A stretch of DNA of 64,000 nucleotides. Origin: Bacteroidales bacterium (GTDB lineage Bacteria > Bacteroidota > Bacteroidia > Bacteroidales > 4484-276). Below are positions 1 to 64,000 of the stretch, one piece after another. Under the pieces are notes generated by a model. The model was not told the origin of the DNA, made no database searches, and saw nothing but the letters and a program-made list of their open reading frames with translations. Positions within the stretch are counted from its first letter, which is position 1; each line of letters opens with the position of its first letter. The stretch is from NCBI GenBank assembly GCA_035647615.1, contig DASRND010000035.1, forward strand, positions 1-64,000. Reading direction: 5' to 3'. Both the position numbers and the translations under genes were made by a program.

Positions 1-45
1 CGATCAGAGTGGCCTTTTTTATAAAAATATGTTTGATAATGATTT

Positions 46-933
46 TTACATTTCACTGGTGATCCGTTCCAGCACCAGGTCTATCAGGCTATTGATAGAT
101 TGATGATAATCTTTTGAATAAGTGCTGTTGGCGCGGTTGGCGATGATAGCACAAACTGTTAACGCCTGATGGCCGAGAAGTTTGCTCAGACCATAGAGTG
201 CTGAAGTTTCCATTTCGAAATTGATAATCCGGTGGCCTTTATAACGCAGTGCTGCCATTTTATCCATGAGCTGCGGATGTTGCAGCGGGATACGGATGAC
301 GCGTCCCTGCGGACCATAAAATCCCGGTGCTGTAGCTGTGATGCCGCTATTCATGCCACCGGCGAGTTTTGCAAAAAGTGAAGGCGAACATTCGACGGCA
401 TAGGGATAAGGCAAATCTTTATGCCAGCCTGTTTGCTCAATAAAAGCATCCGAAAGATCCTGATCAGTCACATGGCTGCTGTCGTAAAACTTGAGCAGGC
501 CGTCGAGGCCGATGCCATGCGTGGAAGCAGCAAACGAATCCACGGGAATATCGGGTTGCACAGCGCCACTGGTTCCCAGCCGCACGATGTTGAGCGAGGT
601 ATGCTTTGGTTTGATGGTGCGCGTGGCAAAATCAACATTTACTAAAGCATCCAGCTCGTTGATGACGATGTCGATGTTGTCGGTGCCCATGCCGGTAGAA
701 AGCACCGTGAGGAATTTATTATTAAAAAAACCAGTATGACAAACCATCTCACGGTTACGGCTTCGGTTGACAATCTTATCGAAACGCGCCGATATCTTTT
801 CTACCCGGTCGGGGTCGCCAACGAGAATTATATTTTCGGCTACATCTTCCGGATGGATATTCAAATGATAAACTGTTCCCGAAGGATTTATAATCAATTC
901 GGATTCGGCAATGCGAGGATTAGGTTTTGTCAT
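46..933 (-). CDS. nucleoside (uridine-type) phosphorylase
   Basis: PNP/UDP-family phosphorylase, which splits a nucleoside with phosphate into free base and (deoxy)ribose-1-phosphate in cytoplasmic salvage. The 295-residue product has the phosphate-binding GDPDR motif at about residues 39-43, a STGMG segment near residue 80 and the nucleoside-binding FEMETSALYGL motif near residue 240. These fit the uridine phosphorylase branch. It is about 40 residues longer than E. coli Udp. An in-frame start 18 codons upstream exists, but the MTKPNPRIAE start (ATG complement at 931-933) matches the conserved N-terminus better. It is divergent from cinA. Exact substrate (uridine versus a broader range) is inferred. 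Confidence 0.85.
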   Translation of the reverse strand: MTKPNPRIAESELIINPSGTVYHLNIHPEDVAENIILVGDPDRVEKISARFDKIVNRSRNREMVCHTGFFNNKFLTVLSTGMGTDNIDIVINELDALVNVDFATRTIKPKHTSLNIVRLGTSGAVQPDIPVDSFAASTHGIGLDGLLKFYDSSHVTDQDLSDAFIEQTGWHKDLPYPYAVECSPSLFAKLAGGMNSGITATAPGFYGPQGRVIRIPLQHPQLMDKMAALRYKGHRIINFEMETSALYGLSKLLGHQALTVCAIIANRANSTYSKDYHQSINSLIDLVLERITSEM

Positions 934-965
934 GATCAATAAAATTCTGAAAGCGTTTAGTTTCC

Positions 966-973
966 TACTTTTG
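966..973 (+). promoter_or_regulatory. Bacteroidota -7 box (TACTTTTG) upstream of cinA
   Basis: TACTTTTG matches the Bacteroidota sigma consensus TAnnTTTG and lies 34 bases before the cinA ATG. No convincing -33 TTTG was seen at the usual spacing, so the call rests on the -7 box and its position. Confidence 0.5.
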
Positions 974-1007
974 CGAAAAAAAAGCACAAAGTTAATTAAA
1001 TCAAAAT

Positions 1008-2249
1008 ATGAAAGCAGAGATCATTACTATAGGCGACGAGCTGCTCATCGGGCAGGTTGTCGATACCAATTCGGCCTGGATGGCTGAGCATTTCAATCTT
1101 GTTGGTTTGGAAATACATCAGATCACCAGCATCAGCGACGAGCGCAACCACATACTCTCAGCGCTCGCGCTGGCAGCGCAAAGAGCCACAGTAATTCTTA
1201 TTACCGGTGGCCTGGGTCCTACCAACGATGATCTTACAAAACCTACGCTATGCGAATATTTCAACACACCATTGGTTTTTCATCAGCCTACTTACGATCA
1301 TATCGAGCGACTTTTCCGGCAGCGTGGCTATCCCATGACGGAAGTTAACCGCCACCAGGCCGATGTTCCACAGTCGTGCACCGTCATCCCAAATGCTAAC
1401 GGAACTGCGCCGGGGATGTGGTTTGAGCACGAGGGGATTATATACATTTCGATGCCAGGCGTTCCTTTTGAGATGAAGCCAATGATGCTGAACGAGATTT
1501 TACCCCGGCTGCTCAAACGATTCGAAGGCTCATTTATACTTCACCGAACGATATTGACACAGGGCATCGGTGAATCGGCTCTGGCGGAAACCATCGAAAC
1601 CTGGGAAAATGCGCTTCCCGCGAATATCAAACTGGCTTATCTGCCTCAGCCTGGCATTGTGCGACTTCGTCTCACAGCTACCGGCGAGAATAAACAGGAG
1701 CTTACCGCGATAATTCAAGACCAGATCGAACAGTTATTACAAATCATTCCTGATCTGGTTTTTGGTTTTAATGACGATTCTTTAGAAGCTGTGGTAGGCA
1801 ATCTGCTGCATAAAAAACACCGCACTGTTTCCACAGCCGAAAGCTGTACGGGAGGATATTTGGCGCACCTGATCACCTCAGTGGCGGGAAGTTCAAACTG
1901 GTATCAGGGTTCCGTAGTGGCCTATCAAAATCGTATAAAAACACAGACACTGGCGGTTTCCGAAAAAATATTGAAAGAACATGGCGCTGTGAGCCAACAA
2001 GTAGCGGAGGCAATGGCCGATGGCATGCGCAAATCGTTCGGCACCGACTATGCATTGGCTGTTTCAGGAATTGCAGGTCCAGACGGCGGCAGCGACGAAA
2101 AGCCCGTTGGCACCACCTGGATCGCCCTATCTACAGCGCAAGGTGTTACTTCTAAAAAGTTTCTCTTTGGCGAGCATCGTCAACGCAACATTCGGAAGGC
2201 AGCATTGACCGCACTCAATATGCTGCGCATGGAGCTGCTCAGAGAATAA
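1008..2249 (+). CDS. cinA: CinA family protein (competence/damage-inducible, NMN amidohydrolase domain)
   Basis: Full-length CinA of 413 residues. The N-terminal MoCF/COG1058 domain (about 1-170) carries GGLGPTNDDLT near residue 66, the family's nucleotide-binding motif. The C-terminal PncC-type domain (about 255-413) carries TAESCTGGYLAHLITSVAG near residue 275. The known activities are ADP-ribose pyrophosphatase and NMN deamidation in pyridine nucleotide recycling. Despite the name, a role in competence is not implied here. It is divergent from the nucleoside phosphorylase and followed by a repeat-containing spacer. Confidence 0.92.
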   Translation: MKAEIITIGDELLIGQVVDTNSAWMAEHFNLVGLEIHQITSISDERNHILSALALAAQRATVILITGGLGPTNDDLTKPTLCEYFNTPLVFHQPTYDHIERLFRQRGYPMTEVNRHQADVPQSCTVIPNANGTAPGMWFEHEGIIYISMPGVPFEMKPMMLNEILPRLLKRFEGSFILHRTILTQGIGESALAETIETWENALPANIKLAYLPQPGIVRLRLTATGENKQELTAIIQDQIEQLLQIIPDLVFGFNDDSLEAVVGNLLHKKHRTVSTAESCTGGYLAHLITSVAGSSNWYQGSVVAYQNRIKTQTLAVSEKILKEHGAVSQQVAEAMADGMRKSFGTDYALAVSGIAGPDGGSDEKPVGTTWIALSTAQGVTSKKFLFGEHRQRNIRKAALTALNMLRMELLRE

Positions 2250-2300
2250 GGTGTTGGTTTTTTAATCTTTAAAAAAGAAGTATACAACCGGAAAATAATG

Positions 2301-2556
2301 TCACTCCTTCGGAGTTTCTGATGGGATCGTTTGCCAACCATTCGGGCTATAACCCTGTCACTCCTTCGGAGTTAAGGTAAGGTCATTTGTCAACCAGTCA
2401 TAGTATTATCCTGTAAATACTTCCAGGTCTCATTTTTATTTACAGACCCGTTTTTATTCAAATCCATCATATGCAACTATTCTGATGCAACCCCAAAGGG
2501 GTGATATTTTTATAGCAATGATGAATTTAACGCCAATTAGAACCCCGAAGGGGTGA
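2301..2556. repeat. two pairs of short palindromes (CACTCCTTCGGAGT and ACCCC-N3-GGGGT)
   Basis: The 350-base gap between cinA and msrBA has no gene. It holds two copies of the hairpin (T)CACTCCTTCGGAGT (2301-2315, 2358-2372) and two copies of ACCCC(AAA/GAA)GGGGTGATA (2490-2502, 2542-2554). Sequence around the copies is also similar (tttgccaacca / tttgtcaacca; atagcaatgatgaatt / ttaattcatgacgaattt). They look like small REP-type elements arranged as two inward-facing pairs. A role as terminators for the converging genes is possible, but no T-run follows. Confidence 0.6.
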
Positions 2557-2599
2557 TAGGTTAATTCATGACGAATTTATTACTCCAATCCATCGGAAT

Positions 2600-3529
2600 T
2601 TAAAAAACCTCTCTTTTAATATGACAATAAGGCGTTCCACCTCTTTTGTCGTAATAACCCTGGTGATACTTCTCAGCGGGGAAAAACTCCTGCACTTTCT
2701 CCAGCTTAGTGGCTACCTTATAACCTTTGGCAGTGAGCTGATCAATCAGTTTTTGGGCAGTTTTCTTTTGCTGGTCGTCGGTATAAAAAATTACTGAGCG
2801 ATACTGGTCGCCAATATCAGGACCCTGCCCGCCAATCTGCGTAAAGTCGTGCGTCTCGAAGTAGAGTTTCGTCAACTCCTCATAAGAAATTTTTGAAGGA
2901 TCAAATTCAACTTTTACCGTTTCGGCGTGCCCCGTGCGGCCTGTGCATACCTGCTCATAGGATGGGTTTTTTACGTGACCACCTGTGTAACCTGAGGTGG
3001 CCGACTTCACCCCCTTGGCTTTGGCCAGATAATATTCGGTGCCCCAGAAGCATCCGGAGGCAAAATAGGCCACGCCTTTCTCGATAGCTTTTTGTGCCGG
3101 AATAAATTCCATGGAAATAGAGTTGACGCAATGACGCGTGTCTTTGGGAGTGTAGTCTTCGCCCATAAAGACATGCCCCAGGTGTCCGCCGCAGTTGGCG
3201 CAAATGATTTCGGTACGGCGGCCGTCGGCATCGCGAACGTGTTTTACGGCACCGTCGATCTCATCGTCGAAACTCGGCCAGCCACAATTCGACTCAAACT
3301 TGTCCTGTGAGCGATAAAGCGCTGCACCGCATTGACGGCATACGTATTTACCTTCGGCGGTATTTTTATACAACTCGCCGGTGTAGGGCATTTCGGTTCC
3401 TTTGTTCAATATCACCCGCGCTTCTTCGGGCGTCAGTTGTTTGTATTTCATCGTTTCCTGTGCATTGGTTTGTAAAAATAATATGGATGTCAACAAAAAT
3501 AATAATGTGCTTAAATGTAGTGGTTTCAT
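2600..3529 (-). CDS. msrBA: secreted methionine sulfoxide reductase MsrB-MsrA fusion
   Basis: Bifunctional enzyme reducing R- and S-methionine sulfoxide in exported proteins. Residues 1-23 are a signal peptide ending TNAQ. The MsrB domain (about 27-145) has both zinc CxxC pairs (C64/C67, C110/C113) and the catalytic cysteine in RHCVNS (C134). The MsrA domain follows (about 152-309) with GCFWG at 159-163. Order is B then A in one 309-residue chain. The signal peptide places it in the periplasm or envelope. It lies downstream of the MacA-like gene on the same strand but 278 bases away, so it is probably a separate unit. Confidence 0.93.
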   Translation of the reverse strand: MKPLHLSTLLFLLTSILFLQTNAQETMKYKQLTPEEARVILNKGTEMPYTGELYKNTAEGKYVCRQCGAALYRSQDKFESNCGWPSFDDEIDGAVKHVRDADGRRTEIICANCGGHLGHVFMGEDYTPKDTRHCVNSISMEFIPAQKAIEKGVAYFASGCFWGTEYYLAKAKGVKSATSGYTGGHVKNPSYEQVCTGRTGHAETVKVEFDPSKISYEELTKLYFETHDFTQIGGQGPDIGDQYRSVIFYTDDQQKKTAQKLIDQLTAKGYKVATKLEKVQEFFPAEKYHQGYYDKRGGTPYCHIKREVF

Positions 3530-3807
3530 TTTTGGTAGTTTTGATTAATAACTACCAAACCCGCCAAAATGTTCTGGATGTAAGATCAAGAAATGACGCA
3601 GGGTTGCAATCATTTACTCCTCGTTATTCAAAGGGAGAACTCTTTTTATAATTAATACCTGCTATGCCCGTCAATAGGACGCAAAGTAGTAAATAGGAGA
3701 GTTTTGATATAGCTCGATGAACACACTGCCAGCAAGAAAATGCAGACACTATTTACTCACGCAGATTATTTTAGACCAAAAAAAGAATGAAATGACGATC
3801 TGAAATC

Positions 3808-5175
3808 CTACTTTTCATCATACAACTTATCCTTGCTAACTACCTGCACGTCCTGCCCGTTTTCGAGCGTTCGCGAAACGGCACGATAAGGACCCGTAAT
3901 CACCTCCTGATCTTCTTCGAGGCCTTCCACTATCTGGATGTTGGTGTTATCCTGAACACCGGATTTCACAGCAGCTATGCGTGCTTTTCCATCTTCAATC
4001 AAAAAAACGTATTCAGTTATCTTCTCTTCGGAGGATTTTTGACTGACGCTTTTTATTTCGCCATCACCGCCCTGGGTTTGTGCCTGCCGACTGCCCGACA
4101 GCGTTTTACCGGTAGTGTCGGCGCGGGTAGTAACCGCCTGAATGGGAACGGTGAGCACATTGCCCTCACGCTTGGTTTGTATATCGACAGTAGTAGACAT
4201 GCCTGGCCGGAAAGGCGAGTAAAATGGATTATTGTCGGGAATGAGGTCGTCGTACGATTCCTTTAGCAACCTGATCTTTACCTGAAAATTAGTTACCTGA
4301 TCGGCACTTACTCCCGTTACATCAGCCGAAGTAGCTATTTCGGTAACGAGACCTTTAAATTTTCGGTTGAGATAAGCGTCAACTTCTATCAAAGCAGTAT
4401 CGTTGAGATGCACACGAACAATGTCGTTTTCGTTCACCTGCACCACGGCCTCCATGCTGTTGAGGTTGGCAATGCGCATCAACTCGGTACCGGCCGAAAA
4501 CTGGGAGGCTCCCGAAACACGTTCGCCTTTTTCTACAATTAATTTACTAATGGTGCCATCGGAAGGTGCATAGATAGCTGTTTTGGTGAGATTTTCGCGC
4601 GACTCGCGCAAGGAGGCTTCTGCGCTGGCCACCTGAAATTCGGCAGATTTTACATTTTCTTTAGCGGCCTGTACTTCGGCTTTTGCCACTTCGTATTGCG
4701 AAAGTGCCGTTTCGTATTCGGCATTGGAGATCACTTTTTCTTCCCATAGCTTCTTGTTGCGATCGAAGGAGAGCTGTGCTGAAGTGAACTGCGCTTCGCT
4801 TTGCACCAGCCGCGCCCGGGAGTTGGCCACAGCAGCACGCTGCGACTGTAATCCGGCCTCGCTGCGCTCGTAATTGCTGCGGTAAATCTCCGGGTCGATT
4901 TTGGCCAACAGATCACCTTCGCTCACTTCGTCGCCTTCGCGCACTTTCAGTTCTACCACCTCGCCCGAGATGTAAGGCGTTATTTTCACCTCTTTCTCCG
5001 GCTGTATTTTGCCGTTGGCCGAAACCGTTTCTACGATGGTGCGTCGTGTCACCTTTTCGGTGGTCACCTTAACGCCACTTTTTGCTCCAATGGCGCCTTT
5101 ATTTTTTAATACAGCAAGAACAATCAGTACTGCAACTACTGCTATCGCAATGATGATCCATGTCTTTTTTTTCAT
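3808..5175 (-). CDS. periplasmic adaptor (HlyD/MacA-like membrane fusion protein) of an efflux system
   Basis: Periplasmic adaptor linking an inner-membrane pump to a TolC channel. The 455-residue protein has an N-terminal membrane anchor (about 5-23), a lipoyl-type half (KITPYISGEVVELKVREGDE), a long Ala/Glu-rich alpha-hairpin (about 95-205), the second lipoyl half with APSDGTISKL, and beta-barrel and membrane-proximal domains. The family fits MacA-type adaptors, which usually pair with a MacB ABC transporter. The tolC-like gene lies 83 bases upstream on the same strand, so the two are likely co-transcribed. No pump gene follows; the next gene is msrBA. Confidence 0.88.
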   Translation of the reverse strand: MKKKTWIIIAIAVVAVLIVLAVLKNKGAIGAKSGVKVTTEKVTRRTIVETVSANGKIQPEKEVKITPYISGEVVELKVREGDEVSEGDLLAKIDPEIYRSNYERSEAGLQSQRAAVANSRARLVQSEAQFTSAQLSFDRNKKLWEEKVISNAEYETALSQYEVAKAEVQAAKENVKSAEFQVASAEASLRESRENLTKTAIYAPSDGTISKLIVEKGERVSGASQFSAGTELMRIANLNSMEAVVQVNENDIVRVHLNDTALIEVDAYLNRKFKGLVTEIATSADVTGVSADQVTNFQVKIRLLKESYDDLIPDNNPFYSPFRPGMSTTVDIQTKREGNVLTVPIQAVTTRADTTGKTLSGSRQAQTQGGDGEIKSVSQKSSEEKITEYVFLIEDGKARIAAVKSGVQDNTNIQIVEGLEEDQEVITGPYRAVSRTLENGQDVQVVSKDKLYDEK

Positions 5176-5258
5176 TTGATCGAATATGGGTGTAAATTTT
5201 GAAGTCCAAAAATAAAAAAATTCATTTGTTAAAGACTGGTTGCCCTCACTTCCGAAAG

Positions 5259-6626
5259 TTATCGCGGCATCGTGAGGGGCAGCCCCATGTAAAAATCGAG
5301 GATTATTTCTTTAAAAACATAATCATATCGGGCACGTATCAGCTCCGACTCGGCTGATGCCAATTGTGTTTTGGCAATATTATAATCCAACGAATTCGAT
5401 AATCCTACATTAAACTTCTGCTCGGTGTACCGGAACGATTCCTGAAATGAAGTGACCGATTTCCTGGTGGCAATGAAGCTTTTGTAAGCTGCCTTTGCAT
5501 CGCTGTAGGCCTGTTCGATGCTTTTGCGAAGCGTATTGAGCGTAAGCTCGTAATTATACTCAGCATTGGTGGCGTTTATCTTGGCCAGGCTAACATTAGA
5601 AGACGCCTGGTACCCGTTAAAAATCGGAATATTGAGGCTGAGTCCCAGGTAGCGTGATTGGTTGTTGCGCAACTGATCGCCAAAAGTCATCACACCACCA
5701 AAGTTAGCAGAAGTAGTATCAAAGTCAGGGAAGTTGCTCGAGTAGTTGGTTCCCCATCCTGTCGCGAGGCTCAGGGTAGGACTCAACCGTCCTTTGGCAA
5801 TAGCCACATCTTTGTAGGCGCTTTCCACGTCGAGCTCTGCTTTTTTAATCTGCGGCAGCCGTTCCGAAGCCAGCGTATAAATGGTGCCCAGAGTTGGCAA
5901 TTCGCCTGTAATCTCGAATTCTATCACCGGAACATCTATCTCAAAATCGGTGTCAGCAGGCAAATCGAGGATTTGGAGCAAATCGAGGTAGGCCAGATCC
6001 AGGGAGTTTTCGTAGTTGATAACCGAGAGCTCCTCACCAGCGTTTTGCGCCTGAATCTCCAGCAGGCTTCCGCGTGCCAAAGTTCCGGCTGCCACCAGTT
6101 TTTCGGTGCGTGCTATTTGCGCATCAGAAATAACCACCTGTTCGCGTGCTACTTTCAGCAGCTCACGGTTGAAAAGTATCGAAAGATAAGCCTGCGTAAG
6201 CATCAGCGAGATGTCATCCTTCATCTTATCGGTGGCATATTTGCTCGACTGAAATTCAATCTTTTGTTTCTTGATGGTGTTTTGCTTCTGCAATCCGGCA
6301 AAGAGCACCAGATTGGCGTTGAGCCCAAGGTTTCCCTGGCGCGTCTCACGATCGACATATAAGTTGAGCGCCTGGTCGAGGTAACGCCCCCAGTTGTAGC
6401 TAAAACCAGCACTCGAATTGAGGCTGGGCAACAGGCTTAGCTTGCTCTCGAGCAGCGTTACCCCGCTCGCCTCAATATTGAGCTCGCTCTGCTTTATCTG
6501 AATGTTGTTTTGAATCGCATACTCAATGCAGCTTTCAAGCGTCCAGATGCGGTTTTGCCCATGCAGAGAGCTGTGCATCCAAAAAGCAATAAATAAAAAT
6601 AGCAATGGGAGAAAGTGTTTTTTCAT
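5259..6626 (-). CDS. TolC family outer-membrane efflux protein
   Basis: Outer-membrane channel of a tripartite efflux or type I export system. The ORF is open upstream, but the start with a signal peptide, MKKHFLPLLFLFIAF (ATG complement 6624-6626), gives 455 residues ending its signal at LHGQ. Two OEP repeats with long Ala/Leu/Glu helices and a C-terminal TQLASAESELIRARYDYVFKE-type helix are typical. First gene of a two-gene unit with the MacA-like adaptor. Confidence 0.88.
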   Translation of the reverse strand: MKKHFLPLLFLFIAFWMHSSLHGQNRIWTLESCIEYAIQNNIQIKQSELNIEASGVTLLESKLSLLPSLNSSAGFSYNWGRYLDQALNLYVDRETRQGNLGLNANLVLFAGLQKQNTIKKQKIEFQSSKYATDKMKDDISLMLTQAYLSILFNRELLKVAREQVVISDAQIARTEKLVAAGTLARGSLLEIQAQNAGEELSVINYENSLDLAYLDLLQILDLPADTDFEIDVPVIEFEITGELPTLGTIYTLASERLPQIKKAELDVESAYKDVAIAKGRLSPTLSLATGWGTNYSSNFPDFDTTSANFGGVMTFGDQLRNNQSRYLGLSLNIPIFNGYQASSNVSLAKINATNAEYNYELTLNTLRKSIEQAYSDAKAAYKSFIATRKSVTSFQESFRYTEQKFNVGLSNSLDYNIAKTQLASAESELIRARYDYVFKEIILDFYMGLPLTMPR

Positions 6627-6728
6627 CGTCTCGGTATTCTTATGGTAATGACGTTTATCAAAATTTTTATCTATAATGTGATTTGACAGCGACATCCTAA
6701 ACTAAAAACATGCCATGCCACCAAGTGC

Positions 6729-6756
6729 TTTGTAATGAGCAAATAAGCTATTTTTG
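6729..6756 (+). promoter_or_regulatory. candidate promoter for the M1 peptidase
   Basis: TTTG at 6729-6732 and TATTTTTG at 6749-6756, a perfect TAnnTTTG -7 box, with a 16-base spacer that is a little short for this promoter class. It would give a 5' leader of about 145 bases before the chosen start at 6908. Confidence 0.4.
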
Positions 6757-6907
6757 TAGTTTTTAACTGTAAACTTTTTATTCGCTGGTTTACAAATCAG
6801 GTTCACCTTCATACAACTTGTTAAACCGCGAAAGTAGTTTTTTTGATTTGGATGATCATTTTTCAGCACGAAATTATAATTTTACCGATCAATACAAAAA
6901 CAAAATC

Positions 6908-9292
6908 ATGAGACATCTCACCTTCCTAATCTTTACTGCAGTGATCTTTTTTTCGGGTATGACGCCACAAACCATTGTAGCACAGACAAACTCTCCCCGC
7001 AAAGGACTGCCTGCAACCTCACAACTCAGCGACACCCTCGATGCGCTTCATTACACTATTTTTCTTGATGAAGTAAACACTCAGGCCAAAACAATTACCG
7101 CACGCTGCAAGGTGCAATTGCAAAGCAAAGTAAATAACCTTCAGACGATTACGCTGCAGCTGCGCAGCCTCACCGTAGATCAGGTGCTAGTAAACAATGC
7201 AGCTGTAACAAATTATTCTCATACCACCGACTTGCTCCGTATTCCGCTGACGCAGCCCATGCAAAGCGGCCAACAGGCAGAGGTGGAAGTACATTATCAC
7301 GGTGCGCCATTCTACAGCAACTGGGGCGGCTACCATTTCAACGGCACTTACTCTTTTAATCTTGGTGTGGGCATTTCCACCGACCCGCACAACCTGGGCA
7401 AAACCTGGTTTCCGTGCATCGACGATTTTCACGACCGCGCCACCTACGAAATTTTCGCAACGGTTCCTAACGATGAAATGGCTGTAGCCGGTGGGCTGCT
7501 GCTCGAAGTTACCGACAACGGAAACGGAACTCATACGTATCATTGGAGCCTCAGCAACACCATTCCCACCTACCTGGCCTCGGTAGCTACCGGTAATTAC
7601 AGCAAAGTAACGTACACTTTTAACTCAATAAGTGGCGATGAAATTCCCGTAGAGATTTATGTAAAGCCTGCTGACACGGCAAAGGTAGCGGGCACTTTTT
7701 CGACACTGCTGCAGGTGCTTGATGCTTACGAATATTATTTTGGCCCCTACCGCTGGGAACGCGTGGGCTATGTAGGAACAGCCATAGGAGCTATGGAACA
7801 CACCACCAACATCGCCCTTCCGCATTTTTGTATTAATGGCAATCTCAACTACGAATCGCTGATCGCGCACGAGCTTTCGCATCATTGGTTTGGCGATCTG
7901 GTAACGTGCGCCTCTGCCGAAGATATGTGGATCAACGAGGGCTGGGCAGTGTTTTGTGAGTCGATGTACCGCGAAGCACTTTATGGTGTAGCAGCTTACC
8001 GTTCCGATATGTTTGCACGCCACAAAGATGTGTTGCACACCGCACACATTGACGATGGCGGCTTTCTGGCACTTTACGGAATCCCAACGGAACAAACTTA
8101 TGGCACAACTGTCTATCAAAAAGGCGCGCTGGTGATACACACGCTGCGCAACTACATGGGCGACAGCTTGTTTTTTCCGGCAGTTCAGGATTATCTCGAA
8201 ACGTATGCCTATGATTATATCGACTCGTGGGAAATACGCGATTTCCTTTCTGCAAGCAGTGGGATGAATTTAACCGACTTTTTCGACACCTGGATTTTTA
8301 GTCCCGGTTTCCCGGAATATTCTATCGACTCATTTCAGGTGGTGCCTTTTGGCAATGAGCATGAGGTAACGGTTTTTGCAAAGCAGAAATACAGAGGTCC
8401 CGGCACTATTGGTAATTCCGTTCGGGTAGAAGTCACTTTCTTGGATGCTCAGCGTAGAATGGAAACACGCCTGATGGAATTTTCAGGCGAAACCGGTGAG
8501 CAAACTTTTGTGGTGCCACTGCTGCCAGTAACGGTGCTGGCCGACTTTTACGATAAAATAGGCGATGCCACCACCGACAAGTCGCTCACCGCCAGTGCAC
8601 CTTTCTCGCAAAGTTATTCCGATTTGATGTGTAAAATAGGAATCACCGAAATAGCTCCCGGCGACACTGCTTTTATTCGTATGACCCATCGTTGGGTGGC
8701 GCCCGATGAACCCAAAAATCCCGTCAACGGCATCACCCTTTCCAATGCACATCACTGGCGCATCGATGCCGTGACCGCCGAAAGCACCGAGCTGAAAGGT
8801 AGTTTTATGTACAGCAAATTCAACCATCTGGATCATGAACTGATGAGCGACCCCAACGATTCTATCGGCGTAATGTACCGCGCCGACCGAGCTGCCGACT
8901 GGGAGCCAGTATTTGCCGAAAAAACCGGCTCGAATAATATTGGCTATTTCGATCTGCCCGTGCTACTGCCCGGAGAATATACGCTGGCAGCCTGGGACGA
9001 TCTTTACGTTGGCATGGAAGATAGTCCTGCCGAAGGTCCCGACACAGAAATCTCCATCTTCCCCAATCCCGCCGATGATATTGTTTTTATCACCCTCGGA
9101 AAACGCAATGCTACTACTGTTGAGATTTTTAATACCAAAGGCCAGCTTACCGACACCATTAATAACTTCCAGCGGCTCAAAAACCTGCAGTACGATTCGC
9201 GCAGGCTACGCCCGGGAAGCTATATCCTGAAGTTTCTGGATCACAATGGACGTGAGATTGAAAACCACAAACTTATTGTCAAGGAAAGATAA
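6908..9292 (+). CDS. secreted M1 family aminopeptidase with type IX sorting tail
   Basis: Zinc metallopeptidase of the gluzincin M1 family, expected to trim peptides outside the cell. The start MRHLTFLIFTAVIFF gives a signal peptide ending VAQ; an upstream TTG at 6818 only adds a non-signal stretch. The catalytic HELSH is at residues 321-325, with NEGWA (third zinc ligand E344) downstream. The last 80 or so residues (from EISIFPNPADD) form a Por secretion system type A tail, so the 794-residue protein is likely exported by the type IX system and attached to the surface or released. No PorU/PorV genes are in the window. Confidence 0.92.
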   Translation: MRHLTFLIFTAVIFFSGMTPQTIVAQTNSPRKGLPATSQLSDTLDALHYTIFLDEVNTQAKTITARCKVQLQSKVNNLQTITLQLRSLTVDQVLVNNAAVTNYSHTTDLLRIPLTQPMQSGQQAEVEVHYHGAPFYSNWGGYHFNGTYSFNLGVGISTDPHNLGKTWFPCIDDFHDRATYEIFATVPNDEMAVAGGLLLEVTDNGNGTHTYHWSLSNTIPTYLASVATGNYSKVTYTFNSISGDEIPVEIYVKPADTAKVAGTFSTLLQVLDAYEYYFGPYRWERVGYVGTAIGAMEHTTNIALPHFCINGNLNYESLIAHELSHHWFGDLVTCASAEDMWINEGWAVFCESMYREALYGVAAYRSDMFARHKDVLHTAHIDDGGFLALYGIPTEQTYGTTVYQKGALVIHTLRNYMGDSLFFPAVQDYLETYAYDYIDSWEIRDFLSASSGMNLTDFFDTWIFSPGFPEYSIDSFQVVPFGNEHEVTVFAKQKYRGPGTIGNSVRVEVTFLDAQRRMETRLMEFSGETGEQTFVVPLLPVTVLADFYDKIGDATTDKSLTASAPFSQSYSDLMCKIGITEIAPGDTAFIRMTHRWVAPDEPKNPVNGITLSNAHHWRIDAVTAESTELKGSFMYSKFNHLDHELMSDPNDSIGVMYRADRAADWEPVFAEKTGSNNIGYFDLPVLLPGEYTLAAWDDLYVGMEDSPAEGPDTEISIFPNPADDIVFITLGKRNATTVEIFNTKGQLTDTINNFQRLKNLQYDSRRLRPGSYILKFLDHNGREIENHKLIVKER

Positions 9293-9550
9293 ATGATCAT
9301 TAATCAAAAGGTTACACTATTTTAAATCCAGTAATACCCAATGTCGAATTGCTGAGGACTAAGCTGGACATGAGGACAGATCAAAATAAGTTGCCAATGC
9401 ATCACTATCTTGGCGAAAAGTACGAAGCGATTAATTTGTTTAATAATTAATTAAAACCATTAAACAATTATTTATGCCACTTGTTATTCGGCTGATTTAA
9501 TTGAAAACGTTTGCAACGACATGCCCATAAATTGACATTTTACAAAAAAC

Positions 9551-9558
9551 TATTTTTG
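9551..9558 (+). promoter_or_regulatory. -7 box (TATTTTTG) of the mevalonate operon
   Basis: A perfect TAnnTTTG box ends 16 bases before the ATG at 9575. With initiation a few bases downstream, the transcript would have a leader of only about 10 bases. A TTG at 9532-9534 could serve as the -33 element with a 16-base spacer. The 282-base gap before it (9293-9574) shows nothing else. Confidence 0.5.
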
Positions 9559-9574
9559 CAGAAAATTCTTGAAA

Positions 9575-10915
9575 ATGTACTCAAAACAGATTATAAGCGG
9601 TTTCTCAAAATACAACAAGCAGGCAAAGCTGGAGCTGATCGCCAGTCGTTTCGACAACCCCGATCTGATCATCGACGAACTGAAGAGTTACTGGCATGAA
9701 GATGCTGCGCTGCAAAAGCTTTTTGATGAGTTTAGTGAGAACACCATCACCAACTTTTTCTTTCCGATGGGCGTAGTTCCCAACGTCAACATCAACGGGC
9801 ATCATCATGTCGTTCCGATGGTCATCGAAGAAAGTTCGGTGGTGGCAGCAGCGTCCAACAGCGCCAAATTCTGGGCTGACAAAGGTGGCTTCCATGCGCA
9901 GGTGCTTTCGACGACTAAAATCGGGCAGGTACATTTTATCTGGCAGGGCGATACAGAAAAGCTGCAGGCATTGTTTCCACAACTAAAACAGGAACTACTG
10001 CTGGGCACCCAACATCTCACCGAAAGCATGGAACAACGCGGCGGCGGCATCAGCAACATCGAGCTGATCGACAAAACTGCGGAGCTCGAAAACTATTACC
10101 AACTAAAAGCATCTTTTGAAACTGTGGATGCGATGGGCGCCAATTTTATCAATTCGGTGCTTGAGGAATTTGCCTCCATCCTTGAAATTCATTTTGATGA
10201 AAACGAACACTATCAAGGCCGTGAGAAAGAATGCCGCGTAATCATGTCGATATTGAGCAACTACACGCCTGAATGTCTTGTGAAAGTGGAAGTTGCTTGT
10301 GACATAGCCAGCCTGCGCAACGCCGACATTGACGACCCGGAAAATTTTGCCTGGAAATTTGAAAAAGCGGTGCAGATTGCGCACATCGATGTTCATCGGG
10401 CTGTAACCCACAACAAAGGGATTTACAACGGAATAGACTCCGTGGCGCTGGCCACCGGCAACGACTTCAGAGCCATCGAAGCGGCTGGCCACGCTTTTGC
10501 GGCACGCTCAGGGCACTATCGCTCACTCACCGAAATAGATGTCTCCAACGGCAAATTTCATTATAGCCTCACCGTGCCGCTGTCGCTTGGTACCGTAGGC
10601 GGCCTCACCGCCCTACATCCCATGGCCAACTTTTCGCTGCGGCTGCTACACAACCCTACTGCTCCACAACTCATGATGATAGCAGCCTCGATGGGTTTGG
10701 CTAATAATTTCGGCGCCATCAAATCGCTGGTGACCAAAGGCATCCAGGTTGGCCACATGAAGATGCATCTGATGAATATTCTAAACAGCATAGAAATGTC
10801 GGAACATGAGAAAAAGCTCGCCACCGCTCATTTTGCCATTCACAAAGTATCATTTACCGCTGTCAGGAAATTCATCATTGGATTGCGAAAAGAAGAGAAA
10901 ATCGAAAAATTCTAA
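9575..10915 (+). CDS. mvaA: hydroxymethylglutaryl-CoA reductase (class II)
   Basis: Reduces HMG-CoA to mevalonate, committing carbon to isoprenoids. The 446-residue protein has the class II substrate motif PMVIEESSVVAAAS (about 81-94; catalytic Glu 85 or 86) and the DAMGAN motif near residue 187. A C-terminal GHMKMHLMNIL segment carries the likely catalytic histidine, by analogy with the Pseudomonas mevalonii enzyme. A TTG two codons upstream (9569) is open, but ATG 9575 is the simpler start. Its TAA overlaps the next ATG (TAATG at 10913-10917), so translation is probably coupled. Confidence 0.93.
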   Translation: MYSKQIISGFSKYNKQAKLELIASRFDNPDLIIDELKSYWHEDAALQKLFDEFSENTITNFFFPMGVVPNVNINGHHHVVPMVIEESSVVAAASNSAKFWADKGGFHAQVLSTTKIGQVHFIWQGDTEKLQALFPQLKQELLLGTQHLTESMEQRGGGISNIELIDKTAELENYYQLKASFETVDAMGANFINSVLEEFASILEIHFDENEHYQGREKECRVIMSILSNYTPECLVKVEVACDIASLRNADIDDPENFAWKFEKAVQIAHIDVHRAVTHNKGIYNGIDSVALATGNDFRAIEAAGHAFAARSGHYRSLTEIDVSNGKFHYSLTVPLSLGTVGGLTALHPMANFSLRLLHNPTAPQLMMIAASMGLANNFGAIKSLVTKGIQVGHMKMHLMNILNSIEMSEHEKKLATAHFAIHKVSFTAVRKFIIGLRKEEKIEKF

Positions 10916-11871
10916 TGTCGGAAACAAAAACTTTTTCTGCTCACGGCAAATTTTTGCTCACCGCCGAATACCTGGTCCTCAACGGAGCAACAGCGCTTGC
11001 CATTCCGCTGCGAATGGGACAGGATTTACAGGTGATCATCAGTCAGGAGCCGTCTGCAGGTAAAATTTACTGGACAGCCCGCGATCAGGAAAAAATCTGG
11101 TTTGAGGCAGTTTTTGATATTAATAAACATAAAGTAATACAAAGCAGTGACGCTGACAAGGCGGCCTATCTCGAAAAGCTGTTGAATGCAGCAGCCCATC
11201 TGAATCCAAAGGCTTTAGATATTAATAATAATTATAAAGTTGAAACCCGCCTTGGATTTCGCCCCCAATGGGGATTGGGAAGCAGCAGTACGTTGATCAG
11301 CAATGTTGCCCGTTGGTTCGATGTGGATTCCTATGCACTTCATTTTGCGATAAGCAATGGCTCCGGATATGATATTGCCTGCGCCACTGCCGCCACACCT
11401 ATATTTTATACGCTTGCGCAAAAAAATATTCCACAGGTTGAAAAGGTGAATTTTTATCCACATTTTTCCGACCAGATATTCTTTGTTTATTCCGGTCGCA
11501 AGCAACAATCGGAAGGAAGCGTGCGGCAACATCAGCCAAATATCGCTATGTCGGGCGATAAAATTATTCAGGCCAGCCGTTTGTCAATAGCAATGGCACA
11601 GGCAGCCACGCTCGAAGAATTTGAAGACATCATACACGAACACAACCAAATGATGTCGCGCGTGTTGCAGAACCCTTCGGCGGCAGAAACACTTCTTCCC
11701 GGCTTTCCGGGAGCTGTAAAATGGCTGGGCGCCTGGGGCGGCGACTTTGTGATGGTTACCTGGCAACATGGCCTGGAGGAATTGAAAAGCTATTTAAAAA
11801 ATAAAGGATTTGATACCCTGTTTGCTTTTCAGCAAATGGTGGCCTTCGATAATATTTTTACAAAAAGCTGA
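10915..11871 (+). CDS. GYDIA-family GHMP kinase, candidate phosphomevalonate kinase
   Basis: GHMP-fold small-molecule kinase of 318 residues. The ATP loop is GLGSSS at 120-125, and the family signature SGYDIACA is at 150-157. The N-terminal FSAHGKFLLTAEYLVLNG matches the substrate-binding start seen in mevalonate and phosphomevalonate kinases. Its position between HMG-CoA reductase and diphosphomevalonate decarboxylase leaves the phosphomevalonate step as the obvious job, since mevalonate kinase is encoded separately at 12961. That assignment is from context; the family itself is poorly characterised. Confidence 0.8.
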   Translation: MSETKTFSAHGKFLLTAEYLVLNGATALAIPLRMGQDLQVIISQEPSAGKIYWTARDQEKIWFEAVFDINKHKVIQSSDADKAAYLEKLLNAAAHLNPKALDINNNYKVETRLGFRPQWGLGSSSTLISNVARWFDVDSYALHFAISNGSGYDIACATAATPIFYTLAQKNIPQVEKVNFYPHFSDQIFFVYSGRKQQSEGSVRQHQPNIAMSGDKIIQASRLSIAMAQAATLEEFEDIIHEHNQMMSRVLQNPSAAETLLPGFPGAVKWLGAWGGDFVMVTWQHGLEELKSYLKNKGFDTLFAFQQMVAFDNIFTKS

Positions 11872-11881
11872 ACTGAAAAAA

Positions 11882-12964
11882 ATGAATTATTTTAAAGAGA
11901 GAAAAATCGAACCCAAATCGGGCGAAGTCTCCTGGCAAAGCCCCAGCAACATTGCGCTGATAAAATATTGGGGGAAAAAAGGATTTCAACTGCCGGCCAA
12001 CCCATCACTTAGTTTTACGCTTAGCGAGTCGGTAACGCGAACTTTCATGTCCTACAAACCCGCCGCCGACCCGGAGCATTTTAAAGTAGAGCTGATGTTC
12101 GAAGGAAAGATCAATCGACAGTTTAGCAATAAGGTAAAGGCCTATTTTAATCTTTTGCAGGAGCAGATTCCATTTTTAAAATTTTTTGATTACGAAATCA
12201 ATACCACCAACACCTTTCCTCATTCTGCGGGCATTGCTTCGTCGGCCTCAGCCATGAGTTCGCTGGCTTTGTGCCTGTGCGACATGGAACAAATTATAGG
12301 GAATGTTCCCGATTCAGAAAAAATGAAGTTTTACGAAAAGGCCTCTTTTTGTGCACGCATCGGCTCGGGCAGTGCTGCGCGAAGTGTGTATGGCGGTGTG
12401 GTGAGCTGGGGCGAGATTAAAACGGCTCCCGGCACATCCGACCTCTTCGCTACCCCGGTTACACAAAACATTCATCCGGTTTTTGAAAACTATCACGATT
12501 CCATACTTATCGTTAATCGTGGTGAGAAAAAAGTATCGAGCACCCAGGGACACCAATTGATGAACAATCACCCGTTTGCTTCGGCGCGTTACACACAGGC
12601 CGCCAACAATCTGGAGAAACTGCTGGAGGTGCTTTCAGCCGGCGATCTCGAAACATTTATCAGCATCACCGAGCAGGAGGCACTTACGCTGCACGGCATG
12701 ATGATGTCGTCGATGCCCGGATACATTTTGATGGAACCCAACACACTGAATGTCATCAATGCCATCCGCAGCTATCGCGCTGAAAGTGGCGTGCCGGTAA
12801 GTTTTACGCTCGACGCCGGTCCCAATGTACATGTGCTTTATCCGCAACAATATGCATCGCAGGTACAGGATTTTATCAAACAGGAACTTTTACAATGGTG
12901 TGTTGACGGCGCAATAATCAACGACCACATGGGCACCGGCCCGGAAAGGATATCCCGCAAATGA
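11882..12964 (+). CDS. mvaD: diphosphomevalonate decarboxylase
   Basis: Converts mevalonate-5-diphosphate to isopentenyl diphosphate with ATP. The 360-residue protein shows the family motif NIALIKYWGK at 23-32, LPANPSLSFTL after it, the phosphate loop HSAGIASSASAM at 115-126, and GSGSAARS further on. The start is MNYFKERK (ATG 11882), ten bases after the preceding stop; the longer open frame overlaps the kinase gene and lacks family similarity. It overlaps the next gene by ATGA at 12961-12964. Confidence 0.93.
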   Translation: MNYFKERKIEPKSGEVSWQSPSNIALIKYWGKKGFQLPANPSLSFTLSESVTRTFMSYKPAADPEHFKVELMFEGKINRQFSNKVKAYFNLLQEQIPFLKFFDYEINTTNTFPHSAGIASSASAMSSLALCLCDMEQIIGNVPDSEKMKFYEKASFCARIGSGSAARSVYGGVVSWGEIKTAPGTSDLFATPVTQNIHPVFENYHDSILIVNRGEKKVSSTQGHQLMNNHPFASARYTQAANNLEKLLEVLSAGDLETFISITEQEALTLHGMMMSSMPGYILMEPNTLNVINAIRSYRAESGVPVSFTLDAGPNVHVLYPQQYASQVQDFIKQELLQWCVDGAIINDHMGTGPERISRK

Positions 12965-13923
12965 TTATTAAAGAAGGCGTTTTCTACGCAAAAATTCTCC
13001 TTTTTGGCGAGTACAGCATCATGTGCGACTCGATGGCGCTTACGGTGCCATACACACATTTCAAGGGAGAGCTGAGTTTTATTAATGAAGATAAATACAC
13101 CAATCTGACTTTCGCTGAAGAGTCGAATAGTTCGTTGCGCGAGTTTTTGACCTGGTTGCAAAGCATGCACGACAAAGGCGAACTATTGGTAAATCTCGAT
13201 CTGGAAACTCTGGCTGCGGATGTGGATGCTGGCATGTATTTCGAGTCGTCGATACCGCAAGGTTATGGTGTGGGGAGTTCGGGAGCTTTGGTGGCTGCTA
13301 TTTATGAACGTTACGCGCTGCAACGCATCAGGCCCTCCGACCAAATCAGCACAGAAGAGTTTGCGCAACTCAAGAAAATCTTCGCCAGAATGGAATCGTT
13401 TTTTCATGGTGTGAGCTCCGGCATGGACCCACTCAACTCTTACGTGCGCAATCCTTTGCTCATCAAACCCAATCACCACATTGAGCCGGTGGGCATCCCC
13501 CGCGACTTCTCCACAAATGGAGGCATCTTTCTTATCAATACCGGCATATCGGGCAAGACAGGTCCGTTGGTAAGTTTGTTTTTTGATAATTGCAAACAGG
13601 CTGCTTTTATGAAGTTGGTGAAGGAAGAGATGATACCGTTGACCAATAAAAGTATCGAAGCAATCCTCAGTGGCGACATCCGTGAGTTTTTCAAAAACCT
13701 GAAGTCGCTGTCGCATTTCCTCCTTTCGCACCTCAAACCCATGATTCCGTCGGCTTTCATCGACGTATGGAAAAGAGGCATGGACACTGGAACCTATTAT
13801 CTCAAATTGTGTGGCTCGGGCGGCGGTGGCTTTTTGTTAGGTTTTGCCGAAGACCTCGACAAGGCGCAGAAGATGTTGCTTTCGCAAAATGTGGAGATCA
13901 TACCCGTTTCGAGGTTTCAATAA
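12961..13923 (+). CDS. mvk: mevalonate kinase
   Basis: GHMP kinase phosphorylating mevalonate at C5. Residues 8-18 (FYAKILLFGEY) are the substrate-end motif, GYGVGSSGAL at 101-110 is the ATP loop, HGVSSGMDP near 150 carries the catalytic Asp region, and LCGSGGGG near 284 is motif 3. Length 320 is normal. Last gene of the mevalonate operon, started by an ATGA overlap with mvaD. HMG-CoA synthase and IPP isomerase are not in the window and must be encoded elsewhere if the pathway is complete. Confidence 0.9.
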   Translation: MIIKEGVFYAKILLFGEYSIMCDSMALTVPYTHFKGELSFINEDKYTNLTFAEESNSSLREFLTWLQSMHDKGELLVNLDLETLAADVDAGMYFESSIPQGYGVGSSGALVAAIYERYALQRIRPSDQISTEEFAQLKKIFARMESFFHGVSSGMDPLNSYVRNPLLIKPNHHIEPVGIPRDFSTNGGIFLINTGISGKTGPLVSLFFDNCKQAAFMKLVKEEMIPLTNKSIEAILSGDIREFFKNLKSLSHFLLSHLKPMIPSAFIDVWKRGMDTGTYYLKLCGSGGGGFLLGFAEDLDKAQKMLLSQNVEIIPVSRFQ

Positions 13924-13955
13924 GAAAAAAAACTCTTCGAATTTGCCGGTTAAGA

Positions 13956-14978
13956 TCAAAACTTCAACCCAAAACTTGCCAGCAGCATGGCTTGTTCTTT
14001 TGCAGAATAATACCTGCCATTCACGGCAATCGTAAAATGCTGCAGCGGTTCATACTGGATTCCTCCCAACAAATAATCGATGTTGTTTGTAGCTGCAGAA
14101 TGATACCGATCCCACCGAGCTAAAAGCGTGAATTTTGGCGCAAACAGCACCGATCCAAACACAGAAAAGGCATCTACATCTTTGGTGTTTTCAAAATCTA
14201 AATTGTTGATGTGGCTATATTCAGCGCCAAGCATAAATTGTTTTTGGCGAAAGCCTGAAAAAAAGCTGATCACCGATTTGTCGTCTTTTGTTGCCGTTGG
14301 TGCCGGAGCATAATCGGCATATAGTTTCAAAATCAATCCTTCCACCGGCGTGGCCTGCACATTGGCAGCATACAGCATTTTGCCCTGCTGATCCTGATAT
14401 CTGAAAGGCCCTTCGCCATTGGTTACCGATAGTTGCACGAGCACATTTTCGTGCGGCTGCACGTCGAGCTGCGCGCCAAAGTCAGCCGGCGCACCCATCC
14501 TAAACTTTTCCTGCAACGTAACCTCCACATACCTGAAACCCCAAAAAACATCCTGCACCGTGAGGTATTGCGTGTTGAGCAACTGACCGAAACGAAGCGT
14601 AAAATGCGGACTCATCTGCCATTTTATCTCAGCCATCTTCAGATAAGCCGTGTATTTGCTGCCTTCAAAATATTCCACGCCAAGTGCATCGGGCAAATGT
14701 GTGAAATGGGTGGTGCGCGTTACATCGAGCATTATCTTGCCGCTAACGTGTTGGTTGAGATCGTGCTTGTAGCCGAGGATCCCCTGATTGAAACGAAAAG
14801 CAGCGCGAGGCTCTTCTTCGATCGCCTTTAGATTGTATTTAAAATCGGCAAATATTTGTCCGAATACGGTGCCGCGCGAAACAGGCGGAACCAAAGTGTC
14901 GGCAGCAGTTTGCGCACTTACTCTCTGAAAGCTGGAGCAAAACAGATAGATAAAAATAACAAAAATGATTTTTTTCAT
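13956..14978 (-). CDS. outer-membrane beta-barrel (porin-like) protein
   Basis: After a signal peptide (MKKIIFVIFIYLFCSSFQRVSAQ) the 340-residue protein is a run of alternating aromatic/polar strands with short turns. Segments such as KLYADYAP, FMLGAEYSHI and FTLLARWDRY are typical of OprP/phosphate-selective-porin-like barrels. It ends in F (SFGLKF), the usual barrel-assembly signal. The start is the ATG complement at 14976-14978; the 64 codons upstream in frame are not signal-like. A -7 box lies at 15034-15041. It converges on the mevalonate operon with a 32-base gap. Substrate is unknown. Confidence 0.75.
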   Translation of the reverse strand: MKKIIFVIFIYLFCSSFQRVSAQTAADTLVPPVSRGTVFGQIFADFKYNLKAIEEEPRAAFRFNQGILGYKHDLNQHVSGKIMLDVTRTTHFTHLPDALGVEYFEGSKYTAYLKMAEIKWQMSPHFTLRFGQLLNTQYLTVQDVFWGFRYVEVTLQEKFRMGAPADFGAQLDVQPHENVLVQLSVTNGEGPFRYQDQQGKMLYAANVQATPVEGLILKLYADYAPAPTATKDDKSVISFFSGFRQKQFMLGAEYSHINNLDFENTKDVDAFSVFGSVLFAPKFTLLARWDRYHSAATNNIDYLLGGIQYEPLQHFTIAVNGRYYSAKEQAMLLASFGLKF

Positions 14979-15033
14979 ATGCTCATCATCGCAAAGCAAA
15001 AAAGCAGTGAGTTGCTTCTTCCTTGCGTACCGG

Positions 15034-15041
15034 CAAAAATA
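15034..15041 (-). promoter_or_regulatory. -7 box (TATTTTTG) of the porin-like gene
   Basis: Read on the minus strand, TATTTTTG matches TAnnTTTG and lies 55 bases before the start at 14978. Confidence 0.45.
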
Positions 15042-15160
15042 GTGAATTGTTGGGTTTGTAAAGAAGTCGGGTTTGGACAAGGCTACGGTGGCTGAGCCTG
15101 TCGAAGCCAGAGTCCGCTGTTGAACATCGATTGGTGAGCATAGTCGAACCAAGTCGAAGC

Positions 15161-15256
15161 CCTCGTCCACTTTATTTATACAGGCTCTTCCTGTTCTTAT
15201 CCCAAAACGGTGTCATAAAAAGCAGGCTTAGCCTGCAAGAATAAATACAGCTTAGG
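15161..15256 (-). repeat. degraded four-hairpin REP module, reverse orientation
   Basis: In reverse order it keeps the half palindrome CCTCGTCC (15161-15168), a decayed ACAGGC..CCTGT hairpin (about 15179-15194), an intact GCAGGCTTAGCCTGC (15222-15236) and the half arm CAGCTTAGG (15248-15256). It matches the modules around the RAYT gene at 31093. Both ends are cut by TTCGAC-phrase repeats (GTCGAAGCC left, GAGGTGGTTGAGC right). The 400-base gap 14979-15378 otherwise holds those phrases, including GGTGGCTGAGCCTGTCGAAG at 15084-15115 and 15275-15297. Confidence 0.7.
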
Positions 15257-15378
15257 TTGAGGTGGTTGAGCGTTGGTGGCTGAGCCTGTCGAAGCCAGCG
15301 AACCAGCTTTAAACATTTTAATTTAGATAAACAGAACCATCGCCACTGGTGCTTGTTAACTTTAAAATAAGAAACAAA

Positions 15379-16479
15379 ATGATGCTTTTTGAAAAATATA
15401 ATCTGGCCGGAACCACTCTGGCCAATCGTATTGTGATGGCGCCACTCACCCGTCGTCGTGCTGAAGAACCTGAGCTGGCGGCCAATGAATTGATTGCTGA
15501 ATATTACCGACAGCGCGCCACTGCCGGATTGATCATAAGCGAGGGCAGCCAGGTTTCGCCGCAAGGTTATGGCTACAGCGGTTCGCCGGGATGCTATAGC
15601 CAGCCTCAAATTGAAGGTTGGAAAATAGTAACCAAAACCGTCCATGAGGCTGGTGGCAAGATTTTTCTTCAGCTCTGGCATGTGGGACCTTTTTCGCATC
15701 GGCTGCTGCAACCTAATGGTGATTTACCGTTGTCGGCATCAGCTGTTCAGCCTCCCGGCGAAGTACTCACACCACAGGGTCGGCTGCCTTACGAATTACC
15801 AAAACCAATGACGACCTCGGAGATTTACCAGTCCATTCGTGATTTTGGCCAGGCCGCACAAAATGCCATGACTGCTGGTTTCGACGGAGTGGAAATCCAT
15901 GGAGCACATGCCTACATCATCGATCAGTTTATTATGGACAGCACCAACCACCGCACCGACGAGTTTGGAGGCATTGTTGCGAACCGCTCCAAATTTCTCT
16001 TTTTAGTAATCGAAGAAATCTTAAAATATCTGCCACCCGAAAAGGTGGGCTTGCGACTTTCGCCCGAAGGTTACCGCCCCGGTTTGTTCGATTCTGATGC
16101 ACGAAAAACGTTTGGCTATATCATCGAAAAGCTAAACGAATATCGTCTGACCTACCTGCATCTTAGCGAACAGATGACGCCGGAAGAGCGCATCGAAAAT
16201 GCTGAAAAGAGCTTTGTGCCGTATTATCGCAGTCTCTATCGCGGAACCTTGCTTTCGTGCGGCGGCCACAGCGGCGAGAGTGCGCGCCGGATGCTTGACG
16301 AAGGTCATGCCGATCTTATCGTTTTTGGCAAGCCTTTTATCTCCAATCCTGACCTGGTGGAAAGACTGCGAATAAATGCACCGCTGACTGCACCTGAAAA
16401 AGCTACCTTTTATCATGGCGGCGCCACGGGCTACACCGACTATCCGGCGATGAATCAAACAGCAAATAGGCTGGACTAA
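15379..16479 (+). CDS. NADH:flavin oxidoreductase, Old Yellow Enzyme family
   Basis: FMN-dependent ene-reductase reducing activated C=C bonds, sometimes nitro compounds, with NAD(P)H. The 366-residue protein has MAPLTRRRA near the N-terminus, EGSQVSPQGYG, the active-site pair H174/H177 in HGAHAYIIDQF, TNHRTDEFGG and a C-terminal FGKPFISNPDLV phosphate-binding segment. Length and motifs fit the NemA/YqjM-type OYE group. ATG 15379 is chosen; another ATG follows at 15382 and a GTG at 15349. Single gene; physiological substrate unknown. Confidence 0.9.
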   Translation: MMLFEKYNLAGTTLANRIVMAPLTRRRAEEPELAANELIAEYYRQRATAGLIISEGSQVSPQGYGYSGSPGCYSQPQIEGWKIVTKTVHEAGGKIFLQLWHVGPFSHRLLQPNGDLPLSASAVQPPGEVLTPQGRLPYELPKPMTTSEIYQSIRDFGQAAQNAMTAGFDGVEIHGAHAYIIDQFIMDSTNHRTDEFGGIVANRSKFLFLVIEEILKYLPPEKVGLRLSPEGYRPGLFDSDARKTFGYIIEKLNEYRLTYLHLSEQMTPEERIENAEKSFVPYYRSLYRGTLLSCGGHSGESARRMLDEGHADLIVFGKPFISNPDLVERLRINAPLTAPEKATFYHGGATGYTDYPAMNQTANRLD

Positions 16480-16562
16480 ATGGTTTAGGAACTAAAGCTT
16501 TTATGTTTTTTGTATTGAAATAAAAATCAGCTTGCAAAGGTTATGATAGGAAAAATAGAACA

Positions 16563-16772
16563 ATGACATTTCAACTAAACGGACAGGAATACATCGAGCT
16601 GATGAAGCTGCTAAAATTTATGGGACTGACGGATACCGGCGGTGATACCAAGCAAGCCATCGATGATGGGCTGGTGGAAGTGAATGGCCAGCAGGAATTC
16701 AGGCGACGATGCAAGCTGCGCTCAGGCGACGAGGTGGTATTTGAGGATACCACAATTACCATCGAGCCTTAA
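16563..16772 (+). CDS. S4-domain RNA-binding protein (YbcJ/YaaA-like)
   Basis: A 69-residue protein that is essentially one S4 fold: IELMKLLKFMGLTDTGGDTKQAIDDGLVEVNG, then a basic strand (RRRCKLRSGDEVVFE). Stand-alone S4 proteins of this size bind structured RNA and are often linked to ribosome biogenesis. It follows the OYE gene by 83 bases on the same strand; no functional link is evident. Confidence 0.85.
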   Translation: MTFQLNGQEYIELMKLLKFMGLTDTGGDTKQAIDDGLVEVNGQQEFRRRCKLRSGDEVVFEDTTITIEP

Positions 16773-16855
16773 AAAAATCAAATTCCTTTCAAATCATAGC
16801 GCTACGCGTTATGCTAATGGTGTCGCCTCTTTGGGGCTGAAATACAAGATTCCCT

Positions 16856-16965
16856 TTGACAAGCTGGCTTCGATTAGCTGGCTTCGACTGGTTCGACTAC
16901 GCTCACCAACCGAAGCTCAGCCACCACAGCCACCGCAGCCACCACAGCCACCGCAACCGCTTCAA
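16856..16965. repeat. TTCGAC-phrase and 9-bp CAGCCACC(A/G) repeats
   Basis: Between the S4 gene and purL lies TGGCTTCGACTGGTTCGACTACGCTCACCAACC-type sequence, in two pieces, followed by four tandem nonamers CAGCCACC(A/G) from 16918 to 16953. It belongs to the family expanded at 26.8 kb. It opens small reading frames rich in Pro/Gln or Ser/His that are not genes. Confidence 0.7.
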
Positions 16966-16975
16966 TTACCTCAAG

Positions 16976-19900
16976 CTAAATCGTTGCGATTTTCTTTTCC
17001 TCAATCCACTTCCGTGCATTTACAAAAGCTTCAATCCAGGGCGTAACCTCGTCATTGGTTCTATCGGATGGGTAATGTCCCCACTGCCAGGGTAGCAAGC
17101 TGCGCTCCAGGTGCGGCATCACGGCCAAATGGCGCCCGTCGTCGGAGGCAATGGCGGCGGCGGCATAAGGTGATCCGTTGGGGTGGGCAGGATATTCATC
17201 GTACGAATAGCGCATCGGGATGTTGTATTTGGCTTCGGATTCCGGAAAGGAAAACCTCCCCTCACCATGTGCCACCCATATCCCAAGCCGCGACCCTGCC
17301 AGCGACCGGAGCATAACCGTGTCGTTGTTTTCTATTTCTACATTTACAAATCCCGATTCAAATTTCCCGGAGGCATTGTGTAGCATTTTAGGATGCTGTG
17401 TATGATTTGGATAAATAAAGCCCAACTCGGTCATTACCTGGCAACCGTTGCAAACGCCAAGGCTTAGCGTATCGGGGCGATCGTAGAAATCCTGCAGTGC
17501 CTGGCGTGCTTTTTCGTTGTAAAGTAGCGCAGCAGCCCACCCTTTGCCGGCGCCAAGTACGTCGCTATTAGAAAACCCTCCCACAAAAACGATGAGATGA
17601 ATGTCGCGAAGTGTTTCGCGTCCCTCGATCAGATCGGTGGTATGAACATCCTTCACGTCCATCCCGGCCAGATACATCGACCAGGCCATTTCGCGGTCGC
17701 CGTTCACGCCTTTCTCGCGGATGATGGCTGCCCGTATTCCCGATGGTTTTCGGCGATTCGCATCCAGTCCAAATTGTTGCAGCGTTCCTTCAAAGCCAGC
17801 CATAAACCGGTATTTCAGCGGCTGGCGTTTGTAATTTCCGAAACGCTCAAGCGCCAAGGCCGGCGTGGACTGATGACGGTCGAGCAGATAGGAACTCTTG
17901 TACCAGACATCGCGCAGCGAATCAATATCAAAATTATAGGAATGCATCAGATGATCGATGATGAGCTGCCTTTCGGCAATGGGGCGACCAATCGGGATGG
18001 CCTCCACTCCCACCGCAGCCAGTTGTTCAGCTACTTCATCGTCAAGGCGGGTCTGAATTATTACACCGGGCTTTTCGCTGAAAAGCACCTGAATGAGATC
18101 GTCCACATCCAACTTATTGAGATTTACCGACAAGCCGCCTGAAGTATTGGCAAAGTTCATTTCGAGCAAGGTAGTAATGAGTCCGCCAGCAGAAACATCG
18201 TGTCCAGCCAAAATCATTTGCTGATTGATGAGCTGTTGGATAGCATCAAAAGCGGTAGCAAAATAGGAAGGATCAGCCACCAAAGGCGTTTGTGTGCCCG
18301 GCTGATTTAATATTTGCGCAAAGCTGCTCCCACCCAATGCAAAAGCCGATTTGGAAAAACTTACCCAAATGATCTCGGTAGCTTCTTCCCGAATCAAAAC
18401 CGGCTTAACTACTTTTCGGAAATCGCTCACTTCGGCTGCAGCCGAAATAATGACAGTGCCAGGCGAAAGTACTTTTTGTCCGTCGGGATAACGCTGGGTC
18501 ATGCTGAGCGAATCCTTTCCGGTGGGGATATTGATGCCGAGTTTTATGGCGAAATTACTAACGGCTTCCACCGCCTGATAAAGCCGTGCATTCTCTCCGG
18601 GGTTGCGCGTCGGCCACATCCAGTTGGCCGAAAGCGAAACGCCTTTGAGGCCTCCTTCGATGGGTGCCCACACAATATTGGTGAGCGCTTCGGCTATGGC
18701 AAGCACGGCACCCTGCACGGGATTGATGAGCGAAGCCACCGGAGCATGGCCAATGGAGGTGGCCACTCCGCGAAAATCGTTGTAACTCAAAGCTGCCACT
18801 CCGCAGTTATTAAGCGGCAATTGCAGCTCTCCGGCACATTGCTGTAGCGCTACCTTTCCGGTAACGGAACGATCCACTTTGTTGGTGAGCCAGTCTTTGC
18901 AAGCCACCGACTCTAACTGAAGTACCGCTTCGAGGTATTCATCAATTTTATCAATGGTATAGGAAAGCGCTTCAAATTGCAATGGTTGCAGGGTATCTTC
19001 GAGAACGGTACGCGGAGGCTTGCCAAAAAAGTCGGTAAGATGAAGATCAATGGGATGAAGAGGCTGTGAGGATCGTGCAAACACGAGCCGATGGTCGCCG
19101 GTAACTTCGCCCACCTGATAAATGGGAGCGCGTTCACGCCGTGCTACTTCCTGCAAAAGCTTCAAGTCGGAGTTGCGGATCACCAGCCCCATGCGCTCCT
19201 GCGACTCGTTGCCAATAATCTCTTTGTCGGAAAGGGTGGAATCGCCAACAGGCAATTTCTCCACGTGAATGATGGCTCCTGATTCTTCGACCAGCTCCGA
19301 GAGACAGTTCAGATGGCCACCTGCACCGTGATCGTGCAAGGTTACGATGGGATTGTCCTCCTTTTCAGCCATAGCCCGCAAAGCGTTATAAACGCGCTTT
19401 TGCATCTCAGGATTGGAGCGCTGCACGGCGTTAAGCTCTATCTGATTGGCAAACTCGCCGGTAGCCACCGACGAAACGGCACCACCGCCCATCCCGATGC
19501 GGTAGTTGTCGCCACCGAGCACCACCACGGCATCGCCCGGTTCAGGAACATTTTTCAAGGCATCTTTCTCATATCCGTAGCCAATACCACCGGCCAGCAT
19601 AATCATCTTATCATAACCATATTTTTGCTTCTCGCCGATGTGTTCAAAAGTAAGCACGCTTCCGCAGATAAGGGGCTGGCCAAACTTGTTGCCGAAGTCG
19701 CTGGCGCCATTAGAAGCTTTTATCAGCAAATCGATGGGTGGATGATAAAGCCAGGATCGCTCCGGGTTTTGTTGCTCCCACTGGCGGGCAGCTTCCAAAC
19801 GCGGATAGCTAGTCATGTACACAGCAGTGCCGGCCAAAGGCATGCTGCCGATGCCGCCGGCCATGCGGTCGCGGATCTCGCCGCCCGTTCCGGTGGCAGC

Positions 19901-20677
19901 GCCGTTGAAAGGCTCTACTGTAGTAGGAAAGTTGTGCGTCTCGGCTTTAAGTGAAATCACTGATTGTCGATCGCTGAGCTCAAAAAAGGCAGCGGTATCC
20001 TGATGCGCAGGCGCAAACTGAACGATGGCAGGGCCACGCACAAAAGCAACGTTGTCTTTGTAGGCCGATACAATCTTGTTGGGATTTGCGGCAGAGGTTT
20101 TTCGTATCAACGAAAATAGCGAGTCGGGCATCTCCTTTCCATCGATGATAAAAGTGCCATTAAAAATCTTGTGCCGACAGTGCTCGGAATTGACTTGCGC
20201 AAAGCCATAAACCTCGCTGTCGGTGAGCGTGCGTCCCAGGCGTCGGCTAAGCTCGTTGAGATATTCCACTTCTTCATCGCTAAGCGCCAGACCTTCTTTT
20301 GTATTAAAGGTGGCAATATCGTGGATAGCTTTTATGGAATCCGGAGCGCGGTTGATGCTGAAGAGCTGCTGGTCGAGCTGCCGGTAGTGCGCCGAAAGCA
20401 TCGGATCGTAGGCTGGCTGATTAGACGTAGCAACTGTAAACACCTCCATCCGCTGCAGGCTCGCGATGCCCATGTTGCGGGCTATCTCCACCGCGTTGGT
20501 ACTCCAGGGCGTGATCATCTCTTTGCGTGGCCCTGTGAAACTTCCCTTCACAACATCCTCCTCAACGAGCAATGCGCCGCCAAGCAGCCAGGTTAATTTT
20601 TTAATATCATCAGAAGTGAGCGCTGCCGAAGATTCGAGCGCATACACTTTATCGTCCTGCCTAAAAAAGCTGATCAT
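16976..20677 (-). CDS. purL: phosphoribosylformylglycinamidine synthase (large single-chain PurL)
   Basis: Converts FGAR, glutamine and ATP to FGAM in purine synthesis. The 1233-residue chain contains the small PurS-like N-terminal region and linker, two AIRS-like ATP-binding halves (GGAVSSVATGEF near residue 400; a decayed second half near 680-960), and the C-terminal glutamine amidotransferase. The GATase has the nucleophile in GVCNGCQ near residue 1073 and a His-containing HGEGRFSF near 1185. This is the E. coli-like fused form rather than separate PurS/PurQ/PurL. A -7 box lies 43 bases upstream. Confidence 0.95.
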   Translation of the reverse strand: MISFFRQDDKVYALESSAALTSDDIKKLTWLLGGALLVEEDVVKGSFTGPRKEMITPWSTNAVEIARNMGIASLQRMEVFTVATSNQPAYDPMLSAHYRQLDQQLFSINRAPDSIKAIHDIATFNTKEGLALSDEEVEYLNELSRRLGRTLTDSEVYGFAQVNSEHCRHKIFNGTFIIDGKEMPDSLFSLIRKTSAANPNKIVSAYKDNVAFVRGPAIVQFAPAHQDTAAFFELSDRQSVISLKAETHNFPTTVEPFNGAATGTGGEIRDRMAGGIGSMPLAGTAVYMTSYPRLEAARQWEQQNPERSWLYHPPIDLLIKASNGASDFGNKFGQPLICGSVLTFEHIGEKQKYGYDKMIMLAGGIGYGYEKDALKNVPEPGDAVVVLGGDNYRIGMGGGAVSSVATGEFANQIELNAVQRSNPEMQKRVYNALRAMAEKEDNPIVTLHDHGAGGHLNCLSELVEESGAIIHVEKLPVGDSTLSDKEIIGNESQERMGLVIRNSDLKLLQEVARRERAPIYQVGEVTGDHRLVFARSSQPLHPIDLHLTDFFGKPPRTVLEDTLQPLQFEALSYTIDKIDEYLEAVLQLESVACKDWLTNKVDRSVTGKVALQQCAGELQLPLNNCGVAALSYNDFRGVATSIGHAPVASLINPVQGAVLAIAEALTNIVWAPIEGGLKGVSLSANWMWPTRNPGENARLYQAVEAVSNFAIKLGINIPTGKDSLSMTQRYPDGQKVLSPGTVIISAAAEVSDFRKVVKPVLIREEATEIIWVSFSKSAFALGGSSFAQILNQPGTQTPLVADPSYFATAFDAIQQLINQQMILAGHDVSAGGLITTLLEMNFANTSGGLSVNLNKLDVDDLIQVLFSEKPGVIIQTRLDDEVAEQLAAVGVEAIPIGRPIAERQLIIDHLMHSYNFDIDSLRDVWYKSSYLLDRHQSTPALALERFGNYKRQPLKYRFMAGFEGTLQQFGLDANRRKPSGIRAAIIREKGVNGDREMAWSMYLAGMDVKDVHTTDLIEGRETLRDIHLIVFVGGFSNSDVLGAGKGWAAALLYNEKARQALQDFYDRPDTLSLGVCNGCQVMTELGFIYPNHTQHPKMLHNASGKFESGFVNVEIENNDTVMLRSLAGSRLGIWVAHGEGRFSFPESEAKYNIPMRYSYDEYPAHPNGSPYAAAAIASDDGRHLAVMPHLERSLLPWQWGHYPSDRTNDEVTPWIEAFVNARKWIEEKKIATI

Positions 20678-20719
20678 AGTTTTTGTATTAAAATGAAAAT
20701 ATCAAAAAGAAATCAGGTG

Positions 20720-20727
20720 CAAAAATA
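20720..20727 (-). promoter_or_regulatory. -7 box (TATTTTTG) of purL
   Basis: Minus-strand TATTTTTG, a perfect TAnnTTTG, 43 bases before the purL start. No purine-type riboswitch fold was recognised in the short leader. Confidence 0.5.
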
Positions 20728-20782
20728 GGTGAATGTTTAGAAGGAAGCGGGTAGCGGTTAGAAGTTGGGAAGAAGAAAGAAG

Positions 20783-21041
20783 TCAGAGATGAGAGGGGAG
20801 ATGTGAGAGATGAGAGGGGAGAAGTGAGAGATGAGAGGTGAGAAAAGGGAAGTAGTAAGGAGTAGATAGAAATTGGAAGGCACTTGTAGAAAAGACCATT
20901 AAAACCCATCCCTTGTTCCTTTTACGCGTCGGTGGCGTTTATTGTGGTTATTAAAAATTAGCGGAAATTCGCTCCATTGGCGGTAATTCGCGGACGGTGG
21001 TTTTATCAAAGTATTCATTTAATTGGCGGGAATTCGCGGAC
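20783..21041. repeat. 21-bp purine-rich tandem repeat and a 20-bp direct repeat
   Basis: The gap between purL and tRNA-Thr holds three tandem units of TGAGAGATGAGAGGGGAGA type (20783-20845, about 21-bp period). It also holds two copies of ATTGGCGG(T/G)AATTCGCGGAC (20976-20995, 21022-21041), spaced 46 bases apart with one mismatch. A related GTGAGCGATGAGAGGTGAGA occurs at about 38373. No gene is seen here. Confidence 0.6.
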
Positions 21042-21098
21042 TATTCATTTATCCTTTTATAAAATCCTACATTTTTGAGTGGGCAAAAGGAAAAGTTC

Positions 21099-21106
21099 TA
21101 TTTTCG
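21099..21106 (+). promoter_or_regulatory. -7-like box (TATTTTCG) of tRNA-Thr
   Basis: TATTTTCG differs from TAnnTTTG at one position and ends 17 bases before the mature tRNA-Thr 5' end, the expected distance. Confidence 0.35.
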
Positions 21107-21123
21107 CGGCTTGAAATCATTTT

Positions 21124-21196
21124 GCCACCTTAGCTCAGTTGGTAGAGCAGCGCATTCGTAATGCGCGGGTCGAGGGTTCGAGTCCCTTGGGTGGCT
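21124..21196 (+). tRNA. tRNA-Thr (anticodon CGU)
   Basis: A 73-nucleotide cloverleaf. The acceptor stem is GCCACCT/GGGTGGC with discriminator U. The D stem is GCTC/GAGC, the anticodon stem GCGCA/TGCGC with loop TTCGTAA (anticodon CGT at 21157-21159), and the T stem GAGGG/CCCTT with TTCGAGT. The CCA end is not encoded. It reads ACG codons. Confidence 0.95.
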
Positions 21197-21204
21197 CTAT
21201 AAGA

Positions 21205-21232
21205 GGAGGCTTTCGGGTCTCCGTTTTTTTTT
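21205..21232 (+). terminator. intrinsic terminator after tRNA-Thr
   Basis: Stem GGAGGC (21205-21210) / GTCTCC (21217-21222), with one G-T pair and loop TTTCGG, followed by G and a run of nine T. Confidence 0.75.
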
Positions 21233-21256
21233 GCAAAAATAATTTTCACTATTTGC

Positions 21257-21286
21257 TTGGCAGAAATTAGAAAAGAAATATCTTTG
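21257..21286 (+). promoter_or_regulatory. promoter of tRNA-Val (TTG-N19-TATCTTTG)
   Basis: TTG at 21257-21259, a 19-base spacer, and TATCTTTG at 21279-21286 match the Bacteroidota TTG/TTTG...TAnnTTTG promoter very well. The mature tRNA starts 36 bases further on. The terminator before it shows that tRNA-Val has its own transcript. Confidence 0.65.
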
Positions 21287-21321
21287 CACTCCGTTTACGG
21301 GGAACAGTTCAGAAAAATTAT

Positions 21322-21396
21322 GGGAGTTTAGCTCAGTCGGTTCAGAGCATCTGCCTTACAAGCAGAGGGCCACTGGTTCGAATCCAGTAACTCCCA
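21322..21396 (+). tRNA. tRNA-Val (anticodon UAC)
   Basis: A 75-nucleotide cloverleaf. The acceptor stem is GGGAGTT/AACTCCC with discriminator A. The D stem is GCTC/GAGC with a 10-base loop, the anticodon stem TCTGC/GCAGA with loop CTTACAA (anticodon TAC at 21357-21359), and the T stem ACTGG/CCAGT. CCA is not encoded. Confidence 0.95.
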
Positions 21397-21400
21397 CACA

Positions 21401-21432
21401 AAAGCCACCTCTTCAGGGGTGGCTTTTTGTTT
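21401..21432 (+). terminator. intrinsic terminator after tRNA-Val
   Basis: Perfect 9-bp stem AAAGCCACC (21401-21409) / GGTGGCTTT (21418-21426), then TTGTTTT. Confidence 0.8.
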
Positions 21433-21530
21433 TGGTAACATTTTGGTTTTTAACGTTCACTCGCCTCAAACAATAGAATGCTTTAGCTGCCGATTGACTT
21501 ATTATTACACAATTTCTCAATTCTTCCATG

Positions 21531-22006
21531 AGTCACCCGGTGAATGCTGTCTGAGCGTGGAACAAAATCCCAAACCTCCATCGGCTCGCCTGGCGATATT
21601 CACGGCGTGACTTTTCATTTCCGGCGGCAGTCACACCGTGAATGCTGTCCGAGCATAGAACAAAATTCCAAACCTTTATCCGCTCGCCTGGCGTTAATCA
21701 CCGGGTGACTTATCCTCCAGGCGTTAGTCACTTCGTGAATGCTGTCCGAGCATAGAACAATATTCCAAACCTTTATCCGCTCGCCTGGCGTTATTCACGG
21801 TGTGACTTTTCAGTTTCCGGCGGCAGTCATACCGTGAATGCTGCCTGAGCATGGAACATTATTCCAAACCTTTTTCCGCTCGCCTGGCGTTATTCACGGC
21901 GTGACTTTTCAAATTCCAAACGGTAGTCACCCCGTGAATCATGTCTGAACCTGAAACAGCTACTTTTATCTGCATACCAACCGCCCGGAGTTATTCACGG
22001 GGTGAC
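21531..22006. repeat. array of five 82-bp palindromic elements
   Basis: Five tandem units at 21531-21612, 21629-21710, 21726-21807, 21825-21906 and 21925-22006. Each is exactly 82 bp, separated by 15-18 bp linkers of which three begin TTTCA (period 97-100). Each unit starts AGTCAC-N3-GTGAAT (the fourth AGTCAT) and ends AATCAC/ATTCAC-N3-GTGACT. The two ends are inverted repeats, and each end is itself a small TCAC-N3-GTGA palindrome. Inside, CGAGC pairs with GCTCG, leaving a loop rich in AACA..TTCCAAACCTT, so each unit can fold into one long hairpin. Units 1-4 are close relatives; unit 5 differs in the centre. A sixth copy is at 44320. No ORF explains it. Function unknown. Confidence 0.85.
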
Positions 22007-22017
22007 TTTCCGTCGAT

Positions 22018-22056
22018 AATAAAAAAGCCCGCTTTGCCTTGGCGGCAGAGCGGGCT
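22018..22056 (-). terminator. intrinsic terminator for the 26.6-22.2 kb minus-strand unit
   Basis: Read on the minus strand: AGCCCGCT (22049-22056), an inner GC-rich hairpin, AGCGGGCT, then TTTTTATT. It lies 130 bases downstream of the small secreted-protein gene. Confidence 0.8.
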
Positions 22057-22186
22057 AAGTTTGTTACTGGTAGTCAAAAGATATCATTGAGCTGAAGCCT
22101 TTACAGGCCAAAACTTATTACAAGCTATTCGAGCCTTTTTCATTATTCAAATTCTTTGGCTAAAAATAGCATGATTTCCTTCAAAG

Positions 22187-22423
22187 TTAGTCTTCCTGCT
22201 CAGTTTTTCCACTTTTCCATTTGCGTACTCCGTAAGCTGCGGCCAGCGTGGCGAGCACCAGCAGGCCTTCGCCTATGGGTGCCCCACCGCCGGGAACGTT
22301 GGTATTACCGCCATGTCCTCCCGGAGGAGGAGGAGGGTTACCGTTTTGTCCGAACAGAGGTACTGCGAAACTGATGACCAGTGCCACCAGTGAAATCCTG
22401 AATATGTTGATGAAATTTTTCAT
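22187..22423 (-). CDS. small secreted protein with C-terminal hydrophobic anchor (PID-CTERM-like)
   Basis: A 78-residue protein with three parts. It has a signal peptide (MKNFINIFRISLVALVISFAVPLFGQ), a short Pro/Gly-rich linker (NPPPPPGGHGG), and a tail GGGAPIGEGLLVLATLAAAYGVRKWKS. The tail has a P-I-G motif, one membrane-spanning helix and a basic end. It resembles the small Bacteroidota proteins with PID/APIG-type tails proposed as sorting signals. It follows the 1387-residue type IX cargo gene by 23 bases and is probably co-transcribed. Function unknown; the mature part is almost nothing but linker and anchor. Confidence 0.7.
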   Translation of the reverse strand: MKNFINIFRISLVALVISFAVPLFGQNGNPPPPPGGHGGNTNVPGGGAPIGEGLLVLATLAAAYGVRKWKSGKTEQED

Positions 22424-22446
22424 ATCTAATGTCTTTTTATGGGTTA

Positions 22447-25400
22447 TTAGTTAGCCTGAATAAAAACTTTCTGTGTGGCAATGCCTTCCTGGGTGCTCAC
22501 TTTCACGATGTACCAGCCGATGGTGAGGTTGGCGTTGACTTGTGTCAGACCATCCATCAAAACGTTTTTAGCAAAAACTTTCTGTCCGGTGACGTTGTAC
22601 ATTTCCACCTGGGCGTCTAGTGCCTTTTCGCTGCTGAGGTAGAGGCTGCTGCCATTTGCATAAATGTTCATTCCCTCACTAGAGCCATCGATGATGCCAG
22701 TGGTAGTAACTGCATGAAGCTTAAAGCGCATCGGATCGTCGGAAGGATCGGCAATGAAGCTGTAGGTTTCACCAGCTGACAACTCCGTAAACTTATTGGC
22801 AAAAGCATCTTCGAGCGTCAGGCTTGTGATGCCAGCCTCTTTAACAAAACCATCGACAGCAAAAGTGATGTTTTGTGATTCCTGAACGGTGAAACGCACC
22901 GGTATAATGGTGGTTTGGCCATTAGGACTGAAAACATATTTGGAAACCCACACCTCATCGTCGGTGGTGGCACAGAGGTAAGGAATGGTAGTGACGGGAT
23001 AGAAATAGCGGGCATCGTGTTGCCATTCATAATTGGTGGATGCTTCCTGATTTGTTTGCAGCAGCAGCTTCACGGCCAGGTTGTCGGCAAAGCGGGCTTC
23101 TACTGTAAGCTGTGCTACGGCTGACTTCAGACCATTGCTGCCGTGTGTTTGATCGGCTGTTTTGAAGGTAAGAGAAGATGTCCCATCCTCAGCATATACA
23201 AAAATACCTTGTGCTACGTCGAGTTCTGACCCCATGTCTTCCCATGCTCCGTTGGTGGGGTTCATCACCTTGGGCGACGAAACTGTTGTATTGGTTACAT
23301 CAGCCCAGGTAACTTTGGATGGGTATGGGTTGCCTATCAGGTTCCAGCCGGTGTTGGAATTGGAAAGCGTTGGGCTATAGGAAGCGGCTGCATTGAGCGT
23401 GCCCTTGGCATTTTTAATTCCGGCATTGGCAATGGCGTAAGCAACAAGATATCCTGTGCCCGGATCGAAATTATCGAAAAGTTCTGGTGGGTTAGACGTA
23501 TCGTGGTAGTTAAGCCAGTAATTTGTAGTCTGATCGTAAACGTAGAAGTCATCTTCGTCTGCAATGGGAGCAAAGTTGGATGAAGCGATGGGACCAGCAA
23601 CAGGAGGTGCAATGGCATACCAGCCATCGGGAGCACCGATAGCACTGTAGCCGGTAATTGCTTTCTTGAAGAATGTTGACCCGCTGATGGTGAGGTTTTC
23701 GCCTCCAAGAAGTGTAGCACCATTTTCTATAATCAAACTATTGCATGTTTCTGCAGCAGCAATGGTTGGATAATATGTAGCTGATTCATTTATCAATGCA
23801 TTAACAGTTGCTGAGGGAATTTGAACATCCCAATTTCCTGCAGCATTCCAGTCATTACTTTCTGCTCCTGACCATCCCGCTCCGAAAACACCAAGATTAT
23901 AAAAATGATCTATGTCAAAGACAATCCACTCCGAATTATTTGCATCGGTTCCGGAAGAGCTTGCCCAATCAGTGTTCCCGCTGGTGACAGATAATTTTCT
24001 TACAAGTGTATAATCTAAAGTAGCATTAGTAGTGCCTGCAACATCCCATGCAGGTACAGGCCTCTCTCCAATAATTCCAATCACATCAATTGAGATTCCG
24101 TCATACACAAGCTCGATTGCATCATCACCGTTAAAGTAGGTTACTGTATTAGAAACATCACCTTTTGCAATTATGGCTGGATCTGCACCAGCATTGTAGA
24201 TTATAAAAGTCTGGCCGCTGGCAAGAGTTGTTGTTCCTGTCCATGTGTATTTTGGTATTAATCCCCCATTAGAGTAAAGATTAACGGTAAAATCAGATAA
24301 ATCGATGCTTGTAGCTTCTCCGTTATAGATCTCAAGGGCTTTGTTGTTACTACTTCCTTCAAGGTATTCAGAGAAAAATACTTTGGGTGCAGGCGGAGCG
24401 TCGTCTGTTGTTGCTTCAGCCTGCGGCACATTCCCATCGGTTTTATAATTGATTTCCGCGCCTGATCCATTGTAAGGATAAATTTTAAAGAAATACTGCG
24501 TTGAAGCAGACAACCCGGTAAACTCATGTATTTCATCGCCTGTGGGAATGTTTTGCACCAGCAGGGCATCGTTTTCGGGCGTGCCATCAGCTGGGTCAAC
24601 AATGTCCTCATAACTCGTGGCGCTACCTTTAATAAGATATCCGGCTGCCGCAGGAACAGCATCTTTCCAAATAACTATAATTGTCCTGCTTGAGCTGGCT
24701 TCAGCTTCAAAACCGGAGGGATGATTTGTTGGCTCAATCACGGGATCGGTTACGGTATAACTTTGTTCAGGTGAAGTTGCATCGTCAGCATCATTATCAA
24801 GAGCATAAACCACATAATACACAGTCACTCCATTCGATTGGGCTGGAATATCGGTAACTGTCTTGAAAGTATCACCACTAGTATTTGTCATTGAAATAGT
24901 TGTGCCCAAACTTCCTGAAGTTGTTCCCCAATGTAATTCAACACCTTCAACTGTTCCATCACTATCAGTAACATCAGCCGATACGCTGACCGTTGTTGAT
25001 GAGGTAATGCCGGTAGCTGGTGTCTGAACAATGTTTGTGATTACCGGATTTTGATTTCCACCGGTGGTTGTTACCATTATCTCGTTGGAATTTGCGCTGG
25101 TGCCATTTGCATTGGTGGCACGTACAACATAATAATAGGTAGTAGCAGCGTCAAGATCAGTAACTGCGTATGATGTTACGTTGCCAACATCCAGATTTTC
25201 ATAACCAGAAACAAATGAAACCGCACCACCGTAAGAAATCGAGACATCATCAAAAGCTAAGTTTCCTGCGGATTTAGTGTAAGTAAACCTGAACTGAATT
25301 AAATCAGAAGGTAATGCAGGTGTTGAGGAACTATTGTATGTTATAGTAGTTCCGGTTGTAGGTAGGGGTACAATATTTTCCATCATTACCCAATCTGTTC

Positions 25401-26610
25401 CATCGAAACCTTCTACCAATAGTGCACTAATAGCATCTGTTGTCTGGCCTTTGATCCAAAAACTTAATGAAGTAGCAGCGCTGGCTAAAATTGGAGTTAG
25501 TACGTTATCACCACTACTATCAAATTTCAAAGAAGGTATAGCAATTCCAGAACTTGCTGCAGTAGTATAAGTACCAACTCCAGTAAAAGTCCAACCTTCA
25601 GGTTCTGTTGTCCCACCATCAAATCCTTCTTCTAAGGTTAAAGCACCACCTGTTGATGAATAAACATCAAGATTGTATCCTGTTGCACCTGAAACTGCAT
25701 TCCAGTTTGCTGTAAAGCCGTTTACGCCAACAGATGTTGCATCTGTTGCAAGGGGAGCATCCGGTGCAGGTGGGGCAGTAACGTCTCCGCTGCACGTTAC
25801 AGTTTGCGCAGTAGCTCCGGCAGATGAAGCAGTAATTACTTCATCGTTATAATCTCCGGCAGATAATCCAGCTTTTAGGCGGACATAAATAGTTGTTGAG
25901 GAAACCACTCCACTAGCTTGTGTGAGTGTAATCGGGCTGGTGTAGCCACTACCTGATGTTTCAGAAATTTCATAGTCAGCGGGTGCTGCAATTGAAATAT
26001 CCACATCAAGATTACTACCTGCCACCGTGAAAGTTTGCTCTGCTGATGGGCCTGAGCCTATAACATAGGTGAAGCCGGAGAGCGAGATTGGATTAACTGT
26101 TATGGTTGGAGGTGGCGGGCCTACGCTATAAGTGACTTCCAATTTCTTTAAATAAAGCGCTTTGGGGGTTGTGGGAGTCCAAGTTATCAATACTTCGCCC
26201 GACCCCGATCCCGTAAACGAATATTCTACGTTTGCATCCGTCAAAGAGTAACTTGCAGGTGAAAAAGCACTTCCTCCAACAGAAACAGATACTGTACTAA
26301 CAATGCTGGCAGCACCGGAAGTGGAGACCTTTACTGAAGTTATGGTGCCAGGAAAACTAGATGTCGACAAAGAAAGCGCAGTTGCAGGAGAATTCTTAGA
26401 TCCAAATTGTTGTCCTTTTGCAGCCAAATAGCCCCAATACGCACCACCAGTGGCAGCAGCAGTCCAATCAATACCGCTTAGGATTTCTGTATCATACGCT
26501 GTCCAGGTTTGGCTGGTTATCTCATGTGTGTAAGTCGTCTGCCCCCAGGCACTCCCGCCCAAAAAGAGCAGCACGATGAGTGTTGTTGTTAATCGTAGTA
26601 TTTGTTTCAT
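22447..26610 (-). CDS. large multidomain surface protein with lamin-tail domain and type IX sorting tail
   Basis: 1387 residues. Signal peptide 1-23 (ending SAWG), then a beta-rich N-terminal domain of the kind found on extracellular nucleases (about 25-165), an Ig-like domain (about 170-280), FN3 modules, and a carbohydrate-binding-like jelly-roll region. A further FN3-type module (about 627-738) has YFFKIYPYNGSGAEINYKTDG. A lamin-tail domain starts near 742 (FFSEYLEGSSNNKALEIYN), followed by a long repetitive region and a Por type A tail over the last 75 residues (GQKVFAKNVL...KVFIQAN). No catalytic domain was recognised. The FN3 module is shared with both endonuclease I proteins nearby. 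A -7 box lies 107 bases upstream. Confidence 0.85.
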   Translation of the reverse strand: MKQILRLTTTLIVLLFLGGSAWGQTTYTHEITSQTWTAYDTEILSGIDWTAAATGGAYWGYLAAKGQQFGSKNSPATALSLSTSSFPGTITSVKVSTSGAASIVSTVSVSVGGSAFSPASYSLTDANVEYSFTGSGSGEVLITWTPTTPKALYLKKLEVTYSVGPPPPTITVNPISLSGFTYVIGSGPSAEQTFTVAGSNLDVDISIAAPADYEISETSGSGYTSPITLTQASGVVSSTTIYVRLKAGLSAGDYNDEVITASSAGATAQTVTCSGDVTAPPAPDAPLATDATSVGVNGFTANWNAVSGATGYNLDVYSSTGGALTLEEGFDGGTTEPEGWTFTGVGTYTTAASSGIAIPSLKFDSSGDNVLTPILASAATSLSFWIKGQTTDAISALLVEGFDGTDWVMMENIVPLPTTGTTITYNSSSTPALPSDLIQFRFTYTKSAGNLAFDDVSISYGGAVSFVSGYENLDVGNVTSYAVTDLDAATTYYYVVRATNANGTSANSNEIMVTTTGGNQNPVITNIVQTPATGITSSTTVSVSADVTDSDGTVEGVELHWGTTSGSLGTTISMTNTSGDTFKTVTDIPAQSNGVTVYYVVYALDNDADDATSPEQSYTVTDPVIEPTNHPSGFEAEASSSRTIIVIWKDAVPAAAGYLIKGSATSYEDIVDPADGTPENDALLVQNIPTGDEIHEFTGLSASTQYFFKIYPYNGSGAEINYKTDGNVPQAEATTDDAPPAPKVFFSEYLEGSSNNKALEIYNGEATSIDLSDFTVNLYSNGGLIPKYTWTGTTTLASGQTFIIYNAGADPAIIAKGDVSNTVTYFNGDDAIELVYDGISIDVIGIIGERPVPAWDVAGTTNATLDYTLVRKLSVTSGNTDWASSSGTDANNSEWIVFDIDHFYNLGVFGAGWSGAESNDWNAAGNWDVQIPSATVNALINESATYYPTIAAAETCNSLIIENGATLLGGENLTISGSTFFKKAITGYSAIGAPDGWYAIAPPVAGPIASSNFAPIADEDDFYVYDQTTNYWLNYHDTSNPPELFDNFDPGTGYLVAYAIANAGIKNAKGTLNAAASYSPTLSNSNTGWNLIGNPYPSKVTWADVTNTTVSSPKVMNPTNGAWEDMGSELDVAQGIFVYAEDGTSSLTFKTADQTHGSNGLKSAVAQLTVEARFADNLAVKLLLQTNQEASTNYEWQHDARYFYPVTTIPYLCATTDDEVWVSKYVFSPNGQTTIIPVRFTVQESQNITFAVDGFVKEAGITSLTLEDAFANKFTELSAGETYSFIADPSDDPMRFKLHAVTTTGIIDGSSEGMNIYANGSSLYLSSEKALDAQVEMYNVTGQKVFAKNVLMDGLTQVNANLTIGWYIVKVSTQEGIATQKVFIQAN

Positions 26611-26716
26611 AAATTTAAAATTTTAGAAGTTTGTGTTTATGAGATTTGTTTTGTTGTTGTTATTTCAAAAGATGAAACCAGGCGCTCTAAGAAATCTGTT
26701 TTTAGATCATAGCCTA

Positions 26717-26724
26717 CAAAACTA
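26717..26724 (-). promoter_or_regulatory. -7 box (TAGTTTTG) upstream of the type IX cargo gene
   Basis: Minus-strand TAGTTTTG fits TAnnTTTG and sits 107 bases before the start at 26610. Confidence 0.4.
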
Positions 26725-26804
26725 ACTATTATGTTGTTCCAAAACCATGATTGTTAACAAGCTTTGTGATTATATTTCCCTGGGCTGGTTTGGTTTGGTT
26801 TCGG

Positions 26805-27112
26805 CTTGGTTCGACTTGGTTCGACTTGGTTCGACTTGGTTCGACTTGGTTCGACTTGGTTCGACTTGGTTCGACTTGGTTCGACTTGGTTCGACTACGC
26901 TCACCAACCGACGCTCACCAACCGACGCTCACCAACCGACGCTCACCAACCGACGCTCACCAACCGACGCTCGCCAGCCGACGCTCACCAGCCGACGCTG
27001 GCTTCGACAGGCTGACTTCGACAAGCTCAGCCACCGCAGCCACCAGATCCACAACAGTCACCGGACTTCAACTACGCTGGTTTCGACTACGCTCAACCAC
27101 CGCAGTCACCGG
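26805..27112. repeat. expanded TTCGAC-phrase array (decamers then 14-mers)
   Basis: Eight perfect tandem decamers TCGACTTGGT run from 26811 to 26890. They are followed by seven tandem 14-mers CGCTCACCAACCGA (26898-26995; the last two carry A-to-G changes) and then dispersed TTCGACAGGCT / TTCGACAAGCTCAGCCACC phrases up to about 27112. All six frames are partly open through it and give low-complexity peptides; none looks like a gene. The 622-base gap 26611-27232 holds nothing else apart from the -7 box. Confidence 0.85.
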
Positions 27113-27232
27113 AGCCCTAAGACGTAATGTTGTTTCTATTCAAACTCCTTCAAGAACTGTTTCAAGTTCGCTGAGCGAAAACTGAAATTGTTTTGAGATT
27201 TCGGTTTCATTTAACAATGAACACTGAATTAT

Positions 27233-27556
27233 TTATTCGTCAAGTTTAAAGAGTTTTATCAGGTTATTATTAATCTGTTTCAAAACCTTACTATCTGTTT
27301 TTCCCAATAAGCCAATGGCAAGTAGCTTATCAATGGTTGCAATTTTTGAAAGCCTGATGAGCGATTCTTTTTTAAGCCCGTTTCTGACAGAAGGTTTTAA
27401 AACGATGTCGGTTTCGTCCTTCCACTTTAGCTGTGTGGAGATAAAAGCTAAAGTTAAGTCCATTTCGCCGTCTACAAGCACCAGGGCTGGTCGGTTGGTT
27501 TTACCTGATAAATCGGTAAAAGGAAACGGAATAAGAACAATGTCTCCTTTCTGCAT
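27233..27556 (-). CDS. type II toxin, MazF/PemK family
   Basis: 107-residue endoribonuclease toxin. The start MQKGDIVLIPFPFTDLSGKTNRPALVL is the PemK-fold beginning (GD-V-PF-TD-----RPALVL), followed by a loop and LKKESLIRLSKIATID, the conserved second half. It would cleave mRNA when not bound by its antitoxin. Its ATG overlaps the antitoxin TGA (ATGA at 27553-27556 read on the minus strand), as is usual for such pairs. Confidence 0.9.
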   Translation of the reverse strand: MQKGDIVLIPFPFTDLSGKTNRPALVLVDGEMDLTLAFISTQLKWKDETDIVLKPSVRNGLKKESLIRLSKIATIDKLLAIGLLGKTDSKVLKQINNNLIKLFKLDE

Positions 27557-27780
27557 CAGTATTTTTCTTTTAAATCTTCGACAGAATAGAGGTTTTCTTC
27601 ATTCTTTAAAAAATCGTAGGTTTTTGATTGGCTCACCAGTTTTTCGATTCCCTTTTGCAAAACTTCTTCCTCGTATTTTTTATGAATGAAGTCGGCAAAA
27701 TCAGCTACTTCGCGCACTTTATCATGAGGAAGCCGGGCTAAAGTTTTTAGCGTCTTGTGTATTAATGATTCATTGAGCAT
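27556..27780 (-). CDS. antitoxin of the MazF/PemK pair
   Basis: 74-residue protein, all alpha in appearance (MLNESLIHKTLKTLARLPHDKVREVADFADFIHKKYEE...). The middle has the DKVREVADFADFI helix common to DUF2281/VapB-like antitoxins, and the C-terminal half (QSKTYDFLKNEENLYSVEDLKEKY) is a likely toxin-wrapping tail. A start 12 codons upstream (27816) exists, but MLNES fits better and leaves the palindrome at 27811 outside the gene. Assignment rests on position and size. Confidence 0.75.
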   Translation of the reverse strand: MLNESLIHKTLKTLARLPHDKVREVADFADFIHKKYEEEVLQKGIEKLVSQSKTYDFLKNEENLYSVEDLKEKY

Positions 27781-27810
27781 AAGTAGCAGGGTTTTGCATG
27801 TTTTTGCCCA

Positions 27811-27822
27811 GCGCAAAAGCGC
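27811..27822. promoter_or_regulatory. candidate toxin-antitoxin operator palindrome
   Basis: GCGCAAAAGCGC, arms GCGC around AAAA, 30 bases before the antitoxin start, where autoregulatory operators of such pairs lie. No sequence-level proof of binding. Confidence 0.3.
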
Positions 27823-27892
27823 AAGGTGTATTAAATTTATTTTGCCGTGTGGTTTGTTTTGGGTTCAAAAATACAATTTCCTTTTGAATTGC

Positions 27893-28022
27893 CGCAGGCT
27901 TTAGCTTGAGAAAATATAATTGCATGAATTTTCACAGGCTTAGCCTGCTTTTTTTATAAATCTTTGTGTAAGGAAAACAGGCTAAGCCTGTAGAAATAAA
28001 ACAGACGAGGTACAACCACGTC
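27893..28022 (+). repeat. partly degraded four-hairpin REP module
   Basis: Same orientation as the modules at 30.7-32.3 kb. The first hairpin has decayed, CAGGCTTAGCCTG (27935-27947) replaces the second, ACAGGCTAAGCCTGT is intact (27977-27991), and GACGAGGTACAACCACGTC (28004-28022) has one mismatch. Confidence 0.75.
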
Positions 28023-28065
28023 CAAACACCCATTCCGAACACCCATTCCGAACACCCTTCCAAAC

Positions 28066-28226
28066 GGGCTGGCTTGGTTCGACTTGGTTCGACTTGGTTC
28101 GACTTGGTTCGACTACGCTCACCAACCGACGCTCACCAACCGACGCTCACCAACCGACGCTCAACCACCACAACAACGGGCTTCGACGGTTTCGACAGGC
28201 TGGCTTCGACAGGCTCAGCCACCTGG
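28066..28226. repeat. second TTCGAC-phrase array (3 decamers, 3 14-mers)
   Basis: Three TCGACTTGGT decamers (28079-28108) are followed by three CGCTCACCAACCGA 14-mers (28116-28157), then TTCGACAGGCTCAGCCACC phrases. It has the same order and junction as the larger array at 26.8 kb but fewer copies. It sits directly after a degraded REP module and before the endonuclease gene. Confidence 0.8.
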
Positions 28227-28249
28227 TTTTCCTGTTTATGAACAGGAAT

Positions 28250-29383
28250 TTATCTGGCTTTTATGCTCACCTGCTGCACGCCTTCATCGGTTTTGTAGTC
28301 GATGGTAGTGCCACTGCCGGTGTAGCCGAATATTTTGAAATAATAAGTGGCGTCGGGCGTAAGTGAGCCAAAGGTGCAGGTACCCACGCCATAATCGACG
28401 TTGATGTTGTCAGAGTCATCGGTTACAGAAATGCCATCCACAGGTATGTCGATATTTTCAAAACCCGTGCTGCTCATGCGTACCAGGTAGCCGTCGGGCT
28501 TGGTGATTCCGGTAGCATCCGTCCAACTGAGGGTAATGCAATGCGCCGAGAAGTTGCTCGCATGCTGCTCAGGTTCTGGCGCCAGACCTAATCCTACGCC
28601 CCATATTTCATACACAAACTCCGGATGGTCGATAAATGGGTTGCGATTGTGTTGAATAGCATAGATGGCATTGTTGCGAGCGATTTCTTTATCGGAAACC
28701 GGATCGTTTTCGTGCCATTCGCCCAGCATATTCAAAAACCATTCTTCGTAAACCGGGAAACTATTATGCAATAGCACATCACTACTCCAAGTAGCAATTA
28801 CATTTTCGTATCGGGTAGCCATGTAAAAATAGTTGCGGGCAAAGTCACCTTTGTATTCATCGATGGGCTCAAACACAGTTTTTCCAACATATTCAGGCAC
28901 GCTACATGGCCCGAGTTTGCTACCGTTGCCGGAAATCCAGGTAGCCGACATTACTTCGCCAAAAGGATAATTACCGCGCATGCCATTTGCTTTGCCATCG
29001 GTGGGTACCAGATGAAACAAGTCGGTGTTCATAGGCGAAGTATTACCGAACCAGCTTTTGGGAAACGAGTGTTCACGGTTGTAGCAATCGCATTCGTTAG
29101 AGTAATTACCACACTGGTTGGTGACAAAAGTAAAGGAGCAATTGGAATACATGTCCCATACTTTTCCGTCGATTCCTTTATCAGTGGTTTGGAAAGCTGT
29201 CCACAAATAGTCATAAGATTTCATCGTGTGACCTTTGATGACATTATAGAGGGCAGTTTTTAATTCAGCGCCCGCTTTTCCGTTAGCTGTATTATAATAG
29301 CCCGCTGGTGGCTGTGCATGTAGCAATGGCTGCACGCAAAATATTGCCAGAAAAACGAGAAAGTGTAGCGCTGTTTTTTTCAT
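28250..29383 (-). CDS. secreted endonuclease I family protein with FN3-like C-terminal domain
   Basis: 377 residues. Signal peptide to about 23 (PLLHAQ), then an EndA/endonuclease I domain (about 25-260) with the His-Me finger motif CDCYNREHSFPKSW (catalytic His near 108) and PTDGKANGMRGNYPFG. The C-terminal about 105 residues are an FN3-type module ending YYFKIFGYTGSGTTIDYKTDEG. This module is shared with the neighbouring paralogue and with the 1387-residue cargo protein. No Por tail is present, so release or periplasmic location is likely. Expected activity is non-specific DNA (possibly RNA) cleavage. Confidence 0.88.
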   Translation of the reverse strand: MKKTALHFLVFLAIFCVQPLLHAQPPAGYYNTANGKAGAELKTALYNVIKGHTMKSYDYLWTAFQTTDKGIDGKVWDMYSNCSFTFVTNQCGNYSNECDCYNREHSFPKSWFGNTSPMNTDLFHLVPTDGKANGMRGNYPFGEVMSATWISGNGSKLGPCSVPEYVGKTVFEPIDEYKGDFARNYFYMATRYENVIATWSSDVLLHNSFPVYEEWFLNMLGEWHENDPVSDKEIARNNAIYAIQHNRNPFIDHPEFVYEIWGVGLGLAPEPEQHASNFSAHCITLSWTDATGITKPDGYLVRMSSTGFENIDIPVDGISVTDDSDNINVDYGVGTCTFGSLTPDATYYFKIFGYTGSGTTIDYKTDEGVQQVSIKAR

Positions 29384-29445
29384 GCTAATGAATATTTACA
29401 CCGCCCGCCGACGGCTGTTTTTTGTAAAACTTATTTGAAATTTTC

Positions 29446-29523
29446 TCTTTTGGAACTTATTTGTGATTTGTCCTTTTGGGATTTATTTGCCTTTTGTCCT
29501 TTTGGAACTTATTTGCCTTTTGA
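29446..29523. repeat. three 26-bp tandem repeats
   Basis: Three units of CCTTTTGG(A/G)A(C/T)TTATTTGCCTTTTG type, period 26, between the two endonuclease genes. Similar CAAATAAATTCCAAA strings recur at 34.35 kb. Confidence 0.6.
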
Positions 29524-29541
29524 CCTTTGTAATTTGGAATT

Positions 29542-30642
29542 TTATTGCGCCACCTTATCCACATGCAGCACGCCAGAGCCAGTTTTGTAGCGGATGTCGG
29601 CGCCACTTCCGGTGTAGCCAAAGATTTTGAAATAATAACGCTGTCCGGAATTAAGCTCACCAAAGATGCACTTTCCTATGCCATAGGCTACATTTTTGTC
29701 AAAAAAATTGTTGGCGAAAGCGACTCCGTTTTGCGGATTCACGATGTCGTCGAAACCGAGGTCGCTCATGCGCACCAGATATCCGGCAGGCAGCACGTCG
29801 CCGCCAGCATCTTTCCACTGCAAAGTGATGGTTTGCGTTGAAAATCCGGTAGCATAATTTGCGGGTTCAGGCACCACGCCGTCGCCCCAGATGGCATCGA
29901 CAAATTCGGGATGATCGACAAACGGGTTGCGGTTGTACTGATAGAGGCTGTAGATAGTTTCGTTGCGTTCCGCCTCGGCAGCATCCACGGGATCGGCGGT
30001 ATTCCATTCGACGAGGGTAGATAAAACGCCCAGATATCCAAAGCCGTTGGATGAAGTGCCCGTTATGTTGTCCATAATTACGAGGTCAGGTTCGCCGGGC
30101 GCGCCGCCTTCGTAGCGCGTGCTCATATAAAAAATGGCGCGGGCTATGTCGCCTTTCACGGCGTCGCGCGGTTCCCATGTGTGGGTGGTGGCGTAGCAGC
30201 CGATGGCTTCATGGTGCGGCGTACCGCCATTGTCGAAGTCTTTGTTGCCTCGGCTGGTGTTGACGGTGACATCAGCAGGTCGCAAGGCATGCAGATCGGT
30301 GCCGGGACCGTTGGAGGTGCCGAAACCACCATGCGACTGTGGCCACAGATGCTCACGGTTCCAGCCATCGACACCACTGTTGAAATCAGTTTTGGGAATG
30401 GAGATACCTTTGTAGATAAGCATGATCAACGATTGATCCTGTGGATCTTCGTCGAGATTCTTCAAGGCAGTTTTCACAGTTTCGTAATTGATTTCGTGGT
30501 GCGCATTAATTATGTTGTGCAATGCCGATTTGAGTGCTTCGCCGTGCAGATTAGCAGCATCGTTGTAATATCCGGACGGGATTTGCCCTGCTGCACTCAT
30601 CCACACCAGGCATAGCGCAACCAGCCAGGAGGTAGTTTTCAT
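29542..30642 (-). CDS. secreted endonuclease I family protein, paralogue
   Basis: 366 residues. Signal peptide to about 19 (WMSAAGQ), then the endonuclease I domain with the His-Me finger GWNREHLWPQSHGG and DLHALRPADVTVNTSRGNKDFD. The C-terminal FN3-type module ends YYFKIFGYTGSGADIRYKTGSG. It lies 158 bases upstream of the other nuclease gene in the same direction and shares its architecture throughout, so the two are an old tandem duplication with diverged active-site surroundings. Confidence 0.88.
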   Translation of the reverse strand: MKTTSWLVALCLVWMSAAGQIPSGYYNDAANLHGEALKSALHNIINAHHEINYETVKTALKNLDEDPQDQSLIMLIYKGISIPKTDFNSGVDGWNREHLWPQSHGGFGTSNGPGTDLHALRPADVTVNTSRGNKDFDNGGTPHHEAIGCYATTHTWEPRDAVKGDIARAIFYMSTRYEGGAPGEPDLVIMDNITGTSSNGFGYLGVLSTLVEWNTADPVDAAEAERNETIYSLYQYNRNPFVDHPEFVDAIWGDGVVPEPANYATGFSTQTITLQWKDAGGDVLPAGYLVRMSDLGFDDIVNPQNGVAFANNFFDKNVAYGIGKCIFGELNSGQRYYFKIFGYTGSGADIRYKTGSGVLHVDKVAQ

Positions 30643-30743
30643 AAAGTAAGAATGTTATTCAGAAATATCCGCGGCGAAAGTAATGATTCCGGTGGGCTTT
30701 TTTTGTTTTTTTAATGAAAGGTCTCAGATGAAACGCTGAAGTT

Positions 30744-31021
30744 CAGCTTAGGCTTGGCCTAAGCTGCATCTATTCCTGCAGGCTGTGCCTGCATATCGTG
30801 GTGGAAGAGAACAGGCTAAGCCTGTAAGAATAGAACGGACGAGGTACAACCTCGTCCAAACACCCATCTTGCCAAAACGTCCGTCCAAACCCGATGTTCA
30901 GCTTAGGCTTGGCCTAAGCTGCATCTATTCTTGCAGGCTGTGCCTGCTTTTTTATAAAATCATTGTGTGATGAAAACAGGCTAAGCCTGTAAAAATAATA
31001 CGGACGAGGTACAACCTCGTC
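30744..31021 (+). repeat. two intact four-hairpin REP modules (modules 1 and 2)
   Basis: Module 1 at 30744-30856 and module 2 at 30899-31021. Each has four palindromes in fixed order: P1, arms CAGCTTAGGC/GCCTAAGCTG with loop TTG (30744-30766; 30899-30921); P2, GCAGGCTGTGCCTGC (30778-30792; 30933-30947); P3, ACAGGCTAAGCCTGT (30811-30825; 30976-30990); P4, GACGAGGTACAACCTCGTC (30838-30856; 31003-31021). Linkers such as CATCTATTC and AATAGAACG are also conserved. They sit 3' of the RAYT gene. Confidence 0.9.
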
Positions 31022-31092
31022 TAAACACCAATCCTATACAACCGTACAAACACCCGTCACGCTCAAGCCACCACCAGAACTTCTATTAACCA

Positions 31093-31653
31093 TCAGTAGG
31101 TTTTCCAGATAAAGTCCACTTTAATTACATCAATCACCGATTCTAAATCGGCATAATTCCTTGCACTTGAATAAAGATAGTCTTCGGGCTTTACGACAAT
31201 CCCACTCTTAACCGGATTGTTATGGATATAGTTAACCTTCTGTTCGATGAACTTTTGACTATAAATCAGCTCAGCGTGGTTTTCGTGTGTCCATATTTGA
31301 TTTTCCTGATTGCTCTTTAGCATGCCGTGATATGCAAAAACTACCCTCAACCAATCTCTTCGGCTTTCGCTACCATTTTCAATAAAATCAATGAACTGCC
31401 TACTCGTGAATCTTTTAAAATCTCTGATAATACCACTCAGGTCATCATTTTCACTTTGCGCTAAAAGATGCATATGATTCGACATGATCACATAAGCAAA
31501 AAGGTTAAGTCCTTTTTTCTCTTGACAAAATTTCAGGCTATCAATTACAATGTCACGATAGACTTTACGTGTAAAAAGATCAACCCAACCGACAATTTGA
31601 AATGTAAGAAAGTAGGTTTTATTCTGGTCTGATATCCTGTAACCTGAAGACAT
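31093..31653 (-). CDS. REP-associated tyrosine transposase (RAYT, Y1_Tnp family)
   Basis: 186-residue single-domain HUH nuclease related to IS200 TnpA. The metal-binding HUH pair is H60/H62 in MSNHMHLLAQ. The likely nucleophile is Y142 in the KVNYIHNNPVKSG motif that marks RAYTs. RAYTs cut and join single-stranded REP hairpins and are usually single-copy domesticated genes. This one lies between two intact REP modules on one side and three on the other. No terminal inverted repeats or second transposase gene are seen, so it is probably not an autonomous insertion sequence. Confidence 0.9.
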   Translation of the reverse strand: MSSGYRISDQNKTYFLTFQIVGWVDLFTRKVYRDIVIDSLKFCQEKKGLNLFAYVIMSNHMHLLAQSENDDLSGIIRDFKRFTSRQFIDFIENGSESRRDWLRVVFAYHGMLKSNQENQIWTHENHAELIYSQKFIEQKVNYIHNNPVKSGIVVKPEDYLYSSARNYADLESVIDVIKVDFIWKTY

Positions 31654-31780
31654 ATAGATTTGATTTTAAAATGTTAATGGCAAATTTATCAGAATTTACC
31701 AATTAATAAAATCAGGCATTAAATAAAAAACTTCAGATGGCTAAAAGTCTGCTTTTTTAATTAATAGTTTAAAAGCCGTT

Positions 31781-31903
31781 CAGCTTAGGCTGAGCCTAAG
31801 CTGCATATATTCTTGCAGGCTGTGCCTGCCTTTTCATGAAATCGTTGTACGATGAAAACAGGCTAAGCCTGTAAAAATAGAACAAACGAGGTACAACCTC
31901 GTC
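31781..31903 (+). repeat. four-hairpin REP module 3
   Basis: P1 at 31781-31803 (loop TGA instead of TTG), P2 at 31815-31829, P3 at 31858-31872, P4 at 31886-31903 with its first arm shortened to ACGAGGT. It starts 127 bases upstream of the RAYT start codon. Confidence 0.88.
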
Positions 31904-31985
31904 CAAACAACCGTCTCGCCAAAACGCCCGTCTTGTCAAAACAGTTATTCCAAACCCCGATTACTTCAAATGAAACGCAGAAGTG

Positions 31986-32110
31986 CAGCTTAGGCTTGGC
32001 CTAAGCTGCATCTATTCTAGCAGACTGTGCCTGCTCCTTTTTATGAATCCAATGTGCAATAAATACAGGCTAAGCCTGTAAGAATAGAACGGACGAGGTA
32101 CAACCTCGTC
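31986..32110 (+). repeat. four-hairpin REP module 4
   Basis: P1 at 31986-32008, P2 at 32020-32034 (GCAGACTGTGCCTGC, one stem mismatch), P3 at 32065-32079, P4 at 32092-32110. The P2 mismatch is shared with module 5, so these two are recent sister copies. Confidence 0.88.
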
Positions 32111-32192
32111 CAAACACCCGTCTTGCCAAAACACCCGTCTTGTCCAAACAACTGTTCCGAGCCCCGATTACTTCAGATGAAACGCTGAAGTG

Positions 32193-32315
32193 CAGCTTAG
32201 GCTTGGCCTAAGCTGCATCTATTCTAGCAGACTGTGCCTGCTTTTTTATGAAATCGTTGTGGAAGGAAAACAGGCCAAGCCTGTAAGAATAGAACGGACG
32301 AGGTACAACCTCCTC
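32193..32315 (+). repeat. four-hairpin REP module 5
   Basis: P1 at 32193-32215, P2 at 32227-32241 (same mismatch as module 4), P3 at 32270-32284 (ACAGGCCAAGCCTGT), P4 at 32297-32315 (one mismatch). The region 31950-32340 is largely module 4, module 5 and their shared linker (cccgattacttcagatgaaacgc). Confidence 0.88.
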
Positions 32316-32353
32316 CAAACATCCGTCCTGAAAACCCATTCCCTAAATAAAAA

Positions 32354-33403
32354 TCACTTCAGATTAAACACACGTTTTACCCAATTGGGGAGGACAATGG
32401 CGCCGATGAAGATATAGGGATAATAGCTCACGACACGCCAAAGTAAAGCCAGCACTACTGTGAGGCCGATGGGAATAAAGTCGCCCAGGAAGTCGGAGAA
32501 GAGGTATTCGGCCACGCCACTGCTGCCGGGTGTAGGACTGATGAGCAGAATTACCCACATCACCAGCTGACGTGCATAGATGAGCAGATGCTGGCTCACC
32601 GGCGTAACGCTCATGATAAGGAAATTTACTACCCAGAAGCGCGCTGTCCAGGAGATGAACGTCGACAGGTAGGCTCTGAACCAGAAAAGAATGGGTTTGC
32701 CGCGCATCTCGTGTGAGGTAGTGATGATGTCGTCGCCGGCTTCACCAGCCTTGGGACGCCACTTGCGCAAAAACGGCAATTTAAAGACCCTGAGCAAAAT
32801 CCATTTGAAGCCACGCGGACGGATAAACACACCGTAAGAGATGATGGCAGTAAGCGCCACAATGAAAATGTATCCCAACAAAAAGATGCCCTCCACACCC
32901 AGTTGCGTATTCATAAAAAGGTAACTCTTGGCGCTGGTGAAAAGAGTACGAGCCCCAACCAAAAGAAAGATCACCGGAACCATGGTGATATAAAACAGTT
33001 CGTCGAGCAGCGCAGTGATCATTACTATGGCCGTAGAGCGCCCCGGGCTGATGCCTTCCTTGCTGACGATAAACAGCGCCGCCGCCGATCCTCCCACCAC
33101 GCTCGGCGTTACCGAAGAGGCAAACTCCCAAAGCATAATTACATCAAATGCACGCCGCCACGACAGTTGCTTGTCGGTGAGCAGCCTTATGCGATACATG
33201 TAGGCAACGTCGCGCGTTACCATCATCAGTATGGCTATAAATATCCACAGCGATGAATAGTAGGTCCAGCGGATTTTGTAGAATGGCTCCGGGTCGAAGT
33301 CGCGAAACACCAGAAAAGCCACCACACCCAGCCCTAATAGTACCGGAATGATAACCCGGCGGAATTTGAAAATGCGCAGAATCTTATGCTCCTGATGCGT
33401 CAT
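32354..33403 (-). CDS. flippase-like / lysylphosphatidylglycerol synthetase TM domain protein (UPF0104)
   Basis: 349-residue integral inner-membrane protein of the UPF0104/LPG_synthase_TM family (TIGR00374 type), with about eight hydrophobic helices. Family marks are SSVTPSVVGGSAAALFIVSKEG near residue 97 and SPTPGSSGVAEYLF near 293. Members include the flippase half of MprF and proteins of unknown lipid handling. The aminoacyl-transferase half of MprF is absent. Its 3' end abuts REP module 5. Substrate unknown. Confidence 0.85.
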   Translation of the reverse strand: MTHQEHKILRIFKFRRVIIPVLLGLGVVAFLVFRDFDPEPFYKIRWTYYSSLWIFIAILMMVTRDVAYMYRIRLLTDKQLSWRRAFDVIMLWEFASSVTPSVVGGSAAALFIVSKEGISPGRSTAIVMITALLDELFYITMVPVIFLLVGARTLFTSAKSYLFMNTQLGVEGIFLLGYIFIVALTAIISYGVFIRPRGFKWILLRVFKLPFLRKWRPKAGEAGDDIITTSHEMRGKPILFWFRAYLSTFISWTARFWVVNFLIMSVTPVSQHLLIYARQLVMWVILLISPTPGSSGVAEYLFSDFLGDFIPIGLTVVLALLWRVVSYYPYIFIGAIVLPNWVKRVFNLK

Positions 33404-33825
33404 GGTGTTGATGATTGCCTTTTGGTAACAGCTTTATTTAGAGTTTGCAAAAGTCTTAAAAATATCTGTGTTTCAACTGCCGAAAGCTCAAATTTTATAA
33501 AATATCCAACCAGCAATATTCTGGTTTTTAAAACACAGACAATTTTAACGCTGACTTGCCGGAAGCATTGTCATAATCCTTGATCATATTATTACCAATA
33601 AAAAAAGATTTGCAATGATGGTTTTCACCAGAAAAGAAAGCAAATGGTAACGATCCGAACCATCCCACCAAGCCATTATGTCGCGCTGAAAAAAGCTCAC
33701 ACTGCCACATTGACGGCTAAAACAATGTCAAAACCAGTGAATTTTGATTGGTACAGATATTGAAAAAACCACTTCAGAAATCAATAAAACAATTATAATA
33801 ACAACAATTAGAAAGGAGTAACCCT
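33404..33825. other. intergenic region without a recognised element
   Basis: 422 bases between the divergent flippase-like and Hsp20 genes. I see only short unsupported reading frames, no tRNA and no clear TAnnTTTG box close to either start. The one clear feature is GAAAGGAG at 33811-33818, a strong Shine-Dalgarno for the Hsp20 ATG seven bases further on. That is unusual in Bacteroidota, where such sites are generally weak. Confidence 0.5.
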
Positions 33826-34254
33826 ATGACAATGATGAGATTTAATCCACATTCAGAACTTGCCGATTTGTTTGACGACTTGTTTGGCAATCAGAAAAGA
33901 GAAAAAATGGAGCGCCGTCAGTACGACTGCTCACCGTCGACTAACATCCTGGAGACCAACGATGATTTTAAACTTCAGGTGGCCATTCCAGGCGTGAAAA
34001 AAGAGGATGTAAAAATTGATCTTGAAAAGAACATCCTGAACATCTCTTCCGAAAAGAAAGCTGAAGAAACCACCAAAGAAAACGAGAAATACACCCGCCA
34101 GGAGTTTGCTTTTGGCACTTTCTGCCGCTCGTTTACGCTGCCCGAAACCATCGACACCGACAAGATAAAAGCCGAAGTGAAAGATGGAATCCTCACAGTA
34201 ACACTTCCCAAGAAAGAGGAAACACGCATCAGCAAACAAATCAACATCAAATAA
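33826..34254 (+). CDS. hsp20: small heat shock protein, Hsp20/alpha-crystallin family
   Basis: 142-residue ATP-independent holdase. A short N-terminal arm (MRFNPHSELADLFDDLFG) is followed by an alpha-crystallin domain (about 42-130) with the conserved VAIPGVKKEDVKIDLEKN and the VKDGILTVTLPK motif near 123. The tail is ETRISKQINIK; it holds I-S-K but no classic I-x-I pair until QINIK. The start is set by the Shine-Dalgarno at 33811. A strong terminator follows, so it is monocistronic. Confidence 0.94.
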   Translation: MTMMRFNPHSELADLFDDLFGNQKREKMERRQYDCSPSTNILETNDDFKLQVAIPGVKKEDVKIDLEKNILNISSEKKAEETTKENEKYTRQEFAFGTFCRSFTLPETIDTDKIKAEVKDGILTVTLPKKEETRISKQINIK

Positions 34255-34273
34255 TTCCGATCTCATCGGATAG

Positions 34274-34310
34274 AAAAACGGCCACCTCGCAAGAGATGGC
34301 CGTTTTTTTG
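34274..34310 (+). terminator. intrinsic terminator after hsp20
   Basis: Stem ACGGCCA (34278-34284) / TGGCCGT (34297-34303), extended by A/T pairs, followed by a run of T. The upstream A-run may let it act in both directions. Confidence 0.85.
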
Positions 34311-34355
34311 TTTTATTAAAAAGATGAAATGAATAAATCCCAAAAACCAAAAGCC

Positions 34356-34467
34356 AAGCTCCAAATAAATTCCAAAATCCAAAAAATCAATACTCAAAGC
34401 CTCTACGAAAATTTGAAATTTCTTTGTTGATATTTATTTATGATTTGACAGTTGTATTTTGGAGCTT
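34356..34467. repeat. short inverted repeat AAGCTCCAAA...TTTGGAGCTT
   Basis: Ten-base perfect arms at 34356-34365 and 34458-34467 in AT-rich intergenic sequence containing CCAAATAAATTCCAAA strings, between the hsp20 terminator and sufD. Related strings occur at 29.45 kb and 39.87 kb. Confidence 0.5.
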
Positions 34468-34474
34468 TGCCCCC

Positions 34475-35893
34475 TTACACCTTGCTCATATCGATATCAA
34501 ATTTTATCTCTTTCTCCGACGATGAGCAATGCAAAACGCATTGTTCGCAGATGGAAAGCTCGCCGCGCAGACGTTTTTTTATCATGTCGTCGATGCGTAT
34601 CTTCAGCGGCTCTATGCGTATGGTGTTTATCACCTCGGCGGCAAAAGCATACATCAGCAGCATGCGGGCGTTATCTTCACCAATGCCACGCGACTTGAGA
34701 TAAAACATGGCTTGCTCATCAAGCTGGCCGATGGTGGCGCCATGGCTACATTTCACGTCGTCGGCATAAATCTCCAAAAAAGGTTTGGTGTTCACCACAG
34801 CTTTGTCGGTAAGCATGATGTTCTTGTTGTTCTGGTAGGCATTTGTTTTCTGCGCATCGCGACGCACCAAGATATGACCATTAAAAACAGCGTGAGCCAT
34901 GTCGTCGACAATACCTTTGAAAAGTTCATTGCTATAGCAGTTTGGAAACGCATGATCGATAAAAACGTGGTTATCCACATGCTGCTCTTTATCTACCAAA
35001 TACACGCCCAGCACGTTGGCCTCACAACCGGTGCCGCTCAGCGTCACGTGGTTTTCGTTGCGAATCAGTCCACCGTTGAGGGTAATGGCATTGGTCGAAA
35101 GACGGGCATCGCGTTGCAAATCGAAAAACATGGTGTTGATGAGCGTGGAGACGTCGTTTTTGTTTTGCAATTTATAGTGATCGAGCGAGGCATTGGCACC
35201 AATAAATACTTCCGTCACCGTATTGATGAGACTTCGCTGTTGATCTACCGAGTCGTCGCACTGAACCAACTGAAGGCTGCTGTTTTTGCCCAGAATTACC
35301 AGGTTATGATTCATCACAAATATATTTTCGTTGTGATGAATAATGTTGACCACCTGCAACGGCATCTCTACCTGCACATTGTCGGGAACATAGATAAACA
35401 CACCGTCGCTGGCAAAAGCGTTGTTGAGCGCCACAAAACCATTTTTCTTATCAAAAGCAATTTTACCATAGTGCTCCCCTACGAGTTCAGGATATTTCTG
35501 AAAAGCATCGGCCAGACTACCTATGACAACGCCATCGCTACGCTGGTGCAATGAGGAGCCGTTGCCGGAGATATACCAGCCGTTGAGCTGCGAAATCATC
35601 TCCGTTTTCAGATGCGGGATGTTACATTCGAAAATGTGATCCAAATCCACCTTTTCATTTAAGGCAGGCTCGAGGTAGTAATTATAATCATGCTCGAGCA
35701 CCTTGCTAACGTCAGTGTTGCGCCAGTTTTCGATACGTGCATTCGGAAAACCGATCTCATCGAAAACCCCGAACGCCTCCTGACGCCGCCGTGTAATTGC
35801 GGGTGTATCGTGGCGGGTAATCAGCTGCTGATGCTGCTCAAAAAGCTGCGTCATCTGTTGACGCAATGTCATTTTATCTGTGTTAATTTCCAT
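34475..35893 (-). CDS. sufD: Fe-S cluster assembly protein SufD
   Basis: 472-residue SufBD-superfamily beta-helix protein. It forms the SufBC2D scaffold with SufB and SufC for de novo Fe-S assembly. The C-terminal half has the SufBD core (KTNAYQNNKNIMLTDKAVVNTKPFLEIYADDVKCSHGATIGQLDEQAMFYLKSRGI). The conserved KCSHGATIG histidine is present. It starts eight bases after sufC, the third gene of sufBCD. Confidence 0.93.
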   Translation of the reverse strand: MEINTDKMTLRQQMTQLFEQHQQLITRHDTPAITRRRQEAFGVFDEIGFPNARIENWRNTDVSKVLEHDYNYYLEPALNEKVDLDHIFECNIPHLKTEMISQLNGWYISGNGSSLHQRSDGVVIGSLADAFQKYPELVGEHYGKIAFDKKNGFVALNNAFASDGVFIYVPDNVQVEMPLQVVNIIHHNENIFVMNHNLVILGKNSSLQLVQCDDSVDQQRSLINTVTEVFIGANASLDHYKLQNKNDVSTLINTMFFDLQRDARLSTNAITLNGGLIRNENHVTLSGTGCEANVLGVYLVDKEQHVDNHVFIDHAFPNCYSNELFKGIVDDMAHAVFNGHILVRRDAQKTNAYQNNKNIMLTDKAVVNTKPFLEIYADDVKCSHGATIGQLDEQAMFYLKSRGIGEDNARMLLMYAFAAEVINTIRIEPLKIRIDDMIKKRLRGELSICEQCVLHCSSSEKEIKFDIDMSKV

Positions 35894-35901
35894 TGGATTC
35901 T

Positions 35902-36645
35902 TTAGTCTTTCAACCAGTCGTAGCCTTTGGCCTCGAGTTCCAGAGCCAGTTCTTTACCACCGGATTTTACAATTTTACCATCAAAAAGTACATGCACAAA
36001 GTCGGGCACGATATAGTCGAGCAGGCGCTGGTAGTGCGTAATAACAACCGTTGCATTCTCGTCGGTTTTCAGCGCGTTCACGCCGTTGGCCACAACTTTT
36101 AGGGCGTCGATATCGAGCCCCGAATCGGTTTCGTCGAGTATGGCAAGCTGGGGGCGCAGCATGGCCATCTGAAAAATTTCATTTTTTTTCTTCTCACCAC
36201 CCGAAAACCCTTCGTTTACCGAGCGAGTGGTAAGCTTGGTCTGAATGCCCACCAACTTCTTGGCGCTGTCCATCAGCTTGAGAAATTCGCCGGCAGAAAT
36301 CTGCTCCAGGCCTTTGTATTGTCGTATCTCATTGATAGCTGTCCGCATAAAGTTGGTGATGCTCACTCCCGGAATTTCCACCGGATATTGAAACCCAAGA
36401 AAGATGCCTTCGCGCGCGCGCTCTTCGATATTCAGTTCGTTGATGTTTCTGCCTTTGTAGTATATCTCTCCTTCGGTGACGTCGTAAATTCCTTCGCGGC
36501 CTGCAATCACCGCAGCAAGAGTTGATTTGCCGGATCCGTTGGGTCCCATGATGGCGTGCACCTCACCAGCTTTAACTTCCAAATCGAGACCTTTGATGAT
36601 TTCGCGTCCGGCAATGGATATATGCAAATTTTTGATTGATAACAT
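35902..36645 (-). CDS. sufC: Fe-S cluster assembly ATPase SufC
   Basis: 247-residue ABC-type ATPase driving conformational change in the SufBCD scaffold. Walker A GPNGSGKST is at about 35-43, the Q-loop GFQYPVEIPGV near 90, signature FSGGEKKKNEI near 148, and Walker B AILDETDSGLD near 170. The ETDSGLD Walker B is characteristic of SufC. It lies 65 bases after sufB. Confidence 0.96.
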   Translation of the reverse strand: MLSIKNLHISIAGREIIKGLDLEVKAGEVHAIMGPNGSGKSTLAAVIAGREGIYDVTEGEIYYKGRNINELNIEERAREGIFLGFQYPVEIPGVSITNFMRTAINEIRQYKGLEQISAGEFLKLMDSAKKLVGIQTKLTTRSVNEGFSGGEKKKNEIFQMAMLRPQLAILDETDSGLDIDALKVVANGVNALKTDENATVVITHYQRLLDYIVPDFVHVLFDGKIVKSGGKELALELEAKGYDWLKD

Positions 36646-36710
36646 CGTATGTTTTTCTTTTTTAAATTTCTAAATAATAAAATCTTTTGTCTTTGGCGAA
36701 AGCCCCTCTC

Positions 36711-38156
36711 CTACCCTACACTGCCTTCCAGGCTAATGGCCAGAAGTTTTTGAGCTTCCACGGCAAATTCCATGGGCAGCTTTCGCAGCACCTCTTTGGC
36801 GTAGCCATTCACGATAAGTCCGATTGCGCCCTCCTCGCTTACACCGCGCTGTTTGCAATAAAAAAGCTGGTCTTCCGAAATTTTGGAAGTGGTAGCTTCG
36901 TGCTCCACAATAGAGGATTTGTTTTCGTTATGAATGTACGGAAAAGTATGTGCACCGCATTTGTCGCCCAGCAGCAGTGAGTCGCATTGCGAAAAATTAC
37001 GGGCATTGTCGGCACGACGGCTCATACGAACCAATCCGCGGTAGCTGTTGTTGCTGTGGCCGGCCGAGATGCCTTTGGAAATAATGGTGCTGCGGGTATT
37101 CTTACCCAGGTGTATCATCTTGCTGCCGGTGTCGGCCTGCTGGTAATTGTTGGTAACGGCCACCGAATAAAACTCGCCCACCGAATTGTCGCCCAAGAGG
37201 ATGCAACTGGGATATTTCCATGTAATGGCCGAACCGGTTTCTACCTGCGTCCATGATATCTTGCTGTTGGCGCCACGGCAGATGCCCCGCTTAGTAACGA
37301 AATTATAAATGCCGCCTTCGCCTTTGGAGTTGCCGGGATACCAGTTTTGCACTGTCGAGTATTTCACCTCAGCATCTTTGAGCGCCACAATCTCTACAAT
37401 GGCCGCATGCAACTGATTTTCGTCGCGCATCGGTGCAGTACATCCTTCCAGATAGCTAACGTAGCTGCCTTCGTCGCCGATGATGAGCGTGCGCTCAAAC
37501 TGGCCGGTGTTGGCTGCATTAATACGGAAATAAGTAGAAAGCTCCACCGGACAGCGCACATCTTTGGGGATGTAACAAAAAGAGCCATCTGAGAAAACCG
37601 CCGAGTTGAGAGCGGCAAAATAATTATCAGTGTACGGCACCACGCTGGCCATGTATTGGCGCACCAGCTCCGGATGGTTTTGTACTGCGTCGCTGAAACT
37701 GCAAAAGATAATACCCAGCTTTGAAAGTGTTTTTGTAAAAGTGGTCTTCACCGAAACACTGTCAATCACAGCATCCACAGCTACGCCGGAGAGTCGCTTT
37801 TGCTCTTCAAGCGAAATACCAAGCTTGTTGAAAGTATCGATCAGCTCAGGATCTACTTCGTCCAGGCTGGCAAGTTCATTCTTTTTGGGAGCAGCGTAGT
37901 AAATAATGTCCTGGTAGTCGATGGGCGGATGATGGATGTGCGCCCAGTCCGGCTCCTCCAGTGTAAGCCAGTGACGAAAAGCCTTCAGCCTGAATTCAAG
38001 CAACCATTCCGGCTCAAGCTTTTTGGCAGAGATAAAACGAACGGTATTTTCGTTGAGCCCGGGAGGGGCCATCTCCATTTCGATGTCGGTGTAAAAACCG
38101 TATTTGTATTCACTTTTCGTGAAATCGTCGATCAGTTTATTTTCGTCATTCGCCAT
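36711..38156 (-). CDS. sufB: Fe-S cluster assembly protein SufB
   Basis: 481-residue scaffold subunit on which the Fe-S cluster is built. It shows [69 protein letters not shown] and the C-terminal [24 protein letters not shown], all family blocks. First gene of sufBCD; SufS and SufE/SufU are not in the window. A minus-strand -7 box TACTTTTG lies 49 bases upstream. Confidence 0.96.
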
Positions 38157-38204
38157 AGTGGGAAGATCAAAATTTATTGTGAAACCCTTGTTAAATCAAC
38201 GGTA

Positions 38205-38212
38205 CAAAAGTA
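38205..38212 (-). promoter_or_regulatory. -7 box (TACTTTTG) of sufBCD
   Basis: Minus-strand TACTTTTG is a perfect TAnnTTTG. A minus-strand TTTG at 38229-38232 could be the -33 element, with a 16-base spacer. No recognisable IscR-type operator was found. Confidence 0.5.
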
Positions 38213-38420
38213 TAGATTTTTAAGCACTCAAATACCTATTTAGCCGGGTTGTAATAATTTGCAATACTACAATTTTGGCTGTTGATGCGCATTTTAGCCA
38301 CTACCAAACAGCATGTGTAACTAAGTGTGTTAAACATTGGTATTTCAAAATGGTTCAGGCAAAAAAACAGTGGTGAGCGATGAGAGGTGAGAAAGAAACA
38401 GGCAATAGTTAGCAAATAGT

Positions 38421-38560
38421 CAGTCTTCAGTCGGCAGTCAGCAGTCAGCAGTCGGCAGTCTTCAGTCAGCAGTCGGCAGTCAGCAGTCAGCAGTCAGCAG
38501 TCACCAGTCAGCAGTCAGCAGTCGGCAGTCACCAGTCAGCAGTCAGCAGTCGGCAGTCAA
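38421..38560. repeat. 20-unit heptamer tandem repeat (CAGTCNN)
   Basis: Twenty consecutive heptamers CAGTCNN without a single indel. The last two bases are AG, GG, TT, AC or AA, in the order TT GG AG AG GG TT AG GG AG AG AG AC AG AG GG AC AG AG GG AA. It lies in the 630-base gap between sufB and thiL. No ORF with a start site runs through it. Confidence 0.9.
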
Positions 38561-38603
38561 CTATCTAAGATGCCGCACATAGATTCTGCTTTGATCCTAA
38601 TTT

Positions 38604-38648
38604 GCATCTATTTTTTTGCAAGCTTAGCCTGCTTATTCAACCTCGTCC
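38604..38648 (+). repeat. remnant of a four-hairpin REP module
   Basis: Keeps the linker GCATCTATT, a decayed P2 (GCAAGCTTAGCCTGC) and half of P4 (ACCTCGTCC). Same orientation as the RAYT-flanking modules. Confidence 0.55.
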
Positions 38649-38752
38649 TAACCCCGACTGCCTTGCAGCTTGCTCTTTGCGCCACGCCCCACGCCCCACG
38701 CGCCATGCGCCCTGCTATCTTCATCTTCTTCCCGCCTTCCAATGTTAAATCG

Positions 38753-38760
38753 TAATTTTG
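38753..38760 (+). promoter_or_regulatory. -7 box (TAATTTTG) of thiL
   Basis: Perfect TAnnTTTG 26 bases before the thiL ATG. Confidence 0.45.
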
Positions 38761-38786
38761 CCAATTCATAAAAATAAGAGCATACC

Positions 38787-39842
38787 ATGTTTAGAGATAA
38801 AAACGAGAAGAAAACGGATATCGCCAGTCTGGGCGAGTTTGGATTGATAGACCACCTCACGGAAGGAATTGTGCACCGGCAACCTACTACCATCAAAGGA
38901 GTAGGCGACGATGCTGCCGTGATTGATGCCGGCGAGAAATACCTGCTGGTGACCAAAGACTTGTTGCTGGAGGGAATTCATTTTGATCTGACCTATTATC
39001 CGCTAAGTCATTTGGGCTACAAAGCCATCAGCGTGAACCTTTCGGATATCTGTGCGATGAACGGCACGCCACATCAAGTGGTGGTAGGCATTGGCTTGTC
39101 GAGCCGCTTTCCGCTCGAAGCCGTCGAAGAACTTTACAAGGGCATGTATGCTGCCTGCGAAAAATATGGTGTGGACATGGTTGGCGGCGACACTACCAGC
39201 AGCGTGCAGGGGCTTGTACTTTCGGTGACGGCGCTTGGGATGGTAGATAAGGATAAAGTAGTTTATCGCGGCGGCGCCAGTGAAAACGATCTGCTTTGCG
39301 TTTCAGGCGACCTGGGTGGAGCCTATGCCGGACTGCTGGTACTCGAGCGCGAAAAAGCCGTCTTCAAAGCCAATCCCGAAATGCAACCCGACCTCGAAGG
39401 CCACGACTATATCCTCGAACGGCAACTAAAACCCGAGGCGCGGCTCGACATCGTTCGCATGCTGGCCGACATCGGCATAAAACCCACCTCGATGATTGAT
39501 ATTTCTGACGGATTGGCTTCGGAAACAAAACATCTCTGCAAACATTCCGACACCGGCTGCGCAGTGTATGAAGAGAAAATCCCGATAGATCAATCCACTT
39601 ACGATACCGCCCGCAGCTTTAAGATGGATCCGACAACCTATACCATGAATGGCGGCGAAGACTACGAGCTACTTTTCACCATCAGTCCCGACGCTTACGA
39701 AAAAGTAAAAAACCTGGCAGAGATAACCGTAATCGGCCACATGACTGAAAAAGGCGAAGGCATCCGGCTCATCACCCGCTCCGGCCCCGTAGTGCCCATC
39801 GAAGCGCAGGGATGGGATCATTTGAAAAAGGAATCGAAATAG
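38787..39842 (+). CDS. thiL: thiamine-monophosphate kinase
   Basis: Phosphorylates thiamine monophosphate to the diphosphate cofactor. The 351-residue AIRS-fold protein has the N-terminal GVGDDAAVID (metal-binding Asp pair, about 38-47), TKDLLLEGIHFDL (about 57-69), NLSDICAMNGTP, VGGDTTSS near 135 and the C-terminal GGEDYELLF. It is separated from thiamine biosynthesis genes, as is common. Confidence 0.93.
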   Translation: MFRDKNEKKTDIASLGEFGLIDHLTEGIVHRQPTTIKGVGDDAAVIDAGEKYLLVTKDLLLEGIHFDLTYYPLSHLGYKAISVNLSDICAMNGTPHQVVVGIGLSSRFPLEAVEELYKGMYAACEKYGVDMVGGDTTSSVQGLVLSVTALGMVDKDKVVYRGGASENDLLCVSGDLGGAYAGLLVLEREKAVFKANPEMQPDLEGHDYILERQLKPEARLDIVRMLADIGIKPTSMIDISDGLASETKHLCKHSDTGCAVYEEKIPIDQSTYDTARSFKMDPTTYTMNGGEDYELLFTISPDAYEKVKNLAEITVIGHMTEKGEGIRLITRSGPVVPIEAQGWDHLKKESK

Positions 39843-39977
39843 TGTCGGTGCTTTTCTGATTAAAAAATCAAAACACAAAAAATAAATTCCAATTTTGGAT
39901 CCTTCCATCTAACAAAAAGAAAGCAAGACATAACTAAAAAAATACGTTGATTAAACAAGAATAAAACTTCATCTGCC

Positions 39978-41792
39978 GTGAGTATCATTAATCCCCACAT
40001 AGAAAAGCTGGACCCCATCATCCGGACACTTCCGGATAAACCGGGCGTGTATCAGTATTTCGATGACAAGGGAAAGATCATCTACATCGGCAAAGCCAAG
40101 TCGTTGCGCAAGCGTGTTTCATCCTATTTTAATAAAGACAGCGGAAAAAGCGGCAAAACTTCGGTGATGGTACGCAAGATTTTCGAAATCCGCCACATCG
40201 TCGTCGACACTGAACTGGATGCGCTATTGCTCGAAAATAATTTGATAAAAAAATACCAGCCACGCTACAACGTCAACCTCAAAGACGACAAGTCGTTCCC
40301 GTGGATTTGCATCAAAAACGAACGCTTCCCGCGCGTATTTTCAACGCGCAATATAATACAGGATGGCTCAGAATATTATGGCCCTTACGCCAGCGTAAAA
40401 ATCATGAACACGCTGCTGGGACTTATCCGCCAGCTCTACCCATTACGTACCTGCAAGCACAATCTCTCCGAAAAAAATATTGCTGCCGGCAAATTTAAAA
40501 TCTGTCTGGAATATCATCTGGGCAACTGCCTGGGGCCCTGCGAGGGTTTACAAACCGACGAGGATTACCAAAAAAACCTTAACTGCATCCGCGAACTCAT
40601 CAAGGGAAACATCAGCTCGGTACTAACGCAGCTTCGCCGCCTCATGCTCGAATACGCCGAAGCCATGGAGTTTGAAAAGGCGCAAGCCATAAAAGAAAAG
40701 ATAGAGCTGCTCGAGAAATATCAAAGCAAGTCGCTGGTAGTAAATCCTAAAATTCACGATGTGGATGTATTTTCTATCATCACCGACAACGACACCGGTG
40801 TTGTAAACTACCTGAAGATAATCGATGGCGCCATCGTGCAGGCACACACCGTGGAGATGAAAAAGAAACTCGACGAAGATGCACAGGAGCTGCTCTCGCT
40901 GGCGGTAGCCGATTTCAGGCAACGCTTTAAAAGCTCATCCACCGAGGTGTTGCTACCTTTTGCCCTCGGCCTGGAGCTACCCGGCATCACGCTTACCATT
41001 CCTAAAATTGGCGACAAAAGGCATCTGGTGGAGCTTTCGGAACGCAATGCCAAATACTATATGCTCGAAAAACGCAAACAAAGTGAGCTGGTAGACCCGG
41101 AACGGCACAGCAAACGCATTCTGGCCACCATGAAGAAAGACCTGCGCATGCGTGAACTACCCTCACACATCGAGTGCTTCGACAACTCTAACATACAGGG
41201 CGATTACGGAGTGGCTGCTATGGTGTGTTTTAAAAATGCCAAACCCAGCAAGAAAGATTACCGCCATTACATCATCAAAACGGTGGAAGGCCCCAACGAT
41301 TTTGCCTCAATGGAGGAGGTAATCCATCGACGCTACCGCCGCTTGCTCGACGAGGAACAAAGTCTGCCGCAGCTCATCGTGGTAGATGGTGGCAAAGGGC
41401 AGCTCTCGGCAGCCGTGAAGAGTCTGGAGGAACTTGGGTTACGTGGCGTCATCACCATTATCGGCATTGCCGAACGCCTCGAAGAGTTATATTATCCCGA
41501 CGATCCTGTGCCACTGCATCTCGACAAGAAATCTGAAACGCTGCGCGTAATACAGCACCTACGCGACGAAGCCCATCGATTTGGCATAACGCACTATCGA
41601 AAACGCCATGAGAAAGGTGTGATAAAAACTGAGCTTGTGCAGATAAAAGGGATTGGCGAAAGCTACGCCCGCAAACTGCTGACACATTTTAAATCAGTAA
41701 AAAAAATAAAAGAAGCACCGCTTGAGGAAGTGCAGCAGGTAATTGGCAAAGCAAAAGGCGCAGTGGTGTACAACCATTTTGCAAAACAATAA
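39978..41792 (+). CDS. uvrC: excinuclease ABC subunit UvrC
   Basis: Nuclease making both incisions in nucleotide excision repair. The 604-residue protein has a GIY-YIG domain (DKPGVYQYFDDKGKIIYIGKAKSLRKRV, about 19-46), cysteine-containing CLEYHLGNCLGPC near 176, a UVR motif near 215 (LRRLMLEYAEAMEFEKAQAIKEKIELL), the RNase H-like UvrC domain (ECFDNSNIQG near 400, VDGGKGQLSAA near 472) and helix-hairpin-helix repeats at the end. The start codon is GTG; no better in-frame ATG keeps the full domain. Confidence 0.96.
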   Translation: MSIINPHIEKLDPIIRTLPDKPGVYQYFDDKGKIIYIGKAKSLRKRVSSYFNKDSGKSGKTSVMVRKIFEIRHIVVDTELDALLLENNLIKKYQPRYNVNLKDDKSFPWICIKNERFPRVFSTRNIIQDGSEYYGPYASVKIMNTLLGLIRQLYPLRTCKHNLSEKNIAAGKFKICLEYHLGNCLGPCEGLQTDEDYQKNLNCIRELIKGNISSVLTQLRRLMLEYAEAMEFEKAQAIKEKIELLEKYQSKSLVVNPKIHDVDVFSIITDNDTGVVNYLKIIDGAIVQAHTVEMKKKLDEDAQELLSLAVADFRQRFKSSSTEVLLPFALGLELPGITLTIPKIGDKRHLVELSERNAKYYMLEKRKQSELVDPERHSKRILATMKKDLRMRELPSHIECFDNSNIQGDYGVAAMVCFKNAKPSKKDYRHYIIKTVEGPNDFASMEEVIHRRYRRLLDEEQSLPQLIVVDGGKGQLSAAVKSLEELGLRGVITIIGIAERLEELYYPDDPVPLHLDKKSETLRVIQHLRDEAHRFGITHYRKRHEKGVIKTELVQIKGIGESYARKLLTHFKSVKKIKEAPLEEVQQVIGKAKGAVVYNHFAKQ

Positions 41793-41810
41793 AACTGCCT
41801 TTACACCAAT

Positions 41811-41852
41811 AAAAAAACCCGGAAATGCTAAGCATCGCCGGGTTTTCTTGTT
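41811..41852. terminator. bidirectional terminator between uvrC and tonB
   Basis: Stem AACCCGG/CCGGGTT with an inner ATGC/GCAT, flanked by an A-run on the left and TTTTCTTGTTT on the right, so it can serve both converging genes. Confidence 0.85.
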
Positions 41853-41867
41853 TATTTTATTAAAGTT

Positions 41868-42548
41868 TTATCCCTGTAAAGTAAACTTAATGGGCATGGT
41901 AAACTGGACACGTACAGGTTTTCCGCGCTGCATGCCGGCATTCCATTTGGGCATGTTCTTGATTACGCGAATGGCTTCTTCGTCGCAGCCGCCACCGATG
42001 CCACGCATGATGCGCACATCAGAAACAGAGCCGTTGGGTTCGACAACAAAGGTAGCATACACAATACCCTGAATACCTGATTCACGGGCCATTTGCGGGT
42101 AGGTAATATTATCCTGCAGGAATTTCATCCTAGCAGCATCGCCACCCGGAAACGAGGGCATGGTTTCGACCACCTGGAAAATCTCCATCTCAACTATTTC
42201 TTCTTCCTCCTGAACCATAGGGACAAAGTCCTGCATAATGGTTTCCTGATCGGCTTCCACGTCAATTTCGATATCGTCTTCTACTTCCACATCGTCCTCT
42301 ACAATTCGGATAACCGTAACCTGTGTTGGTGGTGGAGGTGGCGGTGGCTTTAACTCCTGCTGCGTGATGGGAACGATCTCCTCGGGGGTATCATCCACCT
42401 GCAAAGTCAAGTTGAGTGAGGTGGTGCGCTCATAAGTCCTGTAGCTGAAAGCCACTAGCACAAGGGCAAGGGCTATGATAAAACCTATCTCAAGAAAAAC
42501 AGATTTTTTACGCTCCAGATCGGCTTTTTTTGATTTTTTAATTTCCAT
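41868..42548 (-). CDS. tonB: energy transducer TonB
   Basis: 226 residues: a short cytoplasmic start, one transmembrane helix (about 20-40), a Pro-rich and very acidic periplasmic linker (KPPPPPPPTQ, then repeated E/D/V stretches, about 68-128) and a TonB C-terminal domain with SFPGGDAARMKFLQDNITYPQMARE and the C-terminal MPIKFTLQG. It couples the proton-motive force to TonB-dependent receptors, such as the one at 51.3 kb. ExbB/ExbD are not in the window. Confidence 0.92.
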   Translation of the reverse strand: MEIKKSKKADLERKKSVFLEIGFIIALALVLVAFSYRTYERTTSLNLTLQVDDTPEEIVPITQQELKPPPPPPPTQVTVIRIVEDDVEVEDDIEIDVEADQETIMQDFVPMVQEEEEIVEMEIFQVVETMPSFPGGDAARMKFLQDNITYPQMARESGIQGIVYATFVVEPNGSVSDVRIMRGIGGGCDEEAIRVIKNMPKWNAGMQRGKPVRVQFTMPIKFTLQG

Positions 42549-42670
42549 GTGTTTTGCTCCCTTTTGGTGTGATTAATTGTAGAAAACCTTGTTGTACAAA
42601 CGAATCTATTTTTCAATTTATTGCAACAACTATTCCAATAAACAACTATCCCATCTTGTATCCCGAAGGA

Positions 42671-43045
42671 TTAGATAAGGCTTTTGTATGCCTCGGCGTC
42701 GAGCAAATCTTTAAGCTCGGCTTTGTCGGCAATTTTAACTTTTATTATCCAGCCATCTCCATAAGGATCGCTGTTGACAGTTTCGGGGGTTTGTTCCAAA
42801 GCGCTGTTGAATTCCAAAATCTCCCCACCTACCGGCATAAAAAGATCGGATACGGTTTTTACGGCTTCTATCGAGCCAAAAGTTTCTTCCCGGTCAAGGG
42901 TCTCGCCTTCGGTTTCAATTTCAACAAAGACGATGTCGCCAAGTTCGTTTTGAGCGTAGTCGGTAATACCAATGATGGCAATGTCGCCATCTACTTTAAT
43001 CCACTCGTGTTCTTTAGTGTACTTTAAGTTATCAGGAATATTCAT
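42671..43045 (-). CDS. gcvH: glycine cleavage system H protein
   Basis: 124-residue lipoyl carrier of the glycine cleavage system. The fold blocks [24 protein letters not shown] and the lipoylation site [11 protein letters not shown] with K63 are all present. GcvP and GcvT are elsewhere. A minus-strand TACATTTG -7 box lies 36 bases upstream, so it is likely its own unit. Confidence 0.95.
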
Positions 43046-43080
43046 TTTTTAATGATTTAGAATGATTTTGATTATGGCCG

Positions 43081-43088
43081 CAAATGTA
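43081..43088 (-). promoter_or_regulatory. -7 box (TACATTTG) of gcvH
   Basis: Minus-strand perfect TAnnTTTG 36 bases before the gcvH start. No glycine riboswitch fold fits in the short leader. Confidence 0.45.
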
Positions 43089-43150
43089 GAACATTTTTGA
43101 GATTACCTTTTAAGGAAATCCTACAAATTTTATCAAAATGATAATTATAA

Positions 43151-44035
43151 CTAATCCTGACGGCTGTGTTTCAGATACAAATTGTGGATGAGTCCGTCGG
43201 CCAGTCCTATTTTGGGCGCCAATATCTCACTGGCTTTGATGGTGTTCATGATGAAAAGGAAAACGCGTGCAGCAGGCACAATAACGTCGGCACGGTCGGG
43301 GCGCAGACCCAGATGGTTGATACGTTCTTTTAGTGTAAAACTTCGCAAGTGGTTGTATGCCTGTTCCAAGTTTCCCTTCCTGAGGGTGTTGAGGCTGTGG
43401 TTTCCGTAGAGCTTCGTCAGCTTGTTGATGTTGCCCCCCGAACCAATTACACCGATATTCCCAAAATCGCTGCTGAAAGTTTGGAGCCATTCCTTCATCA
43501 GCTCCCATTCGCGTTCGTCCACTTTTTTGCTGAGCATGCGCAATGTCCCAATTTTAAAACTATTGGCATCGATAAGATTGCCATTGTCGAGCATCGAAAT
43601 CTCGCAGCTACCACCGCCCAGGTCGATGTACATGGTTTTGGTAAGATTCGGCGGCAGACTAAAACCGCCGGTGGCACGGATAATTTCGGCTTCCTCCAAA
43701 CCCGTAATGACATTGATTTTAATTCCGGTTTCTTTTTTAATTTGTTTGATGATCTGCTGGCCGTTGTCGGCTTCGCGCATGGCGGCAGTGGCACAAGCCA
43801 CGTAATCCACCGGCTTGTAAACGTCGATGAGCAGCCGGAAAGCTTTCAGGGTTTTGATGAGATTGCCGGCGCGCTTTGCAGAAATGGTATGATTGCGGTA
43901 AACGTCTTTCCCAAGCCTGATGGGAATACGGATCAGGGTAGCCTTCTCCACCAGCACCCGCTGCTCTTTTTCGTGCGCATTGGCAAACATCAGCCGCACA
44001 GCGTTACTACCTATGTCGATGGCACCAAAAATCAT
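43151..44035 (-). CDS. ppx: exopolyphosphatase / Ppx-GppA family protein
   Basis: 294-residue ASKHA-fold enzyme that removes terminal phosphate from polyphosphate (or pppGpp). Phosphate-binding blocks are AIDIGSNAVRLMF (5-17), the EEAEIIR motif near 130, YIDLGGGSCEISM near 148 and GSGGNINKL near 200. It is the short form, lacking the C-terminal HD domain of E. coli Ppx. It lies downstream of ppk1 and sixA on the same strand, with one gene and a repeat-filled gap between. Confidence 0.88.
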   Translation of the reverse strand: MIFGAIDIGSNAVRLMFANAHEKEQRVLVEKATLIRIPIRLGKDVYRNHTISAKRAGNLIKTLKAFRLLIDVYKPVDYVACATAAMREADNGQQIIKQIKKETGIKINVITGLEEAEIIRATGGFSLPPNLTKTMYIDLGGGSCEISMLDNGNLIDANSFKIGTLRMLSKKVDEREWELMKEWLQTFSSDFGNIGVIGSGGNINKLTKLYGNHSLNTLRKGNLEQAYNHLRSFTLKERINHLGLRPDRADVIVPAARVFLFIMNTIKASEILAPKIGLADGLIHNLYLKHSRQD

Positions 44036-44107
44036 TGTCGGGAGGTTTAGTTTTCAATAGCTGTGGCAAAGTAAAGGTTTTTAGCCTGGTTTATTCACAA
44101 ACAATTA

Positions 44108-44197
44108 TAGAACACGGATAACACGGATGTTACAGATTTTCACAGATAAAGACAAAAATCCGTGCAAATCCGTTGTATCTGCGTCATCAGTGTTCTA
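44108..44197. repeat. 90-bp imperfect inverted repeat (TAGAACAC...GTGTTCTA)
   Basis: Two roughly 40-base arms with a short central A-rich loop. The left arm begins TAGAACACGGATAACACGG; the right arm, read on the opposite strand, begins TAGAACACTGATGACGCAG. The content (ACACGGAT...ACAGAT / ATCCGTG...ATCTGCG) resembles the dispersed CACGGAT-type intergenic repeats seen in many bacteria. It lies in the 507-base gap between ppx and the CarboxypepD_reg gene. Confidence 0.75.
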
Positions 44198-44319
44198 TTG
44201 AAGCAAGTAATGAATTATTCAGGTTAGAAAATAAGGAAGGATTAAAAGCGATGATTTAAAAATCACTTCATGGTTGTTGGCCACTGGATTCTAAAAATTC
44301 TAAAAACATTTCCTGCATC

Positions 44320-44401
44320 AGTCACACCGTGAATGCTGTCTGAGCCTGAAACAGTATTTTGAATATCGGTGCACCGGCCTGGTATGATTCACGGTGTGAC
44401 T
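44320..44401. repeat. sixth copy of the 82-bp palindromic element
   Basis: A solitary copy 22 kb from the array. It is again exactly 82 bp, starts AGTCAC-ACC-GTGAAT and ends ATTCAC-GGT-GTGACT, with fully complementary 15-base ends. The linker before it (CATTTCCTGCATC) resembles array linkers (CATTTCCGGCGGC), and the base run after it (TTTCGGG) begins like them. The centre is closest to array unit 5 (TGTCTGAxCCTGAAACAG). Confidence 0.85.
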
Positions 44402-44542
44402 TTTCGGGTTGATCGCTAATAAGTTGCCAATGGAGTTGAAGGAGAAACCAATATTCCACAACAACTTGATTTTACGATAAAGCGCCAATAACTGTCGTAA
44501 AATTAAGGCGATCAGGCCTGATGCTCCAAATATTAATGCTCC

Positions 44543-45478
44543 CTATTTGAAGCAATCAATTTCGGAATTAATAAGAGAATTTGTAAAACCCCCTTTCGCC
44601 AAACCGGTGTTTTCATCATCGTCATGATACCACTTATAACCCAGGTATTTACTCCAGGTGTTCGGCGCAAAGTTACCCAAGACAATCCCCAACGATTGAC
44701 CATAAACTTGTCGGGGTTGTCCGCCTGCAGTTATTTTGTAGTAATATTTGTCCTTGCTAAACACCCACTCCATGGCTGCAAAATATCCTTCTTTTGGTGC
44801 CATAATATTGTATTCGGATACATCCACCATAAACCAACCCGCGCCTTTGGCTTTCACCACAAGTTCCTCGGACAGCAAATCCTCACCTGGCCCGCCGGTC
44901 AGGCTATCGACAGCAAATATGCGCACACGAAAGGGAGTTCGGGGATAAGATTTTGTAAATCTGTCTCGCCTATTAATAGCAAAGCTTACAGATTTAATAG
45001 TCCCTTCACAACCATCGCTGTTATCCATAAATACGGCAGTTATCATTCCCGCTACCGTTACAGTTGAGGAGGTAAGGTAATCTTCCTGAAAATTCCCGAG
45101 TTGAGCCTTTCCCTTACTATTTGCCCGAATGGTAAACTCCGGCAACGTGTAGCTCTTCTTTTCTAATTCAACTTTAAACGGCTGCTTTTCGAGAAGTTCT
45201 TTTACCGCAACCTGGCGGCTGTGATAAGCAAGCGCCGAAAATGTAACCGTTTCATCCATCATGCTTTTGCTTATCGCAAATTGCAGACTACCCTCCGCAT
45301 TGGCGGCAGCACCCAGATGCTTGCTAATGATTTCTGCGGCGGCATACGATACAGGTTCTCTTGTTTCGGCATCAATAACTTGTCCTGTGAGCATCGTCGT
45401 TTCCTGCGCGCCTGCTTGCGGTGCATATTGGAAAAGCAGGATTAAAAGCAGAATCAAATTTCGTTTTGTGTTTTTCAC
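44543..45478 (-). CDS. secreted CarboxypepD_reg-like domain protein
   Basis: 311 residues with a signal peptide (to about 24, AGAQ) and an N-terminal carboxypeptidase-regulatory-like beta-sandwich (about 28-110: LTGQVIDAETREPVSYAAAEIISKHLGAAANAEGS). A C-terminal beta-rich domain without a recognised name (about 140-311) has GYFAAMEWVF and a W/Y-rich end. Such proteins are common in Bacteroidota envelopes and often of unknown role. Situated between ppk1 and ppx on the same strand (87 bases after ppk1). Confidence 0.75.
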   Translation of the reverse strand: MKNTKRNLILLLILLFQYAPQAGAQETTMLTGQVIDAETREPVSYAAAEIISKHLGAAANAEGSLQFAISKSMMDETVTFSALAYHSRQVAVKELLEKQPFKVELEKKSYTLPEFTIRANSKGKAQLGNFQEDYLTSSTVTVAGMITAVFMDNSDGCEGTIKSVSFAINRRDRFTKSYPRTPFRVRIFAVDSLTGGPGEDLLSEELVVKAKGAGWFMVDVSEYNIMAPKEGYFAAMEWVFSKDKYYYKITAGGQPRQVYGQSLGIVLGNFAPNTWSKYLGYKWYHDDDENTGLAKGGFTNSLINSEIDCFK

Positions 45479-45564
45479 AATTTTGATTTTTAAATAACGA
45501 GAATCATATCAAACGAAGGATTTTCTGCAACAGCAATTGAATTTATTATTCTCCCACCCCCTGA

Positions 45565-47622
45565 CTAAGTAACCTTTTTACGAAAATAATTATAAATCTC
45601 TATTTGTGAACGCACAGGTTTTCCGCTGCCGGTGGTTCGGTATTGATTGATGGCGTCCCGGTTGAGCAGGCGCGCCTTGGTGCTATCAGCCATTTGTATC
45701 TGCAGCATCGTCCACAGCTCGTCTTTTATATCCGCATCATAAATAGGAACGGTGACTTCGATGCGATAGTCGAAGTTGCGCTGCATCCAGTCGGCAGAAG
45801 AGATGTAGAACTCTTTTTTGCCGTCATTGGCAAACACATAAATCCGGGAGTGTTCCAGGTATTTATCCACAATTGAAAATGCTTCGATGTTGTCGCTGAC
45901 GCCGGGGATACCGGGAATAAGAATGCTGATGCCACGTGCGATGATGATAATTTTAACACCGGCCTGACTGGCTTCGTAAAGTTTTCGCGTAATCTTACGG
46001 TCCACCAGGCTGTTGAGCTTTATCACTGCCCAGGCTTCTTTGCCGGCTTTCGCATTTCGTATCTCACGATTTATTTTGGTAATAAAAAAATCACGATTGT
46101 TGAATGGTGATACCACCAGCGCTTTAAATTTCGGTATTGCGTAACGCGCCTCGAAAAGTTGAAAAACTTTATAAACGTCGGAGGCAATGTCCTGGTTGGC
46201 GGTGAGCAGGCTTTCGTCGGCATACACGCGTGCGGTGGACTCGTTGAAGTTGCCGGTGCTTATGTTGGCATAATAGACGTTTTTCTGATCTTCTTTACGC
46301 CGTATCAGCACCAGCTTGCTGTGCACCTTGAGGCCGGGGATGGTGGGCAATATCTTTACGCCTGTTTTTTGCAACTGCTCTGACCAATAGATGTTAGCTT
46401 CCTCGTCGAAGCGTGCCTGCAGCTCCAGAAAAACCGTGACAGCCTTGCCGTTGCGGGCGGCATTCATCAGGGCGTTCATCACATTGCTTTGGCTGGCGGC
46501 ACGGTAAAAAGTCATCTTTATTGAGCGCACATCCGGATCGATGGAGGCTTCGCGCAAAAGATCAACAACATATTGGAAGGACTGATAGGGATAATGCAGC
46601 ATCACATCTTTTCGGCGGATAACCTCGAAGATGCTGGTTTTGGGCGGCAGGTCAGGATGTGGCAGTGGCGGCATCGGTGGGTAGTAAAGATGCGGGAAGT
46701 TCAGGTGTGGGAAATTCATGAAATCTTTAAAGTTATGATAACGCCCGCCGCCACGTTGCTTGTCGTCGTCGGAGAGCTGCAACTTTTGCCTGATTTTGTG
46801 CAGAAACTCCGGCGGGATGGTTGCATCAAAAACAAACCGAACCGGCGACCCCCATTCTCGCTGCTTTAAGCTTTCCGACATGATCTCCAAAAAACTCTTG
46901 TGCACATCGTTGTCGATGTCAAGCTCGGCGTCGCGGGTAATTTTTATGGTGTAAGCATTAAAAGTATCGTAGCCAAAAATGGAGAAGATATGATGGAGAT
47001 CGTGGCGAATTACATCGTCGAGCAACATGATGTAAATTTTGCCTTCTTCCCCGGGAAGCATCAAAAACCGCGAAAGCGGCGGAGCAGGTACTTCTACGAT
47101 TGCATATTCGTGCTTGCTGCTGTCGGTGGACGAGAGCAATTCGACAGCCAGATAAATCGACTTATCGCGCAGGCTGGTAGGGTCGGCAAGGTTGTCGAGG
47201 ATGATTGGGAAAAGCAGCGCCCGCACATGGTTGTCGAAATATGCAGAGACAAATGCATCCTGGCTTTCACTGAGTTGCTGTTCGTTAATGATGAAAATAT
47301 TTTCACCGTCCAACGCTTCTACAATCTCCTGATAGGTTTCGTTAAAGAGTTTCTCCTGCACGGTTACCACTTCGCGAACTTGTGCCAATATTTCGACAGG
47401 TGATTCTTTGATGTTAAAATCGAGCGCCTCGATATTTTTCATCCGGTTGAGCGTTGCCACCCTGACGCGAAAAAACTCATCACGATTGTTAGAGAAAATA
47501 CCCAGAAATTTTAGCCGCTCAAGTAATGGAGTTGCAGGGTCTCTGGCTTCCTGCAGCACACGCTCGTTAAATTCGAGCCAGCTCAACTCGCGGTTGATGA
47601 TGTGATTCTTCAGCTTTGGCAT
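45565..47622 (-). CDS. ppk1: polyphosphate kinase 1
   Basis: Reversibly makes polyphosphate from ATP. The 685-residue enzyme has the N domain (INRELSWLEFNERVLQEA), the head domain and two phospholipase D-like C domains. The phosphorylated histidine sits in GLKVHSKLVLIRR near residue 430. A second histidine motif, YLEHSRIYVFANDGK, lies near residue 590. It starts 15 bases after sixA on the same strand, so the two genes are probably co-transcribed. Confidence 0.95.
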   Translation of the reverse strand: MPKLKNHIINRELSWLEFNERVLQEARDPATPLLERLKFLGIFSNNRDEFFRVRVATLNRMKNIEALDFNIKESPVEILAQVREVVTVQEKLFNETYQEIVEALDGENIFIINEQQLSESQDAFVSAYFDNHVRALLFPIILDNLADPTSLRDKSIYLAVELLSSTDSSKHEYAIVEVPAPPLSRFLMLPGEEGKIYIMLLDDVIRHDLHHIFSIFGYDTFNAYTIKITRDAELDIDNDVHKSFLEIMSESLKQREWGSPVRFVFDATIPPEFLHKIRQKLQLSDDDKQRGGGRYHNFKDFMNFPHLNFPHLYYPPMPPLPHPDLPPKTSIFEVIRRKDVMLHYPYQSFQYVVDLLREASIDPDVRSIKMTFYRAASQSNVMNALMNAARNGKAVTVFLELQARFDEEANIYWSEQLQKTGVKILPTIPGLKVHSKLVLIRRKEDQKNVYYANISTGNFNESTARVYADESLLTANQDIASDVYKVFQLFEARYAIPKFKALVVSPFNNRDFFITKINREIRNAKAGKEAWAVIKLNSLVDRKITRKLYEASQAGVKIIIIARGISILIPGIPGVSDNIEAFSIVDKYLEHSRIYVFANDGKKEFYISSADWMQRNFDYRIEVTVPIYDADIKDELWTMLQIQMADSTKARLLNRDAINQYRTTGSGKPVRSQIEIYNYFRKKVT

Positions 47623-47637
47623 AGCAGGGATTGCATG

Positions 47638-48135
47638 TTAGTTTTTCAACATCGAAGGGGTGACAACAAAAACGGTTTCCACTTTGGCTTGGTCGATCTT
47701 TTCCCAGGCGTCGGTTTCGAAGCGCAGCGCCACCACCGCGGAGGTAGGCAGCCAGTCGATGTGTTGGTCGGCATATTCGTTGGCAAAGTCGCTCACTACC
47801 GGGTTGTGGCCAACAATCATCACCGAACTTACATCGTTGGGCAAACCGTAGATAAGGTTTGATAAAGCGTTGGTGCCACCGTGATAAATTTCGGGCTCTG
47901 TAATTATCTGATCCACTTCCACACCTAAAGCAGGTCCAAGCATGCGTGCGGTTTCTGCCGCTCTTACGGCATGGCTGGCATAAAGCAAATCAACCTTTAC
48001 GCCGCTTTCCTGCAAAAACTTAATAATCCGCTCTGTGCGCTTGAAGCCCTTGGGAATGACGGGGCGCTCGTAATCTTCGAGTTGTGGAGAGTCCCACGAC
48101 GACTTGGCGTGGCGTACGATGTAAACTGTTTTCAT
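47638..48135 (-). CDS. sixA: SixA-type phosphohistidine phosphatase
   Basis: 165-residue histidine phosphatase (RHG family). Catalytic VRHAKSSW (R8, H9) is at the N-terminus; HAVRAAETARM supplies the second Arg, and the second His is in VGHNPVVSDF near 113. SixA proteins remove phosphate from phosphohistidine. It is immediately upstream of ppk1, whose reaction passes through a phosphohistidine; a functional link is an inference from this pairing. Confidence 0.88.
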   Translation of the reverse strand: MKTVYIVRHAKSSWDSPQLEDYERPVIPKGFKRTERIIKFLQESGVKVDLLYASHAVRAAETARMLGPALGVEVDQIITEPEIYHGGTNALSNLIYGLPNDVSSVMIVGHNPVVSDFANEYADQHIDWLPTSAVVALRFETDAWEKIDQAKVETVFVVTPSMLKN

Positions 48136-48262
48136 ATTTTAAAGTTTTAGTCGGCTTATTTTTTTAATTAAAAATTTATTTACCGTTTTTATCTCCTTGC
48201 GCAACGCATCAATTTGTGCATCGGTAAGGCCGGTCAATGTTTTGATTCAACCATTCTGCAAA

Positions 48263-48805
48263 TTACAACTCTGCATAGGTTTTGCGAAAGCTCTCCAGCG
48301 GAATCATCAGGTTGGCCTGCCGCCCGTCGGAATACATAAAAAAGATGATGATGGTGTCGAATTCGTTGAATCTGGCAAAGACATCCGTTTTGTTGCCGGA
48401 ATAACCTTCCTGAAAATTGACATAACACATTTGATTGTCGCAATGGCTGTAAGGCGCCATCAATGGCTCACCGATAAGTTCAGAGCTATAGCCGTACTCC
48501 ATTTTTACATTTTCCCCAAAGTTGATCATCACACCCATATTGCGTTCTGCATCAGCCGGAATCTGCAAACGCATCCTGGCCGGCCGCTGCTTTTGGTTAT
48601 TTTTTTCGACAACCAGCAATATTGTATCATAGCTCCCGCTTTGGTTGTCGAACGGCACATCCATTTGCATTGTTGCCATCGAATCGTTGCGCGTAACATC
48701 CCATTGATACTCCGTTACCAAAAACCCGGAAGGATTGCTATCGTTTTGAGCAAAACCCGAAATCGCCGATACAAGCATTAAAACAGTGAAAAATAGATTT
48801 TTCAT
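48263..48805 (-). CDS. exported protein resembling invasion-associated locus B (IalB) family
   Basis: 180 residues with a signal peptide to about 19 (ISGFAQ). The pattern resembles IalB-type proteins: RMRLQIPADAERNMGVMINFGE, a two-cysteine turn (CDNQMC), and a C-terminal FxxxDTIIIFFMYSDGRQANLMIPLESFRKTY strand pair. IalB proteins are small secreted beta proteins of unclear function. The match is by pattern only, so a plain conserved hypothetical is the alternative. It lies upstream of sixA with a 127-base gap. Confidence 0.5.
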   Translation of the reverse strand: MKNLFFTVLMLVSAISGFAQNDSNPSGFLVTEYQWDVTRNDSMATMQMDVPFDNQSGSYDTILLVVEKNNQKQRPARMRLQIPADAERNMGVMINFGENVKMEYGYSSELIGEPLMAPYSHCDNQMCYVNFQEGYSGNKTDVFARFNEFDTIIIFFMYSDGRQANLMIPLESFRKTYAEL

Positions 48806-48905
48806 TTAATTTTTCTCCTTGTTAATAATAGAATTACAACTTCATTAAAATACGAATTGTCCACAAAAATAGACAAAAGCACTACTTTTACCCGCTAATT
48901 TTTAA

Positions 48906-49499
48906 ATGATGAAATCAATAGCTGTTTTTTGTGGATCGAGTGTGGGCATGCGCCCGGAATACATAACCGGAGCGCGGCGGCTGGGACAAAGGCTGGCAGC
49001 CGAGAATCTGCGTCTGGTGTATGGCGGTGGCAACATCGGGCTGATGCGTGAGGTGGCCGATGCTGCCCTGGAGGCCGGTGGCGAAGTGGTGGGTGTAATG
49101 CCGCGCCTCATTGTGGATAAAGAAATTGCACACACAGGCGTTACAGAACTGATTATTGTAAATAGCATGCACGAGCGCAAAGCTAAAATGGCAGAACTTG
49201 CGGATGCTTTTGTGGCGCTGCCTGGCGGATTCGGCACCATCGACGAACTTTTTGAGATCATGACCTGGAACCAACTGGAGATCATCAACAAACCCGTCGG
49301 GCTGCTCAACATTAGTGGCTTTTTTGATAAACTGCTCGATTATATTCATCACGCCGTTGCCGAGCGATTTGTTCGCAGCGAGCACGCCCGCAACCTGATA
49401 GTGGAAGCTGATGAGGCATTATTACTTCATAAAATCAGAACCTTCCAGCCCACCCACGCCGAAAAATGGATAGACCGCCTGAAGATGGATATGATTTAA
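48906..49499 (+). CDS. LOG family protein (TIGR00730), nucleotide 5'-monophosphate phosphoribohydrolase
   Basis: 197-residue Rossmann-fold protein with the LOG signature PGGFGTIDELFE near residue 100 and VYGGGNIGLMREVADAA near 40. LOG proteins release base from nucleoside monophosphates; in plants this activates cytokinins, in bacteria it recycles nucleotides. It begins a plus-strand trio with a P-loop kinase (27-base gap) and a dCMP deaminase. A near-consensus TACTTTTA box lies about 25 bases before the start. Confidence 0.88.
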   Translation: MMKSIAVFCGSSVGMRPEYITGARRLGQRLAAENLRLVYGGGNIGLMREVADAALEAGGEVVGVMPRLIVDKEIAHTGVTELIIVNSMHERKAKMAELADAFVALPGGFGTIDELFEIMTWNQLEIINKPVGLLNISGFFDKLLDYIHHAVAERFVRSEHARNLIVEADEALLLHKIRTFQPTHAEKWIDRLKMDMI

Positions 49500-49526
49500 A
49501 ATTTGATTATTAATAAAATTTAAAAA

Positions 49527-50099
49527 ATGATCATCATTGGTATCACCGGAACGATTGGGGCAGGCAAAGGCACGCTGGTAGAATATTTAAAACAAAAAGC
49601 GCATTTCCGGCATTTCTCAGTGCGCGAATTTCTAACGGAGGAAATTCTGCGGCGGCAGTTGCCCGTGAATCGCGATTCGATGACGCACATCGCCAACGAG
49701 CTGCGCGCCACATACTCGCCTTCCTACATCATCGACCAGCTTTATAATCGGGCGGTACAGCAGGGCGACAACGCAATAATAGAAAGTATCCGCACACCCG
49801 GCGAAGTTTTGAGCTTACGCAAAAAAGATAACTTTTTCCTCTTTGCAATCGATGCCGATCCGGCCATCCGCTACCAACGCATCGTGGCAAGAGCCAGCGA
49901 AACTGATCACATAGATTACCAAACATTTCTTGCCAACGAAGCGCGTGAAATGCAAACCACCGACCCCAATAAGCAAAACCTGCGACAGTGTATCGCCATG
50001 GCCGACTTTTATTTTGACAACAACGGAACACGCGAGTCACTGGAGAAGCAGTTGCAAAAGACTTTGCAGGGCATCCTGCCATCAGAAAACAAAAAGTAA
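49527..50099 (+). CDS. P-loop nucleotide kinase-like ATPase
   Basis: 190-residue small P-loop protein. Walker A is GTIGAGKGT (8-16). VREFLTEEILRRQLPVNRD follows, then IIESIRTPGEV near 90, a lid-like region with RYQRIVARASETDH, and TTDPNKQNLRQCIAMADFYFDNNGT. It resembles the AAA_18/dephospho-CoA-kinase-like group with the UPF0200 family; the substrate is not established. It lies ten bases before the dCMP deaminase start, suggesting coupled expression and a (deoxy)nucleotide substrate. Confidence 0.75.
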   Translation: MIIIGITGTIGAGKGTLVEYLKQKAHFRHFSVREFLTEEILRRQLPVNRDSMTHIANELRATYSPSYIIDQLYNRAVQQGDNAIIESIRTPGEVLSLRKKDNFFLFAIDADPAIRYQRIVARASETDHIDYQTFLANEAREMQTTDPNKQNLRQCIAMADFYFDNNGTRESLEKQLQKTLQGILPSENKK

Positions 50100-50109
50100 A
50101 ACTTACACA

Positions 50110-50625
50110 ATGGAAAACACTAATAACCCCACCAACCCAACCGGCAAGTACCAGCGTCCGAGCTGGGACGAATATTTCCTGGAACTGGCCAACACGGCAG
50201 CCAAGCGAGCCACCTGCGACCGCGGCCGCAGCGGCTGTGTAATTGTTCGCAACAAACATGTGCTGGTAACGGGCTATGTGGGCTCGCCGCTGGGGCTGCC
50301 CCACTGCGACGATGTAGGGCATCTGTTCAAAAGCGTGACCCATGCCGATGGCCATGTCAGCCAACATTGTATGCGCACGGTGCACGCCGAGCAAAACGCC
50401 ATTTGTCAGGCTGCAAGGCTGGGCATTGGCCTCGAAAACGGAACACTCTATTGCCGCATGACACCCTGCCGAACCTGCGCCATGCTTATCATCAACTGCG
50501 GCATTGCGCGCGTGGTGTGTGAAAAAAAATACCACGCCGGCGCTGAATCCGAAGAGATGTTCGAGCTGGCAGGCGTGGTACTCGATTTTATAAACGATGA
50601 AATTGTGACCTACGATAATCAATAA
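50110..50625 (+). CDS. dCMP/deoxycytidylate deaminase family protein
   Basis: 171-residue zinc deaminase converting dCMP to dUMP, the feed for thymidylate synthase. The catalytic HAEQN is at 92-96, the zinc cysteines at PCRTC (C120, C123), with an extra Cys/His pair (GLPHCDD near 62-68) often binding a second zinc in this family. The ATG at 50110 is used; the frame is open 60 codons further up but overlaps the kinase gene there. Confidence 0.9.
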   Translation: MENTNNPTNPTGKYQRPSWDEYFLELANTAAKRATCDRGRSGCVIVRNKHVLVTGYVGSPLGLPHCDDVGHLFKSVTHADGHVSQHCMRTVHAEQNAICQAARLGIGLENGTLYCRMTPCRTCAMLIINCGIARVVCEKKYHAGAESEEMFELAGVVLDFINDEIVTYDNQ

Positions 50626-50667
50626 ACCGACAGCTATCCGCAGACTTTAGTATTGCGGAGTAGCTCC

Positions 50668-51045
50668 TCAAAGATTGGTATTCTCGTCAGCATCGTCACC
50701 GTAGCCCCGAACAGTACTTTCGCCAATAACATAAGTAGCTCTTTGGCCGGCTACCTGCGAAAACAACACCTCATACTCCTCTCCCGCTTCCAGCATCATC
50801 ACTCGTGTGTAAGCTCGCTCGTTGTGCTCCACAATAAGGTTGGTGTGGCAAATGGGACAGTAAAAATCGACGTGTTCACCTTCGGCGACTTTAAACTCCG
50901 GATGACGGATGGCGCGGTAATCGCCCAGGTCGGAGGTGAGCAGCACCAATCCCTGATGGCCAGAGGCGGTGCGTGCTGAGAGCACGATGCGCTCGTTGAT
51001 GTAAAGCTGCCCATGACAAAACGGACAATAAAAACTTGTTTCCAT
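50668..51045 (-). CDS. small zinc-ribbon protein of unknown function
   Basis: 125 residues with two similar half-motifs: FYCPFCHGQLYI (about 5-16) and FYCPICHTNLIV (about 61-72). Together they offer four cysteines for one zinc site, plus a His next to each pair. The rest is beta-rich with an acidic tail (GYGDDADENTNL). No signal peptide. Converges on the dCMP deaminase gene. I do not recognise a named family. Confidence 0.7.
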   Translation of the reverse strand: METSFYCPFCHGQLYINERIVLSARTASGHQGLVLLTSDLGDYRAIRHPEFKVAEGEHVDFYCPICHTNLIVEHNERAYTRVMMLEAGEEYEVLFSQVAGQRATYVIGESTVRGYGDDADENTNL

Positions 51046-51273
51046 AATTTATGTGTTTATCATTTTCAATCAGGCACAAATTTAAAACGAATCCTGATAA
51101 AAGACGCTTTCATTGGTGTTTTTTGTGATTATTTAAAATAGGAAGCTTTCGCAAAAGATGAATTTCTCATTCACGAAGTTACACCAGAAGATATCTTGAC
51201 CTGTCTATTTTATGCAGCAGACAGGGAAAGAAAAATTCGTGCTAAATCATGAAGCTCCTTTTCGAGCAACACT

Positions 51274-53754
51274 TTAAAATTCATTTTCCATTTCTATTTC
51301 AGCACCATTGCCATTATCGGTGCCATTGCGATCAACACGTTTTTCGTAGTTGTTGATTTTCCAGCTTAAGCTAATGCTAAAGATTGGAGCTTTGCGATTG
51401 AAATAGTTGTAGGAAGAAAAACCGGTGCCTGAAGAGGTAAACTCATGTTTGCCGGTTTTGAAGATGTCGCGGATAGAAAGTGTTGCCGAAAGGTTTTTGT
51501 TGAAAAAATCTTTGCGAACAGCAGCACTGGTCATAAAGAAACCTGTGGTCTCTCCCTGTGCGGTGATGGAAGGCCCGTAATACATGCCGTTTAACTGCAA
51601 GCGCAGATCGTAAGGCAATTTTACGACAGCATTCAGGCGGCTGTTCCAGTTGAGGCTTTCAGCATCCACCGATTGATTTTCTACATCGCCTTCCAGCCGG
51701 TATTGATAGAGATTTGCCGTAACGTTGAGGTTGAGCCACTTTACCGGATCGAAACGCACCATCAGCTCACCGCCCAGCGAGTAGTCGTTGTTGAGGTTTT
51801 CGAAAGTGTGCATAAAGGTATTGTCGGCTTGCAGGGTACGGATGCGGGTAATTTTATTGGTGGTAACACGGTAATATCCTTCGAGCGAAAACATAGCGCC
51901 CCATGCCCACATCTGGTAGCCAAGTTCGTAGGAGTCGGTATATTCGGGCTGCAGGGCAGGGTTCCCTTTACGGTAATTAAACTGATCAGTATAGTTGATG
52001 AATGGATCGAGGTACCATCCGCCCGGTCGATCGATACGGCGGGTATAACTTGCCAGCAGCTGGTTTTTGTTTGTAAATGACTTGCTCAGGTGCACCGTAG
52101 GGAACAAATCCCACCGATCTATCAAAGTACCTTCCGTGCTGCGGGCATTCTTTATCTCGCGATAGGTGTATTCGCCGCGCAAGCCAAGCTGATAGCCGAA
52201 ACTTTTCCACTTGTCGGAATAAATACCGTATACCGCATGAATGTCGCGGCGGAAGTCCATGCTGTTTGAAAACATTGTATCCTCCACCCATTCGCTTGTG
52301 ATGTAGTGATAGTCATCAAGAATGTAGATATCGTTTTTGTCTTCGATGCGCATCTGATAGCCTGCTTCTATTTTCCCATTTTCACTTACCGGAAGCACAT
52401 AATCCACATTAAAACGATAATTATTGCTGGTATTTTTCTCGATGGTGCGGATGAAGCTGGGTTCTTCTTCGATAGGCTGAAAAAAAGCATCCGTATTTGC
52501 TTCTTTCTGTTCGTCGCTGTTGTCGCCCTCGCGTTGCGCGTAGTAGAGCATCATGTCGATCTTGTGGCCTTTCATATCGAATTTGTGCTGCAGGCTAAGT
52601 TTTCCGTTGTAATAATTACCATTTCTCGACATTTCGCTGATGTTGGAGCTGAAGATGTCGATAGTTTCAGGAAAAGAAAACTGATGCAGATGGCTTTTCC
52701 CGCCGCCGTTAAAGTCGTAATAGCCATATCGGCCTTCGGCGGAGATCACGGTGCGGTTGGTGATAAAATATTCGATGCCGCCACGCACGCCATAGCCTTC
52801 CCGTCCGCGGTTGCGGCTGCCAATATCATTGCGGAAGAATGTGGTGTCGTTGCGATAGGTCTCGTCCCTGGACTCTCGCTCGCCTTCATGCCGGCGATTG
52901 TTGTAATCTGCGCCGATGAAAAAGTTAAATTTTTGGTAGTGATAATTCAGCAGGAAGTCGATGCTGGTGGAGTTTTTACTGCCAATGGAAGCGTTGACCA
53001 CGCCACTAAAACCTTTGTCGATTTTTTCTTTTAAAACCACATTGATGATACCGGCCACACCGTCGGGATCATATTTTGCCGAGGGGTTTGTAATGATTTC
53101 GATGGTCTCGATATTGCTGGCGGGGATTTGCTGCAAAGCATCTGAACCTTGCAGAATGCTGGGACGCCCGTCGATGAGAACGGTAAACGAGGAACTCCCG
53201 CGCAGGCTTACGTTGCCGTCGATGTCGACCTGAACGGAAGGCGTATTTTCCAAAGCCGTTACTGCTGAGCCACCCTGCGCCATGATGTCCTGACTTACGT
53301 TCACTACCTTCTTGTCGATCTGGTATTCGACGAGCTGTTTTTGTGCGGTGATTTCGACAGCCTGGAGCGCTTCGGTTGACGAATGCAATTCTATCACACC
53401 CAGGTCGACAGCAGTTTTTTGAGGTGTGATCCTAATGTCTTGAATGGTTTTTTTGGTGAAGCCGATAAAGTTGGCCACCAGATAATGACGACCAAAGGGT
53501 ACTTTTTCCAAAATAAATTTCCCATCCATGGTGCTGATAGCTCCGGTGACCATTGCCGAATCGCGCACGCTGAACAGAACCACATTGGCGTATTCCATCA
53601 GGTTGCCGGTGCCAAATTCCTCAATGGTGCCCGTTACCACTCCAATGGGTGGGCCACTCTGACCCTGGCCACCGCCTCCATGCTGCTGGGCTGAAACGGT
53701 GAAAGTTAAAGAGAGGAAAATTATTGTTATTGCTTTTGCTACTATTATCTTCAT
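51274..53754 (-). CDS. TonB-dependent outer-membrane receptor (OMP_b-brl_3 type)
   Basis: 826 residues from the start MKIIVAKAITII (an upstream ATG adds six residues). Signal peptide ends VSAQ. A short Gly/Gln-rich linker leads to a CarboxypepD_reg domain (about 38-125), then a plug domain (about 135-240: NVSQDIMAQGGSAVTALENTPSVQVD, SLRGSSSFTVLIDGRPSILQGSDALQQIPASNIETIEIITNPSAKYDPDG). An outer-membrane barrel of the OMP_b-brl_3 family follows, ending FSISLSWKI. Family members import unknown ligands or act as assembly partners. No SusD-like gene is adjacent. Confidence 0.92.
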   Translation of the reverse strand: MKIIVAKAITIIFLSLTFTVSAQQHGGGGQGQSGPPIGVVTGTIEEFGTGNLMEYANVVLFSVRDSAMVTGAISTMDGKFILEKVPFGRHYLVANFIGFTKKTIQDIRITPQKTAVDLGVIELHSSTEALQAVEITAQKQLVEYQIDKKVVNVSQDIMAQGGSAVTALENTPSVQVDIDGNVSLRGSSSFTVLIDGRPSILQGSDALQQIPASNIETIEIITNPSAKYDPDGVAGIINVVLKEKIDKGFSGVVNASIGSKNSTSIDFLLNYHYQKFNFFIGADYNNRRHEGERESRDETYRNDTTFFRNDIGSRNRGREGYGVRGGIEYFITNRTVISAEGRYGYYDFNGGGKSHLHQFSFPETIDIFSSNISEMSRNGNYYNGKLSLQHKFDMKGHKIDMMLYYAQREGDNSDEQKEANTDAFFQPIEEEPSFIRTIEKNTSNNYRFNVDYVLPVSENGKIEAGYQMRIEDKNDIYILDDYHYITSEWVEDTMFSNSMDFRRDIHAVYGIYSDKWKSFGYQLGLRGEYTYREIKNARSTEGTLIDRWDLFPTVHLSKSFTNKNQLLASYTRRIDRPGGWYLDPFINYTDQFNYRKGNPALQPEYTDSYELGYQMWAWGAMFSLEGYYRVTTNKITRIRTLQADNTFMHTFENLNNDYSLGGELMVRFDPVKWLNLNVTANLYQYRLEGDVENQSVDAESLNWNSRLNAVVKLPYDLRLQLNGMYYGPSITAQGETTGFFMTSAAVRKDFFNKNLSATLSIRDIFKTGKHEFTSSGTGFSSYNYFNRKAPIFSISLSWKINNYEKRVDRNGTDNGNGAEIEMENEF

Positions 53755-54151
53755 TTTATCTTGAGTTAACAAGGCATAACAACTACATGCGCCGCCTGTT
53801 TAGTATTTTTGATTTTTTAGACATTCGGCAGCAGTCGATTATTCCATGGAGAGTAATAAAAAAAGGGGGGTATTTTGAAATGCAAATATTTTGGGCTAAA
53901 ACCCCATCAGATTTTGCATCATTTCTACCCGACCTGAACGCCGGGGTTAGTGATTGCTGCAGCCTTATTCCTCATTTAAACAATTCCTCTTTTACTAAAT
54001 AAATGGCCTGAGGCAAATTATATTACCGGCACATCCTGCGGAATGGTTTGCAAGGTTTGTATGTATTTGAGGAAAATCGGGTGCATCGCCTTTCTGAGCA
54101 TTTGTAAATTTTCCCGAGGTTATTCAAGGTTTAACTTTCGGGGGACCCCCG

Positions 54152-54184
54152 TTTGCCTAAAACTTGAATGAATCTTTATCTTTG
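54152..54184 (+). promoter_or_regulatory. promoter of the lytic transglycosylase gene (TTTG-N21-TATCTTTG)
   Basis: TTTG at 54152-54155, a 21-base spacer and TATCTTTG at 54177-54184 match the Bacteroidota -33/-7 consensus in full. This is the best promoter in the window, with a leader of about 55 bases. The rest of the 490-base gap 53755-54244 shows no gene or repeat. Confidence 0.7.
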
Positions 54185-54244
54185 CACCGTAAAAATAAAA
54201 CTACAGGAATACGTTTATTTCTAAAACTAAAACCACAGAAAGTA

Positions 54245-56149
54245 ATGTACACATGGAAACCCACTATATCGGCTGCTCTGGCAGTTGCGCTTATTATCAG
54301 CTTGTTTACCTCATGCAGCATGTTTCGTCCGCGCGAAACTGCCAAAGTGCCGCAAAAGAGCACCAAAAAGGTAGTGAATGTCCACCATCGTGATATCCAA
54401 TACGACTTTCAATCAGAAGATGAGATGGGCGATCTGTTGATGTTTCCCGACACAGCACTCAGCTACGACACCGTATCGTCAGTCGAAAGCATCCACTTTC
54501 GTGATTCGCTGCTGAACTACAGCAACGAGATGCTCAACGACGATGAACGCGCCATGATGCTTGTAGAAGATTCACCGGCGATGCGTGTGCTCGACAGTCT
54601 GGTGAATATCCGCTTTTTTAATGACGACCATTTTATTACCGATCGCGACAAGCTCAACGTTTATCATTGGAAGGTAAACGAAGTGCCCACCTATCCCGAT
54701 TCCATCATCGAAAAACGCATTGCGATGCTCAACCGCCACTCGCCGTTTGAACTCACCTACAACAAAACGGTAGGTAATTTTATTGATCTTTACGCCAATC
54801 GGAAGCGTGAATTATCAGCACGATTGCTGGGGCTTTCGGAGGTTTACTTTCCTATGTTCGAAGAAATTCTCGACAGCTATAATCTTCCATTGGAGCTTAA
54901 ATACCTGGCGGTGGTAGAGTCGGCGCTGATACCCAATGCCGGGTCGCATGCCGGAGCTAAGGGCTTGTGGCAATTTATGTATGGCACCGGCAAAATGTAT
55001 GGCCTTCAGGTTACCTCGATGGTCGACGACCGTTACGATCCCTACAAATCGACTATTGCTGCTGCTGAGCATCTGCGCGATCTTTACGCAATTTATCACG
55101 ACTGGTCGCTGGTGCTTGCCGCCTACAACTCTGGTGCAGGCAATGTAAATAAAGCTATTCGCCGCTCAGGCGGAGTAAAAAATTACTGGGCTATCTGGCC
55201 TTATCTTCCCCGCGAAACACGTGGCTATGTGCCGGCTTTTATCGCCGTCAACTATCTGATGAGTTTTGCCCCTGAGCACAATCTATTCCCGGTCGATCCC
55301 GGAATTCTTTACAATGGCATCGACACGGTGATGGTGAACAGAACCCTCAGCTTCGACCAGATTTCCGAATATCTCAATATGCCTATCGGCGACATCCAAT
55401 TCCTTAATCCATCCTTCAAGCTGGGAATTATCCCCGCTGATTCTACTAGCATTTACGTCCTGCGCCTGCCGCGTGATGTGATAGCTGAATTTGTTTCGAA
55501 TGAGGATGCTATTTATAATTATAAAAGCACCAAAGGATTGGCCCACGATCAGATGCTGAAGCAGATAGAAGCAGCCAAACAACGCCAGGTACACGTGGTG
55601 CGCAGTGGCGAAAATTTGAGCACCATTGCCAACCGTTACCGCTGCTCGGTGTCGAGCCTGCGTTCGTGGAACAACCTACGCGGCAACACCATTCACCCCG
55701 GACAAAAACTGATTGTTCATGCCGGCGCCGACGCTCCATCAGCCGCATCTGCTGCTGCACCTGCTGCTCAAAGAGAAGTCACAGCTAAGGCTGAAAATAA
55801 AACGTATCACACGGTGAAAAGTGGTGAAAACCTCGGTCTTATCGCCAAAAAATACAAATGCTCCACCACTGACCTGCGCAAGTGGAATAACCTTAAAAGC
55901 AACACCATTCAGCCCCGCCAGAAACTTTTGGTTTCTCAGCCGGTTGCTGCCAACAGCGGTAGCAAGAGCACAACTTCTGATTCCAATTCCGACTACATCA
56001 TCTACACCGTAAAACAAGGCGACACTTTATGGGACATCGCTAAACAATACGAAGGCGTTACCGTTGAACAGATCAAACAACTCAACAATATCACCAATAC
56101 CAAATCGCTACGACCCGGACAAAAATTAAAGGTGTTGGTAAAAGGATAA
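54245..56149 (+). CDS. membrane-bound lytic murein transglycosylase with three LysM domains (MltD-like)
   Basis: Cleaves peptidoglycan glycan strands. The start MYTWKPTISAALAV gives a lipoprotein signal with lipobox LFTSC (mature Cys at about 24), 634 residues. The SLT domain (about 190-340) has the catalytic E225 in AVVESALIP, then GAKGLWQFMYGTG and VLAAYNSGAGNVNKAI. Three LysM repeats follow (about 455-500, 515-560, 588-634: HVVRSGENLSTIANRY, HTVKSGENLGLIAKKY, YTVKQGDTLWDIAKQY), separated by Ala/Ser linkers. It likely forms an operon with the DUF4837 gene 24 bases on. Confidence 0.93.
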   Translation: MYTWKPTISAALAVALIISLFTSCSMFRPRETAKVPQKSTKKVVNVHHRDIQYDFQSEDEMGDLLMFPDTALSYDTVSSVESIHFRDSLLNYSNEMLNDDERAMMLVEDSPAMRVLDSLVNIRFFNDDHFITDRDKLNVYHWKVNEVPTYPDSIIEKRIAMLNRHSPFELTYNKTVGNFIDLYANRKRELSARLLGLSEVYFPMFEEILDSYNLPLELKYLAVVESALIPNAGSHAGAKGLWQFMYGTGKMYGLQVTSMVDDRYDPYKSTIAAAEHLRDLYAIYHDWSLVLAAYNSGAGNVNKAIRRSGGVKNYWAIWPYLPRETRGYVPAFIAVNYLMSFAPEHNLFPVDPGILYNGIDTVMVNRTLSFDQISEYLNMPIGDIQFLNPSFKLGIIPADSTSIYVLRLPRDVIAEFVSNEDAIYNYKSTKGLAHDQMLKQIEAAKQRQVHVVRSGENLSTIANRYRCSVSSLRSWNNLRGNTIHPGQKLIVHAGADAPSAASAAAPAAQREVTAKAENKTYHTVKSGENLGLIAKKYKCSTTDLRKWNNLKSNTIQPRQKLLVSQPVAANSGSKSTTSDSNSDYIIYTVKQGDTLWDIAKQYEGVTVEQIKQLNNITNTKSLRPGQKLKVLVKG

Positions 56150-56173
56150 TCCAGGAACTATACAATTTCTAAA

Positions 56174-57211
56174 ATGATGCTCATGAAAAATATGCAAATG
56201 ATTCTCGGCAGGATGGCAATAGCCGGTTTTCTTGTTTTGGCAATAGCTGGTTGCGATTTCGACAGATCTTCCCTGCAGCCCTCCACCGGAAAAACCAACG
56301 AGATGGTGGTGGTGACGCCCGGCGACGCTTATTGGAACGGAAAAATGGGGCAGGTCATCCAGCAGTTTTTTGGACAGGAAGTACCCGGGCTGCCGCAAAG
56401 CGAAGAGATGTTCGACATGGCGCACGTGCCCGAAGCCAATTTCTCGAAGCTCTTCAAAACGCACCACAACATCTTTATCGTCGAAATTAATCCTGATTTT
56501 AAAAAGCCATTGCTCGAAACCAAACCCGACCTGTGGGCCAAGCCGCAGCGTGTGGTAAAAATGGTAGTGCCCACCGAAGAAGCCTTTTATGACGCTTTCG
56601 CTAAAAACAAGGAGGCCATAGTCGAGCTTTTCAACGCAAACGAACGCCACAGAGCCAACACTGCTTTTGCTACCATTCAGGATTTCGACATCACCGGCAT
56701 GCTGCGCGACAAATATCAGGTGACTATGGTCATTCCCAAAAGTTTTTATGCGGCAACAAAGGCCGACAATTTTGTGTGGCTGCGTCGTGAGGCTGAGCAG
56801 TTTTCGCAGGCCGTGCTCATCTGGCACCATCCTTACTCCGACACTTCGGCATTCGACTACAACAGACTGATGGCGGTTCGCGACTCGATAACGCGCAAAT
56901 ACATCCCCGGCCCTTCCGATGGTTCCTACATGAAAATTGGCATGGAAGAGCCTCCCGTTGCCCGTCGCATCGACTTCAAAAATCATTTTGCAGTGGAGAT
57001 GCGTGGATTGTGGGATGTGCAAGGCGACTTTATGGGCGGCCCATTTTTGAGTTACACTTTCGTGGATGAACCCAACAGCCGGCTGGTTACCATCGACAGT
57101 TACGCATACAACCCCAGCCATAACAAACGCGATCTGGTGCGGCAGCTTGAAGCGATATTATATACCTATCAGTTCAATAGCGATAAAACAAAAGAACAGG
57201 AAGCTGAGTAG
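56174..57211 (+). CDS. DUF4837 family lipoprotein
   Basis: 345 residues with a lipoprotein signal (FLVLAIAGCDF, Cys near 27). The DUF4837 domain fills the rest: GKTNEMVVVTPGDAYWNGKMGQVIQQFF near the start, PQRVVKMVVPTEEAFY and the C-terminal GGPFLSYTFVDEPNSRLVTIDSYAYNPSHNKRDLVRQLEAIL. The family is confined largely to Bacteroidota and has no known function. It is co-directional with the lytic transglycosylase gene, which suggests an envelope role. Confidence 0.85.
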   Translation: MMLMKNMQMILGRMAIAGFLVLAIAGCDFDRSSLQPSTGKTNEMVVVTPGDAYWNGKMGQVIQQFFGQEVPGLPQSEEMFDMAHVPEANFSKLFKTHHNIFIVEINPDFKKPLLETKPDLWAKPQRVVKMVVPTEEAFYDAFAKNKEAIVELFNANERHRANTAFATIQDFDITGMLRDKYQVTMVIPKSFYAATKADNFVWLRREAEQFSQAVLIWHHPYSDTSAFDYNRLMAVRDSITRKYIPGPSDGSYMKIGMEEPPVARRIDFKNHFAVEMRGLWDVQGDFMGGPFLSYTFVDEPNSRLVTIDSYAYNPSHNKRDLVRQLEAILYTYQFNSDKTKEQEAE

Positions 57212-57261
57212 AAAGATAGAAGTTGGGATAGAAATTAGAAAAACATATTTAAACTGTTGTT

Positions 57262-57316
57262 AGGACGAGGCTGAGACTCGTCCTTTCTATTTTTAAAGGC
57301 TTTGCCTGTTTTGATA
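57262..57316 (-). repeat. degraded REP module, possible terminator after the DUF4837 gene
   Basis: Reverse-orientation remnant: P4 AGGACGAG-N7-CTCGTCCT (57262-57284, perfect 8-bp stem), the linker TTCTATTTTT, and a decayed P3 (AAAGGCTTTGCCTGTTTT). The hairpin plus T-rich run lies 50 bases after the DUF4837 stop, so it could also terminate that operon. The 332-base gap 57212-57543 otherwise holds only the ptb promoter. Confidence 0.55.
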
Positions 57317-57478
57317 AAGAAGTTTAAGATTGACTGTTCTCTAATTAATATAGATTTTGTAACCCTAAATTTTTACTTAGAATTGCCATTCTTGATCCTT
57401 CTCTGCTTTCCTGTTAAAAAAAGCAACAATTGTAATAAGTTGTCAGCAACGAAAAAGTGATGGCTGACGCTGCTGGTG

Positions 57479-57486
57479 TATTTTTG
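57479..57486 (+). promoter_or_regulatory. -7 box (TATTTTTG) of ptb-buk
   Basis: Perfect TAnnTTTG 57 bases before the ptb ATG. Confidence 0.45.
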
Positions 57487-57543
57487 TGCCACTTGAGGTA
57501 ATTAGGATAAATAGATCATTCACATAAAAATACTCGATACAAA

Positions 57544-58440
57544 ATGGTAAAAAATCTTCAGGAATTGGTTGAGATAGCCAAAGGCAAAAAAACACGCAAG
57601 CTGGTATTGGCCGCTGCTGGTGACGAAGACGCAATGTTGGCCGTACAAAACGCTACCACCAACGGCATCATCGAACCGATTCTCATTGGCGACATGCAGA
57701 AAATTACCGCCATCGCCAAAAAAATCAATTTCGACATTAGCAAATTCGAAACTTTCGACGAAAAAGATAATGGGGCAGCATCCTTGAAAGCCTGTATTAT
57801 GATAAATGAAGGCAAAGCTGAGATTTTGATGAAAGGCGCCGTAGGAACCGGAACCCTGATGAAAGCTGTGCTCAACAAAGAACACGGCTTGCGCTCTGGC
57901 GATACGCTGAGCCACATGGCTGTATTTGAGTCGCCACATTATCACAAGCTGCTTGGTGTAACCGATGCTGCCATGAACGTAGCTCCTGATCTGGAAACCA
58001 AAATTGCCATTATAAAAAATGCGATCCAAGTCTTTCATAAAATCGGCTGCCCCAATCCGAAAATTGCCGTTGTAGGAGCGGTAGAAAGCGTAAACCCACG
58101 CATGGAATCTACCTTGCACGCAGCTGCCCTCACTATGATGAACCGCCGCAATCAGATTAAAGGCTGCATGATTGATGGCCCGCTGGCTGTTGACAATGCT
58201 GTTTCACGCAAATCGGCAGAGCTTAAAGGTGTTTCCAGCGACGTTGCCGGTGATGCCGACATCATTGTTGCTCCCGACATCGACAGCGGCAACATCCTTT
58301 ACAAATCACTCAACTTTTTGGGTGGTGCCGTATCGGCAGCCGTCATTATGGGCGCCAAAGTTCCCATCGTGCTAACCTCACGCAGCGACAGCGACCGCAG
58401 CAAGTTCCTTTCTATTGCACTTGCCGCTAACATTGGCTAA
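57544..58440 (+). CDS. ptb: phosphate butyryltransferase
   Basis: Converts butyryl-CoA and phosphate to butyryl-phosphate and CoA. The 298-residue protein is a PTA_PTB fold. Typical blocks are EILMKGAVGTGTLMKAVLNKEHGLRSG near 95, SHMAVFESPHYHKLLGVTDAAMNVAPDLETKIAIIKNA near 120, DGPLAVDNAVSRKSAELKGVSSDVAGDADIIVAPDIDSGNILYKSL near 211 and SRSDSDRSKFLSIALA at the end. It lies 72 bases before buk, forming the classic ptb-buk operon. Confidence 0.93.
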   Translation: MVKNLQELVEIAKGKKTRKLVLAAAGDEDAMLAVQNATTNGIIEPILIGDMQKITAIAKKINFDISKFETFDEKDNGAASLKACIMINEGKAEILMKGAVGTGTLMKAVLNKEHGLRSGDTLSHMAVFESPHYHKLLGVTDAAMNVAPDLETKIAIIKNAIQVFHKIGCPNPKIAVVGAVESVNPRMESTLHAAALTMMNRRNQIKGCMIDGPLAVDNAVSRKSAELKGVSSDVAGDADIIVAPDIDSGNILYKSLNFLGGAVSAAVIMGAKVPIVLTSRSDSDRSKFLSIALAANIG

Positions 58441-58512
58441 AATTTGATTTTGCAAACAGCATAGTTGGCTGTTTTTTTTAATATTAAAACACAAAATAAT
58501 TTGCTCATCTGC

Positions 58513-59589
58513 ATGGAGGGTATAGGAATATTGACGATAAATCCGGGCTCAACGTCCACAAAAATTGGCGTTTTTGTTGATCTAAACCCGGTTTTTCTCA
58601 AAAGCATCAACCACGATCCGGAGGAACTGGCACAATTTGATAAGATTACTGATCAGTTCGATTACCGCAAGGATATTATTACTGCACAACTCAATGCAGC
58701 AGAGATTCAGGAAAATGTGATAAAAGCTGTTGTGGGCCGGGGTGGGATGCTGCATCCCATCGAGTCGGGAGTGTACGAGGTAAATGAGCGCATGAAAGAA
58801 GATTTGCGTAACAGCCCTGTTGGCGAGCATGCCTCAAACCTGGGCGGTCTCATTGCCGATGCTTTTGCACAGAAACTCCCCGGCGTAAAAGCCTACATTG
58901 CCAACCCTGTAGTTGTTGACGAACTCGACGATATTGCCCGCTATTCCGGCCATCCGTTATTCAAACGTATCAGCATCTTCCATGCTTTAAATCAAAAAGC
59001 TGTAGCACGATCGCACGCCAAGTCGGTGATGCGTCGCTACGAAGAGATGAATATTATTGTAGCACATTTGGGCGGCGGCGTCACTGTAGGAGCACATTGC
59101 CAGGGGCGCGTCATCGATGTAAATAATGGCCTCGACGGCGATGGACCTTTCTCGCCCGAACGCTCAGGAACTTTGCCTGTCGGCGCATTGGTAAGAGCCT
59201 GCTTCAGCGGAAAATATACGCAGAAGGAGATACAGAAGATGATAAAAGGCGGCGGCGGACTAGTAGGTTATCTCGGCACCAATAATGCCTATGATGTGGA
59301 GATGAAAATGATGGAAGGCGACAAAGAATCCGGGAAAATATTTGAAGCTATGGCCTACCAGGTGGCCAAAGAAATTGGCGCCATGAGCGCCGTGCTGAGT
59401 GGCGACGTTGACGCTATTCTGATTACCGGCGGCATAGCACACAGCAAATGGTTTGTAAACAAAGTGATAGAACGCGTACAAAAAATAGCCCCCGTGCACG
59501 TTTATCCTGGCGAAGATGAGATGAAAGCCCTTGCCATGAACGGCATGCGCGTACTCACCGGCGAAACCGAAGTAAAAGTTTATTTGTGA
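58513..59589 (+). CDS. buk: butyrate kinase
   Basis: Transfers phosphate from butyryl-phosphate to ADP, giving butyrate and ATP. The 358-residue ASKHA-fold kinase starts MEGIGILTINPGSTSTKIGVF, with AHLGGGVTVGAHCQGRVIDVNNG near 195 and ILITGGIAHSKWFVNKV near 310. An open frame extends 16 codons up from ATG 58513 but lacks a start motif. Its 3' end overlaps the sensor kinase gene, tail to tail, by 10 bases. Confidence 0.93.
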   Translation: MEGIGILTINPGSTSTKIGVFVDLNPVFLKSINHDPEELAQFDKITDQFDYRKDIITAQLNAAEIQENVIKAVVGRGGMLHPIESGVYEVNERMKEDLRNSPVGEHASNLGGLIADAFAQKLPGVKAYIANPVVVDELDDIARYSGHPLFKRISIFHALNQKAVARSHAKSVMRRYEEMNIIVAHLGGGVTVGAHCQGRVIDVNNGLDGDGPFSPERSGTLPVGALVRACFSGKYTQKEIQKMIKGGGGLVGYLGTNNAYDVEMKMMEGDKESGKIFEAMAYQVAKEIGAMSAVLSGDVDAILITGGIAHSKWFVNKVIERVQKIAPVHVYPGEDEMKALAMNGMRVLTGETEVKVYL

Positions 59590-61736
59590 TCCTTAAGCCG
59601 CAGATACCGGCTGGCGACAGGCATCTTTACAACCACACGCGTTCCCGGAAATTCCTGTTTTATATCTAAATCGTACATCTCAAACACGATTCGGGTTTTG
59701 TTGAGTTCGTTGTAAACTTTCAGAAATTCCTCCATCAGATTTGCCGCTCTAAAAGCTTTCTCCTTGTTGTATTCGGCAGCTCTGATCATGCCCACACCAT
59801 TATCTTCAAAGATGGCCTTCAATATTTTACCATCCTGAAATATTTCGATATGCAACAGCCCCCCCCTCTCGCGGTGCATCAACCCATTGTTAATAGCTGA
59901 TTCGGCAAAAGTCTCGATGATCATCCGCGGCACTTCGATGGAAAGATTAACACCAGGATGAACTTTGATACTAAATTCAAATTTCTCGCGGTACCTGAAT
60001 TTTTCTATCTCCAGATATTTTTGTGTAAAATCCAACTCCTCGTCGAGCGTGCGTGAGATCCGGTCGGAATAGAGCATAGTGCTGCGGATGAGCTTGCTGA
60101 ACTTGGAGAAATAAGTATAAGCTTCCTCACGGTCTTCGCGATAGATGGCCGCAGCAATGGCATTTACAGCGTTGAAGGTAAAATGCGGATCCATTTGGTT
60201 GCGGATGCTTTTGAGCTTTAGCTCGGCAAGCGTCTTTTCGCGTAGGTAGTGCGCCTTGATTATTTTTTTCTGACCCCGGATAATCAAACAAATCATGAGC
60301 ACATAAAAAACATAAATAGCCGCAATTATTAAAATGGCTTTTAGCAGAAAATATTTATCATAAATATGCTCAAACTCGTAGATGGATTGTCCTATCTGAA
60401 TCATTAACCTCTTGCTGCCATCCCTAGCATTGAAGGTAGTGAGATTGTTTATTTCAAAATCCGCATTAGTGATTGCAAACTTATAGCTATGGTCGAACTG
60501 CTGGGTGTAAATATGCAACACATTTCCAGCGGGCGTTTTTTTATAAAAAACAAAATCGGGAATCACTTCATTGGTAATACTCAGGTTTTGCAGATAAAAT
60601 AGATTCTTATCAATAGAATACTTTTTTATAACCTTCATATTTTCTGCAGGATCATAAAACCAAATATCTCCGTCTGAAGATGAGTAGGATCCCAGGAAAT
60701 GCTGATAAGGTTTCATACATTCAAAAAACAGCGCATCGTCGGGAACATTCAGTTCCAAAGGGCTAAGCACCCTGGTAGTCATGTTGTAGGTGTAGGATTT
60801 ATTGACGGGTACCCGCTCATGATTTTGGCCTATCAATAAAATATTTTTAGTGCTGTCCTGCCGGTAAAGGAAGTTAAAAACCTTTCCGTTGCCAGCGCCC
60901 AGATTCACAGGCTCGACAGCAAATTCTAAAAGATGATTGTAAATGACAAACCACTGCTGGTCGTCATGATAGGGAACCGAATCACCTGGACTGATATTCT
61001 CCAGAGCAGAGGTGGTGGGAATGATCTCCTGGTAGCCGTCGTTGTCCAGATCAACAAAAGATAAACCAATGATGGCGAAGCCGGCAGGCTGCGTTTTTAA
61101 CAGCGTACTGTCAGCGAAATTGTAGGCATAAATACGGCGTGGTTGTTTACTATATCCGGCATTAATAACCGCGACGACTTCGCTGGAACCATCGCTGTTA
61201 AGATCGCTGGTGTAAAGTTGAGAGTCGTAATGAAAGCGGTTATTTACTTTACGAATAACATCCAAAAACAGGTCATCCACGATTTTACGGGTGTCGTCGA
61301 GCGGATCAATACCACCCAGAAACACAGAGTCGTTGCGTTGATAAAGCGTAAAGACATCCAGAACACCATCACCAGTGCAGTCGGAAAAAGTTAAGTTGTG
61401 GCTGCTTTTATTCAAAAAACCATTAAAGTTCCACTGCCCCCAGGTTTCGCCGGTGCCCGAAAAAATCATCATTGCGCATTGATCTATCTCGTTTTGAAAA
61501 TGGACAATACATTCGTCGATGCCATCATTATCAAGATCGTGATAAAAATAAACTCTATTGCCACCCAGATGCTGGGCATAAGAAACAGAGGAGGGAACCA
61601 GATTACTTTGACGAAGCGTAAAAGGGTAAAGCAAAATGGTGATTAATGCAAAGGGAATGGCCATCACCAAAGGACTGAGCAACACAATACTTATTTTATC
61701 TCTTATTCCCGACATAAAAGGACGCATTAAAATCAA
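59580..61736 (-). CDS. LytS/YehU-type sensor histidine kinase with Asp-rich (FG-GAP/VCBS-like) periplasmic domain
   Basis: 718 residues. Membrane helix one is at about 15-42, then a large external domain (about 43-470) with at least four DxDxDG-like metal-binding loops: DLDNDGIDE, DCTGDGVLD, DLNSDGSSE and DLDNDGYQE. These suggest a calcium-dependent beta-propeller. Helix two is at about 470-497, followed by a His_kinase domain with RNQMDPHFTFNAVNA (H518; the usual HFLFN is HFTFN here) and a HATPase with ESAINNGLMHRERGG and DNGVGM. Such kinases normally pair with a LytTR-type response regulator; none is in the window. Confidence 0.82.
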   Translation of the reverse strand: MILMRPFMSGIRDKISIVLLSPLVMAIPFALITILLYPFTLRQSNLVPSSVSYAQHLGGNRVYFYHDLDNDGIDECIVHFQNEIDQCAMMIFSGTGETWGQWNFNGFLNKSSHNLTFSDCTGDGVLDVFTLYQRNDSVFLGGIDPLDDTRKIVDDLFLDVIRKVNNRFHYDSQLYTSDLNSDGSSEVVAVINAGYSKQPRRIYAYNFADSTLLKTQPAGFAIIGLSFVDLDNDGYQEIIPTTSALENISPGDSVPYHDDQQWFVIYNHLLEFAVEPVNLGAGNGKVFNFLYRQDSTKNILLIGQNHERVPVNKSYTYNMTTRVLSPLELNVPDDALFFECMKPYQHFLGSYSSSDGDIWFYDPAENMKVIKKYSIDKNLFYLQNLSITNEVIPDFVFYKKTPAGNVLHIYTQQFDHSYKFAITNADFEINNLTTFNARDGSKRLMIQIGQSIYEFEHIYDKYFLLKAILIIAAIYVFYVLMICLIIRGQKKIIKAHYLREKTLAELKLKSIRNQMDPHFTFNAVNAIAAAIYREDREEAYTYFSKFSKLIRSTMLYSDRISRTLDEELDFTQKYLEIEKFRYREKFEFSIKVHPGVNLSIEVPRMIIETFAESAINNGLMHRERGGLLHIEIFQDGKILKAIFEDNGVGMIRAAEYNKEKAFRAANLMEEFLKVYNELNKTRIVFEMYDLDIKQEFPGTRVVVKMPVASRYLRLKDHK

Positions 61737-61760
61737 TCGTCAAAAGAAGGTAAAATTACA

Positions 61761-61796
61761 CAAAAACGCCGGGAAAAGAAATACTTTCCCCGGCGC
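61761..61796 (-). terminator. intrinsic terminator after etfBA
   Basis: Minus strand: CGCCGGGGAAAG, loop TATTT, CTTTTCCCGGCG, then TTTTTGTG. It lies about 30 bases past the etfA stop, so it ends the etfB-etfA transcript before the sensor kinase gene. Confidence 0.85.
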
Positions 61797-61823
61797 AGGC
61801 AATTATTTAACAAATTATTGTTA

Positions 61824-62798
61824 TTAATTTTCAGCTTTAAATTTCCTGAAAGCATCGTTCAGCTGCGGCAGCACTTTCTGCACATCGCCTACAATACCAT
61901 AATCGGCAGCCTGGAAAATGGGAGCATCTTTGTCGGTATTAATGGCCACGATAACCTTTGAAGAACTCACACCGGCAAGGTGCTGAATGGCTCCGGAGAT
62001 TCCCAGGGCAAAATATAAATTGGGAGCAACTATTTTTCCGGTTTGCCCAACGTGCTCTGAATGGGGGCGCCATCCTTCGTCGGAAATGGGTCGTGAGCAG
62101 GCGGTGGCGGCGCCCAGTATTTCGGCCAGCTCTTCGATGGGCTGCCAGTTTTCGGCGCTTTTCATACCGCGGCCACCCGAAACGATGATCTCGGCATCGT
62201 TGAGCAGTATTTTACCACTGGCTTTTTGTGTGTCGGTTACACGGATTTTTGATGTTGCTGGTGCTTCCGCCTGCATCGCTTCGATGGTTACTTCGGCAGG
62301 GTGCTCTTTTACACCAAAACTATTTTGCGACAAGCTAATGATTTTGCATTCGCTGTTTACGACTACATCTGCGAAAGCCTTGCCGTGGAATACTTTTTTG
62401 GGAATTGTAAACGGAGCCAGGTTGGAAGGAAGTCCGGTTGCGGCAAATACCATCCCGGCCTTTAATTTTACGGATACGCGTGGCGCAATGGCTTTGGCGG
62501 TATTGGATGCTGAAAAGATGATGACGCCGGCGTTTTCCTGTTTGGCTGCCTGCGCAATGACAGTGGCATAAGCCTGGTTTTGTAAAGTATTAAATGCTTC
62601 GCCGGAAACCTTCAGCACTTTGCTGATGCCATAAGTACCCAAAGACTTTAGCTCATCTTCGGCCACATCTCCCAGGGAAATGGCGATGACCTGCCCACCC
62701 AGTTTTCGGGCTATTTCCGAACCATAAGAAGCAATTTCGTAAACGGATTTTTTAAACTTGCCGTCGAAATTTTCGGTGTATATCAGTACGTTGTTCAT
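61824..62798 (-). CDS. etfA: electron transfer flavoprotein alpha subunit
   Basis: FAD-binding subunit passing electrons from acyl-CoA dehydrogenases to the respiratory chain or, in bifurcating forms, to ferredoxin. The 324-residue protein has the C-terminal FAD domain marks IIVSGGRGMKSAENW near 210, GATACSRPISDEGWRPHSEHVGQTG near 235 and ALGISGAIQHLAG near 270. 28 bases after etfB. Whether this ETF bifurcates cannot be read from sequence alone. Confidence 0.95.
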   Translation of the reverse strand: MNNVLIYTENFDGKFKKSVYEIASYGSEIARKLGGQVIAISLGDVAEDELKSLGTYGISKVLKVSGEAFNTLQNQAYATVIAQAAKQENAGVIIFSASNTAKAIAPRVSVKLKAGMVFAATGLPSNLAPFTIPKKVFHGKAFADVVVNSECKIISLSQNSFGVKEHPAEVTIEAMQAEAPATSKIRVTDTQKASGKILLNDAEIIVSGGRGMKSAENWQPIEELAEILGAATACSRPISDEGWRPHSEHVGQTGKIVAPNLYFALGISGAIQHLAGVSSSKVIVAINTDKDAPIFQAADYGIVGDVQKVLPQLNDAFRKFKAEN

Positions 62799-62826
62799 GG
62801 TAAATACAATTTTAAAAAGTTGAGTA

Positions 62827-63576
62827 TTAAATAATTTTGGCTTCGTTGTGAAGCAGGCTCACCAGCTCAGCGGCATTGTCGGCCTCTATCATTTTGCAGG
62901 CTGCTTTGGGCTGCGGCGGTGTGTAATGCACAAATTCGGTCAGAGCTTCGGCACCTGCGGCAGGAACAACTTCGAGTGGTTTTTTACGCGCCATCATAAT
63001 TCCCCGCATCGAAGGGATGCGTGGTTCGATTGCAATACCTTTCTGCACAATTGCAATCACCGGAGCAGCAGCTGAAACAACTTCAAAACCACCGGCTATT
63101 TCCCGGTTAAGTTTTATCTCGTTGCCTTCAATTTCTATTTTCGAAACCGACGACACGGATTCCATATTCAGAAACTCGGCCAGCATGCCACCCATTGCCG
63201 ATCCGTTGTAGTCGGATGATTCTATTCCGCAAAGGATCAGATCGTAGTTTTTATCTTTTATGGCTTCGGCTATTTCGTGGGCTACTGCATAAGCATCGGC
63301 TGGCGCGGCATCTACGCGGATAGCGTCGTCGGCACCAATGGCCAACGCTTTGCGCAAAGTGGCTTCGGAGCCGGCATTGCCAACATGGATAATGCTCACC
63401 GACGGGATGCTGCCACCGGAAGCTTCTTTGAGTTCCAGAGCGCGTGTAAGCGCCAGCTCATCCCACGGATTGATGATCCACTGCACGCTGCTCAGGTCGA
63501 TGGCGTTCTGGTCGCCGCTGAGTTTGATGCGGGTGGTAGTATCGGGTACATTGCTGATACAGACTAGTATTTTCAT
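62827..63576 (-). CDS. etfB: electron transfer flavoprotein beta subunit
   Basis: 249-residue AMP- (or FAD-) binding partner of EtfA. It shows MKILVCISNVPDTTTRIKL at the start, INPWDELALTRALELKE near 36, the nucleotide region SIIHVGNAGSEATLRKALAIGADDAIRVD near 61-90, and LNREIAGGFEVVSAAAPVIAIV. First gene of etfBA, with its own -7 box (TATTTTTG complement at 63613-63620). The acyl-CoA dehydrogenase gene lies 109 bases upstream on the same strand. Confidence 0.95.
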   Translation of the reverse strand: MKILVCISNVPDTTTRIKLSGDQNAIDLSSVQWIINPWDELALTRALELKEASGGSIPSVSIIHVGNAGSEATLRKALAIGADDAIRVDAAPADAYAVAHEIAEAIKDKNYDLILCGIESSDYNGSAMGGMLAEFLNMESVSSVSKIEIEGNEIKLNREIAGGFEVVSAAAPVIAIVQKGIAIEPRIPSMRGIMMARKKPLEVVPAAGAEALTEFVHYTPPQPKAACKMIEADNAAELVSLLHNEAKII

Positions 63577-63612
63577 TATTCAAAAGTTTGATTTAGATTA
63601 TTTTGATGCCGG

Positions 63613-63620
63613 CAAAAATA
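63613..63620 (-). promoter_or_regulatory. -7 box (TATTTTTG) upstream of etfBA
   Basis: Minus-strand perfect TAnnTTTG 36 bases before the etfB start, inside the 109-base gap after the acyl-CoA dehydrogenase. It suggests that etfBA can be transcribed independently. Confidence 0.4.
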
Positions 63621-63685
63621 GATAAAATTTCTTCGGATGGCTTATCATCACCCACCGGATGTTAGTGATTGGCATAGCTGCCGGC

Positions 63686-64000
63686 TTATTTGCTTTTGAG
63701 AATGCTGCGCGAGATCACGATCTTTTGTATCTCGGAGGTGCCTTCATAAATCTGCGTAAGCTTGGCTTCGCGCATCAATCTTTCTACGTGATATTCTTTC
63801 ACGAATCCATAGCCGCCGTGTATCTGAACAGCTTCGGTGGTTACTTCCATGGCAATGTCGGCAGCATAAAGCTTGGCCATCGAACCGGCCAGCGAATAAG
63901 GTTTGTTGTTGTCTTTGAGCCAGGCAGCTTTGTGCACCAGGTTACGTGCATTTTCTATTTTAAGATACATATCCGCAAGCTTAAAAGCGATGGCCTGGTG
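63686..64000 (-). CDS. acyl-CoA dehydrogenase, C-terminal part (partial)
   Basis: About 104 codons at the 3' end of an acyl-CoA dehydrogenase; the reading frame runs off the right edge ([20 protein letters not shown]). The conserved C-terminal FAD-site sequence [37 protein letters not shown] is complete. It is probably a short-chain (butyryl-CoA) enzyme given etfBA and ptb-buk nearby; the catalytic glutamate falls outside the window. Confidence 0.9.

Follow-up and report, generated by a model that had tools for sequence, protein, structure and literature searches.

Palindrome-ended intergenic doublets of a Bacteroidales genome are best explained as REPIN-like elements without GTAG

Introduction

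RAYTs, relatives of the IS200/IS605 transposases, are single-strand nucleases of the HUH/Y1 type, and TnpA_REP of E. coli processes single-stranded REP hairpins (PMC6006769, PMC8266576). Canonical REPs carry GTAG or CGTC tags (PMC3733652). In Pseudomonas fluorescens SBW25, REPINs are inverted doublets with a fixed spacing of 71 bp (Bertels and Rainey 2011, PMC3116915). According to the main text of a 2018 survey, RAYTs of Bacteroidetes adjoin "atypical secondary structures" that lack the GTAG guide and were detected by manual inspection only; in particular, the TnpA_REP genes of the Bacteroidetes subclass 2.6 are flanked by atypical structures that lack GT[AG]G and have copies elsewhere in the genome (PMC6006769).

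Here we describe a repeat family of a Bacteroidales genome that is real and well defined, and that is best explained as a REPIN-like element, lacking GTAG, of a Bacteroidota RAYT. It belongs to the known REPIN/RAYT system as a Bacteroidota variant and is not an element of an unknown kind. As far as we have checked against the main text of the survey, what is new is the definition at the base level and a possible relation of the units, as permuted hairpins, to the palindromes found by related RAYT genes; the exact motif may already stand in the repeat table of the same survey (PMC6006769). The base-level definition covers the end module, the near-fixed length, the co-varying triplets, the arrays, the RAYT in two genera and the wider occurrence in Bacteroidota. 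This provides a concrete candidate pair of enzyme and substrate for asking by what means a RAYT selects DNA when GTAG is missing, and RAYT-linked units would explain a class of intergenic repeats in Bacteroidota genomes.

The units resemble the REPINs of SBW25 (PMC3116915) in several respects: both are intergenic and consist of a short palindromic module present twice, in inverted orientation, at a fixed spacing, both can be drawn as one long hairpin or two small ones, and both occur in tandem clusters that take in the flanks, including clusters that adjoin the cognate RAYT. Unlike in SBW25, the module, AGTCAC-N3-GTGAAT, contains no GTAG, its own palindrome is limited to 4+4 bp with a variable triplet at the centre, and the copies number tens, not hundreds; no excision was seen. 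The GT[AG]G (or CGTC) foot of canonical REPs is absent, as only AG is invariant and the base preceding it may be C, T, A or G, mostly C. An earlier note on this DNA had stated that the repeat was not REP as known. This is correct in that canonical GTAG is missing, but the units are REPIN-like.

Another likeness is to the TIR families of TIRYT genes, which are RAYT-like and lie between inverted repeats that bear no relation to GTAG REPs (Di Nocera 2013, PMC3733652). Some of these families, like the units, are self-complementary and repeated in dimers or clusters. The main text of that paper contains no Bacteroidetes TIR family with the unit motif, and the string GTCAC is absent from it.

The array and its units

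The window is a stretch of 64,000 nucleotides from contig C35 of a 3.75-Mb draft genome, whose relatives and gene content point to Bacteroidota. Its array of five units, head to tail, lies 3' of tRNA-Val and the terminator of this tRNA, and the next gene after the array is on the opposite strand (Table 1). Unit lengths in the array were counted from A to T, ends included. The length of exactly 82 bp that had been ascribed to all five units applies to units 1-4, unit 5 being one base pair longer. The left ends have the form AGTCAC-N3-GTGAAT and the right ends the inverted form ATTCAC-N3-GTGACT. The inverted ends described earlier, each a TCAC-N3-GTGA palindrome, were found in all five units, with deviations in unit 4, which starts with TCAT, and unit 2, which ends with AATCAC. 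On the other hand, the inner CGAGC/GCTCG arms, present in units 1-4, are confined to these and are no trait of the wider repeat family. An isolated sixth unit of the window had been missed by the earlier note.

Table 1. Positions of the units and spacers in the window.
Feature	Position	Strand	Sequence
Unit 1, 82 bp	21531..21612	+	AGTCACCCGGTGAAT ... ATTCACGGCGTGACT
Spacer, units 1/2	21613..21628	.	
Unit 2, 82 bp	21629..21710	+	
Spacer, units 2/3	21711..21725	.	
Unit 3, 82 bp	21726..21807	+	
Spacer, units 3/4, near-copy of spacer 1 (units 1/2)	21808..21824	.	
Unit 4, 82 bp	21825..21906	+	
Spacer, units 4/5	21907..21924	.	
Unit 5, 83 bp, diverged; sole array unit with fully complementary end triplets	21925..22007	+	
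Sixth unit, isolated, 82 bp, perfect 15-bp inverted ends	44320..44401	+	

The spacers are 15-18 bp long. Units 1-4 are 84-93% identical among themselves, and unit 5 is only ~65-69% identical to them. In the array, TRF reported a period of 99 with 4.2 copies (score 539), and also a double period of 196 bp. Since spacers 1 and 3 are nearly alike and the double period is present, units 1-4 look tandem-duplicated. Unit 5 looks older than the duplicated units or separate from them.

In another part of the window (26795-26999), we observed adjoining short tandem arrays of TTGGTTCGAC (10 copies) and ACGCTCACCAACCG (7.4 copies), with 96-97% matches. An ORF product beside the units on contig C4, SPTNAHQPTLTNQRS, resembles that of these tandem arrays, which may be dispersed.

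A dispersed intergenic family

The exact paired-end pattern occurs as 30 doublets in this genome and not once when the pattern is reversed, which excludes chance. With few mismatches allowed, we gathered 42 units genome-wide, and most exact end modules of the genome are paired as doublets at 79-81 bp. All of the ~40 copies lie between genes; the only credible gene overlapped is the RAYT gene described below, over ~12 bp of its 3' end. Measured from GTCAC to GTGAC, the length is 79-81 bp in 41 of the 42 units and 83 bp in the remaining one. The A preceding and the T following the unit are invariant (42/42), and T-rich bases follow the right end. The genes around the copies have random orientation, some copies being located between divergent genes. 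Clusters were found on contigs C2, C3, C4, C8 and C13 in addition to the window, and in all 15 neighbouring pairs the units are arranged head to tail, with a gap of 15-20 bp from GTGAC to GTCAC.

In isolated 80-bp copies, the ends are 89% identical and the interiors only 56%, so that length, being nearly fixed, is far better conserved than sequence. The suggestion of the earlier note that length is under constraint is supported by the ~40 copies, which are scattered over the genome and measure 79-81 bp although their interiors have diverged. The variation seen is also of the kind expected for a constrained structure: within the genome the length stays near-fixed, and paired changes occur.

Covariation of the end triplets

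All ten N3 triplets of the array are as listed earlier, and within units only unit 5 has a complementary pair; the other big array, on contig C2, has none. Outside these two arrays, 16 of 28 copies have fully complementary end triplets, with 6.0 expected by shuffling (P 5e-5), as do 23 of 40 foreign copies, with 7.2 expected by shuffling, an excess inflated by common ancestry, as the shuffling of triplets ignores relatedness. The matched triplets are varied, namely CCC, ACC, GCC and CCG in this genome and GGT, GGG and others elsewhere. The covariation looked for among the copies is therefore present in isolated and foreign units and absent within the two big arrays. A proposal of unequal exchange between neighbouring units was not supported: the left and right triplets fit in two of four neighbouring pairs (one of four in the other direction), which says little, since four of the 25 possible left/right combinations in the array fit anyway.

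The RAYT gene enclosed by units

On contig C2, a 208-aa ORF (C2:82207-82830) has five units to one side of it and four and a half to the opposite side; spacer sequences are common to both arrays. The product has the HuH motif NHFH and the Y motif YIHQNP at a distance of 100. It matches the NCBIfam family REP_Tyr_transpos ("REP-associated tyrosine transposase") with E 4e-15 and Pfam Y1_Tnp with E 0.008, both below the curated cut-offs, and the PDB structure of TnpA_REP, 4er8, with E 0.003. The Pfam Y1_Tnp search of the genome yielded five other Y1 proteins, none with a doublet within 1.5 kb, and missed the C2 RAYT because its score is below the threshold. A 186-aa Y1_Tnp protein is encoded in the window itself (31096-31653, minus strand), with HuH NHMH and Y motif YIHNNP; it belongs to a different branch from the C2 RAYT, and no doublet was found within 1.5 kb of it.

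As described in the main text of the survey (PMC6006769), TnpA_REP subclass 2.6 (RAYT group 5) shares with the C2 system the occurrence in Bacteroidetes, the Y motif YIH[QN]NP and the presence of copies elsewhere in the genome, and the repeats beside its genes, similar to the units, are weak palindromes without GT[AG]G. Of the protein features, only the Y motif fits: the HuH motif is NHFH and not NH[LIV]H, there is no W[Q] motif, and the HuH-Y distance of 100 compares with a median of 82. The main text of the survey presents the subclass 2.6 repeats without sequences or doublet structure. Subclass 2.4 (RAYT group 4) resembles the C2 RAYT in its HuH motif, NH[IFV]H (PMC6006769), and relatives of the C2 RAYT have a further likeness to it in hairpins in frame between HuH and Y. 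Unlike the C2 system, however, it has REPs with GT[AG]G feet and the Y motif YIxNNP (PMC6006769).

Units and RAYTs in other genomes

G010, a genome from a different genus within the same family, encodes a RAYT 65% identical to that on C2, and this RAYT is also enclosed by units with the same ends. These units measure 78 bp and are 91 bp apart; 29 such doublets are present in the genome. In the RAYT tree, the two proteins are sisters with support 99/91; grouping by palindrome type was not significant except for the pair G000/G010.

Beyond this genome, 38 stretches contain the doublet pattern; the doublets in them are 71-84 bp long, mostly 78-81. The hosts are mostly Bacteroidales, Marinilabiliales, Saprospiraceae, Ignavibacteriales and Chlorobi, in addition to two Acidobacteria and one Vogelbacteria. 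Of 18 doublet genomes, seven encode a RAYT (E <= 1e-30), compared to four among the 295 genomes of a sample spread evenly over the class, the two samples differing in make-up; this enrichment lends support to the RAYT link. Three genomes of the same genus without a close RAYT have three, one and zero exact doublets, compared to 30 here, but these are drafts, 83-94% complete, so absence is uncertain. Doublets are also present in some genomes, all of them drafts, in which no close RAYT was detected, e.g. G001, G002, the two Acidobacteria and the Vogelbacteria genome.

In the sister species (G002), the tRNA-Thr/tRNA-Val locus is 91% identical and no unit is nearby, which means that the array is lineage-specific. 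Beyond the tRNA terminator, the G002 sequence is unrelated to the window, and therefore the exact empty site cannot be drawn. A similar comparison using the gene beside a unit on contig C7 yielded no ortholog.

Origin of the units

The units are very probably REPIN-like non-autonomous doublets mobilised in trans by the C2 RAYT, the array having expanded through tandem duplication. A non-autonomous element had been one of the earlier suggestions, and it is supported by the dispersed copies and by their counterparts on both sides of the RAYT gene. MITEs, too, are small, have terminal inverted repeats and are dispersed between genes, and the units could have been derived from a conventional DDE insertion sequence, with a double-strand transposase acting on the 15-bp terminal inverted repeats; in SZUA-534, doublets do lie inside longer inverted repeats, TGTCCAAAAA..TTTTTGGACA. 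Still, 18 isolated copies showed no excess of matching flanks at any offset tested, and this lack of target-site duplications fits mobilisation by a RAYT and speaks against a DDE transposase. Moreover, no autonomous element with these ends was seen, the RAYT being the only transposase-like gene to adjoin unit ends among the loci read in this draft genome, and the ends are themselves palindromic and set at a nearly fixed length. This makes a DDE origin very unlikely.

Structured RNAs, considered in the earlier note, or transcription terminators could be formed by the long hairpin with the T-rich right flank, and the hairpin predicted for the plus strand of the array units is indeed strong (z ~-2.8 to -4.2). 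However, folding has no strand preference, the plus strand folding better in 22 of 42 units (mean -30.0 vs -29.6 kcal/mol), the interior pairing is not conserved, the units have no Rfam match, and a scan found no terminator-like site at their ends. Given also the random gene orientation, with some copies between divergent genes, a function as RNA or terminator is hardly tenable as their explanation. To regard the units as a chromosomal protein-binding array, with the TCAC-N3-GTGA palindromes as operators and the distance set by DNA looping, would account for palindromic half-sites at near-fixed distance, and, as E. coli REPs bind host proteins (references within PMC6006769), such a role could be secondary. 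As the origin of the units it is scarcely credible: the fixed length varies by genus (78 in G010 and 82 here), the copy number follows the presence of the RAYT, units are absent at the orthologous locus of the sister species, and the triplets co-vary between the two ends of a unit, for which an operator would have no need.

Two other kinds of repeat were rejected on anatomy. In a CRISPR array, the direct repeats, 24-48 bp long, would be identical and the spacers unique; here the repeats are diverged and dispersed as single copies, and the spacers are partly shared. The anatomy of integron attC sites does not match either, and no attC boxes were seen by eye.

Each unit is a doublet of the short inverted palindromic module at a near-fixed distance. 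If the units are mobilised by the RAYT, the inverted end modules could, in the single-stranded form, pair together or form small hairpins; the RAYT would hold these modules, cut the doublet and move or copy it in trans as a single-stranded DNA hairpin, and the fixed length would reflect both ends being held by one RAYT complex. The array of the window would then be a passive target population, founded when at least one unit entered the gap between tRNA-Val and the gene that follows; units 1-4 would subsequently have multiplied through tandem duplication of unit and spacer.

The RAYT genes of four other genomes (G033, G036, G030 and G007) are flanked by hairpins like ATTCAC-nnn-GTGACT-(3 nt)-AGTCAC-nnn-GTGAAT, and may carry such hairpins in frame. 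In the genome studied here and in G010, the loop of the RAYT-side hairpin appears enlarged to 13-18 nt, being equal to the array spacer, and relative to this hairpin the dispersed unit spans from loop to loop, AGTCAC...GTGACT. The dispersed unit could thus be a circular permutation of the hairpin beside the transposase gene, a relation that we regard as rather doubtful. If true, this group of RAYTs would cut at or near the apex of the hairpin and not at the GTAG foot, and the delimitation of the element by apex cutting would be new for RAYTs.

Other repeats

At the position of the array, the sister species has a different intergenic repeat, GTCCGCGAATTACCGCCAATTAGGCGAATTA.., of ~85 bp in tandem (G002 L197:1816-2050). 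Related GCGAATT/AATTCGC motifs are present in the window at ~20955-21045, just upstream of the tRNAs.

The SZUA-534 doublets situated within longer inverted repeats were observed in six stretches (L081, L083, L089, L095, L097 and L112) and may be carried by a larger mobile element. In G030 (UBA12394), there are ~15 near-identical 69-bp doublets, AGTCACGGGGTGACT..AGTCACCCCGTGACT (e.g. G030:C7:22345-22413), a sign of recent amplification.
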